Positions 1 to 64,000 of a DNA stretch of 64,000 nucleotides are shown piece by piece; positions within the stretch are counted from its first letter, which is position 1, and every line of letters begins with the position of its first letter. The notes under the pieces were generated by a model, which saw nothing but the letters and a program-made list of their open reading frames with translations, made no database searches and was not told the origin of the DNA. Origin of the DNA: Candidatus Gastranaerophilales bacterium (lineage in GTDB: Bacteria > Cyanobacteriota > Vampirovibrionia > Gastranaerophilales > Gastranaerophilaceae); the NCBI GenBank assembly GCA_944323955.1, contig CALUUK010000002.1, forward strand, positions 1-64,000, given 5' to 3'. A program made the translations under genes and the position numbers.

Positions 1-127
1 AAGTCTGCGGCAACGAAGTGCAGCTGACGACAGCAGTGAGCGAAAAGAATTTCAAGACAGCGGTTTTTGCGCAGGGTAGAGTCGGGCAAAGCTCTGGATA
101 TTGCGAGCAGCCAATCTGCAAAGCAGA
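1..127. other. GC-rich non-coding segment at window edge
   Basis: This stretch is clearly richer in G and C than its surroundings and has no convincing reading frame. It lies just past the 3' end of the radical SAM gene on the minus strand. A short hairpin, AATCTGC / GCAGATT with an AAA loop at 113-129, borders that stop codon, but no T-run follows on either side. It may be the end of a larger structured or repeated element whose remainder lies outside the window. I could not match it to rnpB, tmRNA, SRP RNA or 6S RNA. Confidence 0.35.
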
Positions 128-1105
128 TTAATAAATGTTTTTTTCTCTTAAAACAGCTAACGCCTCGCAATATATCTCTAAATCAAGCCCTAACTCTTCA
201 GCGCGCTTTTTCATATAAGCAATTTGATTATAAATCTCGGGTGTAAAATCAGGCTGATTTTCGTTGTACCAGTGCTGTTCCACACTAAGACTGACCGATT
301 TCACTCCATTTTTAATAATCTCATCAAACCACATATCAATTTCATCGTAATTATCATTAACAGGCGGATAAAGAATATATTTTACTTTCAAAAGTCCGGG
401 AGAGGCAGCTGCTTTTGCATATTTTCTGACATTTTCCCAAACCTTTTTGTAGGTTTTTACCCCTTTTATTTTCTCATATGTTTGACTGCAGCCCGCATCA
501 GTCGATATTACCAGACTGATTGCACCGAGTTTGAGCCCTTTTTCAATACTTTTAGAATATTTTATACCCGAAGAATTAATCCTAATATTCTTGCAGCCAT
601 TTGAAAGAAAAAGGTCAATTAATTTATCAAATTCATGCAAGATTGTAGGCTCTCCGCCGCCAAAAATAATACATGATTCCGAAGTATGTTTTATTATATC
701 TTTTTTGAACATATCTTTTACTATCGGATAAAGCGGATATTCTTTGTATGAATTAAAGGCTTTTTTATCTTCGCGTGTATAACAGTATGAACAATTGCAG
801 TTGCATTTTGTCCAGTGGTTAAAAGTAAAATGATTTATATAATTTTCTTCGTCCCAGTCTTTTTCATAAAGGTAAATGCAGTTTTTGCAGGCATCAAGAT
901 ATTCACCTTTTTTATGCATATCTTTATATTTTTGTTTTATTTCAAAGATTTCATTCCAGTCAAGAGGTTCTCCATTGTATTTTTGTTTAATAACAGTCTG
1001 ATTTTCGGTTTCTCTGCCCTGCAAATAGCCATAGCAGCATAAACGAAGAGAATCCGTTCTGAATTCAATACCTCTGTTTACCCACTGACAGCTCTTATAG
1101 CGCAT
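128..1105 (-). CDS. Radical SAM protein with N-terminal cysteine-rich (SPASM-like) segment
   Basis: A 325-residue radical SAM enzyme. The 4Fe-4S/SAM motif C-x3-C-x2-C is at residues 101-108, and a GGGEPT motif at about 149-154 fits the SAM-binding strand. Cysteines at residues 6, 23, 24, 73 and 76 come before the radical SAM core, with a CC pair like that of SPASM domains; SPASM normally follows the core. The start is supported by AAAGGT about eight bases upstream. The substrate cannot be told from the sequence. No peptide precursor gene is visible nearby, so a sulfatase- or RiPP-maturase role is unsupported. The protein at 20833-21897 has the same unusual order. Confidence 0.85.
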   Translation of the reverse strand: MRYKSCQWVNRGIEFRTDSLRLCCYGYLQGRETENQTVIKQKYNGEPLDWNEIFEIKQKYKDMHKKGEYLDACKNCIYLYEKDWDEENYINHFTFNHWTKCNCNCSYCYTREDKKAFNSYKEYPLYPIVKDMFKKDIIKHTSESCIIFGGGEPTILHEFDKLIDLFLSNGCKNIRINSSGIKYSKSIEKGLKLGAISLVISTDAGCSQTYEKIKGVKTYKKVWENVRKYAKAAASPGLLKVKYILYPPVNDNYDEIDMWFDEIIKNGVKSVSLSVEQHWYNENQPDFTPEIYNQIAYMKKRAEELGLDLEIYCEALAVLREKNIY

Positions 1106-1158
1106 CTTAATACCTTTAATACCTTTTTATACAATTTTACATCAATATTAAAAAAAAC

Positions 1159-1186
1159 AAAAACCGCATAGAAATATGCGGTTTTT
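1159..1186 (-). terminator. Rho-independent terminator of the alcohol dehydrogenase gene
   Basis: A perfect 12-bp stem (AAAAACCGCATA with its complement, GAAA loop) ends in a T-run. It sits 25 bases past the stop codon at 1212. The same ACCGCAT core recurs in the terminators at 12644 and 13820. Confidence 0.8.
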
Positions 1187-1211
1187 GTGTATTAAAAAAG
1201 TTATACAAAAA

Positions 1212-2423
1212 CTAGTTATACGGATGAAGTGATTCTGTAAATATAGCTTTAACAACTTCTTTTGTACCTTCAACAGGAGCGATTGCAAGTAATCCCGACA
1301 AGGAAGGCGTTTCAAAAGTAAGATTTACAAGAGCATCAACATCAGCTTCAGAAAATCCTTCATCGGCCAATTTTTTAGTTATGCCGACACTTTGAAGCCA
1401 CTGTTCAATTTTCTTTGCAGCATATTCAGCTTCATCGGGCGTACCTTTTAAATCGGGTACGATTGAAGAAAATAATGAAGCAAGAGTTTTTGCTTTTGCT
1501 TTATAAATATGTTTAACAACGGCAGGAAGTATCATAGCAAGCCCGAGTCCGTGTGATAATTCCGGTTTCACTCCGCTCAAAGGATGTTCAAGAGCATGCG
1601 TAAAATGTAAAAGTCCGTTATCAAAACTTACACCGCCGAGTATTGAAGCATAAAGAAGGTAATATCTTGCTTCTTTATTCTGCGGATCCTTATTTATAAC
1701 GGGAAGGTATTTTGCAACAAGTTCAATACATTCTTTTGCCGTTGATATTGAATAAGGCGACGCAACTTTTGTTGTTGCGGCTTCAACAGAGTGATTAACG
1801 GCATCAATAGATACATATATAGTCTGCTCGGGCGATAAATTCATCATTAAAGCGGGATCATCAATCGAATATGAAGGATAAATACAATCATATGCAATTG
1901 CGGGCTTATACTGTGTTTCAGGAATAGTAACAACAGCAAATCTGTTTGTCTCGGTACCTGTTCCGTGGGTCAGATTTATTGCAATAATAGGAAGAGCCTT
2001 ATCCGGCGTAAATTTAAATTCATACAAATCACGTGCCGTTTTTCCGTTATTGGCAAGTAATATAGCGGCAGATTTAGCCGCATCAATAGGAGAACCTCCG
2101 CCAATACCCATTACGGCTTTTGCTCCGAATTCTTTTCCCTGTTTAACAGCTGAATCAACCGCATCGGCAGTAGGATTAGGTGTTACTTCAGCATAATTTG
2201 TATATTCAATGCCATGATTTTTAAATGCTTTTTCAATAACATCCCACGCTCCGGAACTTTTATAAGCCCTGCGCCCCGAAACAACAAGAACCTTATCGAT
2301 TCCCTTTGATTTCATATCTTTTGCTATATCTTCCATTTTGTTAATTGCACCAAAACCGAAATATACATTGGGTTTTAATCTCAATTCAACAACCGAGTCG
2401 ATATCTACATCACTTTTCCACAT
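1212..2423 (-). CDS. Iron-containing alcohol dehydrogenase
   Basis: A 403-residue member of the Fe-dependent (group III) alcohol dehydrogenase family. It interconverts alcohols and aldehydes or ketones with NAD(P)H. The dinucleotide-binding GGGSPIDAAKS segment lies near residue 110. The usual metal ligands are present as an Asp and three His, in the HSVEAATT, FTHALEHPLSG and SHGLG segments. Length is normal for single-domain enzymes (380-410), so it is not the bifunctional AdhE. It is monocistronic, ending at the terminator at 1159-1186. Family members range from butanol to 1,3-propanediol dehydrogenases and the substrate cannot be chosen here. A fermentative role in redox balance is inferred. 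Confidence 0.9.
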   Translation of the reverse strand: MWKSDVDIDSVVELRLKPNVYFGFGAINKMEDIAKDMKSKGIDKVLVVSGRRAYKSSGAWDVIEKAFKNHGIEYTNYAEVTPNPTADAVDSAVKQGKEFGAKAVMGIGGGSPIDAAKSAAILLANNGKTARDLYEFKFTPDKALPIIAINLTHGTGTETNRFAVVTIPETQYKPAIAYDCIYPSYSIDDPALMMNLSPEQTIYVSIDAVNHSVEAATTKVASPYSISTAKECIELVAKYLPVINKDPQNKEARYYLLYASILGGVSFDNGLLHFTHALEHPLSGVKPELSHGLGLAMILPAVVKHIYKAKAKTLASLFSSIVPDLKGTPDEAEYAAKKIEQWLQSVGITKKLADEGFSEADVDALVNLTFETPSLSGLLAIAPVEGTKEVVKAIFTESLHPYN

Positions 2424-2845
2424 AAAATGCTCCTTTCTTTTCAGAAAAAGATTATATAATATTTTTTTGAATTTTTATAGTACAAATTTATACAATTTCA
2501 AACAAAAAGTAAAAGCCGCAAGAAGCGGCAATGTTGTTTGGATTTTTTCCAAATCTCTCTCCCCAATAGTCGTTTGACTAAAACTTTTCTAAATACAGGG
2601 TGTAATTTAAAAATTAAATCAGTAATATTTAATCACGTTTTTATTTTCTTGTACATATATTTTTTTTATTTTTCAGATAAAAAATGTAACCGATACACTC
2701 AACACCCAATAATACTAATGCATTTGTTGAATATATGTATTTGTTAAATATCTTAACATTTATCAAAAAGCCGTAAGTAAAGAGAATATTGCAGTTGTCT
2801 ATTTGCAATAAAAATGTTAACATGTCTGCATCGGGAAATAACAGT
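2424..2845. other. Divergent intergenic region, no gene seen
   Basis: About 420 AT-rich bases separate the divergent dehydrogenase and GH57 genes. Two short hairpins are visible: GCCGC-AAGAA-GCGGC at 2515-2529 and TTTGGA/TCCAAA at 2537-2553. An open frame could extend the GH57 gene upstream to a TTG at 2789, but no ribosome site supports it. The region probably holds the promoters of both genes; I could not place them with confidence. Confidence 0.4.
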
Positions 2846-5095
2846 ATGCAAAAAGATTTGTCAGTAGCATTCATTTGGCATATGCATCAGCCAAATTACC
2901 AAACTCAGCCTAATGGCATAAGACTAATGCCATGGACGAGACTGCATGCAATTAAAGATTATCTGGATATGCTTATTATTCTTGATAAGTTTCCGAAGAT
3001 AAAACTTAATTTCAGTCTGTCTCCCGATTTGCTGGATGTTATAGAAGATTATGCAAATAAAGACGGGCATGATATTCATTCAAAACTTACAATAACTCCG
3101 GTAAATGAACTTACTGATGATGATAAGCTGTATATTTTAAACTACTTTTTTGAAGCCAATTATAAAAATCTGATATCAAAAAATCCGAGATACAACGAAT
3201 TATATTTAAAAAGATACGGAAGAGAAGAAGTAAGCATAAATGATTTTACAAACCAGGAATATGCCGACATAATGGCGTTATTTAACATGGTCTGGTTTGA
3301 TCCTATATGGAAAAATGTTTATCCCGAACTTAAAAAACTTGAAGAAAAAGGGAAAAACTATACTATTAAAGACAGAATTCAGATTATAGAATTAAACAGA
3401 AAAATTATAAGACAAATCATTCCGACATTTAAAAAATATCAGGAAGAAGGAAGAATAGAAATTTTAACAAGTCCCTACAATCATCCGATATTGCCGATAT
3501 TAATAAATTGCAATGATTTAAAAGTTCCCTCTTTAAAATATCCTCTGCCCGAATTTAATGTTGACTTCTCAGCTGATGCAAAAGAACAAATCGAGCTGGG
3601 AATACAAAAAACAAAAGAAGTTTTCGGAAAAACTCCAAAAGGATTTTGGCCCAGCGAACATTGTATAAGCCAAAAAACACTGGACTTACTCGCAGACCTT
3701 GGTATTGAATGGATTGTTACTGATGAGAGCGTACTTTCAAACACGATAAAAAAGCAATTCATAAGAGATTTCAGAGGATGTTATGAAGATCCGTATGACG
3801 TATGTTCTTTATACGAATACCGTTCAAAACACGAAAACGATATAAATCTGTTATTCAGAAATTCTGTTATGGCAAGTTTAATAGGTTTTGAATATGCACA
3901 CAGAGACAGTGTTTATAGTGCAAATGATTTATTTGACAGAATAAAAACCATTCATGACAAATTGAGGAATTCTCCGGACGAAAAGCATATACTTACAATT
4001 GCAATGGACGGTGAAAACAGTTGGGATGCATATCCAAATGACGGAGCAACGTTTCTTGAGAGAATATATTCATTGATTGAAAACGATGCCGATATAAAAA
4101 CAGTCCTTGTAAGTGATTATATAAAAGAAAATAAAAAAACCGAAAAGCCGCTAAAAAAGGTCTCAACAGGGTCCTGGCTTAATCAGGAGTTCCAGTTGTG
4201 GATAGCGGAACCAACAAAAAATTTAGCATGGCAATATCTTGCACAAACAAAAGCAGCGTTTAAAAACGCAATGAAATCGAAAAAACTTACAAAAAGTCAA
4301 ATATCTGCAGCAAAATCCGAAATTTTTATTGCCGAAGGCTCTGACTGGTTCTGGTGGTATGGAGAACCTAATAACTCGGATCAGGATAATATTTTTGATT
4401 TTCTATTCAGAGAACATTTAAAAAATGTTTATACAATAATAAATGAGCCGATACCCGAAGAACTTGAGATGCCTTTAATTTCATATATAGGAAAACCGTT
4501 AAGAAATCCCAGAAGACAAATAACTCCGAATATAAACGGACTTATACAAGAAAATGACGAATGGCTATCAGCCGGTTGTATTGAACTTCCTACAGGCCCG
4601 ATTCTCAAAGAAACAAAACTTGTAAACAGAATTTATTTCGGTACCGATAAGGATAATCTTTATATCCGTTTCGATAAAAACAGTTATTTTATGAACAGCA
4701 GTAACAACTTCAAAGAATATTTTTCAATTTATGTATATATCAAAACCCATAATGCATATAATGAAACGGCTTCCGTAAGAACAACAAATAAAGCTGAAAC
4801 GATGCACCCTATTTTAATTGATAAATACACATATGAAATAAAATACGGGCTCACCCCCGAAAGAAAATTCCCGCTGCAATTCTCAAAAGCTATGCCTTAC
4901 GGACTATGGGAGCTTCAATGGAATCACAATATTAAATACGCGCAGGGAGAAATTTTTGAAACAGCTATCCCGTATAAAGATTTAGGAATAGCACCGGGTG
5001 AAAATTTTGAATTTTTCTTTTTAACAGGCTGCAGCGGAGTAACAGAAGAAATCTATCCCAAGGATATTCCTTTATCGTTGACAAGACCGTTATAA
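2846..5095 (+). CDS. Glycoside hydrolase family 57 protein with C-terminal DOMON-like domain
   Basis: About 749 residues. The five-motif GH57 pattern is recognisable: HMHQPN near residue 12, GFWPSEHC near 265 (the WPSE form of amylopullulanases), EWIVTDE near 287 carrying the presumed nucleophile region, and MDGENSWDAY near 386. GH57 enzymes cleave or transfer alpha-glucans. Roughly the last 200 residues look like a DOMON/glucodextranase-type beta domain. No signal peptide is evident, so a cytoplasmic role in glycogen or maltodextrin turnover is the simpler inference. The start at 2846 was chosen because it puts the HxHQP motif at the usual distance from the N-terminus, with GGGA nine bases upstream. 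In-frame alternatives are ATG 2822 and TTG 2789. Confidence 0.85.
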   Translation: MQKDLSVAFIWHMHQPNYQTQPNGIRLMPWTRLHAIKDYLDMLIILDKFPKIKLNFSLSPDLLDVIEDYANKDGHDIHSKLTITPVNELTDDDKLYILNYFFEANYKNLISKNPRYNELYLKRYGREEVSINDFTNQEYADIMALFNMVWFDPIWKNVYPELKKLEEKGKNYTIKDRIQIIELNRKIIRQIIPTFKKYQEEGRIEILTSPYNHPILPILINCNDLKVPSLKYPLPEFNVDFSADAKEQIELGIQKTKEVFGKTPKGFWPSEHCISQKTLDLLADLGIEWIVTDESVLSNTIKKQFIRDFRGCYEDPYDVCSLYEYRSKHENDINLLFRNSVMASLIGFEYAHRDSVYSANDLFDRIKTIHDKLRNSPDEKHILTIAMDGENSWDAYPNDGATFLERIYSLIENDADIKTVLVSDYIKENKKTEKPLKKVSTGSWLNQEFQLWIAEPTKNLAWQYLAQTKAAFKNAMKSKKLTKSQISAAKSEIFIAEGSDWFWWYGEPNNSDQDNIFDFLFREHLKNVYTIINEPIPEELEMPLISYIGKPLRNPRRQITPNINGLIQENDEWLSAGCIELPTGPILKETKLVNRIYFGTDKDNLYIRFDKNSYFMNSSNNFKEYFSIYVYIKTHNAYNETASVRTTNKAETMHPILIDKYTYEIKYGLTPERKFPLQFSKAMPYGLWELQWNHNIKYAQGEIFETAIPYKDLGIAPGENFEFFFLTGCSGVTEEIYPKDIPLSLTRPL

Positions 5096-5264
5096 AAGAA
5101 AACCCTTCCCGATAAATATCAAGAAGGGGATGAGCACTAAGAATAAGCAATCAGAAGAGTTGAGGATTTACTTTCTTATAATAGAATATTTTCCGCTTTC
5201 ATTCATTGCACTTAACGGCTATATTCCTGACTTATACTTTTGTTTAACAAACATAAAGTCGCAT

Positions 5265-5293
5265 TTGTATTGTCATTTTATGTAAGGTAAAAT
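5265..5293 (+). promoter_or_regulatory. Putative sigma-70-type promoter before the UDG gene
   Basis: TTGTAT (5265-5270) and TAAAAT (5288-5293) are 17 bp apart, about 20 bases before the GGAGGGGG ribosome site of the next gene. This is a sequence match only. Confidence 0.35.
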
Positions 5294-5314
5294 ACATATA
5301 AAACGGAGGGGGAT

Positions 5315-5899
5315 ATGTCTGAAAAAGAATTAAGATTGAATGATTTAAAACAAGAGTGTATAAACTGCCATAAATGTGTATTAGGAAATACAAGAAATAA
5401 TACGGTATTTTCGGACGGCTCGTGTGATGCCAAAATAATGCTCATTGGTGAAGCACCCGGAGCTGATGAAGATGCAACAGGAACCCCGTTTGTCGGAAGA
5501 GCGGGAAAACTTCTTACAAAACTTATGGAAGAGACCGGACTTTCCAGAGAAAATGATATTTACATAACAAACACTGTAAAATGCAGACCGCCCGAAAACA
5601 GAGTGCCTTCGGATGAAGAAAAGAAATTATGCGAAAATTTTCTTTTAAAACAGATTGAAATTGTAAAACCCAAAGTTATCGTGCTTTGCGGCGCAACCTC
5701 CGCAAAATCATTTCTGGGCGGAAAAATAAAAATTACTCGGATAAGGGGAAAGTGGTATAAATTATTCGGCAATATTGATGCGACCGTTATTTTACATCCT
5801 TCTTTTCTTTTAAGAAAACATTCGGAAGAAGAAGGCTCCGAAAGATGGCTTACAAAACAAGACCTTTTAAAAATTAAAGAATTTATTTCAAAAGTTTAA
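5315..5899 (+). CDS. Family 4 uracil-DNA glycosylase
   Basis: A 194-residue iron-sulfur uracil-DNA glycosylase that removes deaminated cytosine (uracil) from DNA to start base excision repair. Four cluster cysteines are visible at C18, C21, C90 and C106, with the CRPP context at C90. Motif A is GEAPGADEDATGTPFVGRAG (residues 45-64) and the C-terminal HPSFLL is the family's second active-site motif. A very strong ribosome site (GGAGGGGG) precedes the start. A short gap and different promoter context separate it from the coiled-coil gene downstream. Family-4 enzymes were first known from thermophiles but are common in anaerobes. Confidence 0.93.
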   Translation: MSEKELRLNDLKQECINCHKCVLGNTRNNTVFSDGSCDAKIMLIGEAPGADEDATGTPFVGRAGKLLTKLMEETGLSRENDIYITNTVKCRPPENRVPSDEEKKLCENFLLKQIEIVKPKVIVLCGATSAKSFLGGKIKITRIRGKWYKLFGNIDATVILHPSFLLRKHSEEEGSERWLTKQDLLKIKEFISKV

Positions 5900-5978
5900 G
5901 CAATAATATTTCAAAACATGCCCATATTCTTTATGTTTGATAAAATAAAAAATGACAAGTAAAAGTAGAGAGTATAAA

Positions 5979-8834
5979 ATGGCAGCTGATAATAATTATA
6001 ATGAAATACTGGAAGAAGTTTGCGAGAAATTAAATAATATAGACTCCATAAAAGGTTTGGATATGCTCGATATAAAAAACTCGGTTGAGTCTATTGAAAA
6101 TCTTATTACGGATGCTCAGGCAAAACTTAACTTTCAGGAAATAAAAGAAAAACTTGAAAATATTGCCTTTCAGGTAGACAGCTGCAATGAAACTCTCTTA
6201 AAAGATCTTTATAACGATATTAATCAGCTGAAAGAAAAATCCGAAAGTTTTAATGCACATCTGGAAAATATACAAAATGTACAAAATCTCTCTCTTACAA
6301 ATGCCGAATTTGAAGAATTTCAAAAACAGCAGCTTGATCTTGCACTAAAAACCAATGAAAATATTTTCAGCGAATTAAAACAAATTAAGGAAAATTCAAA
6401 AGTTGTTGATAATACCGAAGGTATTACCAATATTGATAAAAAACTTACGGATTTACATAAAACTCTCACTGTATACATTGAACAGCTTGCTTCAAAAATT
6501 GATTCATCGGCACCGGGTCTTGATGAAATCGGCGCAATAATGACCGATGTTTTAAGCATCAGCAACAAAAATATTAAAGAAACAAATAACCTTATCAAAG
6601 TTCTTGAATCTAATTTCAACAAGTTTAAAAATCAGGAATTTTCAGACCAAATTTCCAAGATAAGCGAGATTTATGACAGCTTAAACATTATTCATGCCTG
6701 GATTGAAAAAGTCGGGTTTTTAAATAAATCAATAGAGAACGTATATGCGAGATTAGGTGCAAATATTGATTTTGATGATGTTTCGGAAAAGATTGATATC
6801 ATCTATGATAACATTACCGCACTTAACGAATGGACAATGAAAATTGATAATATCGACGGAAATATTGCTGATTTTCAATCCAAAATCACAACATTATCTT
6901 CTCTAACCGACGATACAAAAAATATAACAAAAACGCTTAAGAACATTAAAGATAAACTTGATACTACTTTTACGGAAGAACTGGATTTTGATGATATCTC
7001 GGATAAAATGGATATCATCTATGAAAATCTTACCGCACTTAATGATTGGGCGGTTAAAATTGATAATATGTCCGAACAGGTATCCTCTATAAAAACAAAG
7101 ATGGATACCGAAGATGTGGATTCTAAAATTAATGATTTATCCGGAGAAATCGGCAATATATCGGAAAAAGTTACTTCTATTAATACCATTGTTGAAGGAG
7201 ATATTGCATCAAAAGTCAATAACATATCCGAAAAAGTCGATATTATAAATAATGTTTTTGAAGAAGACGTTATCTCTTCTAAAATTGATTTAATTTATGA
7301 CAATATCAGTCTTTTAAATGACTGGGTAAAGAAGATAGATGATATCGCACAAAGAAGTGAAGAGCTTGATAACAAATTTGTTGATACAAATGATAAATTC
7401 AGCAGTAAAATGAATGAAATTTCAGGAATTTTATCTGATGCAAGCGCACTAATAGACAATATTCCCGGAATTAAAGATAAACTTGAAAGATTATCTGACG
7501 AACTTTATACGATTACAAGGTCAACAAAAAATGACACCGAATCGTATATTTACACACTTCTGGATATTGAGTCCGACTTTTTAAAACTGCATAAGTTTCT
7601 GGAAGAAAAAACTCAGACAACATCGGATGTCGTTAATGAACTGAAAGAACGTTTTGAAGAATTAAATGACGATATTTCAAGCATAAGCAAGAGAACAAAT
7701 AAATTAATTCTTTCTGCTGATGATGCAAATAAAGAATTTAAAATCCACCTTGAAGCATTTAAAAACACAATTGTAGATTTAGAAACAAAAAAACAAGAAT
7801 TTGACCCGGAAACAAAATTCAAAACAATCACCGAAAAACTTTCGGGATTAAATCTTCTTGTTCAAAACAGCCTGAGTACAGGCAAAAACCTGAATGAGGC
7901 TTTTATATATCTTGCAGAATGGATTGATGCGACAGGAAGCATATTAAATTCAATGCTCGGTGATATTGCCTCCGTAAAATCACAAACGGAAAAGGTTCAG
8001 GAAATTGATAATATTTCAGCTCAAATATCCGGACTGCAAGAACAAATTACAACAGCAATTCAAAACAATACTGATGCTGCAGAAAAGAGAATTAATGAAG
8101 AGCTTTCTCTTCTTAAATCAAGAACCGCACAGGCAATAAAAAGTTCCGGCGATTTGACTGACGGCAGAATCGGAGCCGAAATAGCAGACCTCAAAGAATA
8201 TATCAATAATACGTTAACTGAGAACAAAAATTCTGTTCAAAATCAAACTCTTGAACAGCTTAACGACCTTAAACAGCAAATAGCCGAATCTATTCGGGGA
8301 ATAAATGATTTATCCGATGCTTTAAGCAGTTATAAAAACGATGATGTATCGGAAATCAAAAGTTTATTGACAGGTATTATTGTTCAGCTAAACACGGCTT
8401 TAACACCGGATATTGATTCTTTAAACGAAAGAATAGACAAATTAACCGAAGAAAATCAGAATAAATTTTCGGAACTTGAAACTTTATTGAAAGAAAAAGT
8501 CGAAATTCAATCGAAACAGATTAATGCGCTTGAAGAAAAAGTTGACAGCCTGTACGGAAAAATAGACAAACTTATTGAAACTATGGCTGAAACGAATAAA
8601 AATGATGAAATAAAAGATATTCTTAACTACATTACAACACAAGTAGCCGCTGCAAATGAAACCATATCGGCTCAGCCAAATGCATCAGATGAAGTAAAAA
8701 AACTTGCACAGGAACAAATAAACACAATTACCGCAATAAAAGAAGTAATGACGGGACAAAAGAATATTGCGGATAAATTAGCAAGTTTTGACGGAAATGT
8801 TCAGAAAATAGTTTCTTATATCGAAGAAGACTAA
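5979..8834 (+). CDS. Long coiled-coil protein with internal repeats, function unknown
   Basis: About 951 residues, strongly acidic and rich in Lys, Asn, Ile and Leu in heptad-like patterns over nearly the whole length. No transmembrane segment or signal peptide is visible. A unit with the core (K)IDIIYDNITALNEW recurs at nucleotides near 6660, 6780, 6995 and 7285, with steadily varying residues, and a weak fifth copy near 7890. I chose ATG 5979 because AGAGAG lies just upstream; ATG 5952 is an in-frame alternative without a ribosome site. The 3' end overlaps the convergent murQ gene by four bases. The shape suggests a cytoskeletal or scaffolding protein, but I do not recognise the family. Confidence 0.75.
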   Translation: MAADNNYNEILEEVCEKLNNIDSIKGLDMLDIKNSVESIENLITDAQAKLNFQEIKEKLENIAFQVDSCNETLLKDLYNDINQLKEKSESFNAHLENIQNVQNLSLTNAEFEEFQKQQLDLALKTNENIFSELKQIKENSKVVDNTEGITNIDKKLTDLHKTLTVYIEQLASKIDSSAPGLDEIGAIMTDVLSISNKNIKETNNLIKVLESNFNKFKNQEFSDQISKISEIYDSLNIIHAWIEKVGFLNKSIENVYARLGANIDFDDVSEKIDIIYDNITALNEWTMKIDNIDGNIADFQSKITTLSSLTDDTKNITKTLKNIKDKLDTTFTEELDFDDISDKMDIIYENLTALNDWAVKIDNMSEQVSSIKTKMDTEDVDSKINDLSGEIGNISEKVTSINTIVEGDIASKVNNISEKVDIINNVFEEDVISSKIDLIYDNISLLNDWVKKIDDIAQRSEELDNKFVDTNDKFSSKMNEISGILSDASALIDNIPGIKDKLERLSDELYTITRSTKNDTESYIYTLLDIESDFLKLHKFLEEKTQTTSDVVNELKERFEELNDDISSISKRTNKLILSADDANKEFKIHLEAFKNTIVDLETKKQEFDPETKFKTITEKLSGLNLLVQNSLSTGKNLNEAFIYLAEWIDATGSILNSMLGDIASVKSQTEKVQEIDNISAQISGLQEQITTAIQNNTDAAEKRINEELSLLKSRTAQAIKSSGDLTDGRIGAEIADLKEYINNTLTENKNSVQNQTLEQLNDLKQQIAESIRGINDLSDALSSYKNDDVSEIKSLLTGIIVQLNTALTPDIDSLNERIDKLTEENQNKFSELETLLKEKVEIQSKQINALEEKVDSLYGKIDKLIETMAETNKNDEIKDILNYITTQVAAANETISAQPNASDEVKKLAQEQINTITAIKEVMTGQKNIADKLASFDGNVQKIVSYIEED

Positions 8835-9736
8835 TCATTTTCTTGCGAAAGAAAAACGTTTCTCAAAATTCCGTTATTCCGGTCAAGCAATTTTTTTGCG
8901 CTGTCAAAATCGAGATTATATTTTAACTGAATAATCGCCTCTTTGACATGCCAGCCGTTATTTTCAAGAGTTTTTCGGGCATTATCTTCATTTGAAGCGG
9001 AAATTGATGAAACAATTCTGACAGCTCTGTCTTTTAATTTCATATTGGTAGGTTTAACATCAACCATAAAATTTTTATATGTTTTGCCGATTTTAACCAT
9101 TGCACAGGTAGTAAGCATATTCAATACCATTTTTTGAGCGGTTCCCGCTTTCATACGCGTAGAACCCGTTACGGCTTCCGCTCCCGTTTCAATACAGATA
9201 TTTACATCCGCATATTCAGACATTTTTGCCTTAGGATTACAGGTAAGTGCAATTGTTTTAACATTTTTTTCTTTTGCGAGTTTAAGTATTTCAATAACGT
9301 AATTAGCATTTCCGCTTGCCGATACAGAAACAACCGTATCATTTTCAGAAATATTAAGTCTGCCAAAATCGCTGCGCGCAAGTTCAATACAATCTTCGGC
9401 CCCTTCAACGGCAAACCTTAAAGCTCTGTCGCCGCCCGCGATAATACCTTGAACCATATTATCATCAGTATTAAATGTAGGCGGACACTCAGATGCATCT
9501 AAAACACCGAGCCTGCCGCTTGTTCCTGCTCCGAAATACAGCAGCCTGCCACCTTTTTGGAAATTTTCAACAATTAAATCAACGGCTGCGGAAATATCTT
9601 CAAGATTTTCCGATATCTTCCGTGCAACTTTCATATCCTCCCGATTAATCATTTGAACAATTTCAAGTGTTGATGAAATATCTATATTAACCGTATCAGG
9701 ATTAGTCTTTTCGGTTACCGTTATATCTTCTTTCAT
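8831..9736 (-). CDS. murQ: N-acetylmuramic acid 6-phosphate etherase
   Basis: A 301-residue SIS-domain enzyme. It cleaves the lactyl ether of MurNAc-6-phosphate to GlcNAc-6-phosphate and D-lactate in peptidoglycan recycling. The signature GAGTSGRLGVLDASE (near residue 70) and GSTRMKAGTAQK (near 190) are both present, and length is typical. It is the last gene of rsmA-ispE-murQ, its ATG overlapping the ispE stop by four bases, so translation is probably coupled. No amgK/murU or anmK gene is seen here, so the source of MurNAc-6-P is not shown. Confidence 0.95.
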   Translation of the reverse strand: MKEDITVTEKTNPDTVNIDISSTLEIVQMINREDMKVARKISENLEDISAAVDLIVENFQKGGRLLYFGAGTSGRLGVLDASECPPTFNTDDNMVQGIIAGGDRALRFAVEGAEDCIELARSDFGRLNISENDTVVSVSASGNANYVIEILKLAKEKNVKTIALTCNPKAKMSEYADVNICIETGAEAVTGSTRMKAGTAQKMVLNMLTTCAMVKIGKTYKNFMVDVKPTNMKLKDRAVRIVSSISASNEDNARKTLENNGWHVKEAIIQLKYNLDFDSAKKLLDRNNGILRNVFLSQEND

Positions 9737-10584
9737 ACTTGCTCAACTCCCGCTAAAATAGTTGTAAGATTTTCAAATATATCATACTCCGTTTTATCAA
9801 GCGGCGCATCAATCTTTTCATTTAACACAAAAAATGTAGAGCCCGAGCCGGACATTAAAGAATTTTTTACGCTGCTTTTTATAATTCTGAGTTCTTCATA
9901 TTTAGGGAAAAGCGCATTTTCAAGACTGTTATATAATAAATTTTTATCAAACCCGCCTTTATTTAGCAGGTTTTTAAGTTTTGTTGTATTATCGGGGTTT
10001 GATTTATCAGAAAGCTCCGCAAAATTTGAATATGCTTCTTTAGCGCTTATACCGAGTTTTTTAGGCTTAATTAAAGAAATTTTTTGAATATAAGCAGGCA
10101 ATCTTTCAATTACTTCACCGCGGGAAGTGCATAAACAGCAGCCGCCGTTTAAGCAGAAATTTAAATCAGAACCCAAAGAAGCGCACAAATCATCAATTTC
10201 CCGTTCGGATAAGACATTATCAAACAGCCTATTTAAAGCAAAAAATGCTCCCGCCGCATTTGTACTGCCCCCTGCCAAACCCGCAGCTACGGGAATATGT
10301 TTTTCTATATAAATATCCAATTTTACATTGTTAATTCCCGCTTTTTCAAAAAATCTTTCTGCCGCTTTATACACAAGATTAAAAGAATTATAGGGTATAT
10401 CAGGACTGCTGCCGTTAAGAACAATGTCAATACCTGAAGCGGAAGACACGTCAAAAGTCAAATAATCATAAAGACTTATTGCCTGCATAATTGATTGAAT
10501 ATTATGAAACCCGTCAGCGCGCCTGTTTAAAACTTCAAGCGTAAGGTTTATTTTAGCCGGTGTTTTAACTTTTATCTTTTTCAT
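9733..10584 (-). CDS. ispE: 4-diphosphocytidyl-2-C-methyl-D-erythritol kinase
   Basis: A 283-residue GHMP-superfamily kinase. It phosphorylates CDP-methylerythritol in the MEP pathway of isoprenoid synthesis. The glycine-rich ATP loop PVAAGLAGGSTNAAGA lies near residue 95, and KTPAKINLTLEV at the N-terminus and MSGSGSTFF near 245 are family motifs. It overlaps both neighbours by four bases. The rsmA-ispE pairing is common in many bacteria. Confidence 0.95.
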   Translation of the reverse strand: MKKIKVKTPAKINLTLEVLNRRADGFHNIQSIMQAISLYDYLTFDVSSASGIDIVLNGSSPDIPYNSFNLVYKAAERFFEKAGINNVKLDIYIEKHIPVAAGLAGGSTNAAGAFFALNRLFDNVLSEREIDDLCASLGSDLNFCLNGGCCLCTSRGEVIERLPAYIQKISLIKPKKLGISAKEAYSNFAELSDKSNPDNTTKLKNLLNKGGFDKNLLYNSLENALFPKYEELRIIKSSVKNSLMSGSGSTFFVLNEKIDAPLDKTEYDIFENLTTILAGVEQV

Positions 10585-11417
10585 AAATTTTCTTTTAATT
10601 TTTCCGACAATTTTCCCATTTGCTCAATAGATAGAGACTCACCTCTTAAATTTTCATCAATATTTAAATTTCTAAGCGTAATCTCCACTGCAGATTTACT
10701 AAAACCCGCATTGGTAAGTGAATTTTTAATATTTTTTCTTCTTGTTGCAAAGCATGCTTTAACCGTTTTTCTGAAAAAACCGTAATTCTGCAATTTTAAC
10801 AGCGGCTCGGATTTAACATTAAGTTTAACAATAGCGGAATCAACTTTAGGCGCCGGGAAAAAAGACTTTGCTCCCACCTTGGCAATGAACTCAACCTCTG
10901 CCCAAAATTGCGCAAGAATTGATAAAAGTCCGAAGGCTTTTGAAGGAGATTTCTCATTTGCCGTAAGTCTTTTTGCAACTTCATACTGAACCATCAAAAC
11001 AATTTGAGATATACTGTTTCTGTTTTTATTATCCAAATCATCAACTTCACCAAGAAGATGAGCCAGAATTGGCGAAGTTATATAGTATGGAATATTTGCA
11101 ACAACTTTTAAATTACTGCCAAACTCTGACAAATCGGTTTTTAAAATATCTTTGTGTATAATCTCCAAATTATCGGCATCAATTTTTTGGAGTTCTTTAA
11201 TCATATCCTCATCAAGTTCAACGGCATAAACTTTTTTAGCGAGTTTAACAAGCTGTTCCGTAACAAAACCAAGCCCCGCACCGATTTCAACAACAGTATC
11301 CTCTTTAGTAATATTTGAAACCTCTAAAATCGTTTCAACGGCATTTTCATCGGTCAAAAAGTTCTGGCCTAATCTTTTTTTCGCCCTAAATTTTTTTGCA
11401 CGTTCAAAATAACTCAT
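10581..11417 (-). CDS. rsmA: 16S rRNA (adenine(1518/1519)-N6) dimethyltransferase
   Basis: A 278-residue KsgA/Dim1-family methyltransferase. It dimethylates two adjacent adenines near the 3' end of 16S rRNA using SAM. Motif I is VEIGAGLGFVTEQL (near residue 42) and the catalytic NIPYYITSPIL (near 108) is intact. The N-terminal KKRLGQNFL is characteristic. It is the first gene of the operon, with ispE overlapping its stop by four bases. A divergent aminotransferase gene starts 94 bases away. Confidence 0.96.
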   Translation of the reverse strand: MSYFERAKKFRAKKRLGQNFLTDENAVETILEVSNITKEDTVVEIGAGLGFVTEQLVKLAKKVYAVELDEDMIKELQKIDADNLEIIHKDILKTDLSEFGSNLKVVANIPYYITSPILAHLLGEVDDLDNKNRNSISQIVLMVQYEVAKRLTANEKSPSKAFGLLSILAQFWAEVEFIAKVGAKSFFPAPKVDSAIVKLNVKSEPLLKLQNYGFFRKTVKACFATRRKNIKNSLTNAGFSKSAVEITLRNLNIDENLRGESLSIEQMGKLSEKLKENL

Positions 11418-11510
11418 ATAAAAATAATACTAAAAAATTAAGATTATATAAAGGCATAATACAGATGTGCTAAACTATAATTATATAGGGAAGTAGAGGA
11501 GAAAGAAATA

Positions 11511-12629
11511 ATGATTCCTATTTTAGATTCAAAAAGACAATATGCAAAAATCGGTAAAGAGATTGAAAAAGAAGTACTTGAAGTATTAGCTTCAGGTTCA
11601 TATATACTGGGAAAACACAATAAAGCACTGCAGGAAGAATTTTCTGATTTTGTAGGATGCAAATACTCCGTAGGATTAAACTCGGGGACAGATGCCCTTC
11701 ACCTTGCATTAAGAGCATTAAATATAGGCAGAGGCGATGAAGTAATAACAACGGCATTTACATTTGTAGCAACGGCAAGTGCAATCGGTCTGGCAGGTGC
11801 GACACCGGTATTTGTTGAAATCAATCCGGATACATTTAATATAGATGCAGATAAAATAGAAGCTGCAATTACACCAAAAACAAAAGCAATAATTCCTGTT
11901 CATTTATACGGACAGCCGGCGGAAATGGATAAAATTATGGATATTGCAAAACGTCATAACTTAAAAGTTGTTGAAGACTGCTGTCAGGCAATCGGAGCTG
12001 AATATAAAGGACAAAAAGTAGGTACATTCGGTGATTTCGGATGTTTCAGTTTCTACCCGACAAAAAATCTCGGCGGCATGGGAGACGGCGGTATGATTAC
12101 CTGCAATGATGAAAACCTTTACAACAGAGTCATTGCTCTAAGAAATCACGGCGGGGCTGTAAGATATTATCATGATGAGCTTGGCGTTAACTCAAGACTT
12201 GATGAAATCCAGGCTGCTATTTTAAGAGTCAAATTAAACTATATTAACGAATGGAACGAAAAAAGGAGAGAAAATGCTTACAGATATAATGAAATGTTTT
12301 CAAAATATCCTGAAATTCAGACTCCTAAAGAGGTTCATGACTCATACTGCGTATATCACCAATACACAATAATGATTGAAAACCGCGATGAAGTACACAA
12401 ATTATTACAGGAAAAAGGCATCGGTGCAATGATTTACTATCCGGTACCCTTACACCTGCAGAAACTTCATAAAGACTTAGGCTATAAAGAAGGCGACCTG
12501 CCGAAAACGGAAAAAGACACAAAAATGGTAATGTCAATTCCGATGTTCCCCGAATTAACGGTTGAAGAACAGCAGACAGTTGTTGATACGGTTGTTGAAT
12601 GTTTAAATATGACAAAACAAACCGTTTAG
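11511..12629 (+). CDS. DegT/DnrJ/EryC1/StrS-family aminotransferase
   Basis: A 372-residue PLP-dependent sugar aminotransferase of the DegT family, which aminates nucleotide-linked keto sugars for surface glycans. The PLP lysine is in SFYPTKNLGGMGDGG (near residue 184). HLYGQPAEMD and EDCCQAIGAEYKG carry the usual cofactor contacts. A strong site (AGAGGAGAAAG) precedes the ATG. The gene is followed by its own terminator and no other sugar gene adjoins it, so the exact sugar is not shown. It might serve the glycan genes at 54.7-61.3 kb, but that is inference. Confidence 0.92.
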   Translation: MIPILDSKRQYAKIGKEIEKEVLEVLASGSYILGKHNKALQEEFSDFVGCKYSVGLNSGTDALHLALRALNIGRGDEVITTAFTFVATASAIGLAGATPVFVEINPDTFNIDADKIEAAITPKTKAIIPVHLYGQPAEMDKIMDIAKRHNLKVVEDCCQAIGAEYKGQKVGTFGDFGCFSFYPTKNLGGMGDGGMITCNDENLYNRVIALRNHGGAVRYYHDELGVNSRLDEIQAAILRVKLNYINEWNEKRRENAYRYNEMFSKYPEIQTPKEVHDSYCVYHQYTIMIENRDEVHKLLQEKGIGAMIYYPVPLHLQKLHKDLGYKEGDLPKTEKDTKMVMSIPMFPELTVEEQQTVVDTVVECLNMTKQTV

Positions 12630-12643
12630 CATAAAACTTCAAT

Positions 12644-12675
12644 AAAAAAGACCGCATATAAATGCGGTCTTTTTT
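12644..12675 (+). terminator. Rho-independent terminator
   Basis: An AAAAAAGACCGCAT stem with an ATAA loop and T-run follows the aminotransferase stop codon. Its stem is nearly the same as that at 13820-13857. Confidence 0.85.
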
Positions 12676-12735
12676 ATATAATTTTTTAATTGTTCTCTTT
12701 TAAAATACATTGTATTATTATAATTAAGAATAGTG

Positions 12736-13275
12736 ATGGGCATGCAGGGAATTATCTTGAAGAAACAAATTATTAAAAAAAGTGTTTTGTTAATATTAAT
12801 GTTATTTAGCTCTTATTTTTTTATATGTGCAATTATAGTTCCCGTGGCGGCGCACTATGGTATGTATGAACTGGCAGGCAAACTTGACGGGATTTTTCTC
12901 GAAGCATGCCATCGGCAGCCGCTGCGTTCATTCTGGATATTTGGTTATCCCGTTTCATTATGCTGCAGATGCTTAGGTTTTTATTTTGCCGTATCAATAT
13001 TTACATTATGTTTATTAATAAACAAGTTAAAAAACAATATTATTATCTTCGGGATTTTAACCATAGCGGCAATAAGCGATATTGTTATCAATTTATTTTT
13101 TAATATTAACACCTCTGATTTTCAAAGATTTTTTGCGGGAATATGCTTAGGATATGCAGCAGTTTCAATAATTCAATTTATATTTAAAAAAGGAGAAGAA
13201 AATGAAAAAGATTTTAGCAGGAGTACTTACGCTGATGATTGCCGTTATGACAGGAAACGGGTTATATGCAAATGA
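12736..13275 (+). CDS. DUF2085 membrane protein
   Basis: About 179 residues with three or four predicted membrane segments. The DUF2085 signature is clear: ACHRQPLRSFW followed by a CCRCLGFYF segment (near residues 55-82), whose Cys/His residues may bind metal. The function of the family is unknown. The C-terminal 25 residues overlap the next gene by 74 bases and lose the hydrophobic pattern. The start is uncertain: GTG 12733, ATG 12736 and ATG 12742 are all possible, none with a good ribosome site. Confidence 0.75.
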   Translation: MGMQGIILKKQIIKKSVLLILMLFSSYFFICAIIVPVAAHYGMYELAGKLDGIFLEACHRQPLRSFWIFGYPVSLCCRCLGFYFAVSIFTLCLLINKLKNNIIIFGILTIAAISDIVINLFFNINTSDFQRFFAGICLGYAAVSIIQFIFKKGEENEKDFSRSTYADDCRYDRKRVICK

Positions 13276-13807
13276 ACTCGGGATTTCTTTATATGAATTT
13301 ATAAATACAACAGAAAATATTACAGCCAAATATGAATATCCTTCAATGAAAATAAGCATGAATTCAGCAAACAAGAAATTACTGCCTGCTCATACCCCGG
13401 TTGTCATAATAAATAACTCTCTGGTAACGACAAAAAATATAGTAAGCGGTGATAAACTTTCGTTCACGGTTCTTCAAGACGTAAAAGACAGAAACGGAAA
13501 TATACTTATCAAATCAGGTTCACCTGTTGAAGCGAATTTAACATTTGAGAAAACAGAACGAATCGGAAAATCAGGAAAACTAACAATAAGCGACTTTCAT
13601 ACAACAGCTGTTGACGGAAGTTATATTCCTTTGGCTTCAACCATATCTGTCGCCCCCGATGATAAAGAGGTTTTATCTATTACTTTAAGTATTCTTCTTT
13701 GTCCGTTATTTTTACTTATGAAAGGACAACATGCGGAAATTCCCGAAGGATATACAAAAACAATATATACACATAGTGATGTATATGTAAAAACCGAAGT
13801 TCTTTAA
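13202..13807 (+). CDS. Exported protein of unknown function
   Basis: A 201-residue protein with a clear signal peptide (lysines, hydrophobic core, likely cleavage after about residue 24). A hydrophobic stretch near residues 158-176 may anchor the C-terminal part. The middle (VLQDVKDRNGNILIKSGSPV) resembles short beta-rich envelope domains, but I cannot name the family. AAAGGAG lies six bases upstream of the ATG. The gene begins inside the DUF2085 gene, so the pair is probably co-transcribed. Confidence 0.7.
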   Translation: MKKILAGVLTLMIAVMTGNGLYANELGISLYEFINTTENITAKYEYPSMKISMNSANKKLLPAHTPVVIINNSLVTTKNIVSGDKLSFTVLQDVKDRNGNILIKSGSPVEANLTFEKTERIGKSGKLTISDFHTTAVDGSYIPLASTISVAPDDKEVLSITLSILLCPLFLLMKGQHAEIPEGYTKTIYTHSDVYVKTEVL

Positions 13808-13819
13808 ACATATGCATAC

Positions 13820-13857
13820 AAATAAAAAGACCGCATATATATGCGGTCTTTTTATTT
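13820..13857. terminator. Bidirectional Rho-independent terminator
   Basis: A long, near-perfect palindrome (AAAAAGACCGCATA and complement) with A- and T-runs on both sides lies between a plus-strand gene and a convergent minus-strand gene. It can serve both. Confidence 0.85.
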
Positions 13858-13862
13858 GTTTA

Positions 13863-14111
13863 TTATTTTATTCCTGAAAAATCGCTTTTTTCATATTCTG
13901 TCAAGAACTCTCCGGCTGTTTTCCCAAAGCCTTTTGCAATTTTAATAAGAACATTCAATTTTATATCTTGTTTTTGATTTTCGACTCTACTCAAGACGAC
14001 AGGTTCAATATCCTTCTCAAAGGCAAAGCCATTGAGTGTTTTTCCTGATTTTTTGCGTTGTTCTTTTATATATTTACCAAAATCATCATATTGCATTTCC
14101 TCAATTATCAT
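13863..14111 (-). CDS. XRE-family helix-turn-helix protein
   Basis: An 82-residue one-domain DNA-binding protein. The five-helix Cro/C1 fold is recognisable from IKEQRKKSGKTLNGFAFEKDI to SRVENQKQDIKLNVLIKIAKGFG, with SRVENQ in the recognition-helix region. It has no effector domain. It lies 43 bases downstream of the Ycf45-like gene on the same strand and might be co-transcribed. No obvious operator is seen next to it, and no toxin partner. Confidence 0.8.
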   Translation of the reverse strand: MIIEEMQYDDFGKYIKEQRKKSGKTLNGFAFEKDIEPVVLSRVENQKQDIKLNVLIKIAKGFGKTAGEFLTEYEKSDFSGIK

Positions 14112-14154
14112 TAATTTTCAGAATAATTTCATTGAGAAATTGCAATAAATTGAG

Positions 14155-15753
14155 TTATCCTGCGTTTTTGAAATCGCGGCCGCCGACAATTCTTAACCGC
14201 CGCTCATTGCCTTCACCGATACTTTCGCTCGATAAATTATGCTGCTCTACCAGTTCATGCTGCAATTTCCTTATCTGCTGATTTTGAGGATGCAGTTCAA
14301 TATTATCGGCACCTTCCAAAATCTTTTGTATCGCAGCTTTTGCTTCATCCAAAGCACGCTCCGCATCATCATAATATCCCTGCAGTGTTTCGCTGTCAGT
14401 TATATGGAGCGCCTCTTTAACCACTTTTTGAACCTGTGACATCGAATTTGAACGCACATAATATATAGGCAGTTTATAATCATTCGCAATGCTTAATACC
14501 TTCGTACCGCCCTTTGCAAAAGCCTTATGGACAATCACTATATCGGCTTCTTCAATATTTCTTGTTATCTCTGCCTGTAAATTCAACCTTTCAAGCACTT
14601 TATCAAGCACGGTTCTTGAAACGGCATAAATATATATCTTTTTAAAATCCCTTACCTGTTTAACGTACTCCTGCCTTGAAAAACTGAATTTGAGTTTCTG
14701 ACTGGCAAGAGTTTCTTCTTCTTCTTTAATTTTTTCCTGAACAAGTGCATCTTCCGCTTTAGGCTGATTGTCATAAACCTGATCAACTTTTCTTATCTCA
14801 GGTCTGATAGGCCAGCCGCGCAGAATATAATCGACCGCTTCAGCCGTATTTTTATAAACGGCAAGCGTGTTTCTGTCAATAATTTCAATTACAATATCGA
14901 ATGTCGGCTGTTTTTCGCGCTCCAGCACCGTTTTCTGAGAGCCTCTGCGTTTTGCTTCATCATCGCCTAAAGTAACAGAGCTTACACCGCCGACCAAATC
15001 AGATAAAATAGGGTTTTTAATCAGGTTATCAAGCGTATTACCATGCGCCGTAGCAATAAGCATAACACCGCGCTCTGCTATTGTTCTTGCAGCCTGCGCT
15101 TCTTCTTCCGTACCGATTTCGTCAACTACAATAACCTCCGGCGTATGATTTTCAACCGCCTCAATCATAATATCTTTTTGATATATCGGCTGCATAACCT
15201 GCATTCTTCTTGCACGGCCTATTGCAGGGTGCGGAGTATCGCCGTCGCCCGCTATTTCGTTTGAAGTATCAACAACAACAACTCTTTTTCCGAGTTCATC
15301 CGCAACCAATCTGGATATTTCTCTTAATTTTGTTGTTTTGCCGACGCCCGGGCGGCCTAAAAACAATATGCTTTTATTCTGCAGCACAAAATCTTTGATA
15401 CAAGCTATCGTTCCCGTTACAACACGTCCTATTCTGCAGGTTAATCCTACAACCTTACCCTGTCTGTTTCTTATCGCACTTATTCTGTGCAAAGTCCCCG
15501 GTATACCGGAACGGTTATCACTTGTAAAAGGCTGAATTCTTGATGTTATATATTCGATTTCTTCATCGGTAATACAACTGTCGCCTATATAATTTGTTTT
15601 TCCGTCAGAATGACGTATCTCCCCTACCCTGCCCAAATCGAGAACAAGCTCAATCGCATCATCTAAATTGTACGGCTTAAGTGCATCTACAATTTTCGGC
15701 GGTAAAATTTCAATTAACCTCTTTAGGTCATTATGAAATTGTATTTTATCCAT
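14155..15753 (-). CDS. Ycf45-like AAA+ ATPase with R3H domain
   Basis: A 532-residue protein. It contains a SpoIIIAA-like ATPase domain with Walker A GRPGVGKTTK near residue 133 and a Walker B-like VIVVDEIGTEEE near 205. A linker follows, then a C-terminal R3H-type single-stranded nucleic-acid binding domain (the LQHELVEQHNLSS...RLRIV segment). This order is that of plastid/cyanobacterial Ycf45, which supports a cyanobacterium-related host. The biochemical role is not established; ATP-driven nucleic-acid handling is inferred. AAAGGGA precedes the start. A GU-paired leader hairpin lies 45 bases upstream (15798-15827). Confidence 0.88.
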   Translation of the reverse strand: MDKIQFHNDLKRLIEILPPKIVDALKPYNLDDAIELVLDLGRVGEIRHSDGKTNYIGDSCITDEEIEYITSRIQPFTSDNRSGIPGTLHRISAIRNRQGKVVGLTCRIGRVVTGTIACIKDFVLQNKSILFLGRPGVGKTTKLREISRLVADELGKRVVVVDTSNEIAGDGDTPHPAIGRARRMQVMQPIYQKDIMIEAVENHTPEVIVVDEIGTEEEAQAARTIAERGVMLIATAHGNTLDNLIKNPILSDLVGGVSSVTLGDDEAKRRGSQKTVLEREKQPTFDIVIEIIDRNTLAVYKNTAEAVDYILRGWPIRPEIRKVDQVYDNQPKAEDALVQEKIKEEEETLASQKLKFSFSRQEYVKQVRDFKKIYIYAVSRTVLDKVLERLNLQAEITRNIEEADIVIVHKAFAKGGTKVLSIANDYKLPIYYVRSNSMSQVQKVVKEALHITDSETLQGYYDDAERALDEAKAAIQKILEGADNIELHPQNQQIRKLQHELVEQHNLSSESIGEGNERRLRIVGGRDFKNAG

Positions 15754-15797
15754 ATGTCCCTTTCGCTGCTGTACAACGCTCAGGTGATATACTTGTA

Positions 15798-15827
15798 CCG
15801 AACCCGGGACTTTGCGCCCAAATTCGG
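15798..15827 (-). promoter_or_regulatory. Leader RNA hairpin before the Ycf45-like gene
   Basis: Read on the minus strand, CCGAAUUUGGG pairs with CCCGGGUUCGG around an eight-base loop to give 11 pairs, three of them consecutive G-U. On the plus strand the same positions would be C-A mismatches, so the structure only works as minus-strand RNA. It has no T-run and lies upstream of the ribosome site, so it is not a terminator. Confidence 0.45.
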
Positions 15828-16008
15828 GGCTAATATCTCTACTTATATTATAACACTTTTTTTAGTACGTTTCAAAAATGCAAATACTATCAGTGTAGTA
15901 ATGTTACATATCTTTATATTAAATTGTTTCTCTCATGCGGATTTATTTCATATTTCAAAGAGTGTTATTTCCGTTTGATTCACTGTAACAAAAAAAGGCA
16001 TTCCAATG

Positions 16009-16014
16009 TATAAT
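16009..16014 (+). promoter_or_regulatory. Putative -10 element of the restriction-modification genes
   Basis: A perfect TATAAT lies 27 bases before the endonuclease start. No good -35 sequence is seen. Confidence 0.35.
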
Positions 16015-16040
16015 ATGAATATTAATATTTTGAGGTATAA

Positions 16041-16934
16041 ATGAATTTTTACGAGTTAAAGTCCATAATTAAAAATCTTTCAATTAATACAAATTTTCAG
16101 AATGCAAGCGAAAAGATACAAAATATTATTTTTAGCCTGAATAAAACGGATTTTATACCTCTTATAACAGAAATCGGTTCTATTCCTGAAGATATTGCGC
16201 ATGATTCCACGGAAGAAAAGTTATATACAAAAGTTTCGGATATTATTCTGGCAAAATGCTTTATTGAACTCGGACTTAAAGCGCAGGTAATAAAAGAACG
16301 CGCCAATTGCGCCGATGTTATTGTTCAAAGTGTATATCACAATTATTCTCTTGTCGCAGATGCAAAATCATTCAGGCTAAGCAGAACGGCAAAAAATCAA
16401 AAAGATTTTAAGGTTGAGTCAATGGTGCACTGGCGCTGTGATAATGATTACAGCGTACTTTGCTGTCCTTATTTTCAGTATCCGAAAAACAGCAGCCAAA
16501 TATACGGTTCTGCCATTAACGGAAATGTTTCACTGTTTTCATGGGAATATTTCAGCATTTTATTGCAAGAAAATATAGCGGAAACTCCTGAAATAAATCT
16601 TGCGGATTTATGGAATTTCAGTAAGACTTTAAGCGCATCAACAACTGTTGAGCAGATGAATATCCGTTTTTTAGAAAAACAAAATGATTGTATTAAATTA
16701 CTTTTAAAATTAACAGAAAACGATTTTGACAAATATTTATCATCTTTCAAAAAAAATATTGTTGAAAGAGGAGAAGCAGAAATTCATTACTGGGAGCAGG
16801 AAATCTCCAATATAAAAGAATATTCACGCGAGCAGGCAATTGAAATGCTTATAAAATCATTAAAATTAAACGAAAAAATTAACGCAATAAGCAATTATAT
16901 TAACCAATTAAGGGTGCAGAATGTATACAGATAA
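16041..16934 (+). CDS. HindIII-family type II restriction endonuclease
   Basis: A 297-residue protein with the same length and strong resemblance, from memory, to HindIII, which cuts A^AGCTT. The PD-(D/E)xK site is visible as E86, then D107-A-K109 in the YSLVADAKSF segment, followed by RLSRTAKNQKDFKV, a hallmark of the family. GAGGT lies before the ATG. The 3' end overlaps the methyltransferase start by 14 bases, the compact arrangement typical of type II pairs. My reading of the window found no AAGCTT, which agrees with an intact system of this specificity. Cleavage activity and exact specificity are inferred. Confidence 0.95.
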   Translation: MNFYELKSIIKNLSINTNFQNASEKIQNIIFSLNKTDFIPLITEIGSIPEDIAHDSTEEKLYTKVSDIILAKCFIELGLKAQVIKERANCADVIVQSVYHNYSLVADAKSFRLSRTAKNQKDFKVESMVHWRCDNDYSVLCCPYFQYPKNSSQIYGSAINGNVSLFSWEYFSILLQENIAETPEINLADLWNFSKTLSASTTVEQMNIRFLEKQNDCIKLLLKLTENDFDKYLSSFKKNIVERGEAEIHYWEQEISNIKEYSREQAIEMLIKSLKLNEKINAISNYINQLRVQNVYR

Positions 16935-17844
16935 TATATATTTAGGTGATTGCAGGGATTTAATAAAAACGGTTACCGACAATTCAATAGATTTAATATT
17001 GAGCGATATTCCGTACGGAATATCGACAGAGGATTGGGATATTATCCACAGCAACACAAACTCGGGTTTATTGGGTGCAAGTCCCGCACAAGAGAAAGCG
17101 GGAAAAATTTTCAAAAAAAGAGGGAAGCCGTTAAACGGATGGTCAGAAGCAGACAAACAGATACCGCTTCAGTATTATGAATGGGTATCTTCATGGGTTG
17201 AAGATTGGCTCAGGGTTATAAAACCCGGGGGCAGTGTGTTTATTTTTGCGGGAAGACGGCTTGCTCACAGATGCATTTGTGCACTTGAGGATAAAGGTTT
17301 TATATATAAAGATATGCTTGGTTGGAATAAACAAAAAGCAGCGCACAGAGCGCAGCATATCAGCTGTGTTTTTGACAGAAGAAAAGATTTCAAAGCCGCA
17401 GAAGAATGGGAGGGATGGAAGGTCGGAAATTTAAGACCTGTTTTTGAGCCGATTCTATGGTTTATGAAGCCGTACAAAATCGGGGGAACATTAGCGGACA
17501 ATATTCTGGATTATAAAATAGGCGCTTTTAACGAAAATATTTTGGAGCGTTATAATCAGAAAGCGAATAATTTTTTCTCAATAGAGGCAGAAGCAGGTGA
17601 CAGGGGGCTGCATCCCACACAAAAACCGCTTGCATTAATGAAATTACTGATTGAGCTTACAACAAAAGAGGGGCAGCGTGTTTTAGATCCGTTTGCGGGC
17701 AGTGCAACAACATTGGTTGCGGCAAAACAATTAAACAGGCATTATATAGGGTTTGAGAAATCTAAAGAATATTTTGATATTTCCGTCAGCCGGCTTAAGG
17801 AGCAAGAAGCGGGTTATGATTCGGGCAGATTATCCTGTGTTTGA
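16921..17844 (+). CDS. HindIII-type DNA adenine-N6 methyltransferase
   Basis: A 307-residue beta-class amino-methyltransferase. The catalytic motif IV is the atypical DIPYG (residues 29-33, shared with M.HindIII by memory) and the SAM-binding motif I is near the C-terminus (LDPFAGSATT). The order IV, target recognition, I defines the beta class. The segments SPAQEKAGKIFKKRGKP and KAAHRAQHIS also match my recollection of M.HindIII. It would protect host AAGCTT by methylating adenine. It starts inside the endonuclease gene with AAGGGTG as a ribosome site, so expression of the pair is probably coupled. Confidence 0.95.
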   Translation: MYTDNIYLGDCRDLIKTVTDNSIDLILSDIPYGISTEDWDIIHSNTNSGLLGASPAQEKAGKIFKKRGKPLNGWSEADKQIPLQYYEWVSSWVEDWLRVIKPGGSVFIFAGRRLAHRCICALEDKGFIYKDMLGWNKQKAAHRAQHISCVFDRRKDFKAAEEWEGWKVGNLRPVFEPILWFMKPYKIGGTLADNILDYKIGAFNENILERYNQKANNFFSIEAEAGDRGLHPTQKPLALMKLLIELTTKEGQRVLDPFAGSATTLVAAKQLNRHYIGFEKSKEYFDISVSRLKEQEAGYDSGRLSCV

Positions 17845-18077
17845 TGTGCCAATAGGCTGTCGACATTTTGTTTGTGATTCTATAATGTATTATTTATGCT
17901 ATTTTACAATAATATTTACACTTATTTTTTCCTTGCAAAAATAGGGTATATATCTTTTAAAACTATGCACCTATTATATAAACAGGGTGTGCAATATGTT
18001 TAAGATTGAAAAAAATATTTAATGAATTGAATTGAGCAATAACTTATAAAAAATAAGCTATAAATTATATTTTAAAT

Positions 18078-18323
18078 ATGAACCTTTTTCTCAAAGAAAC
18101 AAGAAATCTTATAAAAAAATACGAAAGAAATCTATTGTATTTGCTCGCCCGGGGTAATACAATACTTGAATTCTGCTTGTCTGCAGAGAATATCTGCAAA
18201 GGAAATAAAAATGACCTGCAAAATATAAGACTAAAAAAAGCAACAAAAGAATTAAAAAAAATCTCCGATATACTTGATGAAACATATAAAGTATTGAAAG
18301 ATTATAATTCTCCCCAAAAATAA
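18078..18323 (+). CDS. Small lysine-rich helical protein, unknown
   Basis: An 81-residue basic protein that looks wholly alpha-helical, with heptad-like Leu/Ile spacing in the second half (LKKATKELKKISDILDETY). The frame ends exactly at a terminator, which supports it as a gene. No good ribosome site precedes the ATG, and the 230 bases before it hold no other frame. I do not recognise the family. Confidence 0.5.
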   Translation: MNLFLKETRNLIKKYERNLLYLLARGNTILEFCLSAENICKGNKNDLQNIRLKKATKELKKISDILDETYKVLKDYNSPQK

Positions 18324-18352
18324 AAAGAGAGAGGCAAAAAACCTCTCTCTTT
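18322..18352. terminator. Bidirectional Rho-independent terminator
   Basis: An AAAGAGAGAGG stem with its complement and a seven-base loop lies between the small plus-strand gene and the convergent fusA. Confidence 0.85.
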
Positions 18353-18372
18353 CAATAACTCTTTAAAACCGA

Positions 18373-20457
18373 TTACGCTTTTGCGCCCGATTTTGAAATG
18401 ATTTCTTCCTGTACATTTGCAGGAACCTGTTCGTATTTTAAGAATTCCATTGAGAACGTACCGCGTCCCTGAGTATTTGAACGTAAGTCAGTAGCATAAC
18501 CGAACATGTTTCCTAACGGAACAGTTGCTCTTACAATTACGTTACCTGTATTACCCAAAGGTTCCTGACCTTCGATACGGCCTCTTCTTCTTGAAATATC
18601 ACCGATAATAGTACCTGTGTACTCATCAGGGATTTCAATTTCAACTTTCATCATAGGTTCTAAGATACAAGGTCTTGCTTTCTTACAACCGTCTTTAATA
18701 GCCATAGAACCGGCAATCTTAAACGCCATTTCCGAAGAGTCAACTTCATGGTATGAACCGTCATAAAGTTCAACCTTAACGTCTATCATCGGATATCCGG
18801 CTAAGATACCGCCTTCAAGCGCTTCTTCCATACCTTTTCTTGCAGGTTCAATGTATTCTTTCGGAATAGCACCGCCGACGATTTTGTTTTCAAATACAAA
18901 ACCTTCGTTTTCACCTGCAGGCATAATTCTGATTTTAACATGCCCGTATTGACCCTTACCGCCTGACTGACGGATGAATTTAGAATCCTGATCAGCATTG
19001 CCGAGAATTGTTTCACGGTATGCAACCTGAGGTTTACCTACGTTTGCATCAACTTTGAATTCTCTTAATAAACGGTCAACAATGATATCAAGGTGAAGTT
19101 CGCCCATACCTGAAATAATTGTCTGGCCTGTTTCAGTATCGGATTTAACACGGAATGAAGGATCTTCTTCCGCAAGTTTTTGAAGCGCAATGCCCATTTT
19201 GTCCTGGTCTGCTTTTGTTTTAGGTTCAATAGCAACAGAAATAACCGGATCCGGGAATTCCATCTTTTCAAGGATAATCGGTGCATTTTCATCACACAAT
19301 GTATCACCTGTTGTTGTATCTTTTAAACCGACTGCAGCACAGATATCACCTGCAAATACTTCTGTAATTTCGTTTCTTTGATCAGCATACATTTGAACTA
19401 ATCTTGAGATACGTTCTTTTTTGCCGTTTGTTGCGTTTAATACATAAGAACCCGATGTTAATTTACCTGAATATACTCTCAAGAATGTTAAACGGCCTAC
19501 ATACGGGTCTGTCATAATTTTGAATGCAAGTGCACTGAACGGTTCATTTTCGGAAGAGTGTCTTTCTGTCTTTGTACCGTCTTCAAGCTCGCCTTCAATA
19601 GCTTTAACATCTACAGGTGAGGGCATATAGTAAACAACGTTATCCAAAAGCAATTGAACACCTTTGTTCTTAAACGCCGTACCGCAGCATACCGGAACAA
19701 TCTGGTTTGTGCAAACAGCTTTTCTTAAAGCAGCCTTTAATTCCGCAACGGTAGGTTCTTCACCTTCTAAGAACTTCATCATCAAATCGTCATCTGTTTC
19801 AGAGATTCTTTCAATCATTTCCGCTCTGTATTGTTGAGCTTTTTCAAGCATATCTGCAGGAATTTCTTCTTCTCTGATATCTGTACCAAGGTCATTTGTA
19901 TAGATTTCGGCCTTCATTTCCATAAGGTCAACTAAACCCGTAAATTTATCTTCAGCACCGATAGGCAGCTGAATCGGTACAGCATTTGCATTTAATCTCG
20001 TCTTCAATTGTTCTACAACTCTGTAGAAATCAGCACCTGTTCTGTCCATTTTGTTGACGAATACCATTCTCGGAACTTCGTATCTGTTAGCCTGTCTCCA
20101 AACAGTTTCAGACTGTGATTGAACACCGCCTACAGCACAGAATACAGCAACAACACCGTCTAATACACGAAGTGAACGTTCAACTTCAATAGTGAAGTCA
20201 ACGTGCCCGGGTGTATCAATAATGTTAAATTGATGATCTTTCCACATAGCAGTAACTGCTGCCGATTGAATTGTAATACCTCTTTCACGTTCTTGATCCA
20301 TAAAGTCGGTTACTGCAGCACCATCGTGTACTTCACCAAGTTTATGGGTTTTACCTGTGTAGAAAAGAATACGTTCTGTTGTAGTTGTTTTACCTGCGTC
20401 AATGTGAGCAGCAATACCGAAGTTACGTACTCTCTCTAATGGAACTTGTCTTGCCAT
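18373..20457 (-). CDS. fusA: Translation elongation factor G
   Basis: A 694-residue GTPase that drives ribosome translocation and, with RRF, recycling. The G1 motif [16 protein letters not shown]3 DTPGHVDFT and G4 NKMDRTGAD are intact, as are domains II-V to the C-terminal [13 protein letters not shown]. Length is standard. It is transcribed alone here, away from rpsL-rpsG-tufA, which are not in the window. Its codon use looks more restricted than its neighbours, as expected for a highly expressed gene. Confidence 0.98.
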
Positions 20458-20661
20458 TTTCTTTTTCCTTTATTATTACTACTTAAATTATGCTTAGCTT
20501 TCGCTCTCAGTATAATTCTTACATAAACACAATTTTTTTTAAAGAAATGAATAACTTGTCAGGAAAATTTTATTAAGAAAGATTAAAATAATTATAATTC
20601 TCGCTAAAGTTTATATCTTTGCTGCCGATAAAAAGTCTAAAGGTGTAAAAAGGAGAGTTAT

Positions 20662-20871
20662 ATGGCAGAATTTTCTTTGAAAAAGTATAAAAACCTTCTC
20701 GGTGATACAAACGAAACAATTAAAGCAATCCAAAAATTCATCAGCAATAAGCAGGATGAAAATAATATTGAATTTGAAGAAGAACCCGCAGCTTCCGTAA
20801 ACAGAATTTTAAACAGTGTAGCAGATGAAGAATTAACGGACGATATCCGGAAAATTATTAATAATATTTAA
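20662..20871 (+). CDS. Small acidic protein, unknown
   Basis: A 69-residue acidic protein preceded by a very good ribosome site (AAAGGAGAG, seven bases from ATG). The sequence looks helical with no cysteines. Its last 39 bases overlap the convergent radical SAM gene. No family recognised. Confidence 0.65.
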   Translation: MAEFSLKKYKNLLGDTNETIKAIQKFISNKQDENNIEFEEEPAASVNRILNSVADEELTDDIRKIINNI

Positions 20872-21897
20872 TAATTTCTGTATAAAAGATTTTTGCTTTA
20901 CGGGTTTAAGCTCAAAATAATGCTCCGGTATAAGTATATCGTCTTTTAAGCATTCAAGCCTTTTTATAACCTTAATAAAATGATTGTATTCGGGGTGATT
21001 TTGATTAACAACATTCAGTTTGTCAAAATCGTCCCGTTCGTTTTCATTTAAAATCAACAAAGGCAAAAAGCTCGGAGAAGCGCCTAAAGATATCCCCCAT
21101 CTCGCAAAAGCAGGCATTTCACGGTAATTATAAGCATTTATCGCAAAATTCATCTGGAATTTATCTATTTTCCCCTGCTTTTTTAAATTGCTTATATATT
21201 TAAGATTTTCACTGACTTTTTTAAAATTGCCGCCTTTGATTAATTTGTTATATGTTTTTTCCTTTGCGGCATGAACACTCACTTCTATACCCGAAATCCT
21301 GTCAATTATACCAAGTTTTTCAAGCATTTCTTTTGAACATAAAACACCGTTTGTTATAATTTGAAATTTAATATTTTTATAGTTCTGACTGATATATTGT
21401 ATTAAATCCAGAAACGGTCTGCTTACAAAAACCTCTCCCACACCGTTAAGAGAAATTTCCCAGCGGTTTGCATCAAGCTCGGGCAGAAAACTTTTAATTT
21501 TTGAAATCAGCTTATTTGTAACTTCAACCTCTTTTGCATCAGCCGTTTCAAAATCATGCCTGCAGAAAATACAGCGCAAATTACAGCTTGTATCAAAATT
21601 AAGCCGCATTTGTCTTTTTTTATTGGCGGAGAATTCATCAAATAACTTTGCAAAACTGTTATCATCAACTTTTTTCGCGCCCATACACATATCAATTTTG
21701 CAATATTTAAAGTTTTGAGTCGTAAATTGATTTATAAGCTCCCGAATTTTTTCTCCGTAAAAAATTTCCCGTAAATCATCTTCAAGAATATTACCGATGG
21801 AATAAAAACCGCACCATTTGTTACAACAAACATAAACATTGCCGTCAATGCCTATATCGCAATAATAAAAAGGGTTTCTGCAAATAATTTTATTCAT
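20833..21897 (-). CDS. Radical SAM protein with N-terminal SPASM-like domain
   Basis: A 354-residue protein. The radical SAM motif C-x3-C-x2-C is at residues 105-112 (CNLRCIFC). The preceding 75 residues hold seven cysteines (6, 13, 24, 25, 29, 66, 71) around DGNVYVCCNKW and IGNILEDDLREIF, which is the text of a SPASM auxiliary-cluster domain placed before, not after, the core. The start at 21897 was preferred over 21966 because AAGAG lies upstream of it and the extra 23 residues look like read-through of leader. No precursor peptide is adjacent. The substrate is unknown. Confidence 0.83.
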   Translation of the reverse strand: MNKIICRNPFYYCDIGIDGNVYVCCNKWCGFYSIGNILEDDLREIFYGEKIRELINQFTTQNFKYCKIDMCMGAKKVDDNSFAKLFDEFSANKKRQMRLNFDTSCNLRCIFCRHDFETADAKEVEVTNKLISKIKSFLPELDANRWEISLNGVGEVFVSRPFLDLIQYISQNYKNIKFQIITNGVLCSKEMLEKLGIIDRISGIEVSVHAAKEKTYNKLIKGGNFKKVSENLKYISNLKKQGKIDKFQMNFAINAYNYREMPAFARWGISLGASPSFLPLLILNENERDDFDKLNVVNQNHPEYNHFIKVIKRLECLKDDILIPEHYFELKPVKQKSFIQKLLNIINNFPDIVR

Positions 21898-22010
21898 AGC
21901 TCTTATTCTAGTTTTATAAAAAGCCTTTGTCAATTTTGACAAAGAACTGATTTTATTTAAATTCAAAATATGCTATTATTAAGCTGAAATTATTATTTTA
22001 AGGGGTAGAT

Positions 22011-23294
22011 ATGAAAAAAATTTGGATTAGTGATATTAAAGACTACGAAGGTAAGGAAGTTACACTTCAAGGCTGGCTTTATAATAAACGCTCAAGCGGG
22101 AAATTGCACTTTCTGCAGCTAAGAGACGGTACAGGCGAGATTCAGGCAGTAGTTTTTAAAGGTAATGTACCTGAAGAAGTCTTTGAAACGGCAGATAAAA
22201 TTACTCAGGAAAGTTCGGTTGAAATAAAAGGTACGGTTAAAAAACACGACCGCTCAAAAATCGGATATGAAATTGATGCAGTTGATGTAAAAGTTCTCAG
22301 TGCGGCAAATGATTATCCCATAACACCGAAAGAACACGGGCCTCACTTTTTGATGGAACACCGCCATTTGTGGCTGCGCTCTTTAAAACAAAAAGCTATC
22401 TTAAATGTCCGCCACAGAATTATTAAATCCGTTCGTGACTTTTTCGACTCAAAAGGATTCACTCTTGTTGACGCTCCGATATTTACTCCGAACGCATGCG
22501 AAGGTTCCACAACATTATTTGAAACTGATTACTTTGATCAAAAAGCATATTTGAGCCAATCCGGTCAATTATATATGGAAGCAGCCGCTATGGCAGTCGG
22601 TAAAGCATATTGTTTTGGTCCCACTTTCAGAGCAGAAAAGTCCAAAACCCGCCGCCATCTGACAGAATTTTGGATGGTAGAACCGGAGATGGCATTTGCA
22701 GATATTTATGATGATATGGACTTAGCCGAAGAATTTGTCGAATATATTGTAGGACAGGTTCTTGAACATAACAGAGCCGACCTTGAAACTCTGGAACGTG
22801 ATATATCAAAATTGGAAAAAATAAAACGCCCGTTCCCAAGAATTACATACGACGAAGCAATTGAAATACTTCATAAGAAAGGTAACGATACCCCCTGGGG
22901 CGAAGATTTCGGCGGTGATGAAGAAACTTTGATTTCCGAAGAATTTGATAAACCGGTCATGATTCACCACTATCCGATGGCGGTTAAAGCATTTTATATG
23001 AAACAAGAAGGTAATACTGCCGCTTGCGTCGATGTAATTGCACCGGAAGGATACGGAGAAATGATAGGCGGCGGTCAAAGAGAAGATGACCTTGAAAAAT
23101 TAAAAGCAAAAATAAAAGAACACGGTTTATCGGAAGAAACTTTTGACTGGTATCTTGATGTCAGAAAATACGGCTCTGTTCCGCATGCCGGATTCGGACT
23201 CGGTATTGAAAGAACAGTAGCATGGATTTGCGGTTTGCATCATGTCAGAGAAACCATTCCGTTCCCGAGATTAATGGACAGAATAAGACCGTAA
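22011..23294 (+). CDS. asnS: Asparagine--tRNA ligase
   Basis: A 427-residue class IIb aminoacyl-tRNA synthetase. An OB-fold anticodon-binding domain ([20 protein letters not shown]) is followed by the catalytic core with motif 2 ([19 protein letters not shown]) and motif 3 ([10 protein letters not shown]). The [10 protein letters not shown] form separates it from AspRS. AAGGGG precedes the start. It leads an apparent operon asnS-ruvC-membrane protein-mtnA. Confidence 0.97.
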
Positions 23295-23299
23295 ATAAA

Positions 23300-23773
23300 A
23301 TGAGAATAATAGGTATAGACCCCGGATTAGCTATTGTCGGATACAGTATTCTTGATATTGAAAAAGATGAAAATATACTTACGGCATCAGGCTCAATACA
23401 AACGGATAAAAACAAAACGGATTCTGCAAGACTTTATGAAATTCAGCAGGACTTAAATATCTTGCTCGAAGAATATAAGCCCGAAGTCGCAAGCATAGAA
23501 AAACTTTTCTACTTTAAAAATCAAAAAACGGTTATCCCCGTTGCAGAAGCAAGAGGGGTTATTCTCTCCGTATTGGAATCTAAAAAAATTCCGGTTTTTG
23601 AATATACACCGATTGAGGTTAAACAAATAATTACAGGCTATGGAAGAGCCTCGAAAGAAGAAGTTGCAGAAATGGTAAAATTGTCCGTAAAATATAAAAG
23701 ACTTCCTAAACTTGATGATACCGTTGATTCTATAGCAATTGCACTGTGTTATTCACGAATGGAAAGGAACTGA
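23300..23773 (+). CDS. ruvC: Crossover junction endodeoxyribonuclease RuvC
   Basis: A 157-residue Holliday-junction resolvase. The acidic site is visible: Asp7 in GIDPG, Glu in SIEKLFYFKN and Asp in the C-terminal DDTVDSIAIA segment. The start at 23300 places the catalytic Asp at its usual position and begins five bases after the asnS stop; the longer frame from 23222 overlaps asnS and is not needed. ruvA and ruvB are not in the window. Confidence 0.95.
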   Translation: MRIIGIDPGLAIVGYSILDIEKDENILTASGSIQTDKNKTDSARLYEIQQDLNILLEEYKPEVASIEKLFYFKNQKTVIPVAEARGVILSVLESKKIPVFEYTPIEVKQIITGYGRASKEEVAEMVKLSVKYKRLPKLDDTVDSIAIALCYSRMERN

Positions 23774-24205
23774 ATGATAAAAACTCCGTTACTTAAAATT
23801 ATAACAATTGTTTGCTTACTGACAGGCGCAATTATGGGAGTGCTTGCACTTATTCCGTTTTTGTCCTTTGGGGTACTAACTTTGTTAATGTTTATTATTG
23901 CCCCTTTTGTAATTATTTATTTTAAAAATCTGAATTTAATTAAAGACATAGAAATCGATCAGGGTATATTTTACGGCGGAATATCAGGTTTTATCGCTTT
24001 TATTGGCTTTTCAATAACCTTCTTCCCGTTGGCTTTTATTATTGATATTATTTTTAAAACTCAAACATTTTTATGGGTGAGCATTGTATCTAAAAGTTTC
24101 TTATTTTTATCGGGAATAATAATATTTACAGCGATGTTATCTGCCCTTTTGAACATGTTTACGGGATTTTTAACCGCATATGTATATCAATATTTTAAAA
24201 AGTAA
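23774..24205 (+). CDS. Four-helix integral membrane protein, unknown
   Basis: A 143-residue, very hydrophobic protein with four likely membrane segments (near residues 7-27, 30-50, 65-95 and 105-135). It starts directly after the ruvC stop with AAAGGAA as ribosome site, so it is co-translated. It has no motif I recognise. Confidence 0.72.
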   Translation: MIKTPLLKIITIVCLLTGAIMGVLALIPFLSFGVLTLLMFIIAPFVIIYFKNLNLIKDIEIDQGIFYGGISGFIAFIGFSITFFPLAFIIDIIFKTQTFLWVSIVSKSFLFLSGIIIFTAMLSALLNMFTGFLTAYVYQYFKK

Positions 24206-24216
24206 AAGAGGAAATT

Positions 24217-25275
24217 ATGGCTTTTGAATCAAAAATAAAAACAATTGAGTGGACAGATAATATATCAAGAATGATAGATCAGAGAATTTTGCCTTACGAA
24301 TTTAAAACTGTTGACGTAAAAACAGCCGATGAAATGTATACGGCAATAAAAGATATGATAGTAAGAGGAGCGCCTGCAATAGGTATAGCCGGAGCTCACG
24401 GGGTATCACTCGCTGCAATAGAACTTTCAAAAAAAATAAATGAAAAATCCGTATTCTTAAATGAACTTCAAAAAAAAGCGGAATATCTTAAATCCTCAAG
24501 ACCCACGGCAGTTAATCTTATGTGGGGTGTAGATAAACAAATGAAGCTCGCCCGTTCAATATCGGGCAGTATAAGTGATATTGCGGAAAGTTTAAAAGAA
24601 AACGGAATTAAACTTGAGAATGAAGATATTGAAATAAACAAAAAAATGGGAGACTTTGGAGCAGAGGTAGTTCCAAAAGGTGCGGCAATTTTAACTCACT
24701 GTAATGCGGGAGCTCTGGCGACAGTAGGTTACGGAACGGCGCTCGGCGTAATAAGAAGTGCATATGCAAAAGACCCGACAATAAAAGTCTTTGCCGATGA
24801 AACAAGACCCCGCCAGCAAGGTGCAAGACTTACAACCTGGGAGCTTACTCAGGACGGAATACCAACAACTCTTATTACTGACGGCATGTGTTCATATTTT
24901 ATGTCAAAAGGCATGATTGATATGGTTGTAGTAGGTGCCGACAGAATTGCAGCTAACGGAGATACTGCCAACAAAATAGGAACTTTCACCGTTGCTATTG
25001 CTGCAAAGTACCATAATATCCCCTTCTATATCGCAGCACCTCTCTCAACAATAGATATTTCAATACAATCAGGCAAAGAAATTCCGATTGAAGAACGTTC
25101 TCATGAAGAAGTAACTCATATAAACGGTGATTGGATATGCGCAAAAGATGTCAATATAATAAATCCGGGTTTTGATGTTACTCCCAATGAATTAATTACC
25201 GGTATTATTACTGAAAAAGGCATCTTGAAACCGGATTTTAAAACATCAATTTTTAACGCTTTTAAAAACAATTAA
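24217..25275 (+). CDS. mtnA: S-methyl-5-thioribose-1-phosphate isomerase
   Basis: A 352-residue eIF2B-related isomerase of the methionine salvage pathway, converting methylthioribose-1-phosphate to methylthioribulose-1-phosphate. The family segments RGAPAIGIAGAHG, THCNAGALATVGYGTALG (with the catalytic Cys) and DRIAANGDTANKIGT (with the catalytic Asp) are all present. AGAGGAAA precedes the start. Other mtn genes are not visible. In anaerobes MtnA can act in alternative 5'-deoxyribose or methylthioadenosine shunts, so the downstream route is open. Confidence 0.94.
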   Translation: MAFESKIKTIEWTDNISRMIDQRILPYEFKTVDVKTADEMYTAIKDMIVRGAPAIGIAGAHGVSLAAIELSKKINEKSVFLNELQKKAEYLKSSRPTAVNLMWGVDKQMKLARSISGSISDIAESLKENGIKLENEDIEINKKMGDFGAEVVPKGAAILTHCNAGALATVGYGTALGVIRSAYAKDPTIKVFADETRPRQQGARLTTWELTQDGIPTTLITDGMCSYFMSKGMIDMVVVGADRIAANGDTANKIGTFTVAIAAKYHNIPFYIAAPLSTIDISIQSGKEIPIEERSHEEVTHINGDWICAKDVNIINPGFDVTPNELITGIITEKGILKPDFKTSIFNAFKNN

Positions 25276-25297
25276 CCCTTATCCCCTGAGTTATTAT

Positions 25298-25325
25298 TTG
25301 AAAAAAACGATAAAAATGTTATAAT
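25298..25325 (+). promoter_or_regulatory. Putative promoter of the first Skp-like gene
   Basis: TTGAAA (25298-25303) and a perfect TATAAT (25320-25325) are 16 bp apart, 22 bases before the start codon. Confidence 0.45.
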
Positions 25326-25347
25326 CAACTTGAAAAGGAGATAAAAC

Positions 25348-25815
25348 ATGAAAAATTCATTTAAGGTTCTTACTATTGCAGCTGCCGCATTTATGGTAGG
25401 TATAGCAACAAGTAATTATGCAATATCCGATATTCCTTCAAACTTTAAAGTGGCAGTGGTTAATGTACCTAAACTGGTTGAATCATCCGCGCAGGTAAAA
25501 GCTCTTAAAGAACAAAATACAAAAAATGTTCAGGAACTTGCAAAATTCGGAGAAACAGCACAAAATGCAATAGCAAAAGAAAAAGATCCTAAAAAACAAA
25601 AAGCATTGAAAGAAAAATATCAAAAAGAATTTCAAACAAAAAGATCTGCAATGACCAAAACATATGAAAATAAACTTATTGAAATTGATAAAAACATATC
25701 AAATATAATTACGACGCAGGCAAAAGCAAAAGGTTATAATCTTGTTCTGGCAAAAAGTGCCGTTCTCGTAGGCGGGACGGATATAACTGATGAAATCGCC
25801 GCACAGGTCAAATAA
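25348..25815 (+). CDS. Skp/OmpH-family periplasmic protein (copy 1)
   Basis: A 155-residue exported protein with a signal peptide (about 27 residues) and the OmpH pattern: FKVAVVNVPKLVESSAQVKALKEQ, a lysine-rich helical hairpin, and a C-terminal strand (YNLVLAKSAVLVGGTDITDEI). Skp is a trimeric periplasmic chaperone for outer-membrane proteins, so this implies a diderm envelope. AAAGGAG lies before ATG. A related copy lies at 26988 across aroF. Confidence 0.88.
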   Translation: MKNSFKVLTIAAAAFMVGIATSNYAISDIPSNFKVAVVNVPKLVESSAQVKALKEQNTKNVQELAKFGETAQNAIAKEKDPKKQKALKEKYQKEFQTKRSAMTKTYENKLIEIDKNISNIITTQAKAKGYNLVLAKSAVLVGGTDITDEIAAQVK

Positions 25816-25832
25816 TTTTGAATTAAACAATA

Positions 25833-25861
25833 AAAAAAGAAGGCTTGAAGCCTTCTTTTTT
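25833..25861. terminator. Bidirectional Rho-independent terminator
   Basis: A perfect 13-bp stem (AAAAAAGAAGGCT and complement) with a TGA loop lies between the Skp-like gene and the convergent aroF. Confidence 0.88.
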
Positions 25862-25867
25862 ATTATA

Positions 25868-26878
25868 TTAAAAACTTTTTTTGACTACTTTTGCAAGAAC
25901 CTGCAAATCTTTATATAATTCGGCAAATTCTTCGGGATGCAACGACTGGGCTCCGTCGCAAAGCGCACAGTCGGGATTATTATGCACCTCAATAATAAGT
26001 CCGTCAGCACCTGCCGCAATTGCAGCTTTTGACATCGGCGCAACTTTATCTCTTAACCCTGTTGCATGGCTCGGGTCTACAATAACCGGCAGATGACTTA
26101 TTTTTTGAACAACCGGAATTGCAGATATATCAAGAGTGTTTCTGGTCATATGTTCAAAAGTTCTTATTCCTCTTTCACAAAGAATAACCTCGCGATTACC
26201 GCCCGACATAATATACTCTGCCGACATAAGCCACTCTTCTATAGTTGCACTCAATCCTCTTTTAAGCATAACCGGTTTATTTATTTCACCGAGTTTTTTC
26301 AACAGATTGAAATTCTGCATATTTCTTGCACCAACCTGCAATATATCAACATAGTCCAAAAACATAGGAATATGGGATACTTCCATAATCTCCGATGTCA
26401 CGGCCATATTATATTTATCAGCAACCTGCCTTAGAATTTTAAGCCCTTCCTCGCCGAGCCCCTGAAATGCATATGGCGAAGTTCTGGGCTTAAAAGCACC
26501 GCCCCTTAAGATTTTTACTCCGGCATCACAAAGTTTTCGGGCTGTTTCATCAACTTGTTCAAGTGTCTCAACACTGCAAGGCCCTGCTATCATGCCTAAA
26601 TTTCCGCCCCCGAATTTAACATCATTTACGGTTATAACCGTATCATCGGGCTTAAATACTCTGCTTACAAGTTTATAAGGAGAAGTAATTCTTATAACCT
26701 CTTTAACACCCTCCAAAAGCTCAATATCTCTTTTATCAATAACTTTTCTTCCGACACATCCGATTACAGTGTGGCTTTCACCTTTTGATATGTGAGCATC
26801 AAAACCTTTTTGTTTTATAAAATTTATTACTTTTAGTATCTTATCTTCGCCTGTCTGGCTTTCCATTACTATTAACAT
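25868..26878 (-). CDS. aroF: 3-deoxy-7-phosphoheptulonate synthase
   Basis: A 336-residue class I-beta DAHP synthase, the first step of aromatic amino acid synthesis. The N-terminal 70 residues form the ferredoxin-like regulatory domain found in this subgroup. The barrel shows AGPCSVE, GGAFKPRTSPYAFQG, LQVGARNMQNFNLLK and DPSHATGLRD. AGGAGAG lies near the start. tyrA, which uses the pathway's product, is at 43876 and is not linked. Confidence 0.95.
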   Translation of the reverse strand: MLIVMESQTGEDKILKVINFIKQKGFDAHISKGESHTVIGCVGRKVIDKRDIELLEGVKEVIRITSPYKLVSRVFKPDDTVITVNDVKFGGGNLGMIAGPCSVETLEQVDETARKLCDAGVKILRGGAFKPRTSPYAFQGLGEEGLKILRQVADKYNMAVTSEIMEVSHIPMFLDYVDILQVGARNMQNFNLLKKLGEINKPVMLKRGLSATIEEWLMSAEYIMSGGNREVILCERGIRTFEHMTRNTLDISAIPVVQKISHLPVIVDPSHATGLRDKVAPMSKAAIAAGADGLIIEVHNNPDCALCDGAQSLHPEEFAELYKDLQVLAKVVKKSF

Positions 26879-26987
26879 ATTTCATCTCTCCTTACGTCAA
26901 TTATATTATAGACATGAATTTTTCGCTCATTTCCGCTTGTCTTTATGTATATCCTCTGCTAAAATTATAATTAAACAGGAGGAAACA

Positions 26988-27443
26988 ATGAAAAAACTTA
27001 AATCCATTTTAATTCTTATGATAGTAATGCTTACCGCATCATTATCAGCAAACGCAGATACCATAGGATATGCGGATTTTCAAAAAGTAATTGAAGAATA
27101 TTCATTTGCAAAAAATGCATATAAAGATATTGATAACAAGCTGCTTGAACTTCAACAATATGCCATCGATAAAGACAAACAATATAAAACAATCGAATCT
27201 CCTCTTCAAAAGAAAACATTTGAAGAACAAATACAAAAAGAATTTAAAACACGTGAAGATAAAATTTATAATTTAAAAGTAAGCAAAGAAACCGAAATCA
27301 AAAATAATGTTTTAAATGCTTCGAAAGCAGTTGCAGCAGCAAAAAAACTAGATGTTATTCTTGACTACGGCGTTGTATACGCAGGCGGTGTTGATGTCAC
27401 AAATGATATTATTCAATACCTCAATGCACCGAAGAAAAAATAA
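26988..27443 (+). CDS. Skp/OmpH-family periplasmic protein (copy 2)
   Basis: A 151-residue exported protein, paralogous in layout to copy 1: signal peptide (about 20 residues), IGYADFQKVIEEYSFAKNAYKD, lysine-rich hairpin, and LDVILDYGVVYAGGVDVTNDI at the end. The start was set at 26988, where AGGAGG lies seven bases upstream and the signal peptide begins; the frame runs on upstream to 26937 without support. aroF lies between the two copies on the other strand. Confidence 0.88.
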   Translation: MKKLKSILILMIVMLTASLSANADTIGYADFQKVIEEYSFAKNAYKDIDNKLLELQQYAIDKDKQYKTIESPLQKKTFEEQIQKEFKTREDKIYNLKVSKETEIKNNVLNASKAVAAAKKLDVILDYGVVYAGGVDVTNDIIQYLNAPKKK

Positions 27444-27462
27444 ATAATATGTTTTAATAGAC

Positions 27463-27504
27463 AAGAGAAGCCCCGATATGATAATATTAAGGCTTCTCTT
27501 TATT
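27463..27504 (+). terminator. Terminator, possibly an attenuator of the next gene
   Basis: AAGAGAAGCC (27463-27472) pairs with GGCTTCTCTT (27491-27500), followed by TATTATTTT. The AGCCCC inside it could instead pair with GGGGTT at 27514-27519, which overlaps the ribosome site of the phosphorylase gene. Confidence 0.5.
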
Positions 27505-27522
27505 ATTTTAAGCGGGGTTTAT

Positions 27523-28827
27523 ATGAAAATTACGGACATTATCGAAAAGAAAAAAACAAAACAAGAGTTGACAAAAGAAGAAATAAAATTCTTCATTGAC
27601 GGAATTATGAACGGAAGCATTGAAGATTACCAAACTTCCGCCCTTTTAATGGCTGTATATTTTAACGGCATGACAATTAATGAAACGACTTATCTGACAA
27701 AATATATGGTTGAATCAGGAGAAATTCTTGATTTATCCGATATATCGGATAATATTATTGATAAACACTCAACAGGCGGAGTAGGAGATAAAATAACTCT
27801 TATATTTCTGCCGTTAGCTGCCGCTGCGGGATTATATACAGCTAAATTATCAGGCAGAGGATTGGGACATACCGGCGGAACTATTGACAAACTTGAGTCT
27901 ATACCGGGGTTTAAAACCGATTTATCAATAGAAGAATTTAAAAATAAAGTAAAAGAACATAAAACCGCAATAGCTGCACAAACATTGTCTCTTGCACCGG
28001 CTGACGGTAAACTTTATGCACTGAGAGATGTTACTTCAACTGTAGATATTATTCCTTTGATTGCTTCTTCTGTTGTTTCAAAAAAAATAGCATCAGGAGC
28101 AAATCATATAATTTTAGATGTTAAATACGGCTCCGGTGCATTTATAAAAACTGCAAAAGAAGCACAGCATCTTTCCGAAATAATGGTTGAAATAGGAAAA
28201 AGACTTAACAGAAATATCTGCGCCGTAATAAGCTCAATGAACCAGCCTTTGGGTCGTGCGGTGGGCAATTCAGTTGAAATTCAGGAAGTAATTGAATTTT
28301 TAAAGGGAAATATGGAGCCTGATTTAAAAGAAATTACATACACTTTGGTTCATAAAGCATTTGAAAAAACAGGCATGTTCAAAACAAAAGCAGAAGCATA
28401 TCAATATCTTGATGAATTAATTACGAGCGGAAAGGCACTTAATAAGTTTAAAGAAATAATTGAATCGCAAAACGGCGACAGTTCGGTAATCGATGATTAT
28501 ACAAAACTTCCGCAAGCATCAATAAAATATGAAGTAAAAGCGAATAAAGACGGATTTGTCAAAAATATAGATGCTTTAAAAATAGCTAAAGCATGCAAAA
28601 ACCTCGGAGCAGGCAGAGATAAAAAATCTGACCCGATTGACTACAGTGCAGGTATTTACCTCACGCAGAAATATTCAGAACCGGTAAAAAAAGGAGAAAC
28701 AATTGCGGTTCTTTATACAAATAAACAAGATGCAATCAAAGATGCACAAATCTTAGTTCAAGAAGCGTTTGAAATAGAAGATAAAGAGCCTCATAACATT
28801 TCATTAATTTATAAAATTATTAATTAA
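27523..28827 (+). CDS. pdp: Pyrimidine-nucleoside phosphorylase
   Basis: About 434 residues of the thymidine/pyrimidine phosphorylase family. It converts pyrimidine nucleosides and phosphate to base and (deoxy)ribose-1-phosphate. The signature DKHSTGGVGDKITLIFLPLA, the phosphate-binding KLSGRGLGHTGGTIDKLES and the C-terminal GAGRDKKSDPIDYSAGI are intact. It could be deoA rather than pdp; Pdp is preferred because it belongs to the Gram-positive-like form with 430-435 residues. The start at 27523 is at the usual MKITDII; the frame from 27478 runs through the hairpin. Confidence 0.9.
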   Translation: MKITDIIEKKKTKQELTKEEIKFFIDGIMNGSIEDYQTSALLMAVYFNGMTINETTYLTKYMVESGEILDLSDISDNIIDKHSTGGVGDKITLIFLPLAAAAGLYTAKLSGRGLGHTGGTIDKLESIPGFKTDLSIEEFKNKVKEHKTAIAAQTLSLAPADGKLYALRDVTSTVDIIPLIASSVVSKKIASGANHIILDVKYGSGAFIKTAKEAQHLSEIMVEIGKRLNRNICAVISSMNQPLGRAVGNSVEIQEVIEFLKGNMEPDLKEITYTLVHKAFEKTGMFKTKAEAYQYLDELITSGKALNKFKEIIESQNGDSSVIDDYTKLPQASIKYEVKANKDGFVKNIDALKIAKACKNLGAGRDKKSDPIDYSAGIYLTQKYSEPVKKGETIAVLYTNKQDAIKDAQILVQEAFEIEDKEPHNISLIYKIIN

Positions 28828-28852
28828 AAAGAACCCAAAAGGGTTCTTTTTT
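28826..28852. terminator. Bidirectional Rho-independent terminator
   Basis: AAAAAGAACCC with an AAAA loop and complement lies between convergent pdp and clpX. Confidence 0.85.
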
Positions 28853-30185
28853 ATGCTATTTCTTCATTTGATTTTGGTGAAACATTTATTTCTTTAGGCT
28901 GCTCTTTCTTCGGAAGCTGAATAAGCTCCGCCCCGCCTTCTTTTTTCCTTTTAACCATATCTGCGGTAACAACAAATTCTTTTATATCACCTTTTTCCGG
29001 AACATCATACATAACATCAAGCATAATTTCTTCAACTATGGAACGCAATGCCCTTGCGCCGGTTTTGCGTTTAATAGCTTCAGCTGCAATTAAATCAACA
29101 GCTTCAGGCTCAAACTTAAGCTCGACACCGTCCATATTTAAAAGGCATTGATACTGTTTTAAAAGTGCATTCTTTGGCTGTGTTAAAATATTTTTTAATG
29201 TAGATTCTTCCAAAGGATCCAAAACCGCATAAATCGGAACCCTGCCTATAAATTCAGGAATTAAACCGAACTTAAGAAGATCCTCGGGCTGCAGTTTTTT
29301 AAGCATTTTTGCTTCATCAAGTTCCTTTTCAGCCTGAGTTTTAGGCGCGCTTGCGCCAAATCCTATTGAAACGGAATCCCCAGCACGTCTTTCAACAATT
29401 TTATCAAGACCAACAAAAGCACCGCCCACTATAAACAATATGTTTGCAGTATTTATTTGAATGAATTCCTGATGAGGATGTTTTCTTCCTCCTTGCGGAG
29501 GAACATTTGCAACAGTACCTTCTATCATTTTTAAAAGTGCCTGCTGAACACCTTCTCCCGAAACATCTCTTGTTATACTTGTATTTTCGGATTTTCTTGA
29601 AATTTTATCAATTTCATCTATATATATAATGCCTCTTTCTGCTTTTTGAGCATCAAATTCGGCATTTTGATAGAGTCTTAACAAAATATTTTCAACGTCA
29701 TCACCGACATAGCCCGCTTCCGTAAGCGTTGTAGCATCTGCTATAGCAAACGGAACATCAAGCATCTTTGCTAATGTTTGAGCTAACAATGTTTTTCCGC
29801 TTCCTGTCGGACCGACAAGTAATATGTTGCTTTTCTGTATTTCAACCTGATTTCCGTCACCCATAGCATTATGCGCAATTCTCTTATAATGATTATAAAC
29901 GGCAACCGACAATACTTTCTTAGCATCATCCTGCCCTATTATATATTCATCAAGATATTTTTTTATCTCATGAGGCTTTGGCAATTTTGTTAAATCCGAT
30001 TCCGGTTTTTCAACTTCCTGAGGTTTTTCTTTATTTTCAAGAAATTCTTCATCTAAAATTTCATTACACAGTTCAACACACTCATCACATATATAGACAT
30101 CAGGTCCTGCAATGAGTTTTTTAACCTGTTCTTGCGTTTTACCGCAGAACGAACATTTTAAACGACTGTCGTCATGTGCTGCCAT
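28851..30185 (-). CDS. clpX: ATP-dependent Clp protease ATP-binding subunit ClpX
   Basis: A 444-residue AAA+ unfoldase. The N-terminal zinc-binding domain has Cys 11, 14, 33 and 36. Walker A is [14 protein letters not shown] and Walker B YIDEIDKI. The ClpP-docking region and the GYVGDDVE pore loop are present. It follows clpP by three bases as the last gene of tig-clpP-clpX, so unfoldase and peptidase are made together. Confidence 0.98.
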
Positions 30186-30188
30186 TAA

Positions 30189-30797
30189 TTATATCTCCTG
30201 ATTTGGTTTAGGCTGGTTGTTTACCGTAACTACTTTATCAATCATACCGTATTCAAGTGCTTCTTCGGGTGTCATGATATAGTCTCTGTCCGTATCTTTT
30301 TCAATCTTTTTAATTGATTGACCGGTATTACTTGCCAGAATTTCATTTAATGATTTTTTAATTCTGATAATTTCAGCTGCCTGAATCTCAATATCCGTAG
30401 CCTGACCCTGAGCACCGCCTAAAGGCTGGTGAATTAATACTCTTGAGTGGGGAAGAGCCATTCTCTTACCTTTTGTACCTGATGAAAGCAGGAATGCACC
30501 CATTGAAGCCGCTTGTCCCAGACAAATTGTTGAGACATCAGCTCTGATATGCTGCATTGTATCATATATCGCAAAACCTGCCGTTACACTGCCGCCGGGT
30601 GAATTTATGTAGAGCATAATATCTTTTTCGGGATTTTCACTGTCTAACAATAACAACTGAGCAACTATTAAGTTTGCTACCATATCATCAATCGGAGTAC
30701 CTAAAAAGATAATTCTTTCTCTTAATAATCTTGAGAATATATCAAAAGATCTTTCTCCTCTGCTTGATTGTTCTATTACTACAGGTACAAAACTCAT
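30189..30797 (-). CDS. clpP: ATP-dependent Clp protease proteolytic subunit
   Basis: A 202-residue serine peptidase of the tetradecameric ClpP. Catalytic Ser98 ([11 protein letters not shown]) and His123 (HQPLGG) are at the classical positions, with Asp in [12 protein letters not shown]. The N-terminal [21 protein letters not shown] is typical. Middle gene of tig-clpP-clpX. Confidence 0.98.
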
Positions 30798-30820
30798 ATT
30801 TTTCCCTTTCTAATATGAAA

Positions 30821-32119
30821 TTATTTCTTATAACTTACTTTTGCGCTGTCTACCATTAATTTTGTAACTTTTTCCGATATAACCTGTTGATTTAATGAGT
30901 TCAAAAGGTTAGGATTTTTTCTGATTTCTTCTACGATATTTTCGGATGTTGTACGATAAATGTGAGCTAAATCACCTATTTTACCCTGAATATCTTCGGC
31001 AGTTACGTTAATTTTTTCTTCCTGTGCAATTTTACCGATAATTAAAGAAGTTTTAATTCTTTTTACTGCTTCTTCTTTTAATTGATCATATACCTTTTGG
31101 TGTCCCTCTTTTTCAAGCATCTCATCAAAGTTACCGCCTTGCATATTTACTCTTTGTTTAAATTCACCCATTAATGCCTGAATTTCTCTGTTTATCATTG
31201 TATCTTGAATTTTGATATCAATCTTTTCAAACAGCGTATCATAAATCTTTTCGGCTGTTCTTCTTTCATTTTCAGCTTTTACGGTATTTTCCGAATATTT
31301 TCTGATATCTTCTTTGAGTTCATCAAGTGTATTAAATTTGGGATTAACTCTCTTAGCTAAATCATCATTAATTTCGGGAAGAACTTTTTCTTTAATTCCG
31401 TTTATTTTAATATTAAACTCGGCATCTTTACCTTTTAATTTATCATCGTGATAATTTTCGGGAAATTTAACATTAATTTTAAATTCTTCTCCTTTGCCAT
31501 GATCAACTAATTGTTGAGCAAAACCGTCAATAAAGTTAGAGTGAGCTAAATCCAGCATATATCCTTTAGCACTTCCGCCTTTTATTTCTTCGCCGTCAAC
31601 ATATCCGTCAAAATCAATATTTACAATGTCTGTATTAATTGTTTTTCTGTCTTCAACATCTTTTAATGAAGCAAATCTGTCTTGAAGCGCTGCAAGTTCT
31701 TTTTCAACGGCATCATCGGCAGCTTTAAATTCTTCAATTTCTATTTCCATATTTTTATATTCACAAAGATTTACTTCGGGTTTTAATTCAAGTTTAGCAA
31801 CTATTTTTAATGTTTTATCATCTTTAAATTCGTATGATTCTACATTTGGTGCAGTAACCAGATCAAAATTATTTTCGTTAACCGCATCTTCAAATATTGT
31901 AGGAAGCAGGCTGTCCAACACTTCTCTTTGAAGTGCCGCAATACCGACATATTTTTCAAGTATCAGCTTTGGAGCTTTTCCCTGTCTGAATCCGGGTACG
32001 TTCACTCTTTGAGCCAGTTTTTTACAAGCCTTTTCGTATTCCCAAGATGTAACTTCCGGTGCAATTTCTATATTTAATTTTACTTCATTATTGTCTAATT
32101 TCTCAATTGTTACTGTCAT
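30821..32119 (-). CDS. tig: Trigger factor
   Basis: About 432 residues. The ribosome-bound chaperone and peptidyl-prolyl isomerase has an N-terminal ribosome-binding domain with VPGFRQGKAPKLILEK, a PPIase (FKBP-like) domain near residues 155-240 and a C-terminal helical chaperone region. The start at 32119 has AAAGGTGAG upstream; the frame running up to 32218 is not needed. First gene of tig-clpP-clpX. Confidence 0.96.
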   Translation of the reverse strand: MTVTIEKLDNNEVKLNIEIAPEVTSWEYEKACKKLAQRVNVPGFRQGKAPKLILEKYVGIAALQREVLDSLLPTIFEDAVNENNFDLVTAPNVESYEFKDDKTLKIVAKLELKPEVNLCEYKNMEIEIEEFKAADDAVEKELAALQDRFASLKDVEDRKTINTDIVNIDFDGYVDGEEIKGGSAKGYMLDLAHSNFIDGFAQQLVDHGKGEEFKINVKFPENYHDDKLKGKDAEFNIKINGIKEKVLPEINDDLAKRVNPKFNTLDELKEDIRKYSENTVKAENERRTAEKIYDTLFEKIDIKIQDTMINREIQALMGEFKQRVNMQGGNFDEMLEKEGHQKVYDQLKEEAVKRIKTSLIIGKIAQEEKINVTAEDIQGKIGDLAHIYRTTSENIVEEIRKNPNLLNSLNQQVISEKVTKLMVDSAKVSYKK

Positions 32120-32280
32120 TGTCTCACCTTTTCTAATTTTCGATTTTTCACATGCCCTAAAAGATAAAAATCCTACCTTACTATAGATTACATTATAACA
32201 AAAATATATTTCTTTCAACCAAAATAGACAATTTAGAGTATGCCGGAGAAAGAATATGACATGTAGAATTAGCTCTGTTA

Positions 32281-32289
32281 TGCTATAAT
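32281..32289 (+). promoter_or_regulatory. Extended -10 promoter element
   Basis: TGCTATAAT is a perfect extended -10 element, 31 bases before the POTRA-protein start. No -35 sequence is needed for this class. Confidence 0.5.
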
Positions 32290-32319
32290 ATTTTGTATAC
32301 TAAACAAAGTGAGGGTGTT

Positions 32320-32784
32320 ATGAAAAAAGTACTTATTTTAATTTGTGTTATGTCAGCTTTTGCAAATATATCATTTGCATCAATGGGTGCTTATGATGCA
32401 GGCAGCTTAAACAGAGAATATGTTCGTGATATGAGAATGCACGAAATGCAAACACGCGAAAGAAACAAAGCTGCAATTGTTCAAAAAGAAAATGCCGTTG
32501 AAAAAAGACTTTCAAATGTACCCGTATCGGCAGAAATCAAAAAAATAAGTTTTGACGGAAATGAAGCCTTATCTTCAGAGGCTTTATTAAAAGTTGTTGA
32601 ATCAAATATCGGAACAATTGCCAATGAACAACGTGTTGTAAATATGAGAAACTTACTTCTTAAATACTATCAATCCAACGGTTATTATTCGGTAATTGTT
32701 TTCCCTGATATAACAAAACTTTCCTCGGGAGAACTTTTATTTTACATAAAAGAAGGCGGGAAAAATTCCATTACCGTTGAATAA
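32320..32784 (+). CDS. Exported stand-alone POTRA-domain protein
   Basis: About 154 residues: signal peptide (about 21 residues), a charged helical linker of about 50 residues, then one POTRA domain (VSAEIKKISFDGNEALSSEA to the end). POTRA domains usually precede an Omp85/TpsB beta-barrel and bind substrate peptides in the periplasm. Here the gene stops after one domain and a terminator follows, so it is a free periplasmic POTRA or a truncated relic. Its coding sequence looks intact, so a free protein is more likely. Confidence 0.72.
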   Translation: MKKVLILICVMSAFANISFASMGAYDAGSLNREYVRDMRMHEMQTRERNKAAIVQKENAVEKRLSNVPVSAEIKKISFDGNEALSSEALLKVVESNIGTIANEQRVVNMRNLLLKYYQSNGYYSVIVFPDITKLSSGELLFYIKEGGKNSITVE

Positions 32785-32806
32785 ATACAATAATAATCAA
32801 ATAAAT

Positions 32807-32838
32807 AATTACCCGCATATTACACCGTGCGGGTAATT
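32807..32838 (+). terminator. Probable terminator of the POTRA gene
   Basis: AATTACCCGCA pairs with TGCGGGTAATT. The trailing T-run is short, so strength is uncertain. Confidence 0.5.
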
Positions 32839-32905
32839 TAGTTTATATGAAATACCCGTAAACTGATAAAAAAGTGTTTAGTGGATAGTTTACGGGAAGT
32901 GTGTT

Positions 32906-33394
32906 ATGATCTTTGCGGCAAAAAAGTTTTGCTTGTTATTGTTGATATTATTTTTTATTCCCTGTTCCGTATTGTCGCTTGATATAGAAAATACCGCAGA
33001 CAATCCGAGACTTGTGAATCTTACTCCTCAACAGTTTAAAGCTCTTGATATGGTAGAAAAAAGAATTTATGATAACAAATTTGATTATGAAAATACTATT
33101 GACAGAATAGAAAGACTTGAACTTGATATTTTTCATGAAATAAGAAAAGGAACACCGACTCAAAGAATAAATTCATTAAAACTTGCAAGTACAAATATAG
33201 CATTAAGAGGTACCGCCATGACCCCGATGATGGACAGTACTTTTAATCAAAGATATATTAACCCCAGAGGTGCGGATGCACCGGCTTATTATGATGATGT
33301 AGGCATAATAGACGGTTTAATACGCGTCTGGTGGCCGGACCTTTATGCAAGGCTTTCCGAGTACAGACGATTTAAAGAAGCTAATTTTTATTAG
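32906..33394 (+). CDS. Exported protein with VEKxxY...RLxRLE-type repeat unit, unknown
   Basis: A 162-residue protein with a signal peptide (about 24 residues). The segment MVEKRIYDNKFDYENTIDRI followed by ERLELDIFHEI is a short helical unit of a type I associate with cyanobacterial and Melainabacterial envelope proteins; that link is from memory. The rest has no recognised domain. The C-terminus is aromatic-rich (WWPDLYARLSEYRRF). Confidence 0.65.
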   Translation: MIFAAKKFCLLLLILFFIPCSVLSLDIENTADNPRLVNLTPQQFKALDMVEKRIYDNKFDYENTIDRIERLELDIFHEIRKGTPTQRINSLKLASTNIALRGTAMTPMMDSTFNQRYINPRGADAPAYYDDVGIIDGLIRVWWPDLYARLSEYRRFKEANFY

Positions 33395-33472
33395 TCTATA
33401 TGAACTAAATTTATTCCAATTATTAATTTATTGAGGTATAATCAATAAAAACTGGTTGATTGAGAATAAATT

Positions 33473-34045
33473 ATGCAGGGAAAATTATTTATAATCTCAG
33501 GATGCTCGGGAGTAGGAAAAGGAACTCTTCTAAAAATGTTCCTGAAAAATAATCCTGATATAAAATTATCAATATCCGCAACAACAAGACAGCCAAGAGC
33601 CGGAGAAGTTGACGGCATAAACTACTTTTTTATTTCAAAAGATGAGTTTAAACAGGCGGTAAATAATAATGAATTTCTTGAATTTGCACAATTCAGCGAT
33701 AATTTCTACGGTACAAAAAAGAATTTTGTTGAAAAAACATTGAATAAAGGTATTGACCTTATTTTAGAGATAGAAGTTCAAGGCGCAAAACAGGTAAAAG
33801 AAAAAATGCCGGAAGCAGTGACTGTATTTATCATGCCGCCGTCTGTCGAAACACTTGAAGAAAGACTAAGAGGCAGACATACGGAAGATGAAGAAACTAT
33901 TAAAAAACGCTTAAACGAAGCAAAAAGAGAACTTAAAGCCGGTTCTGAATTTGATTATCAGGTTATTAACGATAATCTTGATGATGCGCTTTCAACCTTA
34001 CAACAAATAATTGACACCGAAAGGAACAAAAATGTTAACGGGTAA
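33473..34045 (+). CDS. gmk: Guanylate kinase
   Basis: A 190-residue kinase that phosphorylates GMP to GDP. The P-loop is SGCSGVGKGTLL, and the GMP-binding STTRQPR-like segment (ATTRQPRAGEVDG), YGT and the lid RLRGRHTEDEETIKKRL are intact. It overlaps coaBC by 14 bases and heads the operon gmk-coaBC-nif3-exported protein-rsmD. rpoZ, often between gmk and coaBC, is absent here. Confidence 0.96.
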   Translation: MQGKLFIISGCSGVGKGTLLKMFLKNNPDIKLSISATTRQPRAGEVDGINYFFISKDEFKQAVNNNEFLEFAQFSDNFYGTKKNFVEKTLNKGIDLILEIEVQGAKQVKEKMPEAVTVFIMPPSVETLEERLRGRHTEDEETIKKRLNEAKRELKAGSEFDYQVINDNLDDALSTLQQIIDTERNKNVNG

Positions 34046-35207
34046 AAAAGTTCTTATCGGTATAACAGGCGCAATTGCCGCATATAAAACGCTTGAACTT
34101 ATTCGCCTTTTCAAAAAGAATAATGCAGATGTAAAAGTCGTTGTTACACCTAATGCGCTTAATTTTGTCACAAAAACAACAATTGAATCATTAAGCCAAA
34201 ATCCGGTTAATATAGAGCAGTTTGACATAAAAGAATACAAACCCGAACATATTGCCTTGACCGACGAAGCTGATATTTTTGTTATAGCACCAATCAGTGC
34301 AAATACAATCTCCAAAATAACTCACGGAGTATGCGATAATCTTTTAACATCGATTTTCTGCGCATTTAAAAAACCTGTTTTAATTGCACCCTGTATGAAT
34401 ACAAATATGTGGGAAAATCCTGCTATTCAGGAAAATTTAAAAATTCTGAAACAACGGGGCATTACAATTATTGAGCCGGAAACCGGTTTTCTTGCCTGCG
34501 GATGCGAAGGAAAAGGCAGACTCAGTGATATAAATACAATTTTCAATGCAGCAAAAGAAATATTACTGCCGAAACAAATATTAAAAGGCAAAAAAATAAT
34601 TATTACCGCAGGCGGAACAAAAGAAAATATAGATGCAGTAAGGTATATAGGAAATTACAGCTCCGGTAAAATGGGGATTGCACTTGCGGATAGTGCTTTT
34701 AAACTTGGCGCCGAAGTTGTTCTTATTTCGACAGTTGAAACAAAAAAACAGTATAAAATCATCAATGTTCAAACAGCCGATGAAATGTATGATGCGGTAA
34801 AAAATGAATTTTCAAATGCATATTCACTTATAATGGCAGCAGCCGTCAGCGATTACAGAGTAAAGAACAGACAAACACAGAAAATCAAAAAAGACGGTAA
34901 TTCTCTTGTTATAGAGCTTATAGAAAATCCTGACATACTGAAAGAAATGTCCGAAATTAAAGGAGAAAACCAAATTGTTGTAGGTTTTTGTGCAGAAAGT
35001 CAGAATTTGATTGAATATGCTAAAGAAAAAATTCAAAAAAAAGGATGCGACTATATTTGTGCAAATGATATTTCAAAAAAAGATATCGGTTTTTCCTCCG
35101 ACTATAATGAAATTTATATAATAGATAAAAAGTCGGATGTATATAAAATAAATAAAACATCAAAACAAGACGCTGCAATGAAAATATTGGAAAGAATATA
35201 TGGCTGA
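34032..35207 (+). CDS. coaBC: Bifunctional phosphopantothenoylcysteine decarboxylase/phosphopantothenate--cysteine ligase
   Basis: A 391-residue coenzyme A synthesis enzyme. The N-terminal flavin-dependent CoaC half shows GITGAIAAYK, and APCMNTNMWENP with the PxMNxxMW motif. The catalytic Cys lies in the GCEGKGR region. The C-terminal CoaB half shows ITAGGTKENIDAVRYIGNYSSGKMG. The start at 34032 uses AAGGAAC within the end of gmk; the frame from 34011 is longer without reason. It overlaps nif3 by eight bases. Confidence 0.96.
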   Translation: MLTGKKVLIGITGAIAAYKTLELIRLFKKNNADVKVVVTPNALNFVTKTTIESLSQNPVNIEQFDIKEYKPEHIALTDEADIFVIAPISANTISKITHGVCDNLLTSIFCAFKKPVLIAPCMNTNMWENPAIQENLKILKQRGITIIEPETGFLACGCEGKGRLSDINTIFNAAKEILLPKQILKGKKIIITAGGTKENIDAVRYIGNYSSGKMGIALADSAFKLGAEVVLISTVETKKQYKIINVQTADEMYDAVKNEFSNAYSLIMAAAVSDYRVKNRQTQKIKKDGNSLVIELIENPDILKEMSEIKGENQIVVGFCAESQNLIEYAKEKIQKKGCDYICANDISKKDIGFSSDYNEIYIIDKKSDVYKINKTSKQDAAMKILERIYG

Positions 35208-35934
35208 AGTTAAATCGATAATAAAGAAAATTGAAAATTTTGCTCCTTTGGACACTGTTGAGGCCTGGGATAATTCAGGCTGGCAGATTAATCTGGGAAT
35301 AAAAGAAACAAAAAAAATTCTTACAGCACTGGATGTGACGGAACAAACGGTTGATGAAGCAATAAAACATCACTGCGATTTAATAATATCTCATCATCCT
35401 GTCTTCTTCTCCCCGATAAAATCAATATCCGAACCGTTTATAATAAAAGCAATCAAAAATAATATTCAAATATATTCGGCACATACAAATCTGGATATTG
35501 CAAAAGGCGGAATAAATGATATTCTTGCGGAGAAATGCGGATTTAAAAATACAGCCGAATTTTGCCGCTTTGTCAGATTTACTAAATTAAAAAAAAGCAA
35601 GGATTTTTCCGAACTTATTGAGCATTTAAAGAAAACATTTAATATAAAAACATTAAAGATCACAAACTCAAAACGCAAAACATATAATTCAATCGCTTTT
35701 TGCTGCGGTTCCGGAGCAGAGTTTATTCCCGAACTTGAAAAACATGGTATTGATGTTTTTATAACAGGTGATGTTAAACACCATAATGCACTTGAAGCGG
35801 GAAGTATCACAGTTATTGATTTAGGACACTATAACAGTGAAAAACACTGTGTTGATATTTTTGAAAATATAATTCAAAATGAAAAAGTACAGATAATAAA
35901 AGCTGAAGAAAAAGAAGCATGGGAGTTTATATAA
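35200..35934 (+). CDS. Nif3-like dinuclear metal-centre protein
   Basis: A 244-residue protein of the NIF3/YbgI/YqfO family, which forms hexameric toroids with a two-metal site. The metal ligands are visible in ISHHPVFFSP, HTNLDIAKGG and the C-terminal HHNALEAG...DLGHYNSEK. A GTP cyclohydrolase I type 2 label is often given to the family but is not established. No extra PII-like insert is present. It overlaps coaBC upstream, and its stop overlaps the next start by one base (TAATG). Confidence 0.93.
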   Translation: MAEVKSIIKKIENFAPLDTVEAWDNSGWQINLGIKETKKILTALDVTEQTVDEAIKHHCDLIISHHPVFFSPIKSISEPFIIKAIKNNIQIYSAHTNLDIAKGGINDILAEKCGFKNTAEFCRFVRFTKLKKSKDFSELIEHLKKTFNIKTLKITNSKRKTYNSIAFCCGSGAEFIPELEKHGIDVFITGDVKHHNALEAGSITVIDLGHYNSEKHCVDIFENIIQNEKVQIIKAEEKEAWEFI

Positions 35935-36461
35935 TGAAAAAATTTATTCTTTTACTTATAAGTATTTTTATGCTGCAGAATTCTTGTTTAGCAAAAGATA
36001 TGCTGCAGTTTGATTTTCCCGATCAAGGCTGGCATAAAGTTGAAAGTCCTGACGGAGTGCAGTCGAAAAAATGTTATGTACCTTTGAATCAGACAGCACA
36101 AAGCTATACGGAAATGTTTGTATTTTATGAAAGAACGGTCAAAAATCCCGGAATTACAGCGATAACTATTCTTCAAAAACAGCTCGGTAAAGATAAAAAC
36201 AACTATAAAGACATACATCATCAATATATTAAACAGGATTTTGATGATGCCATGGCAATAGGATGCAGCGAACTTAATTCAACCTGCACTATTCACAGAG
36301 CATTTAAAGGGAATGAAGGTATAGTTATGGCAACATATATAAACAAAATGCCCCACTATTCGCAAAATCTTCTGACAAATAAAGTAAATATTCTCGGCAG
36401 CGTTAAATTATATGACAAAGCAAATTCCCAAACAGCACCGTCAAATTTAATTCAATTATAA
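35934..36461 (+). CDS. Exported protein of unknown function
   Basis: About 175 residues with a clear signal peptide ending near SCLAKD. The mature part is mixed alpha/beta with two cysteines in MAIGCSELNSTCTIH, which may form a disulfide. It starts on the last base of nif3's stop codon, so it is co-translated. No family recognised. Confidence 0.72.
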   Translation: MKKFILLLISIFMLQNSCLAKDMLQFDFPDQGWHKVESPDGVQSKKCYVPLNQTAQSYTEMFVFYERTVKNPGITAITILQKQLGKDKNNYKDIHHQYIKQDFDDAMAIGCSELNSTCTIHRAFKGNEGIVMATYINKMPHYSQNLLTNKVNILGSVKLYDKANSQTAPSNLIQL

Positions 36462-36470
36462 GGCATTAAT

Positions 36471-37013
36471 ATGCAGATAACAGGCGGGAAATACAACTCC
36501 AGAAAAATAAAAACACCCGAATATGAAAATATAAAGCCTACACTTTCAAAAACAAGGCAGGGAATTTTTAATGCACTGTCAAACATGATTGATTTTGAAG
36601 ATAAAGTTTTTGTTGATATGTTCTCAGGCAGCGGAATTATGAGTCTGGAAGCGGTTTCAAGAGGTTTTCGGGTAATTTCTTTTGAAAAAGACCGCAAAAC
36701 CGCTCTTGCAATTCGGGAAAATTTTAAAAGCCTGAATATTAAACCAGAACTTTATTTTGGAGATGCACTTAAAAATATTCAAAAACTTAATATAAAAGCG
36801 GATGTAATCTTTATTGATCCGCCATATGATTCTGATTTATATGAACAGTCTCTTATTGCAGCGAAAAAAAACCGGCTGTTAAATAAAAACGGTATAATAA
36901 TTCTGGAACATCCCGTTAATAAAGCCGTAAATTATATGGCATTTGAATTAATCAAAACCAAAATTTACGGCAATAAACAAATTACTTTTTTAAAATCTAA
37001 TCAAGAGGAATAG
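36471..37013 (+). CDS. rsmD: 16S rRNA (guanine(966)-N2)-methyltransferase
   Basis: A 180-residue SAM-dependent methyltransferase. MQITGGKYNSRKIKTPEY and RPT-like IKPTLSKTRQGIFNAL are the usual RsmD N-terminus. Motif I is FVDMFSGSGIMSLEA and the catalytic motif IV is IDPPYD. Last gene of the gmk operon. It overlaps the convergent LysM gene by 17 bases. Confidence 0.94.
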   Translation: MQITGGKYNSRKIKTPEYENIKPTLSKTRQGIFNALSNMIDFEDKVFVDMFSGSGIMSLEAVSRGFRVISFEKDRKTALAIRENFKSLNIKPELYFGDALKNIQKLNIKADVIFIDPPYDSDLYEQSLIAAKKNRLLNKNGIIILEHPVNKAVNYMAFELIKTKIYGNKQITFLKSNQEE

Positions 37014-37590
37014 TCAACTTTTGACCGATAGAAAGTTTGTGTGCACTGGTCAAATTATTAACCTGTTTAATCTTTTCAATTTTTGAAACATCATATCTGC
37101 CATAGAAACGCTGAACAATTGTGCTCATTGAATCTCCGGATTTAACTGTATATGTTTCCGTTTTAGGTGTTGTTTGAATTTGCTGTGCAACAACAGCAGC
37201 ATTGTTAACGGCAGGAATAACTTCAACCTGAGAAGCCATTTGACTTATAGCTTCTTTTCTTGAAATTTTCTTTTCAAATTTGGGCTGTCCTAAAGAGCTT
37301 TTTCCCGTCTCGCCGGAAAGATTAGAACTTACACTTATAATCCCGTTCATAAGAAAAATACATAAAGCACCTGCAACAAATCCTGTTAGAAGATAGACTC
37401 CGGGTGATTTTTCTTCTTTCGAATTGATTTTGAAATTTTCCCACAAAATATCAAGTTCTTTTTGTTTTACAGGTCTTTTGTATGCTTTAGGCGTATTTTC
37501 ATCTTCATGCAAATCTTTTTGATTTTTAATTTCAGACAAAAACGCTATTTTTTCATCCGAAAGGTTAAATCTGTAAATTGATGAATTTCT
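36997..37590 (-). CDS. LysM-domain protein with single membrane anchor
   Basis: About 197 residues: an N-terminal cytoplasmic part of about 75 residues, one membrane segment (VYLLTGFVAGALCIFLMNGI), a Ser/Ala/Gln-rich linker, and a C-terminal LysM domain (TYTVKSGDSMSTIVQRFYG to KLTIPLD). LysM binds peptidoglycan glycan strands, so the protein probably ties the inner membrane to the wall. The start at 37590 is chosen for the AAAGGA upstream; ATG 37617 is possible. No hydrolase domain is present. Confidence 0.85.
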   Translation of the reverse strand, partial: RNSSIYRFNLSDEKIAFLSEIKNQKDLHEDENTPKAYKRPVKQKELDILWENFKINSKEEKSPGVYLLTGFVAGALCIFLMNGIISVSSNLSGETGKSSLGQPKFEKKISRKEAISQMASQVEVIPAVNNAAVVAQQIQTTPKTETYTVKSGDSMSTIVQRFYGRYDVSKIEKIKQVNNLTSAHKLSIGQKLTIPLD

Positions 37591-37704
37591 CATATAGTTT
37601 ACGGTTCCTTTCCCCAATCCTTTCTGACTATTATAATGATAGTCTAAAGTAAATTTTTAAGTCAAGTTTTTACACAGCAGTTATTACAATAAGATACACA
37701 ACAA

Positions 37705-37732
37705 AAAAACCGTACCAAATGGTACGGTTTTT
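37705..37732 (-). terminator. Rho-independent terminator
   Basis: AAAAACCGTACC with an AAAT loop and its perfect complement lies just past the HEAT-like gene. Confidence 0.85.
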
Positions 37733-37748
37733 AATAAAAAATTATATA

Positions 37749-38042
37749 CTAAGCAGCAACACCTTTAATCTCTGTGATTAAATAATTTGCAATCCATTCA
37801 AAATCACTGTTGGATTTAGCCGCTTTTTTAAGGTAGTCAATTGAAGATTCACCGATTCTTATAAGAACCATTGCAACGATACCTCTTGTTTTGCCTTTAA
37901 CAACCTGAAGCGAATCAACCAGAGAAGGAACCGCATCCGAGCCGATTTTTACAAGTTCATTTTCAATTGCATTTTTTACTGTATTATCTGCATTTTCTAA
38001 TTTATTTAAATATTCATCAATCGGTAATAATACTGAATTCAT
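37749..38042 (-). CDS. Small HEAT-repeat-like protein
   Basis: A 97-residue helical protein. LVKIGSDAVPSLVDSLQVVKGKTRGIVAMVLIRIGESSIDYLKKA has the spacing of two HEAT/PBS-type repeats. Such repeats mediate protein contacts. A larger HEAT-like protein lies at 61365. No partner is evident. Confidence 0.72.
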   Translation of the reverse strand: MNSVLLPIDEYLNKLENADNTVKNAIENELVKIGSDAVPSLVDSLQVVKGKTRGIVAMVLIRIGESSIDYLKKAAKSNSDFEWIANYLITEIKGVAA

Positions 38043-38316
38043 TTTGACTGCCTCTTAACTATTGTAACTTCCGATTATATTATAAATTAAAAATTTCAAA
38101 TTCCCGTTTTTTTAATATAATCTTTATATCAAGGTTCAAACCCAATAATAATAGGTATCTTAATTATAATTATATATCTTTAAAAAATAGCCCGGTTATA
38201 CAACCACAATATTATACCTAGGTCTATTTTATTGGTTTTAAAATCAATTTAAACTGAGTATATCCCCCCAAGGGATGTATGGAAGTGTGTAAATAAGTTA
38301 TTACGGGGTATATGAA

Positions 38317-38625
38317 ATGCTGGTTGAAAAATACACTAACGGACTGAAACAAAGAAGTCAAATTGAGTTTAAAAATATTTCAAAAGATATTATTCCATGG
38401 CTTGAAAATACGGCCTTGGAAAATAATTGCCTTATTGACAAAAAAGAGTGGAAAAGTAAATATAACAGTTATGTAATATATGACTACGAGCCTTTTTGCT
38501 CTGACGGATTTGAAATAAACATAACCGTTTCCTCTTACGATATAAATTATCTTTATTTTCTGAAGTTTTTATATGACAACAAACTTAATACAATCGAATA
38601 TTTAAATAATTGTATAAATAACTGA
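38317..38625 (+). CDS. Small protein of unknown function
   Basis: A 102-residue protein with no signal peptide, mixed alpha/beta with two or three cysteines. The ribosome site ACGGGGT precedes the ATG. The 270 bases before it are AT-rich with no other gene. It ends 37 bases before the Hsp20-like gene on the same strand and may be co-transcribed. Confidence 0.62.
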   Translation: MLVEKYTNGLKQRSQIEFKNISKDIIPWLENTALENNCLIDKKEWKSKYNSYVIYDYEPFCSDGFEINITVSSYDINYLYFLKFLYDNKLNTIEYLNNCINN

Positions 38626-38662
38626 AAATTTGTATAATCATCTCAACGAAAGGAGAAGCAAG

Positions 38663-39271
38663 ATGGAAGAAAACAATACTGTAGAAGTTGAAACAAACAC
38701 GGAAAAACAAAATCATATTTGTTTTAAAAATCATTGTTGGAAAATGTGCCTTGCCATGGTAATTGCAGCATTTTTAGGCGGATTTCTTGCCGTATATTTT
38801 GTTGCCGACCAGATAATGGAAAAATCTTTGCGCAGACATTATATGATGATGCCCCCAAGATTTGAAAAGCACATGTTTGACGATATGGACAGAGAATTTA
38901 AAAAAGATATGGAAGATTTCGGTAAAATACTTGAAACGCCTATAAAAATGCCGGAATTTAAACATGGTGATTTTAATATGAATCCTTTTCTCATGCCCGA
39001 AGGAGTCAAAATAAAATCAGAATTTGAAGACGGATATTTCACTGTTACCGTCAGTCTGAAACCTTTTCAAGGAGATGAAAACAAAATAAATTATAATGTT
39101 ACGGGAAGAAAACTCACCGTATTTGGAGAATCTGAAGTGAAAGACGGCAAGACAGAGCAAACAGTTGCTTTCTCTCATGACTTTATATTACCTAAAGGTG
39201 CCGATACAATGCACATTTCAAAATACAAAGACGGAAAAAAATTAGTTATTTCCGTTCCCGTCAGAGATTAG
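38663..39271 (+). CDS. Membrane-anchored Hsp20/alpha-crystallin-like protein
   Basis: About 202 residues. A cytoplasmic N-terminus is followed by a membrane segment (MCLAMVIAAFLGGFLAVYFV, near residues 29-48), a Met-rich acidic linker, and a C-terminal alpha-crystallin-type domain (DGYFTVTVSLKPF to KKLVISVPV). Small heat-shock proteins hold unfolding proteins; a membrane anchor would place this one on the outer face of the inner membrane. AAAGGAGAAG precedes the chosen ATG. The C-terminal IxI motif of classical sHSPs is replaced by VISVPV. Confidence 0.78.
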   Translation: MEENNTVEVETNTEKQNHICFKNHCWKMCLAMVIAAFLGGFLAVYFVADQIMEKSLRRHYMMMPPRFEKHMFDDMDREFKKDMEDFGKILETPIKMPEFKHGDFNMNPFLMPEGVKIKSEFEDGYFTVTVSLKPFQGDENKINYNVTGRKLTVFGESEVKDGKTEQTVAFSHDFILPKGADTMHISKYKDGKKLVISVPVRD

Positions 39272-39513
39272 TTAATTACCTCATAAAGGCCGGGTGCCTC
39301 TTGAACAGAAACATTGTTCGGAGGCACTTTTATAATTCTTACTTTTATTTCGCAATCGGCTTGCTTAATGGTTATTATATCCCCTTCTTTAAGCTGTTTT
39401 GCAGGTTTTGCAATTATTCCATTTACGTATATTCTGCCTTGGTCTGATACTTTATTTGCGATCGTTCTTCTTTTAATAAGACGTGATACTTTTAAAAATT
39501 TATCTAATCTCAT
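39268..39513 (-). CDS. rqcP: RqcP/YabO-type S4 RNA-binding protein
   Basis: An 81-residue single S4-domain protein (MRLDKFLKVSRLIKRRTIA, DQGRIYVNG, KPAKQLKEGDIITI). RqcP stabilises peptidyl-tRNA on stalled 50S subunits during RqcH-driven alanine tailing. The related HslR has similar function; RqcP is preferred by length. Overlaps the end of the Hsp20-like gene by four bases. Confidence 0.85.
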   Translation of the reverse strand: MRLDKFLKVSRLIKRRTIANKVSDQGRIYVNGIIAKPAKQLKEGDIITIKQADCEIKVRIIKVPPNNVSVQEAPGLYEVIN

Positions 39514-39537
39514 AGTAAAATAATATTATAAAAATAA

Positions 39538-39569
39538 CTTAAAAGCAGCCTTTAAAGACTGCTTTTAAA
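39538..39569 (-). terminator. Rho-independent terminator of the prepilin-fusion gene
   Basis: AAAAGCAG and CTGCTTTT pair three bases past the stop codon at 39572, extended by flanking TTAA. Confidence 0.7.
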
Positions 39570-39571
39570 GT

Positions 39572-41824
39572 TTATATTTTTGATTCCAATAACTGTAAGC
39601 GTTTTTCAAATTCTGCATTCTTTTGTTTTAATTCCGCATTCTCTTTTTCAAGTTTCTGCAAACGTTCATCCAATCCGGTAACTTTTGCTGTTATTTCTTG
39701 AATTTGAACGCATAATTCTTTAATTGAATTAACCATGGCATAGAATATTTCTTCCGTTCTTATTCTGTAATATCCGTCTTTGCCTTTAGTTACGGAATTA
39801 GGAAATACTTTCATAAGCTGCTGGGCTATAACACCTACATGCGGAGTTTTTTCTTTATCATTCTTAAATGTAAAGTTTTTAACTTCAAGAGCATTGATTT
39901 CCTTAAGCCCTGCGGTATTATCACCGGAAATATTTTTCAATCTTGCATCACTGAATGCAGACGCTTCCAGTTTTGATATTCTTGCACTTAATTCATCATA
40001 TAATCTTTTTATATTTGAAACCAGATCCAGTGTACCTCCTGTAGTACCTCCAATAGTGTTTATCCCGGCAACACTTACCGGACCGTTAAATATTGATGTA
40101 AAATTAGAATTTGATTTACCGACACGGAATATACCGCTTGTTTTTTCGGCCGCCGTTGCTTTATCACCAAATACAAATGCTTTACCTGCGGTACTTGTAC
40201 TGATTTCCATAGAACCGCTTAATATATCAAGCCCCGAATTTGCTTTATAAATATGAATATAAGCGGAAGTCTTGTTTGCTGCGGAAGAGTCAAAGTTCTG
40301 CAATACCGTATCGCCGTTAGACATTAAAGTAAGCTGTCCGCCGTTAAGTCTGAAATCTGCATATTGTGTCACTTCACCTGCAGCGTTTTTAGTCTTTTTC
40401 GACGTAATATCAACAGCACTTAAACTCGTATTATCTATTGCGGATATCTGCAGTGCTTCATTGTTGATCCAAAGTTCACCTTGACTGTCCGCAGTATCAG
40501 TCTTAATAATATTCAAACGAACTTCATCCACACCTTGGCTTGCAATGTTTATACCAATAGCCTTTGACTCTGTTGCATTTGTTATAAGACTTAATGAACC
40601 TTTTCTGTTTACATTAGAAGTATCTACACCATTTGAACCGGAGTATGTCTCAATATTAAAGATCTTTGCATCTCCGTTAAAATTATTTACACTAAACCTT
40701 CTTGCATTTACATCCAAACTTTTCGGAACAATATTACCTGCTGTATCAAGATATGATTGCATTCTTCCGATTATAAGAGGAGCAACGTCAGTTGAATTAT
40801 CAGGAACGGAACCTATAAATAAAAGATGGCTGCCTGAACCTTCATCCAGATCATAATCTTCAATAAGCGTTTGAGCATATGCTTTTGTTGCCGCATCAAA
40901 TAAACCGTTAGCTGCATTTAATCCGATACATGTGCTGTAATGACCGGGGAATAAGCTGCAGGAATTGGTGCCTATTGCAGTATTACCGATACCTTCAATA
41001 TTGCTTGTGCCTAAAGAATTAAAACCGACTGCGGTATTATATCTTCCCGTAACATTATACTGCATTGCACCGGAACCTATTGCGGTATTACCGTTTGCAT
41101 TATGTATACCCGTATTATTAACAGACGTATCTTCGGAATAAATCTGGTCTGAATCCCGGTCTAAATTAAGACCTGCATTAAAACCGACAACCGTATTATT
41201 TGATGCAAATGTATTTTTAGAAAGTGCCATTTCACCAACTGCGGTATTATATGACCCTTGTACGTTTTTCATTAAAGAATAATGACCTAATGCCGTATTT
41301 TTACCCTGGAAAGTATTTGTTGTTGCAACCATATTTGCAAGTGTACCTATACCAAGACCGATATTGTGTTTTTCAAGTACCAGTCTGCCTGTATATAATG
41401 TATTCAGTTCAGTGGAATTAAGACTGTTATTCATTGTGTAAAAAGATATATGAGAATTTGCAATATCGGAATAAGTGCCGTCTGAAAGTCTTGACGATTG
41501 TTTTACAAGTGCCAGCTTATCACCCATATTTGTTATATTATTAGGATAATCGTCGCTTATATCGTTAAAGTCGGCTATATTTGCAAGATAAGAACCTAAT
41601 ATTGCCGGCGTCATAGATGTTAAGTACATATCACCTATAATTGCCGTTTGATTGGCGGCTTCACCAAAATATGCACTCGTACTGCTCGCCGACCATTGCC
41701 ATATAGAATCAGAACTTGCTGACTTTTTCGTAATTGTAGGAATTGCCGCAGATAACACCAAGCTGATTATCAACAAAGAAATCAACATTTCTGCAATTGT
41801 AAAACCGTGCAGTCTTTTATTCAT
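39572..41824 (-). CDS. Prepilin-like protein with YadA-head repeats and S74 self-cleaving chaperone
   Basis: A 750-residue protein of unusual architecture. Residues 1-34 are a type IV prepilin leader: cleavage site G7/F8, Glu at mature +5, then a hydrophobic helix. NTAxG-type repeats occur at 176, 193, 210, 246, 263 and 281 with a degenerate copy at 297, about 17 residues apart, as in YadA-type trimeric adhesin heads. The C-terminus is a peptidase S74 endosialidase chaperone: Ser625-Asp626 (SDARLKNIS) is the expected cleavage site, followed by PHVGVIAQQL and a coiled coil from about 715. It is the last gene of an operon with dciA and two tmk-like genes, overlapping dciA by four bases. A trimeric surface fibre secreted through pilus machinery is inferred. 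Confidence 0.92.
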   Translation of the reverse strand: MNKRLHGFTIAEMLISLLIISLVLSAAIPTITKKSASSDSIWQWSASSTSAYFGEAANQTAIIGDMYLTSMTPAILGSYLANIADFNDISDDYPNNITNMGDKLALVKQSSRLSDGTYSDIANSHISFYTMNNSLNSTELNTLYTGRLVLEKHNIGLGIGTLANMVATTNTFQGKNTALGHYSLMKNVQGSYNTAVGEMALSKNTFASNNTVVGFNAGLNLDRDSDQIYSEDTSVNNTGIHNANGNTAIGSGAMQYNVTGRYNTAVGFNSLGTSNIEGIGNTAIGTNSCSLFPGHYSTCIGLNAANGLFDAATKAYAQTLIEDYDLDEGSGSHLLFIGSVPDNSTDVAPLIIGRMQSYLDTAGNIVPKSLDVNARRFSVNNFNGDAKIFNIETYSGSNGVDTSNVNRKGSLSLITNATESKAIGINIASQGVDEVRLNIIKTDTADSQGELWINNEALQISAIDNTSLSAVDITSKKTKNAAGEVTQYADFRLNGGQLTLMSNGDTVLQNFDSSAANKTSAYIHIYKANSGLDILSGSMEISTSTAGKAFVFGDKATAAEKTSGIFRVGKSNSNFTSIFNGPVSVAGINTIGGTTGGTLDLVSNIKRLYDELSARISKLEASAFSDARLKNISGDNTAGLKEINALEVKNFTFKNDKEKTPHVGVIAQQLMKVFPNSVTKGKDGYYRIRTEEIFYAMVNSIKELCVQIQEITAKVTGLDERLQKLEKENAELKQKNAEFEKRLQLLESKI

Positions 41825-42156
41825 AAACTATCTTCTTTCCATATTTTATAGTTAAATTTTATATCTTTTATTTTAATACCCAGTTTTTCCGCTTTTTCTT
41901 CCACTAATGAAAATATTTTATCTTTTACAAAATATAATTCATTAGCAACAAAAGAATCAGCACATGCTATTGTTAGTATATTATCGGCAGAAAGTTCCCA
42001 AACTTTAGATAATTTGGCAATCTTATCTCCGATTATTTCTTCCCATGAATTAAATAATTCCTCACGGGCTTCTATTGTCGAAGTTTCTTTTTCAAACTGC
42101 ATCTCCTTAAACACTTCTCTCAGCAGCTCAAAATTAGAATTATTTAACCTTTTCAT
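41821..42156 (-). CDS. DciA-like (DUF721) protein
   Basis: A 111-residue DUF721 protein. The NSWEEIIGDKIAKLSKVWEL and DSFVANELYFVKDKI segments match the DciA core, which loads the replicative helicase DnaB in most bacteria lacking DnaC. It is shorter than typical DciA (about 150) and lacks an extended tail. It starts 39 bases after the tmk-like gene and overlaps the prepilin-fusion gene by four bases (ATGA). Confidence 0.78.
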   Translation of the reverse strand: MKRLNNSNFELLREVFKEMQFEKETSTIEAREELFNSWEEIIGDKIAKLSKVWELSADNILTIACADSFVANELYFVKDKIFSLVEEKAEKLGIKIKDIKFNYKIWKEDSL

Positions 42157-42194
42157 ATATATATTATAAACAATTTTCTTATTTCATCAATATT

Positions 42195-42857
42195 CTAAAC
42201 AACATCCAAAATATTTTTTACATTGGATATAATCTTTTTATGTATTTCTTTTTCGCTTAACGTACCATCAATAGAAATGAATCCGTATTCACTTTTCATT
42301 TTTTGATATTCGTCAAGACATTTATTTTGATACATTTTAAAACTGTTATAAAAATCATTGCTTAAACCTATATCCCTGCCTGATTCCCAATAATCAAGCC
42401 CGGTTGTTCCTATTATTCTTTTCAAAAGAATTTCAACGGGAACATCAAGATAAAAAGTCATATCGGGTTCGGGTGCATATTCATATAAATTTTTAACCCA
42501 TTCAATGTCATGTCCTCTTACAACATCACGGGCAAAAGCGGTATATACATATCTGTCAAGAATAACAACAAAACCCGCCTTAAGTGCAGGCAAAATAATA
42601 TTTTCAAATCTGTCGGCAAAATCTGCTGCATATAAAAGTGAAAAAGTCGTTGCATTTAATAAATTTCTCTCTTTCGCATCATTTATTGCATCAGCTATAA
42701 ATTTAGAGGTTTTCCACTCGCTTACCATAACTCCGTATGATTGATCTTCTATCCAGCGTTTTAACTTGCCGATCTGAGTAGATTTTCCGGAGCCGTCCGT
42801 TCCTTCTATTACTATTAACAGGCCTTCATAGCCGTTTTTTGATTTGTATCCGCTCAT
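42195..42857 (-). CDS. Thymidylate kinase-like protein (copy 1)
   Basis: A 220-residue P-loop kinase of the dTMP-kinase fold. The P-loop is GTDGSGKST and LDRYVYTAFARD is the DRY segment. The canonical REPGGT after the P-loop is replaced by SEWKTSK, so the substrate may not be dTMP. Its ATG follows the stop of the upstream paralogue with no gap. It is similar throughout to that copy. Confidence 0.85.
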   Translation of the reverse strand: MSGYKSKNGYEGLLIVIEGTDGSGKSTQIGKLKRWIEDQSYGVMVSEWKTSKFIADAINDAKERNLLNATTFSLLYAADFADRFENIILPALKAGFVVILDRYVYTAFARDVVRGHDIEWVKNLYEYAPEPDMTFYLDVPVEILLKRIIGTTGLDYWESGRDIGLSNDFYNSFKMYQNKCLDEYQKMKSEYGFISIDGTLSEKEIHKKIISNVKNILDVV

Positions 42858-43541
42858 TTATAATATAATTCCTTTTTCTGCAAGTACTTTTTTTACTTCT
42901 TCTCTGAAAAATAATTGTTTCTTATGTATACTTTCATTCGCATCAATTTCAACAAGATTATATTCGGTTATCATCTTTTTATATTCATCGTTAACGCGTT
43001 TTTGAAAAATTCTGTAGCTTTCATAAGGATCCGCGCTGATTTTTAAATCCATTCCCGCTTCATAAAATTTAGGTGAGCGGTTTGCACAAATTCTCTCCAG
43101 TGAAACATCCTCAGAAACTCTGAAATAAAGAGTCAAGTCAGGTTGAATTGCAAAACCGTAAACTCTTCTGACCCAATCGGCATCAACTCCTCTTGCAACA
43201 TCTCGCGCAAATGCAGTGTATACGTATCTGTCCGCAAGAACTATAAAACCTGCTTTTAATGCCGGAATTATGACCTGTTCCAGTCTGTCGGCAAAATCAA
43301 CAGCATGCAGAAGTGAAAAAGTTTTGGGACTCAAAAGATTTTTTTTCTTGGCAAGTTTTGTTGTCTGAGAAATTAAATCCGATGAGTTCCATTCGGTAAA
43401 AATAACATCCTGCTTAAGAGATTTCAGCCAATCTCTTAATATGACCAGCTGCGTGGACTTGCCTGAACCGTCAATTCCTTCAACACATATTAATGTCCCC
43501 GGGAAATTATGCATTTCATTAAATCTGGTTTTGTTTTTCAT
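42858..43541 (-). CDS. Thymidylate kinase-like protein (copy 2)
   Basis: About 227 residues. The P-loop is GIDGSGKST, with LADRYVYTAFARDVARG and TEWNSSD in place of REPGGT. Start chosen at 43541 by the MKNKTRFNEMHNFPG context; the frame to 43610 is open. It is adjacent to copy 1 with abutting stop and start, so the pair looks like a tandem duplication that has diverged. Either or both may supply dTTP synthesis, or a related nucleotide. Confidence 0.85.
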   Translation of the reverse strand: MKNKTRFNEMHNFPGTLICVEGIDGSGKSTQLVILRDWLKSLKQDVIFTEWNSSDLISQTTKLAKKKNLLSPKTFSLLHAVDFADRLEQVIIPALKAGFIVLADRYVYTAFARDVARGVDADWVRRVYGFAIQPDLTLYFRVSEDVSLERICANRSPKFYEAGMDLKISADPYESYRIFQKRVNDEYKKMITEYNLVEIDANESIHKKQLFFREEVKKVLAEKGIIL

Positions 43542-43875
43542 TATAAATCCTGTTTTTTTCCTTTTTCTGATAATAACATATATTATACCAAAATACTTGC
43601 CGCAATTCATTTTTATATATTTATCGGGGGTTTTTTACATGACAATTGTAACAAAATGTTAAAAGTGTAAATTATACACGATACATTTTTTTACATGCAG
43701 GGCATTAAATAAACATAAAGGAAAAAATGAGTAAATAAGTGTTTTCTTTCCTGATTCCTCTCTCTGATATATAGTGAAATTAGCCGATTTTAATCGGTTT
43801 TTTTATTGCAAAATTTCAGCTTTTATCTTTATTGTTTTCCCTTACATTATTTATTTTAACTTATTTATAATATCC
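43542..43875. other. Intergenic region with a possible small RNA
   Basis: About 330 bases between the tmk-like gene and tyrA, both on the minus strand. No frame of useful length is present. On the plus strand TTGTAA at 43646 and TAAATT at 43668 are a plausible promoter, and a terminator lies at 43784-43806, so the plus strand may make an RNA of about 130 bases. It would contain a three-codon ATG-AGT-AAA-TAA frame after AAAGGA. Confidence 0.35.
43784..43806 (+). terminator. Rho-independent terminator on the plus strand
   Basis: CCGATT-TT-AATCGG followed by seven T. No annotated plus-strand gene ends here. Confidence 0.65.
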
Positions 43876-44691
43876 CTAAAAAAGATTTTTCCCTTCATCC
43901 GAATACATAATCGACCGTATATTTTTTATATCGGCACACTTTTCAAAATATTTAGCATCTTTTAAATATTGTATTGAATTATTTAACATTTCTACAGATT
44001 TATCAATGTTAAATCCGTTATAATTCAGCATATCTCTTGCCATCTCGGGGTTTGACATACTTAATCTGGTCATATCTCTGAAACCTGAAGATGCAAGTTT
44101 TAGTGCAAGCGGATTTCTGCGTGCAGTTTCAAATACAGCCTGAGATACCAGCATCGGCATATGACTTATTAATGCTACGGCTTCATCATGTTCTTTTGCA
44201 TCGGCAATAATAATTTGAGCACCGGTTTGTTCAATTATTTCTTTAACCTTTTTGAGGTCATCTTCATCGATATTTTCAGAAGGCGTTAACACCCATTTTG
44301 CTCCGGCAAACAATTCCTTAAAGGATGCATCAAATCCGTTAAATTCAGTCCCTGCCATAGGATGCGAGCCTATAAATTTATATTTGCGTTTTTTTTGCAT
44401 TACAAATTCTTTTACACTTGCACAATCAAGCACAATCGTACTTTCAGGCAAAATATCCTCAAGTTCATCCATAATTTCAAGTGTTTTATTTATGGGAGAA
44501 GCAATAAAAATAACATCACAATCTTTTAAATTTTCCATATTATCAGAAACATTCGAAGAATATTCTTGTGCTTTTTTTATAGTTTCGGGATTTCTTGTAA
44601 CAGCACAAATCTCATTTAAACCGCCGCACAAACATTTAAACAACGAACCGCCTATTAACCCCAGAGAAACTATACCTATTTTCATTTTCAC
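43876..44691 (-). CDS. tyrA: Prephenate/arogenate dehydrogenase
   Basis: A 271-residue NAD(P)-dependent enzyme of tyrosine synthesis. The Rossmann motif GLIGGSL starts near residue 11; GSHPMAGTEFNGFDAS and HDEAVALISHMPMLVSQA are family signatures with the catalytic His. No ACT or chorismate mutase domain is fused. Prephenate versus arogenate use cannot be told. GAGAGGTG lies upstream. Confidence 0.9.
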   Translation of the reverse strand: MKMKIGIVSLGLIGGSLFKCLCGGLNEICAVTRNPETIKKAQEYSSNVSDNMENLKDCDVIFIASPINKTLEIMDELEDILPESTIVLDCASVKEFVMQKKRKYKFIGSHPMAGTEFNGFDASFKELFAGAKWVLTPSENIDEDDLKKVKEIIEQTGAQIIIADAKEHDEAVALISHMPMLVSQAVFETARRNPLALKLASSGFRDMTRLSMSNPEMARDMLNYNGFNIDKSVEMLNNSIQYLKDAKYFEKCADIKNIRSIMYSDEGKNLF

Positions 44692-44862
44692 CTCTCTCTC
44701 AGATTAACATTATATATGAAATGTTAAAAATTATTAACAAATATTCACATATTTGATTAGTAATCAGATATATGTAATAATACAGTTAAATTAATAGTCT
44801 AACCATTCCTTTCTTGACTTATGCGGCTTTATGTCGCATTTTATTTTCGGAATTTTCACAAT

Positions 44863-44894
44863 AAAAAAGCAGAAAATATAATTATTTCCCGCTT
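44863..44894 (-). terminator. Rho-independent terminator of the glycine-zipper gene
   Basis: As minus-strand RNA, AAGCGGGAAAU pairs with AUUUUCUGCUU over 11 positions including two G-U pairs, then U-run. The wobble pairs fix the direction. Confidence 0.75.
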
Positions 44895-44915
44895 ATTTTT
44901 ATAGATTTAAATTAT

Positions 44916-46004
44916 TTATGCCGCAAAAGGATTTTCTATATTATTTAATGATTCAAGAGCAATTTGCGCATCTTCGCTTAATTCGCCATATTGTGCTTCT
45001 TCATTAAGTTTTAATTTTGCCGCTTCTTTAAGTTCATCCATTGTAGCCGAATCATTTGCAATTGCTTCACTTTGTTGATTTAACCGTTCTTCTTTTGCTT
45101 TTTCTCTTTCTGATTTGCCGGTAATTGCATTTGTAACTTTGCCTGCAACAAATGAACCTAACATACCGCCGATAAAACCGCATACAGCACCGACGGCCGT
45201 ACCTATACCGGGACAAATTGCAGTACCGATAGCAGTTCCGAGCGCAGTACCCGCACAATCACCGGCAATAAATCCTGCCGTATCTCCGACTACTTTTACA
45301 ACTGATTTACCAAGTTGTTTAACTCCTTTTTCGCTGCCAAGTTCTTTGAATGTCGGAACAACTTCTGTGAAAAGTTCGGTAATACCGCTAAATACAAGCA
45401 TAAATCCTGCGCCTGAAGATTTTAACAGTTTTCCTGCTTTTCTCAGTTTTCCTGCAGCTTTTGTTCCTGCTTCTGCAGCTGTTTTATTTCCGAGATTATT
45501 TATTGCGTCCTGCGCGGTTTTTACTTTAGCACTTGCTTTGTCGGCTAATTTTGTAACATCTTTTACGCCTTTTTTTATCGCTTTTGCTTCCTTTGCCTGT
45601 GCTGCCGCTGCACCTTTTACATCTCTGAAAGCATTAACGGATTCTTTTGATGTGGTCATAAAAGATAAAATTCTGTCTTTTAATTTGCCTTCACCTTTCA
45701 GCAAATTTTTTAATGCATCTTTATTAATGTTACCTATTTGTTCCATTGCATCGGAAGCAACAAAAGACTTTGTTGAATGTTCCCCTGCTTTTTTAAGATA
45801 AGCATTTCTTTTTAAAAATCTTAACAAAGGAATACCTTCAAATAAAGCCGCACTGCCTATTGAACTTTTTGTTGAACTTACAAATGTATCGGGTGTATCT
45901 TTCAACGCCTCACTATTTACATATTTTATAAGCGTTTTAACATCGTCTGCATTATTACGTATAACACTTTGTGTTGTATTAACCGCATTGATTGAACTTA
46001 CCAT
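44916..46004 (-). CDS. Glycine-zipper protein, unknown
   Basis: A 362-residue protein with three zones. The N-terminal 140 residues are mixed and polar; residues 135-200 are Ala/Lys-rich and helical; near 235-290 a long glycine-zipper stretch (GTALGTAIGTAICPGIGTAV and on) would form packed membrane helices. The last 70 residues are acidic and helical. No signal peptide is seen. It resembles glycine-zipper membrane or pore proteins in pattern only. A divergent YkgJ gene shares its upstream region, where a perfect palindrome lies at 46065. Confidence 0.72.
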   Translation of the reverse strand: MVSSINAVNTTQSVIRNNADDVKTLIKYVNSEALKDTPDTFVSSTKSSIGSAALFEGIPLLRFLKRNAYLKKAGEHSTKSFVASDAMEQIGNINKDALKNLLKGEGKLKDRILSFMTTSKESVNAFRDVKGAAAAQAKEAKAIKKGVKDVTKLADKASAKVKTAQDAINNLGNKTAAEAGTKAAGKLRKAGKLLKSSGAGFMLVFSGITELFTEVVPTFKELGSEKGVKQLGKSVVKVVGDTAGFIAGDCAGTALGTAIGTAICPGIGTAVGAVCGFIGGMLGSFVAGKVTNAITGKSEREKAKEERLNQQSEAIANDSATMDELKEAAKLKLNEEAQYGELSEDAQIALESLNNIENPFAA

Positions 46005-46064
46005 TTATCTACCCCAAAGCCTTTCCCATACATGTATATAAAGATTTTTTTGAAACTGAAATTT

Positions 46065-46093
46065 ACAAAATTTACAAAATTTGTAAATTTTGT
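46065..46093. promoter_or_regulatory. Perfect 29-bp palindrome in a divergent promoter region
   Basis: ACAAAATTTACAAA, a central A at 46079, then TTTGTAAATTTTGT form a perfect inverted repeat, 13 bases before the YkgJ gene start and about 60 bases before the glycine-zipper gene start. It is probably a repressor site. Confidence 0.55.
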
Positions 46094-46105
46094 TAAGAAT
46101 AGTCT

Positions 46106-46672
46106 ATGAGTATTGAAAATTATGAAAAATTTCTTGAAGTAATAACCGAAGATTTAGAAAAAATTTTTGATTATCAAAAAGAATACATCTGCTGCAAAAA
46201 AGGATGCTCGCACTGTTGTAAACGCGGAGATTATCCGATGTCCGAGCTTGAATTTGAATATTTAATGAAAGGATATAATGAAAATAATGAAACCGTAAAA
46301 AAGAAAATAAATGAAAATATTGAAATCGTTAAAAACGGTGATACCGATTCATATCCCTGTCCTTTTCTTATAGATAACAGCTGCAGCATATATAAATACC
46401 GGCCTCTTGTATGCAGGGCTTTCGGTGTTCTTACGGAAGATTCAAAAGGAAATCCTTCTTTTCCTTTTTGTACAACAATAGGGCTTAATTTCTCAAAAAT
46501 ATATGACTCAGAAAAAAAACATTTATCTTCAAGACTTGTTAAAGAAAATAATTTCAAGATTTTCCCCAGAATTTTCCGGCTCAGTAACAATGTAATTATG
46601 AATCTTCCTTTAGCAAAAGAATTGAATTTGAATTTTGGCGAAGCAAAAAAAATGATAGATTTTTTTGAATAA
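46106..46672 (+). CDS. YkgJ-family cysteine-cluster protein
   Basis: A 188-residue protein with the zinc/iron-chelating CxxxCxxCC pattern of YkgJ (CCKKGCSHCCKRG near residues 29-41), then CPFLIDNSCSIYKYRPLVCRAFG. The family is thought to bind Fe or Zn, but function is not settled. The start lacks a good ribosome site and follows the 29-bp palindrome closely. Confidence 0.85.
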   Translation: MSIENYEKFLEVITEDLEKIFDYQKEYICCKKGCSHCCKRGDYPMSELEFEYLMKGYNENNETVKKKINENIEIVKNGDTDSYPCPFLIDNSCSIYKYRPLVCRAFGVLTEDSKGNPSFPFCTTIGLNFSKIYDSEKKHLSSRLVKENNFKIFPRIFRLSNNVIMNLPLAKELNLNFGEAKKMIDFFE

Positions 46673-46710
46673 TATTTATTATTTTTTGTTTGTCTTTGTT
46701 TTTTAAAAAT

Positions 46711-46863
46711 ATAAATTAAAATAAAAGTGCATTGTGAAGCACAGTAATGACATCTTAGCGAAGAAACGGCAAAGCGAACACTGTTTGAGCTAAGCGAGTT
46801 TGTGAGCTTTTACTGAGCTTAATGTCATCTGTGCGGAGCATTTGAACTTCTATTTTAATTTAT
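46711..46863. repeat. MITE-like imperfect palindrome (element 1)
   Basis: A 153-bp GC-richer insert between the convergent YkgJ and pgk genes. It is bounded by perfect 13-bp inverted repeats ATAAATTAAAATA / TATTTTAATTTAT, with imperfect pairing continuing inwards (GCACAG and TGACAT arms). Read on the minus strand its centre is AAACTC-GCTTAGC-TCAAACAGTG, which matches the centre of the element at 63553-63771 apart from the hairpin. Confidence 0.6.
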
Positions 46864-46880
46864 ATTGTCAATTCGTACAT

Positions 46881-46914
46881 AAAAAAGAGAGTAACTAACA
46901 AGCTACCCTCTTTA
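46881..46914 (-). terminator. Rho-independent terminator of pgk
   Basis: As minus-strand RNA, AAAGAGGGUAGC pairs with GUUACUCUCUUU with two G-U pairs, then a U-run. Twenty bases past the pgk stop. Confidence 0.75.
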
Positions 46915-46934
46915 TATTTATACTTTTATATTGC

Positions 46935-48131
46935 TTATTTATCATCTAAAGCCGCAACACCGGGAAGTACTTTACCTTCAATAAATTCTAATGAAGCTCC
47001 GCCGCCGGTTGATACATGTGTAAAATCTTCGGCTTTACAGAATTTCTTAGCTGCAGATACACTGTCTCCGCCGCCTATTACGGATGTTGCACCATTTTTG
47101 GTAGCTTCAACTATCGCAGCTAAAACTGCCTTTGTTCCTTCGGCAAATTTAGGATTTTCAAATGCGCCGACAGGGCCGTTCATCAATATTGTTTTTGAAG
47201 ATTTTAAAACTTCTGCAAATGCTTTTCTTGATTCTTCACCTGCATCCACACCTTCAAATCCGTCGGGAATTTCATTAATCTTAACAAACTTATTGACTCC
47301 GTTGCCGGAAAAATCATCAGTAACAAGTACATCCGTTGCCATTACAAGATTAACGCCTTTTTCGGCAGCTTTCTTTTCAATAGCTTTGGCAACTTCCAAT
47401 TGGTCATCTTCACAGATAGAATTACCGATTTTGCCGCCGTTAGCTTTAACAAAGGTATAAGCCATACCGCCGCCTATTATCATATTATCAACTTTATCAA
47501 GAAGGTTTTCCAAAACACCTATTTTAGAAGAAACCTTAGCTCCGCCTACAACTGCCGTAAACGGTCTTGTCGGATTATCAAGCGCTTCGGATAAACATCT
47601 TAATTCTTTTTCCATTAATAAACCTGATACTGCCGGTTTTAAAACTTTAGCCAGTTTTGCTGTTGAAGTATGATTTCTGTGAGCCGCACCAAATGCATCA
47701 TTTACATAAAAGTCACCTAACTTTGCAAGTTCATTGGCAAATGTCATATCATCATCTTTTGCTTCTTCAGCTTTATAGAATCTGATGTTTTCAAGCAATG
47801 CAACCTGTCCTTCTTTTAGGTCGGCAACCATTTTGGGAGCATCTTCAACATCAGGAATAAACACTACTTCATCGCCGATTACTTTTGATAAATATTTTGC
47901 AACGGGTGCTAAAGTAAATTCAGGATTCTTTTCGCCTTTCGGACGACCTAAGTGTGCCATTAATATAATCTTTGCACCATGTTCTCTTAAATAGTTTACT
48001 GTAGGCATAATTGCCTGAATACGGGTATCATCCGTAACATTTTTGTTTTCGTCTAAAGGAACATTAATATCAACTCTCATAAGAGCTTTTTTGCCCTTTA
48101 TGTCCGTCAAATCCTTAATAGATTTTTTCAT
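46935..48131 (-). CDS. pgk: Phosphoglycerate kinase
   Basis: A 398-residue glycolytic enzyme making ATP from 1,3-bisphosphoglycerate. RVDINVPLD, the substrate-binding AHLGRPKGEK and the nucleotide-binding GGGDSVSA near the C-terminus are intact. It is the last gene of dnaN-thrB-pgk and starts 12 bases after thrB. gap is not adjacent, unlike the usual gap-pgk pair. Confidence 0.97.
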   Translation of the reverse strand: MKKSIKDLTDIKGKKALMRVDINVPLDENKNVTDDTRIQAIMPTVNYLREHGAKIILMAHLGRPKGEKNPEFTLAPVAKYLSKVIGDEVVFIPDVEDAPKMVADLKEGQVALLENIRFYKAEEAKDDDMTFANELAKLGDFYVNDAFGAAHRNHTSTAKLAKVLKPAVSGLLMEKELRCLSEALDNPTRPFTAVVGGAKVSSKIGVLENLLDKVDNMIIGGGMAYTFVKANGGKIGNSICEDDQLEVAKAIEKKAAEKGVNLVMATDVLVTDDFSGNGVNKFVKINEIPDGFEGVDAGEESRKAFAEVLKSSKTILMNGPVGAFENPKFAEGTKAVLAAIVEATKNGATSVIGGGDSVSAAKKFCKAEDFTHVSTGGGASLEFIEGKVLPGVAALDDK

Positions 48132-48143
48132 CTTGTAATCTCC

Positions 48144-49070
48144 TTATATTACCTTTGTACCTTCATTTTCTACATTAAAAGTTCTTATATCACAGTCTAC
48201 ATTCAAACTTGTGAAAATATCATTAACTTCATTTTTAATTTTTTCAAATCCGTCATCTTTAGAAATTATAAGTATTGTAGGACCTGCACCTGCTATAGTA
48301 CATCCTATAATATCATCTTTATTTTCAACCAGTTCGCATATCTCTTTAAATCCTTTTACTAAAGGTTCTCTGTACGGCTGATGAATTTTATCTTTTAATG
48401 ATTTTTTCATAGACTCATCATCACATCTGTATACGGAATCAATAAGCATAGCGCATTTTCTTACGTTAAAGGCTGCATCTTTTATGCTTATACTTTCGGG
48501 AAGTACAGACCTTGATATTATTGTATTAAGTTCATAGTCAGGAATTAAAACCGTCAATTTCCAGTCTTTGGGCCATTCAATTTTAGAATATGCAACACTG
48601 CCATCTGTTTCCAGAGAGGATAAACAAAGTCCGCCAAATATTGCAGGCGCAACATTATCGGGATGTCCTTCAACCTCGGAAGCTATTGCCAAAAGAATCT
48701 TATCATCCGCGGGTCTTCCCAAAAGTTCATTTGCAGCAACCAATCCGCCTACAATAACTGATGCGCTGCTGCCGAGACCGCGTGCTATAGGAATTCCCGT
48801 TTTGATTGTTATTTTAATATCGTTCGGTGTTTGTCCTATAAAATTATATAAAAGTTCTATTGCTTTATATGCAATATTATTCTCATCTCTTGGAACGGAC
48901 AATATATCATAGTCTTCATCTTCCTCTATAATATTTATTTCTATTCCGCTTCCGGGCATAACTGTTTCTTCTACAGTAACTTCGTTATATAAAGGAAGGG
49001 CAATACCCAAGCAATCAAAACCCGGACCCAAATTTGCTATTGTAGCAGGAACTTTTACACTGACTTTCAT
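48144..49070 (-). CDS. thrB: Homoserine kinase
   Basis: A 308-residue GHMP kinase of threonine synthesis. VPATIANLGPGFDCLG at the N-terminus and the ATP loop ARGLGSSASVIVGGLVA near residue 95 are diagnostic. GCTIAGAGPTILI near 265 is the C-terminal GHMP motif. It starts nine bases after dnaN. thrA and thrC are not adjacent. Confidence 0.95.
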   Translation of the reverse strand: MKVSVKVPATIANLGPGFDCLGIALPLYNEVTVEETVMPGSGIEINIIEEDEDYDILSVPRDENNIAYKAIELLYNFIGQTPNDIKITIKTGIPIARGLGSSASVIVGGLVAANELLGRPADDKILLAIASEVEGHPDNVAPAIFGGLCLSSLETDGSVAYSKIEWPKDWKLTVLIPDYELNTIISRSVLPESISIKDAAFNVRKCAMLIDSVYRCDDESMKKSLKDKIHQPYREPLVKGFKEICELVENKDDIIGCTIAGAGPTILIISKDDGFEKIKNEVNDIFTSLNVDCDIRTFNVENEGTKVI

Positions 49071-49079
49071 ACCGAATTA

Positions 49080-50195
49080 TTACCTTATTTGAATAGGCAT
49101 TATCAAGCATATGTAATTTTCTTCGCTGTCAGGCTTAAATACCGTAGCCGAAAGACTTCCGTTTAATCCTATTTTTACACTTTTTGCATCCATTGTTTTA
49201 ACGGAGTCAAGTACATATTTATAATTAAAAGCTATTGCCAAATCTTCACCCGTATATTCACAATCTATTATATCTTCCGATGTTCCGGAATTAGGTGTTT
49301 CAGCCTTTAATGTTAACTTGCCCTGCTCAAAAAGAAATTTAACAATGCTTGTTCTGTCATATACCATTGTTGAAACTCTGTCTAATGCCAAAATCAAGTC
49401 ATCTCTTGAAACTGCTGCATTATTTGTTGTTGATTTCGGTATTAATTGTTCATAAGGAGGATATTCACCCTCTATTAATCTTGAATGTATTGAAAAACTC
49501 ATCGTTTTCAAAGTTAATTTTGATTTATTGACTATCAAAATTACTTTATCTTCCGCTATAAAAGAACAAATTCTGACAAATTCATTCAATGTTTTAGAAG
49601 GTATTACCAATTTTGCGGATTTTGCATCTTTATTTTTAATCGGTTCTATATTTCTTGTCAGACGATTGCCGTCCGTTGCAGCCATTTCAAGCATATTATT
49701 TTTTATTAAACAAAATACACCTGAGATTACATTTCTGTTTTCATAATTTGCAGCCGCATAAACCGTATTTTTTATGGATTTTAATAAAGGTTCCATTTCA
49801 ATTTCTATTTCGGTTTCACCTGATGTTTCTTCTTCCAATTTAGGAAATTCCTGCGCGGATATACCTATAATTTCAAATTTTGAATTGCCGCAAGCAATAT
49901 TAACAACATTTGTATCTTCATTTAATGAAAATTCAACAGGTTTATCAGGCAATTTGGCAGCTATTTCCAAAAGTTTTTTTGCCGGAAGTGTTATTTTTCC
50001 CGCTTTTTTTACTGCAACCGTCGTTTTTGCTCTGACTGAAATTTCTAAATCCGTAGCGCTTAAATTGAGCGTATTATCTTCGGCTTCAAACAAAACATTT
50101 GCCAGTACAGGCTGAACATTTCCCCTTTGAGCCGTTACTTTTTCAACTATTTTCAATTTATTCAGTAATGAATCTTTATCTATTGTAAAAAGCAT
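49080..50195 (-). CDS. dnaN: DNA polymerase III beta sliding clamp
   Basis: About 371 residues with the three-fold clamp layout, starting MLFTIDKDSLLNKL and ending EENYICLIMPIQIR, the usual conserved C-terminal PI strand (normally MP(M/V)RL). The start at 50195 has GAGGT upstream. dnaA and recF are not adjacent, so this is not the classic origin cluster; dnaN leads an unusual operon with thrB and pgk. Confidence 0.95.
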   Translation of the reverse strand: MLFTIDKDSLLNKLKIVEKVTAQRGNVQPVLANVLFEAEDNTLNLSATDLEISVRAKTTVAVKKAGKITLPAKKLLEIAAKLPDKPVEFSLNEDTNVVNIACGNSKFEIIGISAQEFPKLEEETSGETEIEIEMEPLLKSIKNTVYAAANYENRNVISGVFCLIKNNMLEMAATDGNRLTRNIEPIKNKDAKSAKLVIPSKTLNEFVRICSFIAEDKVILIVNKSKLTLKTMSFSIHSRLIEGEYPPYEQLIPKSTTNNAAVSRDDLILALDRVSTMVYDRTSIVKFLFEQGKLTLKAETPNSGTSEDIIDCEYTGEDLAIAFNYKYVLDSVKTMDAKSVKIGLNGSLSATVFKPDSEENYICLIMPIQIR

Positions 50196-50258
50196 ATTAT
50201 ACCTCAATTATATTTACACAAGACTTATTATATAAGAAAAATAAAAAATATGAAAATT

Positions 50259-51335
50259 TTATGCTTCGGGTGATTTATTTAGCAATCGGCTGATTTTTTT
50301 ATGCAATACAACAATTGGACTTATATTGTTATATTTGTAATATCCTACAGTATGATTGTATTTATCCACATTTTTTAAAATCCCGTCTTTTCTGTAACTT
50401 TTTACGTGAAAAGAAATATAGCTTTCAGGAAGTCCGTGTTTATAACTGCTTTGATTATACGGAAGATAATAATCACTTAACATATTTTTATTAACAAAGG
50501 TTAAATCAAGCATTATAGACCAGTTTCCGTCAGTATATTTAATTTTGCCGTTTTGTAATTTTTCATCTCTCGGATACAAAAAATTTCTTGAAACCAGTAC
50601 AAAATCTTTATTTATCATCTCTAACATTTTTAGTGTTTCAATGATATAAGACGGTGACCACAAATCTATCAAGAATGTTATTCCGGTTATATTATCTTTG
50701 CTTTTTAATACATCCGGCATAACTCTGTGAAGTTCGGGTATACCGAATCTTAAATATACTTTTTTATCCTGAATATTTAATTCTTCCAGTTTACTTCTTA
50801 CCGAATGAATTCTTCCCGAAGATATTTGATTATACAAAATAAATTCGTCGGTACCTATGCATTCACTGCAAAAAGTCAAATAACGGCTTTTTATAGCGGA
50901 CTCAGGAAAATTAACGCCGCAATCAAAAGCATAAACAGGTTTTTTATAATACTCCGAAATTATCTCTTCCCAATACATTCTGTCATCAACTCCGTAACTG
51001 AATATATAATCGGAAGCCTTTAATATTTCCTCAGGAAATGTATAATGGATGGGATTACTTTGGGTTATATAAGTCAAAGGTTTATTATTATATTTGGCAT
51101 CATACAATAATAATTCGGGCAGAATTAAATGATGCATCAAATAATAATCTTCATTTACGGGATAAACTTTTCTGTCTATAGAACATATATCGTCATATTT
51201 TTTATAAACTTCGTCAATATGCCCAATTGCTTTATGACGAAGATAAAAATATTGCCCCGTATAAAAAATAAAATATAAAACCGTTAAAAATAAAGCCGCT
51301 GATATTATGGTAATAATTATTTTATTATATTTCAT
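50259..51335 (-). CDS. Membrane-anchored protein, possibly FkbM/Methyltransf_21-like
   Basis: A 358-residue protein with one N-terminal membrane segment (about residues 8-28) and a large extracytoplasmic or cytoplasmic domain. YIFSYGVDDRMYWEE followed by KPVYAFDCGV resembles motif I of FkbM-type SAM methyltransferases (YSYG...VYGFDPT), but the glycine-rich loop is poor, so the fold may be degenerate. It begins 12 bases after the HemN-like gene and is the last gene of an apparent three-gene operon. Function unknown. Confidence 0.6.
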   Translation of the reverse strand: MKYNKIIITIISAALFLTVLYFIFYTGQYFYLRHKAIGHIDEVYKKYDDICSIDRKVYPVNEDYYLMHHLILPELLLYDAKYNNKPLTYITQSNPIHYTFPEEILKASDYIFSYGVDDRMYWEEIISEYYKKPVYAFDCGVNFPESAIKSRYLTFCSECIGTDEFILYNQISSGRIHSVRSKLEELNIQDKKVYLRFGIPELHRVMPDVLKSKDNITGITFLIDLWSPSYIIETLKMLEMINKDFVLVSRNFLYPRDEKLQNGKIKYTDGNWSIMLDLTFVNKNMLSDYYLPYNQSSYKHGLPESYISFHVKSYRKDGILKNVDKYNHTVGYYKYNNISPIVVLHKKISRLLNKSPEA

Positions 51336-51347
51336 TATCTGATGCCG

Positions 51348-52778
51348 TTATGTTAAAGATGTTATTGCATAAGGATTCAAAGGCCCGTTATTAAATAATT
51401 CTCTGCCTTTGGGTATAAATTTTGTTTCATAAAACAAAATAACTATATCATCAGAGAAAAATATACCTTTATCGGTAAGTTTTACTACATCATCATTTTC
51501 TTCAATAAATCCGTATGTTTTTAAGTTTTGAATAATGGGATAAAATCTTGTATTTTCTATTGCCGTTCCCGTAACTTCTTTGTAACGGCGTTTTTTAATA
51601 TAATAATTTTTCAAAGGAAGAATTATAGCCCATCTCTGCTGGGCAATTTCATCTCTCACATAACCTCTGTCGTAGGGAAGTTTACCTTTTTCAATCATTG
51701 AATAATACATTTCAAAATCTTTTGTATTGAGAACAAATCTGTCTCTTAAAGAAGAAAATCCCGTTAATCCAAATCCGACCTGATCAAGATTTCGGCAGCA
51801 TTGATTAAATGCATATAAAGAAATGCAAGATTTTTTTCTTGTAAACACTCTTCTTATATTTTCTTTAAGTCCGAAACTTTCAAGATAATCAAATATCATT
51901 TGTTTCATTCTTATTGTATTATCAGGATTTATACGCTCTTCGGGATGATTTTCCTGATACTGTTTTATAAGTCCCTGTCTGTCACCGAAAGCATCAACCA
52001 TAAGTCTGTAGAACTGATATTCATCAGCTTCGATTTGAACAATTTCTTTTAATTCCTCATACCAGCTTTCAACGGTTTGCCCCGGAAAACCGTATATAAA
52101 TTCAATATCTGTTTCAAAACCCGTATTCATTGAATTTTTAACTGCTTCAAGAGCTTCTTTTTTTGTATGGGGACGGTTCATAAGTCTTGAAACATTTTCG
52201 TTCATTGATTGTATACCTATGGTCAATCTGTTAACACCATAGTCTTTTAATATTTTCAGTCTTTCAATTCCGTCATTTCCTATTAAAGTATGCGGCGATA
52301 CATCATAATTAAATTGTCTTGTTTTTGTCATATCACATTTTTGTGAAAATATTTTCAAAAATCTTTCAAGCTGTTTCGGCGTTAAATCAGTTGGTGTCCC
52401 TCCGCCTATTAATGCTACTCTCAGTTTGATTTTATCCAGATTGAATTTTCTCAGATATATATCTATCTCTTTTTCAAGTGCATCTATATATCTGTCTTTT
52501 TCACTTTCATTATTTCCGTACATTGAAGGATAATGACAAAAAAGACATCTTTTGGAACAAAACGGAAAATGCACATATACGTCAATCATTCCGTCTTCAG
52601 GAAATGTATATCCTTTGTACATTTCTTCATATCCTATCTGAGGATATTGTGTTATTTGAGGATAATGAATACCTGCCGGTATATAATCTCCGTTATTACA
52701 TATAAGACCGAGTTTCTGAAACTCATGAAATTCATCAACTCTTTTATTTGCCGATATTAATAAATCTTTTAATTCCAT
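51348..52778 (-). CDS. HemN/HemW-like radical SAM protein
   Basis: A 476-residue protein with YVHFPFCSKRCLFCHYPS (cluster cysteines 74, 78, 81) and VALIGGGTPTDL, the HemN-family signature, and a C-terminal HemN_C-like helical domain. The fourth position after the cluster is HY, not the GC of HemN or the DF of HemW. The relatives include coproporphyrinogen dehydrogenases, heme chaperones and anaerobic heme-degrading ChuW/HutW. Which of these it is cannot be told. It lies three bases from the EamA gene and 12 from the membrane-anchored protein. Confidence 0.82.
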   Translation of the reverse strand: MELKDLLISANKRVDEFHEFQKLGLICNNGDYIPAGIHYPQITQYPQIGYEEMYKGYTFPEDGMIDVYVHFPFCSKRCLFCHYPSMYGNNESEKDRYIDALEKEIDIYLRKFNLDKIKLRVALIGGGTPTDLTPKQLERFLKIFSQKCDMTKTRQFNYDVSPHTLIGNDGIERLKILKDYGVNRLTIGIQSMNENVSRLMNRPHTKKEALEAVKNSMNTGFETDIEFIYGFPGQTVESWYEELKEIVQIEADEYQFYRLMVDAFGDRQGLIKQYQENHPEERINPDNTIRMKQMIFDYLESFGLKENIRRVFTRKKSCISLYAFNQCCRNLDQVGFGLTGFSSLRDRFVLNTKDFEMYYSMIEKGKLPYDRGYVRDEIAQQRWAIILPLKNYYIKKRRYKEVTGTAIENTRFYPIIQNLKTYGFIEENDDVVKLTDKGIFFSDDIVILFYETKFIPKGRELFNNGPLNPYAITSLT

Positions 52779-52781
52779 TTT

Positions 52782-53669
52782 CTAGCCTAAACAAATTAAC
52801 AATATACCCAAAACTATTATTATTATACCTCTAATCTCTTTAATTTTAGGAATATATCCATTAAATAATATCATAAAAAGTAAAATAAATAAAGGTTCCA
52901 ATGACATCAAAGAACTTGCAATGATTAGCTTACAATACTTTATTGCAACAAGAGACAGCCAAAAACCTCCTATCGTAGCAAGAGAAAAAGTACCTGTTAA
53001 TTGCAAATTGTATTTTTTATCGCTCAAAACATTTTTCCATAAAAATATTTTCTTTGAAAAAATACCGAATAATACAAGTACAACGGCGCTAAAAACCATT
53101 CTGTACATAGTGGCAGTTATAACAGGTACATCAACAAGTACAGGTTTTATTATAACCATTGAATATGCCGTACATATCAATGATAATAACGCCAAAATAA
53201 TACCTGTTATTTTAGTTTTGGATTCGCTATCTTCTTTTTTTATCGGAAAAATTAAAAAAGAAAGTCCTGTTAAAATAGCAAAAATTCCAATCCATGATAA
53301 TAATGAGGGCATTTCTTTAAGAAAAATAAGTCCGAAAATACCTGAGAATAAATCAGGCCCGACAAATAATATTAATGACAATACTAAAGGAGATAACCTG
53401 TTTAAAGAAGCAAAAAATAAACTGTCACCTATTGCTATACCTAAAATACCGCTTAATGCAACAGGTATAATATTATCAAAACCTATATTTAAAGTTACTC
53501 CGGTAATATTAATGATTATAAAAAGTAAAACAGAAGCCAGAACCGTTTTAACCATAGTCATACCAAAAGCATCAAGCCGTTCTCCGAGCTTTTTTAATAA
53601 AGTTGTACATAATGCCCAGCTGAGCGTTGAAACAAGTGCTATTGATATTCCTAAAATTGAGTTATTCAT
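52782..53669 (-). CDS. EamA-family (DMT) transporter
   Basis: A 295-residue protein with ten hydrophobic segments in two repeats of the EamA/DMT drug-metabolite transporter fold. Family members move amino acids, nucleotide sugars or small metabolites. First gene of the operon with a HemN-like enzyme and a membrane-anchored protein, which suggests a common substrate. A radical SAM gene starts 53 bases away on the other strand. Confidence 0.9.
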   Translation of the reverse strand: MNNSILGISIALVSTLSWALCTTLLKKLGERLDAFGMTMVKTVLASVLLFIIINITGVTLNIGFDNIIPVALSGILGIAIGDSLFFASLNRLSPLVLSLILFVGPDLFSGIFGLIFLKEMPSLLSWIGIFAILTGLSFLIFPIKKEDSESKTKITGIILALLSLICTAYSMVIIKPVLVDVPVITATMYRMVFSAVVLVLFGIFSKKIFLWKNVLSDKKYNLQLTGTFSLATIGGFWLSLVAIKYCKLIIASSLMSLEPLFILLFMILFNGYIPKIKEIRGIIIIVLGILLICLG

Positions 53670-53722
53670 AACAAATTTATATTCTTCTTTGATTTATCTG
53701 TCAAATCAGTTATCATATTTAT

Positions 53723-54730
53723 ATGAAAAAAAATACAGATATTATAAATTCAATAAAAACATTAGACCGTGAACAAATAAAACAAATTCTGCTTTTTAAA
53801 GATGAAAAACAGGAAGAGCTTTTTGCTGCCGCAAGAAAAATAAGAAACGAAGGAAAATTTAAAGACAATGTAGAACTTAGAAGTGTCATTGAACTTTCCA
53901 ATATTTGTGCACAAAACTGCAAATATTGTTCTATTGGAAAAAACGGAAAAAAAACTTATATTCTTTCAAAAGAAACTGTTTTAAGCAGAATTAAAATGCT
54001 TGCGGATCTGGGAAGAAGAACTTTTCTTCTTCAATCAGGAGAAAACAGAAATCAAAAATTTATTGATGATATATCTTTTTGCTGTTCAAAAGCAATTGAA
54101 ATATATCCTGATATAAAAATTATTTTATGTATGGGAAATCTTTCAAAAGAACAATATAAACAATTAAAAGAATCCGGTGCTTCAAGATATATTCTTAAAT
54201 TTGAAACATCAAATGAACAACATCATAAATTTACAAGACCGACGGATACAATTCAAAACAGATTAGAATGTATTCAAAATCTTATAGATATCGGATTTAA
54301 AGTCGGAAGCGGAAATATTGTAGGACTTCCTGAACAAACACTTGATAATCTTATTGATGATTTAATCCTTATTAACAAACTCAACTTATCAATGGTCAGT
54401 GCTACAAAATTTATACCGAACGAATTTTCGGAATTTAAAGATTATCCTATGGGTGATGTTAATATAACATTGAACTTTCTCTCTGTTTTAAGAATTTTAA
54501 AACCTGATTGTTTAATACCTTCTACAACATCACTATCAACCGGAAACAAAGACGGTCAATTAAACGGACTTTTGGCAGGATGTAATACGGTTACAATCCA
54601 TGACGGAACTCCAAAAGAGTTTGAAAAAAACTTTTCCATATATTCGGAAAAAAGATTTTCGCCTGCCGAAGAATATTGCCGCGAAATAATTAAAAAAGCA
54701 AATCTGATTCCTCAAAAATATCTTCTTTAA
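53723..54730 (+). CDS. BioB/HydE/PylB-family radical SAM protein
   Basis: A 335-residue protein with SVIELSNICAQNCKYCSIG (cluster cysteines 62, 66, 69) and SGENR-like segments of the BATS-domain radical SAM group. It lacks clear BioB [2Fe-2S] ligand residues in the text I can follow, and HydE, PylB or a novel activity remain possible. hydF and hydG are not in the window. Divergent from EamA; its end overlaps the next minus-strand gene by four bases. Confidence 0.83.
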   Translation: MKKNTDIINSIKTLDREQIKQILLFKDEKQEELFAAARKIRNEGKFKDNVELRSVIELSNICAQNCKYCSIGKNGKKTYILSKETVLSRIKMLADLGRRTFLLQSGENRNQKFIDDISFCCSKAIEIYPDIKIILCMGNLSKEQYKQLKESGASRYILKFETSNEQHHKFTRPTDTIQNRLECIQNLIDIGFKVGSGNIVGLPEQTLDNLIDDLILINKLNLSMVSATKFIPNEFSEFKDYPMGDVNITLNFLSVLRILKPDCLIPSTTSLSTGNKDGQLNGLLAGCNTVTIHDGTPKEFEKNFSIYSEKRFSPAEEYCREIIKKANLIPQKYLL

Positions 54731-56286
54731 TTTTTTCTGACATAAAAGTCAGTAATCATATATTTATCATTTATTTTTTGATAAAGATTCTGAAAATCAA
54801 TCATAGAAGATTTTTCGTTATATTTTTTATTTTCATCCGTATACTCAAAAGATATTATCAATTTTGCGTCTTTTTTCATATCTTTAAGCCGCATATTTTC
54901 AAATCTTAAAGAAAGATAATTATATAAATTCTTTTCAAAATCACTTAATAAGTCATAACTTTTATTTGCATTTGCAAAAATATAAACATTTTTATATCCG
55001 TAATGATTATAATATCTTGCAAGCGATTCAAAAAATTCCATTGTATTTACAGCTGAACCAATTAACAAAATATTATCTTCTTTATTTAATATACTTTTTG
55101 TTTTTTCAAGATAATTATTAAAAACTATATTATTATCATTTTCTTGTTTTACATAAGAAAATGAATAATATTTTAAATTAAAAAATGCACAGACAATAAT
55201 ACTTATCAAAAGAAAATAATATAAAATATAATTTTTTTCTCTAAATTCTTTCAAAAATACTGCAAGCATTATAACAGGTGAGAGAACAGCCGGAAATAAG
55301 TATCTGAACTGAAAACCGTTATTCGGTGTCAAGTTTATAAAAATAAGCTGGCTTAACACAAATATAAATATAATGAAAATATAAGTAATATATTCCGTTT
55401 TCTTATCGGATTTTATAAAAAATAAACCCGAAATACTTATAAAAACAAATAAAATATATTCATAAACATATTGTTTAATATAATCAATATTTAAAACATA
55501 ATATAAAGAATCTAATAAATAAGAAATTTTTAAGCTGATAACATAATGCGATGAAAAATCCTTTCCCATAAAAGCATATGCAAATCCTAATATAATTAAA
55601 AATAATATTGATGAAATTAAAATATAAATAAAATTATTTTTTAAAGCTGAAATAAAACTAACATTTTTACTTTTTGAATCATATAAAATTTTAAACAACA
55701 ATATAAAAGGAACAGCAATAAGAAACTGTTCTTTTGACAACATACACAATATAAGAAAGAATAAAGATAAACTTTGATTTAAAAATTTGTATTTATCATT
55801 TTTAAGCGTCATAAAAAATAAAGAACAGGAAAGCAATGTCAAACTTAAAAGTTCACCGTAACCAAGTCGGGTAAATATAGATAAAGAATGACCAAAAAAT
55901 AAAAAACATAATAAAATTAAAGAACACAGCCTGCTTTTTGAAATACTTTTGAAAGTAAAAAACAAACAGAGTGAAGACAAAATTCCTAATATAAAAAATT
56001 CAAAATAATAAAGAAAAAAATTCGCTTTAAAAAAGTAAAATAAAGAAACTCTGTGAATCCAATAAACCGGCCTGAATCTTCCGTCTGTTTTAATGAAATT
56101 TGATAATATATCAAAAAAAGTATCTTTGTTTATTATTGAAGGGAAATAAAGAATTTCATGATCATCTATTATATGATAACCTGAATTTATTATATTAAGA
56201 TTAAAAAATAAATATATAAAAAAAAGAACAATAAGTACTATAAAAAATATATCAAAAAAAATTTTGTTTTTAAAAGTTTGAATCAT
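54727..56286 (-). CDS. Polytopic membrane protein, GT-C glycosyltransferase-like
   Basis: A 519-residue, very AT-rich gene for a protein with about 11 membrane segments and a C-terminal soluble part of about 120 residues. The first loop has a DDHE motif (near residue 40), the position where GT-C enzymes (ArnT/PMT, GtrII-like) carry catalytic acids. This suggests transfer of a sugar from a lipid-phosphate donor, probably outside the membrane. No closer family is recognised. Confidence 0.7.
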   Translation of the reverse strand: MIQTFKNKIFFDIFFIVLIVLFFIYLFFNLNIINSGYHIIDDHEILYFPSIINKDTFFDILSNFIKTDGRFRPVYWIHRVSLFYFFKANFFLYYFEFFILGILSSLCLFFTFKSISKSRLCSLILLCFLFFGHSLSIFTRLGYGELLSLTLLSCSLFFMTLKNDKYKFLNQSLSLFFLILCMLSKEQFLIAVPFILLFKILYDSKSKNVSFISALKNNFIYILISSILFLIILGFAYAFMGKDFSSHYVISLKISYLLDSLYYVLNIDYIKQYVYEYILFVFISISGLFFIKSDKKTEYITYIFIIFIFVLSQLIFINLTPNNGFQFRYLFPAVLSPVIMLAVFLKEFREKNYILYYFLLISIIVCAFFNLKYYSFSYVKQENDNNIVFNNYLEKTKSILNKEDNILLIGSAVNTMEFFESLARYYNHYGYKNVYIFANANKSYDLLSDFEKNLYNYLSLRFENMRLKDMKKDAKLIISFEYTDENKKYNEKSSMIDFQNLYQKINDKYMITDFYVRKN

Positions 56287-56610
56287 CTGTTTATCTTTAA
56301 TTTATTAATTATATATTATTTTAATATATAAAAATAAAAGTAGTAATAAGTATTAATAAAAAATGTATAAAAGTATTTGAAATAATTATAATAATTGATT
56401 TTTAAACCTGTATAAAAAATGTAGAATATTATTATAAAAATATTTATAAACTGTTTAATAATTCAAATATTTTTTTTCTGAAAAAAGTTTTTAAATTTAT
56501 ATTCAAATTATATACAGGTTTATAAAATAGTTTTATACAGGTTTTCTACAAAAAATAAATTTTTAAGTTGTAAATTTTTGATACAAAAAAGGCATGCAAA
56601 CATGCTTTTT
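56287..56610. other. AT-rich intergenic region with CCTGTATA repeats
   Basis: More than 80 percent A+T by eye, with no frame of interest. The motif AAACCTGTATA occurs once forward (56404) and twice in reverse (56511-56521 and near 56533-56543). The last two are 20 bases apart. A protein site or weak transcription-control region is possible. No gene seen. Confidence 0.35.
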
Positions 56611-56612
56611 TT
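56585..56612 (-). terminator. Rho-independent terminator
   Basis: AAAAAAGGCATG / CATGC-TTTTTT with a CAAA loop and one bulged G overlaps the end of the small minus-strand gene. Confidence 0.65.
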
Positions 56613-56919
56613 ATTGGTTTTTGGCATGGTTAAAATCATTTGATTTTTTGTCATGGAGAAATTTTGCAAATTTATATTGTTCAAAACTCAAAGAAAAATT
56701 ATAAAGTGCATTTAATAAAGTTCTGCCTGTTTCACTTTTTGCAATTATTAAAGTTTTACCGTTACTGTTTTTTGCAAAATATAATTCTGTTTTTAAAATA
56801 TTGTCAACTTTATCTAAAGAAGGACGCATTAATCTTTCAATAATCCATTTATTTAAAAGAATTACGGAGTTTTTGTCTTTGTTTTGCTGTAAGTATTTTG
56901 AAAATTCTTTAAGTATCAT
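56611..56919 (-). CDS. Small protein of unknown function
   Basis: A 102-residue basic protein with a helical pattern (EFSKYLQQNKDKN, NALYNFSLSFEQYKFAKFLHD). It starts 24 bases after the XRE gene on the same strand and ends in a terminator, so it is probably co-transcribed with it. It could be a partner of the regulator; no toxin family is recognised. Confidence 0.62.
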   Translation of the reverse strand: MILKEFSKYLQQNKDKNSVILLNKWIIERLMRPSLDKVDNILKTELYFAKNSNGKTLIIAKSETGRTLLNALYNFSLSFEQYKFAKFLHDKKSNDFNHAKNQ

Positions 56920-56943
56920 TTTTATATTGTATATTTTTTTATG

Positions 56944-57204
56944 TTAAATATCTTCTATAAATGAAAAGTCTTTTTTTAATGTATTTTCTATTTCTTTTAG
57001 TAGTTCTGACGGTTTTATATTTAGATCTTCTGCTATTCGCCATAATGTGGTTAATTGAATGTCTTTATTTCCTTTTTCAATTCCACTCCAAATAGATTTA
57101 CTTAAATCTATTTCATCAGAAAGCAAAGATATAGATTTATTTCCTCTGTATTTTTTTATTATTTTACCTGTTACTGTTAGTAATTCTTTTTTTAAGTCTT
57201 GCAT
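56944..57204 (-). CDS. XRE-family transcriptional regulator
   Basis: An 86-residue Cro/C1-type DNA-binding protein (SISLLSDEIDLSKSIWSGIE, then LTTLWRIAEDLNIKPSELL). The start at 57204 leaves a 12-base gap to the first of two palindromic sites (57216-57255), so autoregulation is likely. A small gene at 56611 follows it. The longer frame to 57318 would read through the operators and is not favoured. Confidence 0.82.
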   Translation of the reverse strand: MQDLKKELLTVTGKIIKKYRGNKSISLLSDEIDLSKSIWSGIEKGNKDIQLTTLWRIAEDLNIKPSELLKEIENTLKKDFSFIEDI

Positions 57205-57215
57205 AATTAAAATTA

Positions 57216-57255
57216 TTGTTCTAATATAAGAACAATCTGTTCTTATACGAGAACA
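57216..57255. promoter_or_regulatory. Twin palindromic operators upstream of the XRE gene
   Basis: TTGTTCT-aatata-AGAACAA at 57216-57235 and TGTTCT-tatacg-AGAACA at 57238-57255. The half-sites are the same and both spacers are six bases. The centres are 21 bp apart, two helical turns. They lie between the XRE start and the divergent GT4 gene (57289), so the regulator could control both. Confidence 0.75.
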
Positions 57256-57288
57256 ATAATGGTTTAATATTTTTTGGATTAAAATTTT

Positions 57289-58380
57289 ATGAAAAATAAA
57301 ATTGCGATAATTGAACATGGATTTTTACCAGGATATTTTAATATTTTTGCTAATTTATGCAAGGAAAACGGAATAAAAATTGATTTATTTACTTTTAAAA
57401 CAAAGACAAATTTTTCCGATTTTGCACAAAATATATATTATTTAAAATCTAAATGCAAACGTAAAAGTTATGAATCAATAATTGAAATAGAAAAAGAAAT
57501 AAAAAGTTTAGTTAATATAGATAATTATGATTACTTTTTATCTGATGATTTAGGTTTGTCATTTAGTTGTAATGTTTTTCATAATATTTCTTTAAGAGAA
57601 AAAATAAACTTAATGCCAAATTTTATTTACAGAAAAATATTAGAATTAGGTCATTATAAAAAATTAAAGATAGAAAAAGAATATTATAAGAATTGTCCTA
57701 AAATATTTGTTGTTTCAAATTATTTAAAAAATGACTATCATAAAAATTGTAATGTTGATATAGAAAAAATATTTGTTATTTATCCCGGAACTAATAATAA
57801 AAATTTTTTATTAGATAAAAGAGAAAAAAATAATGAATTTACAATAGGAGCAATAACATGCGGTTTTAATACAAAAGGCGGTTATAATATTTTAAGAGGT
57901 TTAAAAAAATTTATAAAAAAGTATCCTAATATAAAAATAAAAGTAAAAATTATAAATCCTAAATTTAAAAAATTTTCATTTTTAAATTTATATTTAAAAT
58001 TATTTAAACTTGATGAAATTGTTGAGATGCTTCCGTATCATAAAGATATAAATGAATTTTACAAAACACTTAATTGTTTAATTTGTGCAAGTAATTATGA
58101 AGCATTCGGAAGAATAGTAACAGAAAGTATGAGTATTGGATTACCTGTTATAGTTGCTTCTAATGTCGGTGCGTCGGATATTATAGAAGATGGTGAGAAC
58201 GGATTTTTATTTGATGCTAATGAAAACAAATATGAAAATTTAGCTGATAAGATAAAAGAAATATATGATAAAAAAGATAATTTAAATGCATTGACTCAAA
58301 AAGCAATAATGACTGTAAATAATCTTAATTGGGAAAATTTTGCCAGAAATATATTTGATGTTTTGTATAAAGAAAATTAA
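57289..58380 (+). CDS. GT4-family glycosyltransferase
   Basis: A 363-residue, very AT-rich gene for a GT-B fold glycosyltransferase. The nucleotide-sugar motif (NYEAFGRIVTESMSIGLPVI with two acidic residues) lies near residues 264-283. The N-terminal GFLPGYFN loop is an acceptor-site feature. It starts 33 bases after the second operator. Donor and acceptor sugars unknown. Confidence 0.88.
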   Translation: MKNKIAIIEHGFLPGYFNIFANLCKENGIKIDLFTFKTKTNFSDFAQNIYYLKSKCKRKSYESIIEIEKEIKSLVNIDNYDYFLSDDLGLSFSCNVFHNISLREKINLMPNFIYRKILELGHYKKLKIEKEYYKNCPKIFVVSNYLKNDYHKNCNVDIEKIFVIYPGTNNKNFLLDKREKNNEFTIGAITCGFNTKGGYNILRGLKKFIKKYPNIKIKVKIINPKFKKFSFLNLYLKLFKLDEIVEMLPYHKDINEFYKTLNCLICASNYEAFGRIVTESMSIGLPVIVASNVGASDIIEDGENGFLFDANENKYENLADKIKEIYDKKDNLNALTQKAIMTVNNLNWENFARNIFDVLYKEN

Positions 58381-58439
58381 TAAAAAATTATAATTAATTA
58401 TTTATAATATAATTTATTATGATTAATTAAAGGTGAAGT

Positions 58440-59510
58440 ATGTATCCGAAAGTCAGTGTTATTTTAGCTGTTTATAATGTAGAAAAATATATAAGACAAA
58501 CTTTAGACAGTGTTGTAAATCAGAGTTTTAAAGATATTGAAATTATTGTTGTTGATAATAAATCAACTGATAAAACTCTTGAAATAATTAATGAATATGC
58601 TAAAAATGACGACAGATTTGTTGTTTATAAAAATACCGAAAATCTTAAACAGGGGATTGCGAGAAATTTCGGTGTTCAAATGGCAAGAGGGGAATATATT
58701 TTTTTTATCGACGGTGATGATTATATGGATTTGAATTGCATAGAAAAAATGTATAACCGTATAACCCAAACGAATGCTGATATTACTTTTTGTACATGGA
58801 ATCAGTTTGATGATTTAACGGGAAAAATTGATAAAAATCACATATATGCAAAATTAAAACAAATACCTGAAGAATTTGATAATAAAACATTTAACTGGCG
58901 TGATATTAAATACAGCGTTTTTTGGCAGACAAGCGTGCCTTGGGATAAAATGTACAGACGCAGTTTTTTAATTGAAAAGGATGTTAAATTTCCGGGCGGA
59001 ATTTACTTTGAAGATAATGTTTTTGTATATGATGCTCTTTTTAAAGCGGAAAAAATGTCTGTTTTAAGAGAAGATTTAATGTATTACCGCTGCAACAGAA
59101 AAAATGCCGTTACAAATACAAGAAATGAAACGTTTTTTGATTATTTTAAAATATTTAATTTGATAGGTGATAATCTTAAAAAAATAGGTCTTTTTGATGA
59201 AATGAAATATTTTTACTGGGATTATAAAGTAATTACTCTTTATTGGTGGTTTATGAAAGTCAGACTGCCTTATAAAAGAGAATTTTTTAATAAAATGAAA
59301 AAAGATTTTAAATTTCTTGGGATTTTTGAAGAAGATAAAGAATTTGTAAGAAACAGAACTTTATTTTTAATTGACAGATTTACTAAATTGCCTTTCTTTA
59401 TTTATTATCCCTGGTTTTTCTTTTTCGATAAAATATTCAGAATAGAAAAAGGTAAGAAAAATTATGCGGTAATTTTCTTATCAACCTTTGAAAAATGGTA
59501 TAATTATTAA
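58440..59510 (+). CDS. GT2-family glycosyltransferase
   Basis: A 356-residue GT-A enzyme. KVSVILAVYNVEKYIRQTLDS and the metal-binding FIDGDDYMD (DxD-type) are clear. The C-terminal half is longer than minimal GT2 proteins. AAAGGTG precedes the ATG. Follows the GT4 gene on the same strand; likely one surface-glycan pathway with the neighbouring ABC exporter. Confidence 0.9.
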   Translation: MYPKVSVILAVYNVEKYIRQTLDSVVNQSFKDIEIIVVDNKSTDKTLEIINEYAKNDDRFVVYKNTENLKQGIARNFGVQMARGEYIFFIDGDDYMDLNCIEKMYNRITQTNADITFCTWNQFDDLTGKIDKNHIYAKLKQIPEEFDNKTFNWRDIKYSVFWQTSVPWDKMYRRSFLIEKDVKFPGGIYFEDNVFVYDALFKAEKMSVLREDLMYYRCNRKNAVTNTRNETFFDYFKIFNLIGDNLKKIGLFDEMKYFYWDYKVITLYWWFMKVRLPYKREFFNKMKKDFKFLGIFEEDKEFVRNRTLFLIDRFTKLPFFIYYPWFFFFDKIFRIEKGKKNYAVIFLSTFEKWYNY

Positions 59511-59511
59511 T

Positions 59512-61338
59512 TTAAATTGATTTTTCATCATCATCAAATTTAATTCTTGAAAGTTTAACTATTTCTTCAAAATCAGGATGTTTATTGCTTAAGTCCTGAA
59601 AAGTTCCGACATCAATGATTTTTCCGTCTTTAAGGTAAACTATTCTATCACAGCTTACAAGAGTTGATAATCTGTGAGCTATTGCTATAATCGTTTTTGA
59701 ACCTTTTATTTGATTAATTATTTCTGTTAATTTATTTTCTATTTTTACATCAAGATTGGAAGTAGCTTCATCAAAGACAATAATTTCGGGATTTCTATAC
59801 AGTGCTCTTGCAATACCTATTCTTTGTTTTTGTCCGAAAGATAAACCGGTTCCGTCTTGTTTTAATTCTATTTCCAGTCCGTTTTCGGTTTGAATAAGCT
59901 GATCGTATAACTGAGCTGTTTTTAATGCTTCTTCAACACGTTCTTTATCTATATATTTTTTATCAATACCCCAGGCAACATTTGTGTATATATCCCCCTG
60001 TATTGTTGATATGCTTTGAGGTACATAGCCGATAATATTTCTGAATGTTTTAATATTTTCACTATTTAATAAAACATCATCAACAAATACTTCTCCGTTG
60101 TATTCCAAAAGACCTAAAAGACAGTCTACCAATGTTGTTTTTCCGGCTCCTGATAGTCCTACAATTCCTATAAATTCACCTTTTTTAATATTGAAACTAA
60201 TATCATCAAGTACATTAATAACTTTGTTATATGAATAGCTCAAGTTTTGAATTTTTATAACTTCATTGAAGGCAATTCTTTCTTTTGTATCCTGCATTAC
60301 AGGATATTCATACTTGTTATATTCATCATAAATTTCAAAAAGTTCATCCGTGTTTTTTGAATATAGATTTATATAATTTAAATAAACCTGATTTTTATAA
60401 ATTTGAGGAACGACGCGGTAAATTGATATTGCGACTATACCAAATGTAATTAATATATTCGACGGATCTTCACCGTATTTTGAGAGAATACCGTAACATA
60501 ATATTATCATTGTAAAAATAAATATAATTTCTATAATGAACTGGGGCATTTGCGGTATTAAATTAATTTTTTCACTGTAGGGGATACTTTTTTCCGAAAT
60601 ATTTTTATAAAAATCAAAGAAAAATTTCTGGCATCCGTTGATTTTTATATCTTTAATATTTTTTAAACTGTTGATAACAGAATTATATGTTCCGTCTAAA
60701 AGTTTAAATTTTTTATCTGATAATTTTTGTCCCCAGTTTCTGAAAAATTCATTTTGCAATAAACCCGTGATAGAGAAGAAAATTATTGCAATAATTGTGA
60801 AAAGAGGAAGAAGTTTAATTAATATTGCAAAAATAACCGCAATGACAAGTGAATTTGAGATAAAATTGATAACTTTGAAGACAAAAAATTGCATTACATT
60901 ATCAACATTCGTGGTAATTCTTTCGATTATATCGGATTTATTTCTTTGTAAATCAGCTTCATAGGGAGAATATAAATAAAATTTCATTAATTTTTCTTTT
61001 ATATCAAGCGCCCATTCGCTGATAATTTTGCTTTGCCAGTATAAAATGAAAATGCTGTATAAGTTTTTTATAATGATTACGGCTGCAATAAGACCGCCTA
61101 TGATTAAAATCATATTATTTGCACCGTGAATGTTAAAAGTTTCTTCCAAAAAGTTCGAAAAAGGATTATTAATAACACGTCTGGGATTTACCATTATTAA
61201 TAAAAACGGAAAAACAAGCACGATGCTTAAAAATTCCAATAAACTTGTCATAAAAGCCATAAAAAGAGTATTTATCAGTTTAAATTCATATCCGCTGCCA
61301 AAATATTTTAAAAATTTAAAAAATCTTTGAAAAAACAT
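59512..61338 (-). CDS. ABC transporter, fused permease and ATPase (flippase-like)
   Basis: A 608-residue half-transporter. Six membrane helices fill about residues 20-330. The ATPase has Walker A GLSGAGKTTLVD, the signature LSFGQKQRIGIARAL and Walker B IIVFDEATSNLD. The layout is that of MsbA/PglK-type lipid-linked oligosaccharide exporters. Convergent with the GT2 gene (one base apart), it may flip the glycan made by the GT genes. Confidence 0.9.
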   Translation of the reverse strand: MFFQRFFKFLKYFGSGYEFKLINTLFMAFMTSLLEFLSIVLVFPFLLIMVNPRRVINNPFSNFLEETFNIHGANNMILIIGGLIAAVIIIKNLYSIFILYWQSKIISEWALDIKEKLMKFYLYSPYEADLQRNKSDIIERITTNVDNVMQFFVFKVINFISNSLVIAVIFAILIKLLPLFTIIAIIFFSITGLLQNEFFRNWGQKLSDKKFKLLDGTYNSVINSLKNIKDIKINGCQKFFFDFYKNISEKSIPYSEKINLIPQMPQFIIEIIFIFTMIILCYGILSKYGEDPSNILITFGIVAISIYRVVPQIYKNQVYLNYINLYSKNTDELFEIYDEYNKYEYPVMQDTKERIAFNEVIKIQNLSYSYNKVINVLDDISFNIKKGEFIGIVGLSGAGKTTLVDCLLGLLEYNGEVFVDDVLLNSENIKTFRNIIGYVPQSISTIQGDIYTNVAWGIDKKYIDKERVEEALKTAQLYDQLIQTENGLEIELKQDGTGLSFGQKQRIGIARALYRNPEIIVFDEATSNLDVKIENKLTEIINQIKGSKTIIAIAHRLSTLVSCDRIVYLKDGKIIDVGTFQDLSNKHPDFEEIVKLSRIKFDDDEKSI

Positions 61339-61364
61339 TTTAAACCCTTTTTATATTAACAAAA

Positions 61365-62087
61365 TTAAATTATATCATAATCATTAAAATATTTTCTGAC
61401 ATAAATATTATCATCATTTTTAAGAATTTCCGCTATATTGTTAAAAGATTCGGATTTTAGATAAGAAATTAATTTGGCGGTTTTTTCGCGCACGGTATAA
61501 TCATTTGATTTATAAGTTGTTTCAATTATTGAGATTATATCTTCATCAATTTTTATTTTATCTGCCAGTACTGTTAATGCTTCAAGATTCCAATACAGAT
61601 TAAAATTTTTCTTGTTTGCAATATAAGAATGATTTTGTTTTATATCTTGCATTGAATTTAAAGTTATATTTACGGCATTAATAATATTTTTTGCCAGATA
61701 ATCAGTATTTTTAATATATTTTATAATTTCTGTTGTATTTCTTGAAATAGCGGGATTTATATCGGTTATTGCAAGAGTAAAAGTATCTAAGATTTTGTTC
61801 GATTGAAAAAAGCCGGAATAATCGGGATTTTTAATTAGTTCCAATATTTTATAAGAAGTTAATTCTCTTACGGGTGTGGATTTTTCCGTTAAATTATATA
61901 CGAGTAAATCAGCTTCATGCTGTGATTTCAATTCTTTTATTTCAATTATACAAAGCTGTTTTTTAATGTCATTATCAGAAGCTAATTCATTAATTAAATC
62001 TTCATGAGAAAGTGGTTCATTGCAGCATTCTATTGCATGATTGAGCATTTTGATATTATTTTCATAAAGCTGTGAATAATCTTCCAT
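61365..62087 (-). CDS. HEAT-repeat-like helical protein
   Basis: A 240-residue all-helical protein with PBS/HEAT-like spacing, for example PVRELTSYKILELIKNPDYS, ISRNTTEIIKYIKN and YTVREKTAKLISYLKS. The three P/SVRE-type units are the anchor positions. Function unknown; protein scaffolding is the usual role. The first residues carry a two-cysteine ECCNE motif. Confidence 0.7.
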   Translation of the reverse strand: MEDYSQLYENNIKMLNHAIECCNEPLSHEDLINELASDNDIKKQLCIIEIKELKSQHEADLLVYNLTEKSTPVRELTSYKILELIKNPDYSGFFQSNKILDTFTLAITDINPAISRNTTEIIKYIKNTDYLAKNIINAVNITLNSMQDIKQNHSYIANKKNFNLYWNLEALTVLADKIKIDEDIISIIETTYKSNDYTVREKTAKLISYLKSESFNNIAEILKNDDNIYVRKYFNDYDII

Positions 62088-62183
62088 GAAAATAAATATA
62101 GCATGATTGGAGGTTAAAAATGAACTTTTATGAGTATAAAGTAGTTTTATAATATGATATGATAAAAAGTGAGGTAAGGAATA

Positions 62184-62363
62184 ATGAGTGCAATATTGAA
62201 TTTTTTTAAAGGAATATTTATGTTAAATGAAGCGGAAACTGTTCCTATAGGCTTATGCGGTTTCGATTGTCCGCCTCAGCAGACCGCACCTAAAAAAAGT
62301 AAACCGAAACGTAAACGGGAAATGAGATTATCTGAATTAATGGATAATAATATTGTTGAATAA
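62184..62363 (+). CDS. Small 59-residue protein with CGFDC motif
   Basis: A short frame with a good ribosome site (AAGGA, six bases before ATG). Its N-terminus is hydrophobic, GLCGFDCPPQQ holds two close cysteines and the middle is very basic (PKKSKPKRKREMR), with an acidic-ending tail. It lies before ybaB on the same strand. No family recognised. The cysteine pair and the basic region look selected. Confidence 0.58.
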   Translation: MSAILNFFKGIFMLNEAETVPIGLCGFDCPPQQTAPKKSKPKRKREMRLSELMDNNIVE

Positions 62364-62420
62364 TATTATTTGTTAGATTATAATAAACTCACCGGATTAG
62401 AAGGATATGGAGTTTATAAA

Positions 62421-62759
62421 ATGATGAATTTAGCAAGTATGATGAAACAGGCACAACAAGTACAAAAAAGACTTCAAGATGCTCAGGCTGAACTTAGTAA
62501 TACGGAAATAAAATCCGAAGCGGCAAACGGAGCTGTTGTTGTTGTATGTGACGGACATGGTAAATTTAAATCAATAAAACTGTCTAAGCAGGCAATTAAT
62601 TCGGAAAATCCCGAATCTGTTGATGATGAAACGGTTGAAATGCTTGAAGATTTAATTACATCTGCAATGAAACAGGCAACAAGTGATGCGCAAAAAAAGA
62701 TGCAGGATAAAATGAAAGGTATTGTTCCTGCAGGAATTAATATTCCCGGATTATTCTAA
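62421..62759 (+). CDS. ybaB: YbaB/EbfC nucleoid-associated protein
   Basis: A 112-residue DNA-binding dimer. MNLASMMKQAQQVQKRLQD and the SEAANGAVVVVCDGHGKF strand region are typical. The start at 62421 has GGAG nine bases upstream; ATG 62424 is equally possible. Its stop overlaps the recR start (TAATG). The ybaB-recR pairing is widely conserved. Confidence 0.94.
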   Translation: MMNLASMMKQAQQVQKRLQDAQAELSNTEIKSEAANGAVVVVCDGHGKFKSIKLSKQAINSENPESVDDETVEMLEDLITSAMKQATSDAQKKMQDKMKGIVPAGINIPGLF

Positions 62760-63358
62760 TGGAATACACAAAGCCGTTAGCTCAATTAATAGAATTTTTT
62801 CAGAAATTCCCCGGAGTAGGTCCTAAATCTGCACAGCGCATGGCGTTTCATCTTTTAAAAATGCCTTTGGGTGAAGTGCAGAGATTTTCTAATATACTTG
62901 TTGAAGCTAAGGAAAATATTCATTATTGTAATATTTGCTTTAATATGTCGGCATCAAACCCTTGTGAAATATGCTCTGATACAAGAAGAGACAGATCAAC
63001 AATATGTGTTGTGGCAGAGACAAAGGATTTAATTGCTGTTGAAAAGACAAGAGAATATAAAGGTTTATATCATGTTCTTCAAGGTATGTTGTCGCCGCTT
63101 GACGGAATAGGTGTTGAAGATATAAGAATAAAAGAGCTTTTAACCAGAGCTGCAGATGAAAATATAAAAGAAATAATACTTGCTTTGAGCCCTTCAGTTG
63201 AAGGCGAGGCAACAAGTATGTATATAACAAAACTTTTAAAACCGTTTAATATAAAAATTTCAAGAATAGCTTTCGGGCTTCCCGTGGGGTCTGATTTGGA
63301 ATTTGCGGATGAAATAACTCTTGCAAAAGCTATTGAAGGAAGAAGGTTAGTAGATTAA
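62759..63358 (+). CDS. recR: Recombination mediator RecR
   Basis: A 199-residue protein of the RecFOR pathway. A helix-hairpin-helix (KFPGVGPKSAQRMAFH), four-cysteine zinc finger (CNICFNMSASNPCEICSD) and Toprim domain (TICVVAETKDLIAVEKT) are in the standard order. Followed at 11 bases by a small gene. Confidence 0.97.
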   Translation: MEYTKPLAQLIEFFQKFPGVGPKSAQRMAFHLLKMPLGEVQRFSNILVEAKENIHYCNICFNMSASNPCEICSDTRRDRSTICVVAETKDLIAVEKTREYKGLYHVLQGMLSPLDGIGVEDIRIKELLTRAADENIKEIILALSPSVEGEATSMYITKLLKPFNIKISRIAFGLPVGSDLEFADEITLAKAIEGRRLVD

Positions 63359-63368
63359 GGAGACAAAT

Positions 63369-63548
63369 ATGGGTCAGATAACAATCAGGTCAGACAGAAA
63401 AACGGATTATACTTTTGTATATAAAGGCGAAGATGTTGTACTTGAAGCGGGAAGTGTTATCAGTATAGCTAACGGGCTTCAGGATGTTGTTCTTCCTACT
63501 TGCAAAATGAAAATTGCTAATAATCTGATTATTGTTAAGGATGAGTAG
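63369..63548 (+). CDS. Small 59-residue beta-rich protein downstream of recR
   Basis: A short frame with a very strong ribosome site (AAGGAGAC) beginning 11 bases after recR, so it is a likely third member of ybaB-recR. The sequence is beta-rich (YTFVYKGEDVVLEAGSV), with one cysteine and no membrane part. No family recognised. Confidence 0.72.
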   Translation: MGQITIRSDRKTDYTFVYKGEDVVLEAGSVISIANGLQDVVLPTCKMKIANNLIIVKDE

Positions 63549-63552
63549 TTAA

Positions 63553-63771
63553 AATCTTTATATAATTTGCGGATTTGCAGCCGTATAATATTGATTTTAT
63601 GTTCCGTTCAATAATAATGATTTTCTTAAACTCAACATAAAAGCACGGCAAACTCGGTCTTTAAGACCTCAAACAGTGCCGTGCCGTGTTGTCTGTTTCG
63701 TTAAAGAAAATTACATTATTATTTCAAGTCACTAAAAATCAATATTATACGGCTGCAATATTATATAATTT
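63553..63771. repeat. MITE-like imperfect palindrome (element 2)
   Basis: A roughly 210-bp segment between the convergent small gene and the ABC ATPase. It has 22-bp perfect inverted repeats (TGCAGCCGTATAATATTG... at 63576 and complement ending at 63757), and imperfect pairing through to a centre of GCACGGCA-AACTC-GGTCTTTAAGACC-TCAAACAG-TGCCGTGC. The inner AACTC/TCAAACAG parts match element 1; the hairpin between them differs. Confidence 0.65.
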
Positions 63772-64000
63772 TTAAATTCTCATGCCTGTTTCGGGATCGA
63801 AAAATAAAATATTTCCGGTATTTATTTTAAACAGAATTTCATTATCAATTTTTAATGACGGAGGAAGAATAGCCGCACATTCTTTATTATTTGCATTAAA
63901 ATATATCACTTGTTCATTTCCCAGCATTTCTTTTATGTTTATTGCTGCCGGAAAATTAAAGTTTGCATCAGGTTCATTAAAACTTTCGGCTCTTATACCC
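63772..64000 (-). CDS. ABC transporter ATP-binding protein, 3' end (MalK/UgpC type)
   Basis: The last 75 or so residues of a minus-strand frame that runs off the window. GIRAESFNE (GIRPEH-like), NIKEMLGNEQVIYF and the terminal ILFFDPETGMRI are typical of the C-terminal TOBE regulatory domain of carbohydrate-importer ATPases (MalK, MsmX, UgpC). The ATPase core lies outside. The substrate cannot be told. Confidence 0.8.
   Translation of the reverse strand, partial: GIRAESFNEPDANFNFPAAINIKEMLGNEQVIYFNANNKECAAILPPSLKIDNEILFKINTGNILFFDPETGMRI

Follow-up and report, generated by a model that had tools for sequence, protein, structure and literature searches.

A modular type IV prepilin of Candidatus Gastranaerophilales joining phage-fibre-like repeats to a putative S74 chaperone domain

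The combination of a prepilin signal with an S74 domain (IPR012902-IPR030392) is among the 15 commonest modular pilin architectures in the survey of Raynaud et al. (2021, PMC8179133), where a peptidase function was suggested for it. In endosialidase and MYRF, a Ser-Lys dyad is needed for cleavage, which takes place only in the trimer, and in MyRF it is the C-terminal coiled coil that brings about trimerisation (PMC3742443, PMC8326128). The bond cut in MYRF lies before the serine (577|S578; PMC3742443). For the mosaic adhesive trimers (MATs) of Bdellovibrio bacteriovorus, self-cleavage and trimers have been shown experimentally; the mature tip of Bd3182 ends at A781, and S782 is catalytic (PMC10769870). 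In type IVb pili, the tip minor pilins TcpB (PMC9565799) and CofB (PMC10191384) are homotrimers, showing that a type IV pilus can carry a trimer of such a kind. Full-text searches, which left most subscription journals and supplements outside their scope, returned no paper describing a prepilin with an S74 domain as a trimeric self-processing pilin. The architecture has been known since 2021; what would be new, by analogy with characterised S74 proteins, is a self-cleaving S74 trimer on a pilin.

The window analysed here, a stretch of 64,000 nucleotides from a Candidatus Gastranaerophilales bacterium, contains one gene of this architecture, N_methyl and S74 being found in one protein. The ORF listing and translation place its ATG at 41824 on the minus strand; a plus-strand reading of 39572-41824 was dropped since it has stops throughout. 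The N_methyl match of Pfam covers residues 3-28 (E 5e-5, 23.1 bits against a cut-off of 21.2). The protein has the elements of a class III signal, a short charged leader with a Gly/Ala end, a hydrophobic helix and Glu +5, and the cleavage site G7/F8 recognised in the sequence-only reading is present (MNKRLHG^FTIAE, with E12 as Glu +5). Prepilin peptidase is expected to remove MNKRLHG after G7. F8, A11 and E12 are invariant in an alignment of 26 genus members, and all 84 leader-bearing relatives have G, A or S immediately before the cut site. A pilin globular domain could not be delimited in the window protein. The prepilin N-terminus had been thought unusual in such a fibre protein, a view that does not agree with the frequency of the architecture in the 2021 survey (PMC8179133).

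At the other end, the Peptidase_S74 match (50.8 bits against 22) begins with S625-D626-A-R-L-K630, thus containing the signature and the Ser-Asp...Lys(+5) dyad. S625, D626, R628, K630, G664, I666, A667 and Q668 are invariant in the genus alignment of 26 members. The S74 domain with Ser625-Asp626 and the following coiled coil, both proposed beforehand, are borne out by the Pfam match, by a predicted helix and by coiled-coil family matches, which are weak. The position of the cut had to be revised. It had been placed between S625 and D626; as MYRF and Bd3182 are both cut before the serine, the expected site here is F624|S625. The coiled coil is presumed to be the trimerisation element of the released chaperone, and 2 of 26 homologues match the MYRF_ICA family. 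A search of the PDB with a 26-sequence profile matched the MyRF ICA domain structure 7DC3 (E 1.2e-5) and the phage tail fibre 8JOV (E 3.3e-4). The AlphaFold2 model of the full-length monomer, with a pLDDT of 37.6, is uninformative, and a monomer cannot represent an intertwined trimer; the C-terminal monomer model reaches 64.4, the coiled-coil helix at 690-749 being its best-predicted part. A Foldseek search with the C-terminal model against PDB and BFVD gave nothing significant, the BFVD list consisting mostly of S74 and tail-fibre proteins.

Between the two conserved ends lie a repeat block and a variable middle. Six NT[AV]xG units start exactly at the residues given in the sequence-only reading (176, 193, 210, 246, 263 and 281), compared with a mean of 0.07 and a maximum of two units in the shuffled protein. 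A spacing of 17 residues is by far the commonest (115 cases in 26 homologues). The units had been assigned to a YadA head, and this label had to be given up. YadA head repeats have a period of about 14 residues, the window protein shows no Pfam match to YadA_head at E<=1, and its best PHROG matches are tail fibre and tail spike families. The YadA C-terminal anchor barrel is also absent by Pfam, the C-terminus being formed by S74 and the coiled coil. Given the lack of a YadA_head match and the 17-residue period, we refer to the units as phage-fibre-like NTAxG repeats. In tblastn searches, phage tail fibres were matched at 31–41% identity, each covering less than most of the window protein. The repeat block is presumed to form a beta-roll or beta-helix shaft, and the hypervariable middle to be the receptor-binding part.

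Table 1. Features of the window and loci in relatives (L numbers) referred to in the text
Feature	Position	Strand	Basis
S74 modular prepilin gene, 750 aa	39572..41824	(-)	ORF; matches to Pfam N_methyl and Peptidase_S74, each exceeding its gathering score
Class III leader peptide MNKRLHG, residues 1-7	41804..41824	(-)	N_methyl match 3-28; genus alignment
Hydrophobic pilin helix, residues 8-32	41729..41803	(-)	F8, A11 and E12 invariant in the 26-member genus alignment
NTAxG repeat block, residues 176-285, 17-residue period	40970..41299	(-)	PHROG tail spike match (143-296); tblastn matches to phage tail fibres
Hypervariable middle, residues 306-609	39998..40909	(-)	14-24% mean pairwise identity in genus; 46% to nearest relative
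S74 intramolecular chaperone domain, residues 625-678	39791..39952	(-)	Pfam E 2e-13; putative catalytic S625/K630
C-terminal coiled coil, residues 690-750	39575..39757	(-)	Helix 690-749 in model; weak Pfam coiled-coil family matches
dciA-like gene, directly upstream of the prepilin gene	41821..42156	(-)	Pfam DciA E 5e-10
Two adjacent thymidylate-kinase-like (tmk) genes	42195-42857 and 42858-43610	(-)	Pfam; mark the fixed locus in the genus
Three tandem S74 prepilin genes	L046 7515-12322; L049 7740-13605; L051 6264-9621; L059; L077		Families f6, f7
Poly-G S74 prepilin loci	L114, L116, L120, L121, L129, L131, L143		Genus g18
Poly-G prepilin loci	L157-L176		Several genera of the family

The named relatives are metagenome-assembled genomes of Candidatus Gastranaerophilales. 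S74 was found in all 35 sampled genomes of the window's genus, as a single match in 31 of them, and the window's genome has one copy. Across the phylum 107 of 386 sampled genomes have a match; within the same family some genera have no copy and others up to 11–12. Pfam identified S74 in 26/26 and N_methyl in 25/26 of the aligned genus members at E<=0.01. All 84 leader-bearing S74 prepilins retrieved have Glu +5 and the pattern S-D-x-[RKQ]-x-K; this set comprises the full-length genes with a leader found, and in a few cases it includes one genome twice, under different names (L003/L048). Most S74 matches lacking a leader are truncated by a contig end, the exceptions being L041 and L060, the latter a divergent S74 protein without leader.

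Mean pairwise identity among the 26 genus members is 78% in leader and helix (residues 1-32), 44% in the repeat block, 14–19% in residues 373-609, and 72% in S74 and coiled coil. With the nearest relative (L002) the corresponding values are 89% for leader and helix, 71% for the repeats, 46% for the middle and 82% for S74. Such conservation of both ends around a hypervariable middle, in a gene that keeps its place among housekeeping genes, fits an adhesin. The divergence of the middle is by itself no proof of this, since the neighbouring dciA gene is only 43–70% identical in the genus.

The dciA-like gene overlaps the prepilin start by four bases (ATGA), and this order is kept in relatives. The two tmk genes are 85–94% identical and syntenic in those genus members whose contigs reach that far. 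Most genus members with a long enough contig show the gene order prephenate-dehydrogenase-like, tmk, tmk, dciA, prepilin, the first gene being, as we take it from its sequence, prephenate-dehydrogenase-like. At 38630-39271 on the plus strand, the window also encodes an Hsp20-like protein in which a hydrophobic segment precedes the Hsp20 match; it may be a small heat-shock protein anchored in the membrane.

We consider it probable that the protein is a modular type IV (minor) pilin which forms a trimeric adhesin, is equipped with a disposable S74 chaperone and is shown on the pilus. A trimeric S74 fibre using a type IV pilus or type II secretion apparatus had been proposed from the sequence; without its YadA head, this stands as the best-supported reading, backed by the conserved end modules, the host machinery and the precedents of CofB/TcpB and the MATs. 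Trimerisation, cleavage, tip position and adhesion are predicted by analogy with characterised relatives. The prepilin would insert into the inner membrane via its N-terminal helix, and PilD would cut off MNKRLHG. Outside the membrane, three chains would join via the C-terminal coiled coil, and the S74 domains would fold the NTAxG shaft and the variable head into an intertwined trimer. Once the trimer is formed, S625/K630 would cleave F624|S625, and the 126-residue chaperone would depart. The mature trimer (residues 8-624), held by its three pilin helices, would then start or join a pilus and be pushed out through the secretin, its variable head at the outer end.

The described systems each share part of this design. 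The IPR012902-IPR030392 pilins share with the window protein a class III signal and a pilin helix at the N-terminus, onto which an S74 domain is grafted; there, S74 is regarded as a peptidase module, whereas here it would be a disposable trimerisation chaperone, the functional module being the repeat shaft and variable head before it. The MAT fibres (PMC10769870), which were compared by description, are surface adhesins built as S74 beta-fibres and encoded by the cell, with the same SDxxxK motif, variable tips and multiple paralogues. Their N-terminus consists of a signal peptide and, after it, a conserved beta domain of about 130 residues, in contrast to the prepilin leader and helix, and the predicted placement on a type IV pilus, of the window protein. 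MYRF (PMC3742443, PMC8326128) is likewise membrane-anchored, trimerised and cut by the Ser-Lys dyad of its S74/ICA domain, 7DC3 being the nearest solved structure by profile. Its membrane segment follows the ICA domain, and cleavage frees the N-terminal trimer, whereas in the window protein the segment precedes S74 and the chaperone would be freed. CofB and TcpB, minor pilins of large size, occupy the pilus tip as homotrimers, much as proposed here; neither an S74 domain nor self-cleavage is described in their case. PDB sequence searches with the single protein (E<=1) and the 26-sequence profile (E<=0.01) returned no CofB or TcpB chain, which excludes only detectable sequence similarity.

In the host genome, a cluster on contig C7 encodes the sole secretin, a PilB-like and a PilC-like protein; a second PilC-like protein is present, and one prepilin peptidase is found (a Peptidase_A24 gene with the A24 N-terminal domain). 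N_methyl identifies six prepilins, of which only that of the window carries S74. A type IV pilus set was reported earlier for a termite-gut relative (PMC5877343). The same trimeric S74 fibre might use its prepilin-like helix as a mere anchor or as part of a secretion pseudopilus, being tethered in the inner membrane or periplasm, or exported outside the pilus. This we regard as unlikely, even though the gene lies apart from any pilus gene cluster, the secretin has a slightly higher score for GspD than for PilQ, and in other families assembly genes are found in the absence of S74. Pilus genes without any S74 match are seen in several relatives from families f2, f3, f5 and f8, from which it follows that the S74 prepilin is dispensable for pilus assembly generally. 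Against a mere anchor stands the complete conservation of Glu +5 in the 84 relatives. The two PilT/PilU-family ATPases (499 and 408 bits against an NCBIfam cut-off of 319) and a protein scoring higher as PilB than as GspE point to a retractile type IV pilus rather than a plain type II secretion system. Glu +5 is the classical determinant of pilus incorporation.

The reading of the 2021 survey, which predicts a peptidase activity for this modular pilin architecture (PMC8179133), would have the pilin carry S74 as an active peptidase for other proteins. We judge this very improbable: characterised S74 domains are intramolecular, trimer-dependent self-cleaving chaperones, and the fibre-like region directly upstream and the coiled coil downstream are arranged here as in self-cleaving fibres. 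Hardly credible is a prophage or contractile-tail fibre remnant with a fortuitously hydrophobic N-terminus, which the likeness of the NTAxG and S74 modules to phage tail fibres might suggest, but which is contradicted by the housekeeping neighbours in fixed synteny, the presence of S74 in all 35 sampled genomes of the genus, the strongly conserved leader, and the control S74 protein of a photosynthetic cyanobacterium (G076, L123 2554-4911), which adjoins a phage-tail-like gene, has no prepilin leader and is probably a contractile-tail fibre. A search of viral contigs with the window protein as query found no relative, and with the housekeeping synteny a phage or prophage origin of the locus was rejected. 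The S74 prepilin is a conserved gene of Candidatus Gastranaerophilales and no phage remnant.

In some related lineages the S74 prepilin is present in several copies. Families f6 and f7 have three tandem genes; in L046 and L049 a fourth prepilin-like gene without S74 follows the trio, with an N_methyl match only in L049. The runs in these two families resemble a minor pilin operon. Genus g23 (L106-L110, L124) usually has three S74 prepilins, a tandem pair and in most cases a convergent third across a short stretch. Copy numbers of one, two and four also occur among relatives. In a tree built on only 30 plus about 105 residues, the three paralogues form separate clades within f6 (support 0.80–0.999) and within g23 (0.82–0.99), and the sets of f6 and f7 group by family (0.72 and 0.91). 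From this grouping, sets of three may have arisen more than once. Three maintained paralogues would fit the formation of heterotrimers. A silent-cassette or shufflon model for multi-copy genomes, considered for their dispersed copies and convergent pairs, was mostly dropped, most copies examined having a plausible start codon. In one genome (G331, L112-L119), many S74 stop codons are followed by repeats resembling AAGTTATTAAGTTACTAGGTTAATAG and by an element, CGGTTCRCT..GCGAACGGAAT, that looks like a hairpin.

Some relatives show poly-G tracts in their prepilin genes. Among multi-copy genomes of genera g18 and g45, a tract of 10–11 G, a length that can be wrong in assembled genomes, lies upstream of the cleavage site in 7 of the 26 S74 prepilins examined. 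The Shine-Dalgarno-like ATG before the tract is in frame in two of the seven and out of frame in five, one of which (L114) has an in-frame start without a Shine-Dalgarno match. A run of G9 followed 15–45 bases on by the coding motif F-[ST]-L-A-E occurs in 44 of 191 family genomes, compared with zero matches for the reversed pattern in the listed genomes. The 21 such loci examined at ordinary prepilins, in eight genomes, have tracts of 10–13 G: two are in frame, and of the 19 out-of-frame ones 10 are in one phase and 9 in the other; five further prepilin tract loci in G116 are all out of frame, in one phase. In the window's genus, tracts are in frame in L043 (G9) and L056 (G10), and in L041 the leader is intact and a G10 tract after about residue 69 (about nt 1710, reverse strand) shifts the frame. 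Overall, the tracts of 9–13 G sit in the prepilin leaders or just past the pilin helix, downstream of Shine-Dalgarno-like ATGs, and most are out of frame.

The natural reading would be slipped-strand phase variation of prepilins; programmed slippage or pseudogene decay are the alternatives. Nine-base poly-G matches number roughly 150–430 per genome in G116, G368, G404, G122 and G185, versus 10 in the window's genome. Many tracts in the sampled part of G116 are away from any recognised prepilin motif, and in the listed parts the runs tend to one strand over long contig stretches (L146-L149). The window gene has no G or C run of at least eight, so that poly-G switching is inapplicable to it. Elsewhere the tracts suggest a large switchable pilin repertoire, a description of which was not found in the literature searched.

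Tentatively, and with more doubt than confidence, S74 might be viewed as a checkpoint in the assembly of pilus tips, in that the filament would be templated only by a trimer that has folded and cut itself, with its tip cleared and its three pilin helices aligned. The window's genus would then mostly form homotrimers, the sister lineages with three paralogues obligate heterotrimers, and some lineages would switch S74 and other prepilins by poly-G tracts. If the type IV pilin reading is true, the type IV pilus has acquired a folding and release device of phage fibres, by which trimeric adhesins that are very stable and can be exchanged could be built on it, and the catalogued ‘peptidase pilin’ becomes a self-trimming tip. 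This would provide a testable prediction of how trimeric minor pilins start filaments and of how the non-photosynthetic gut relatives of cyanobacteria, which have been little studied, attach.
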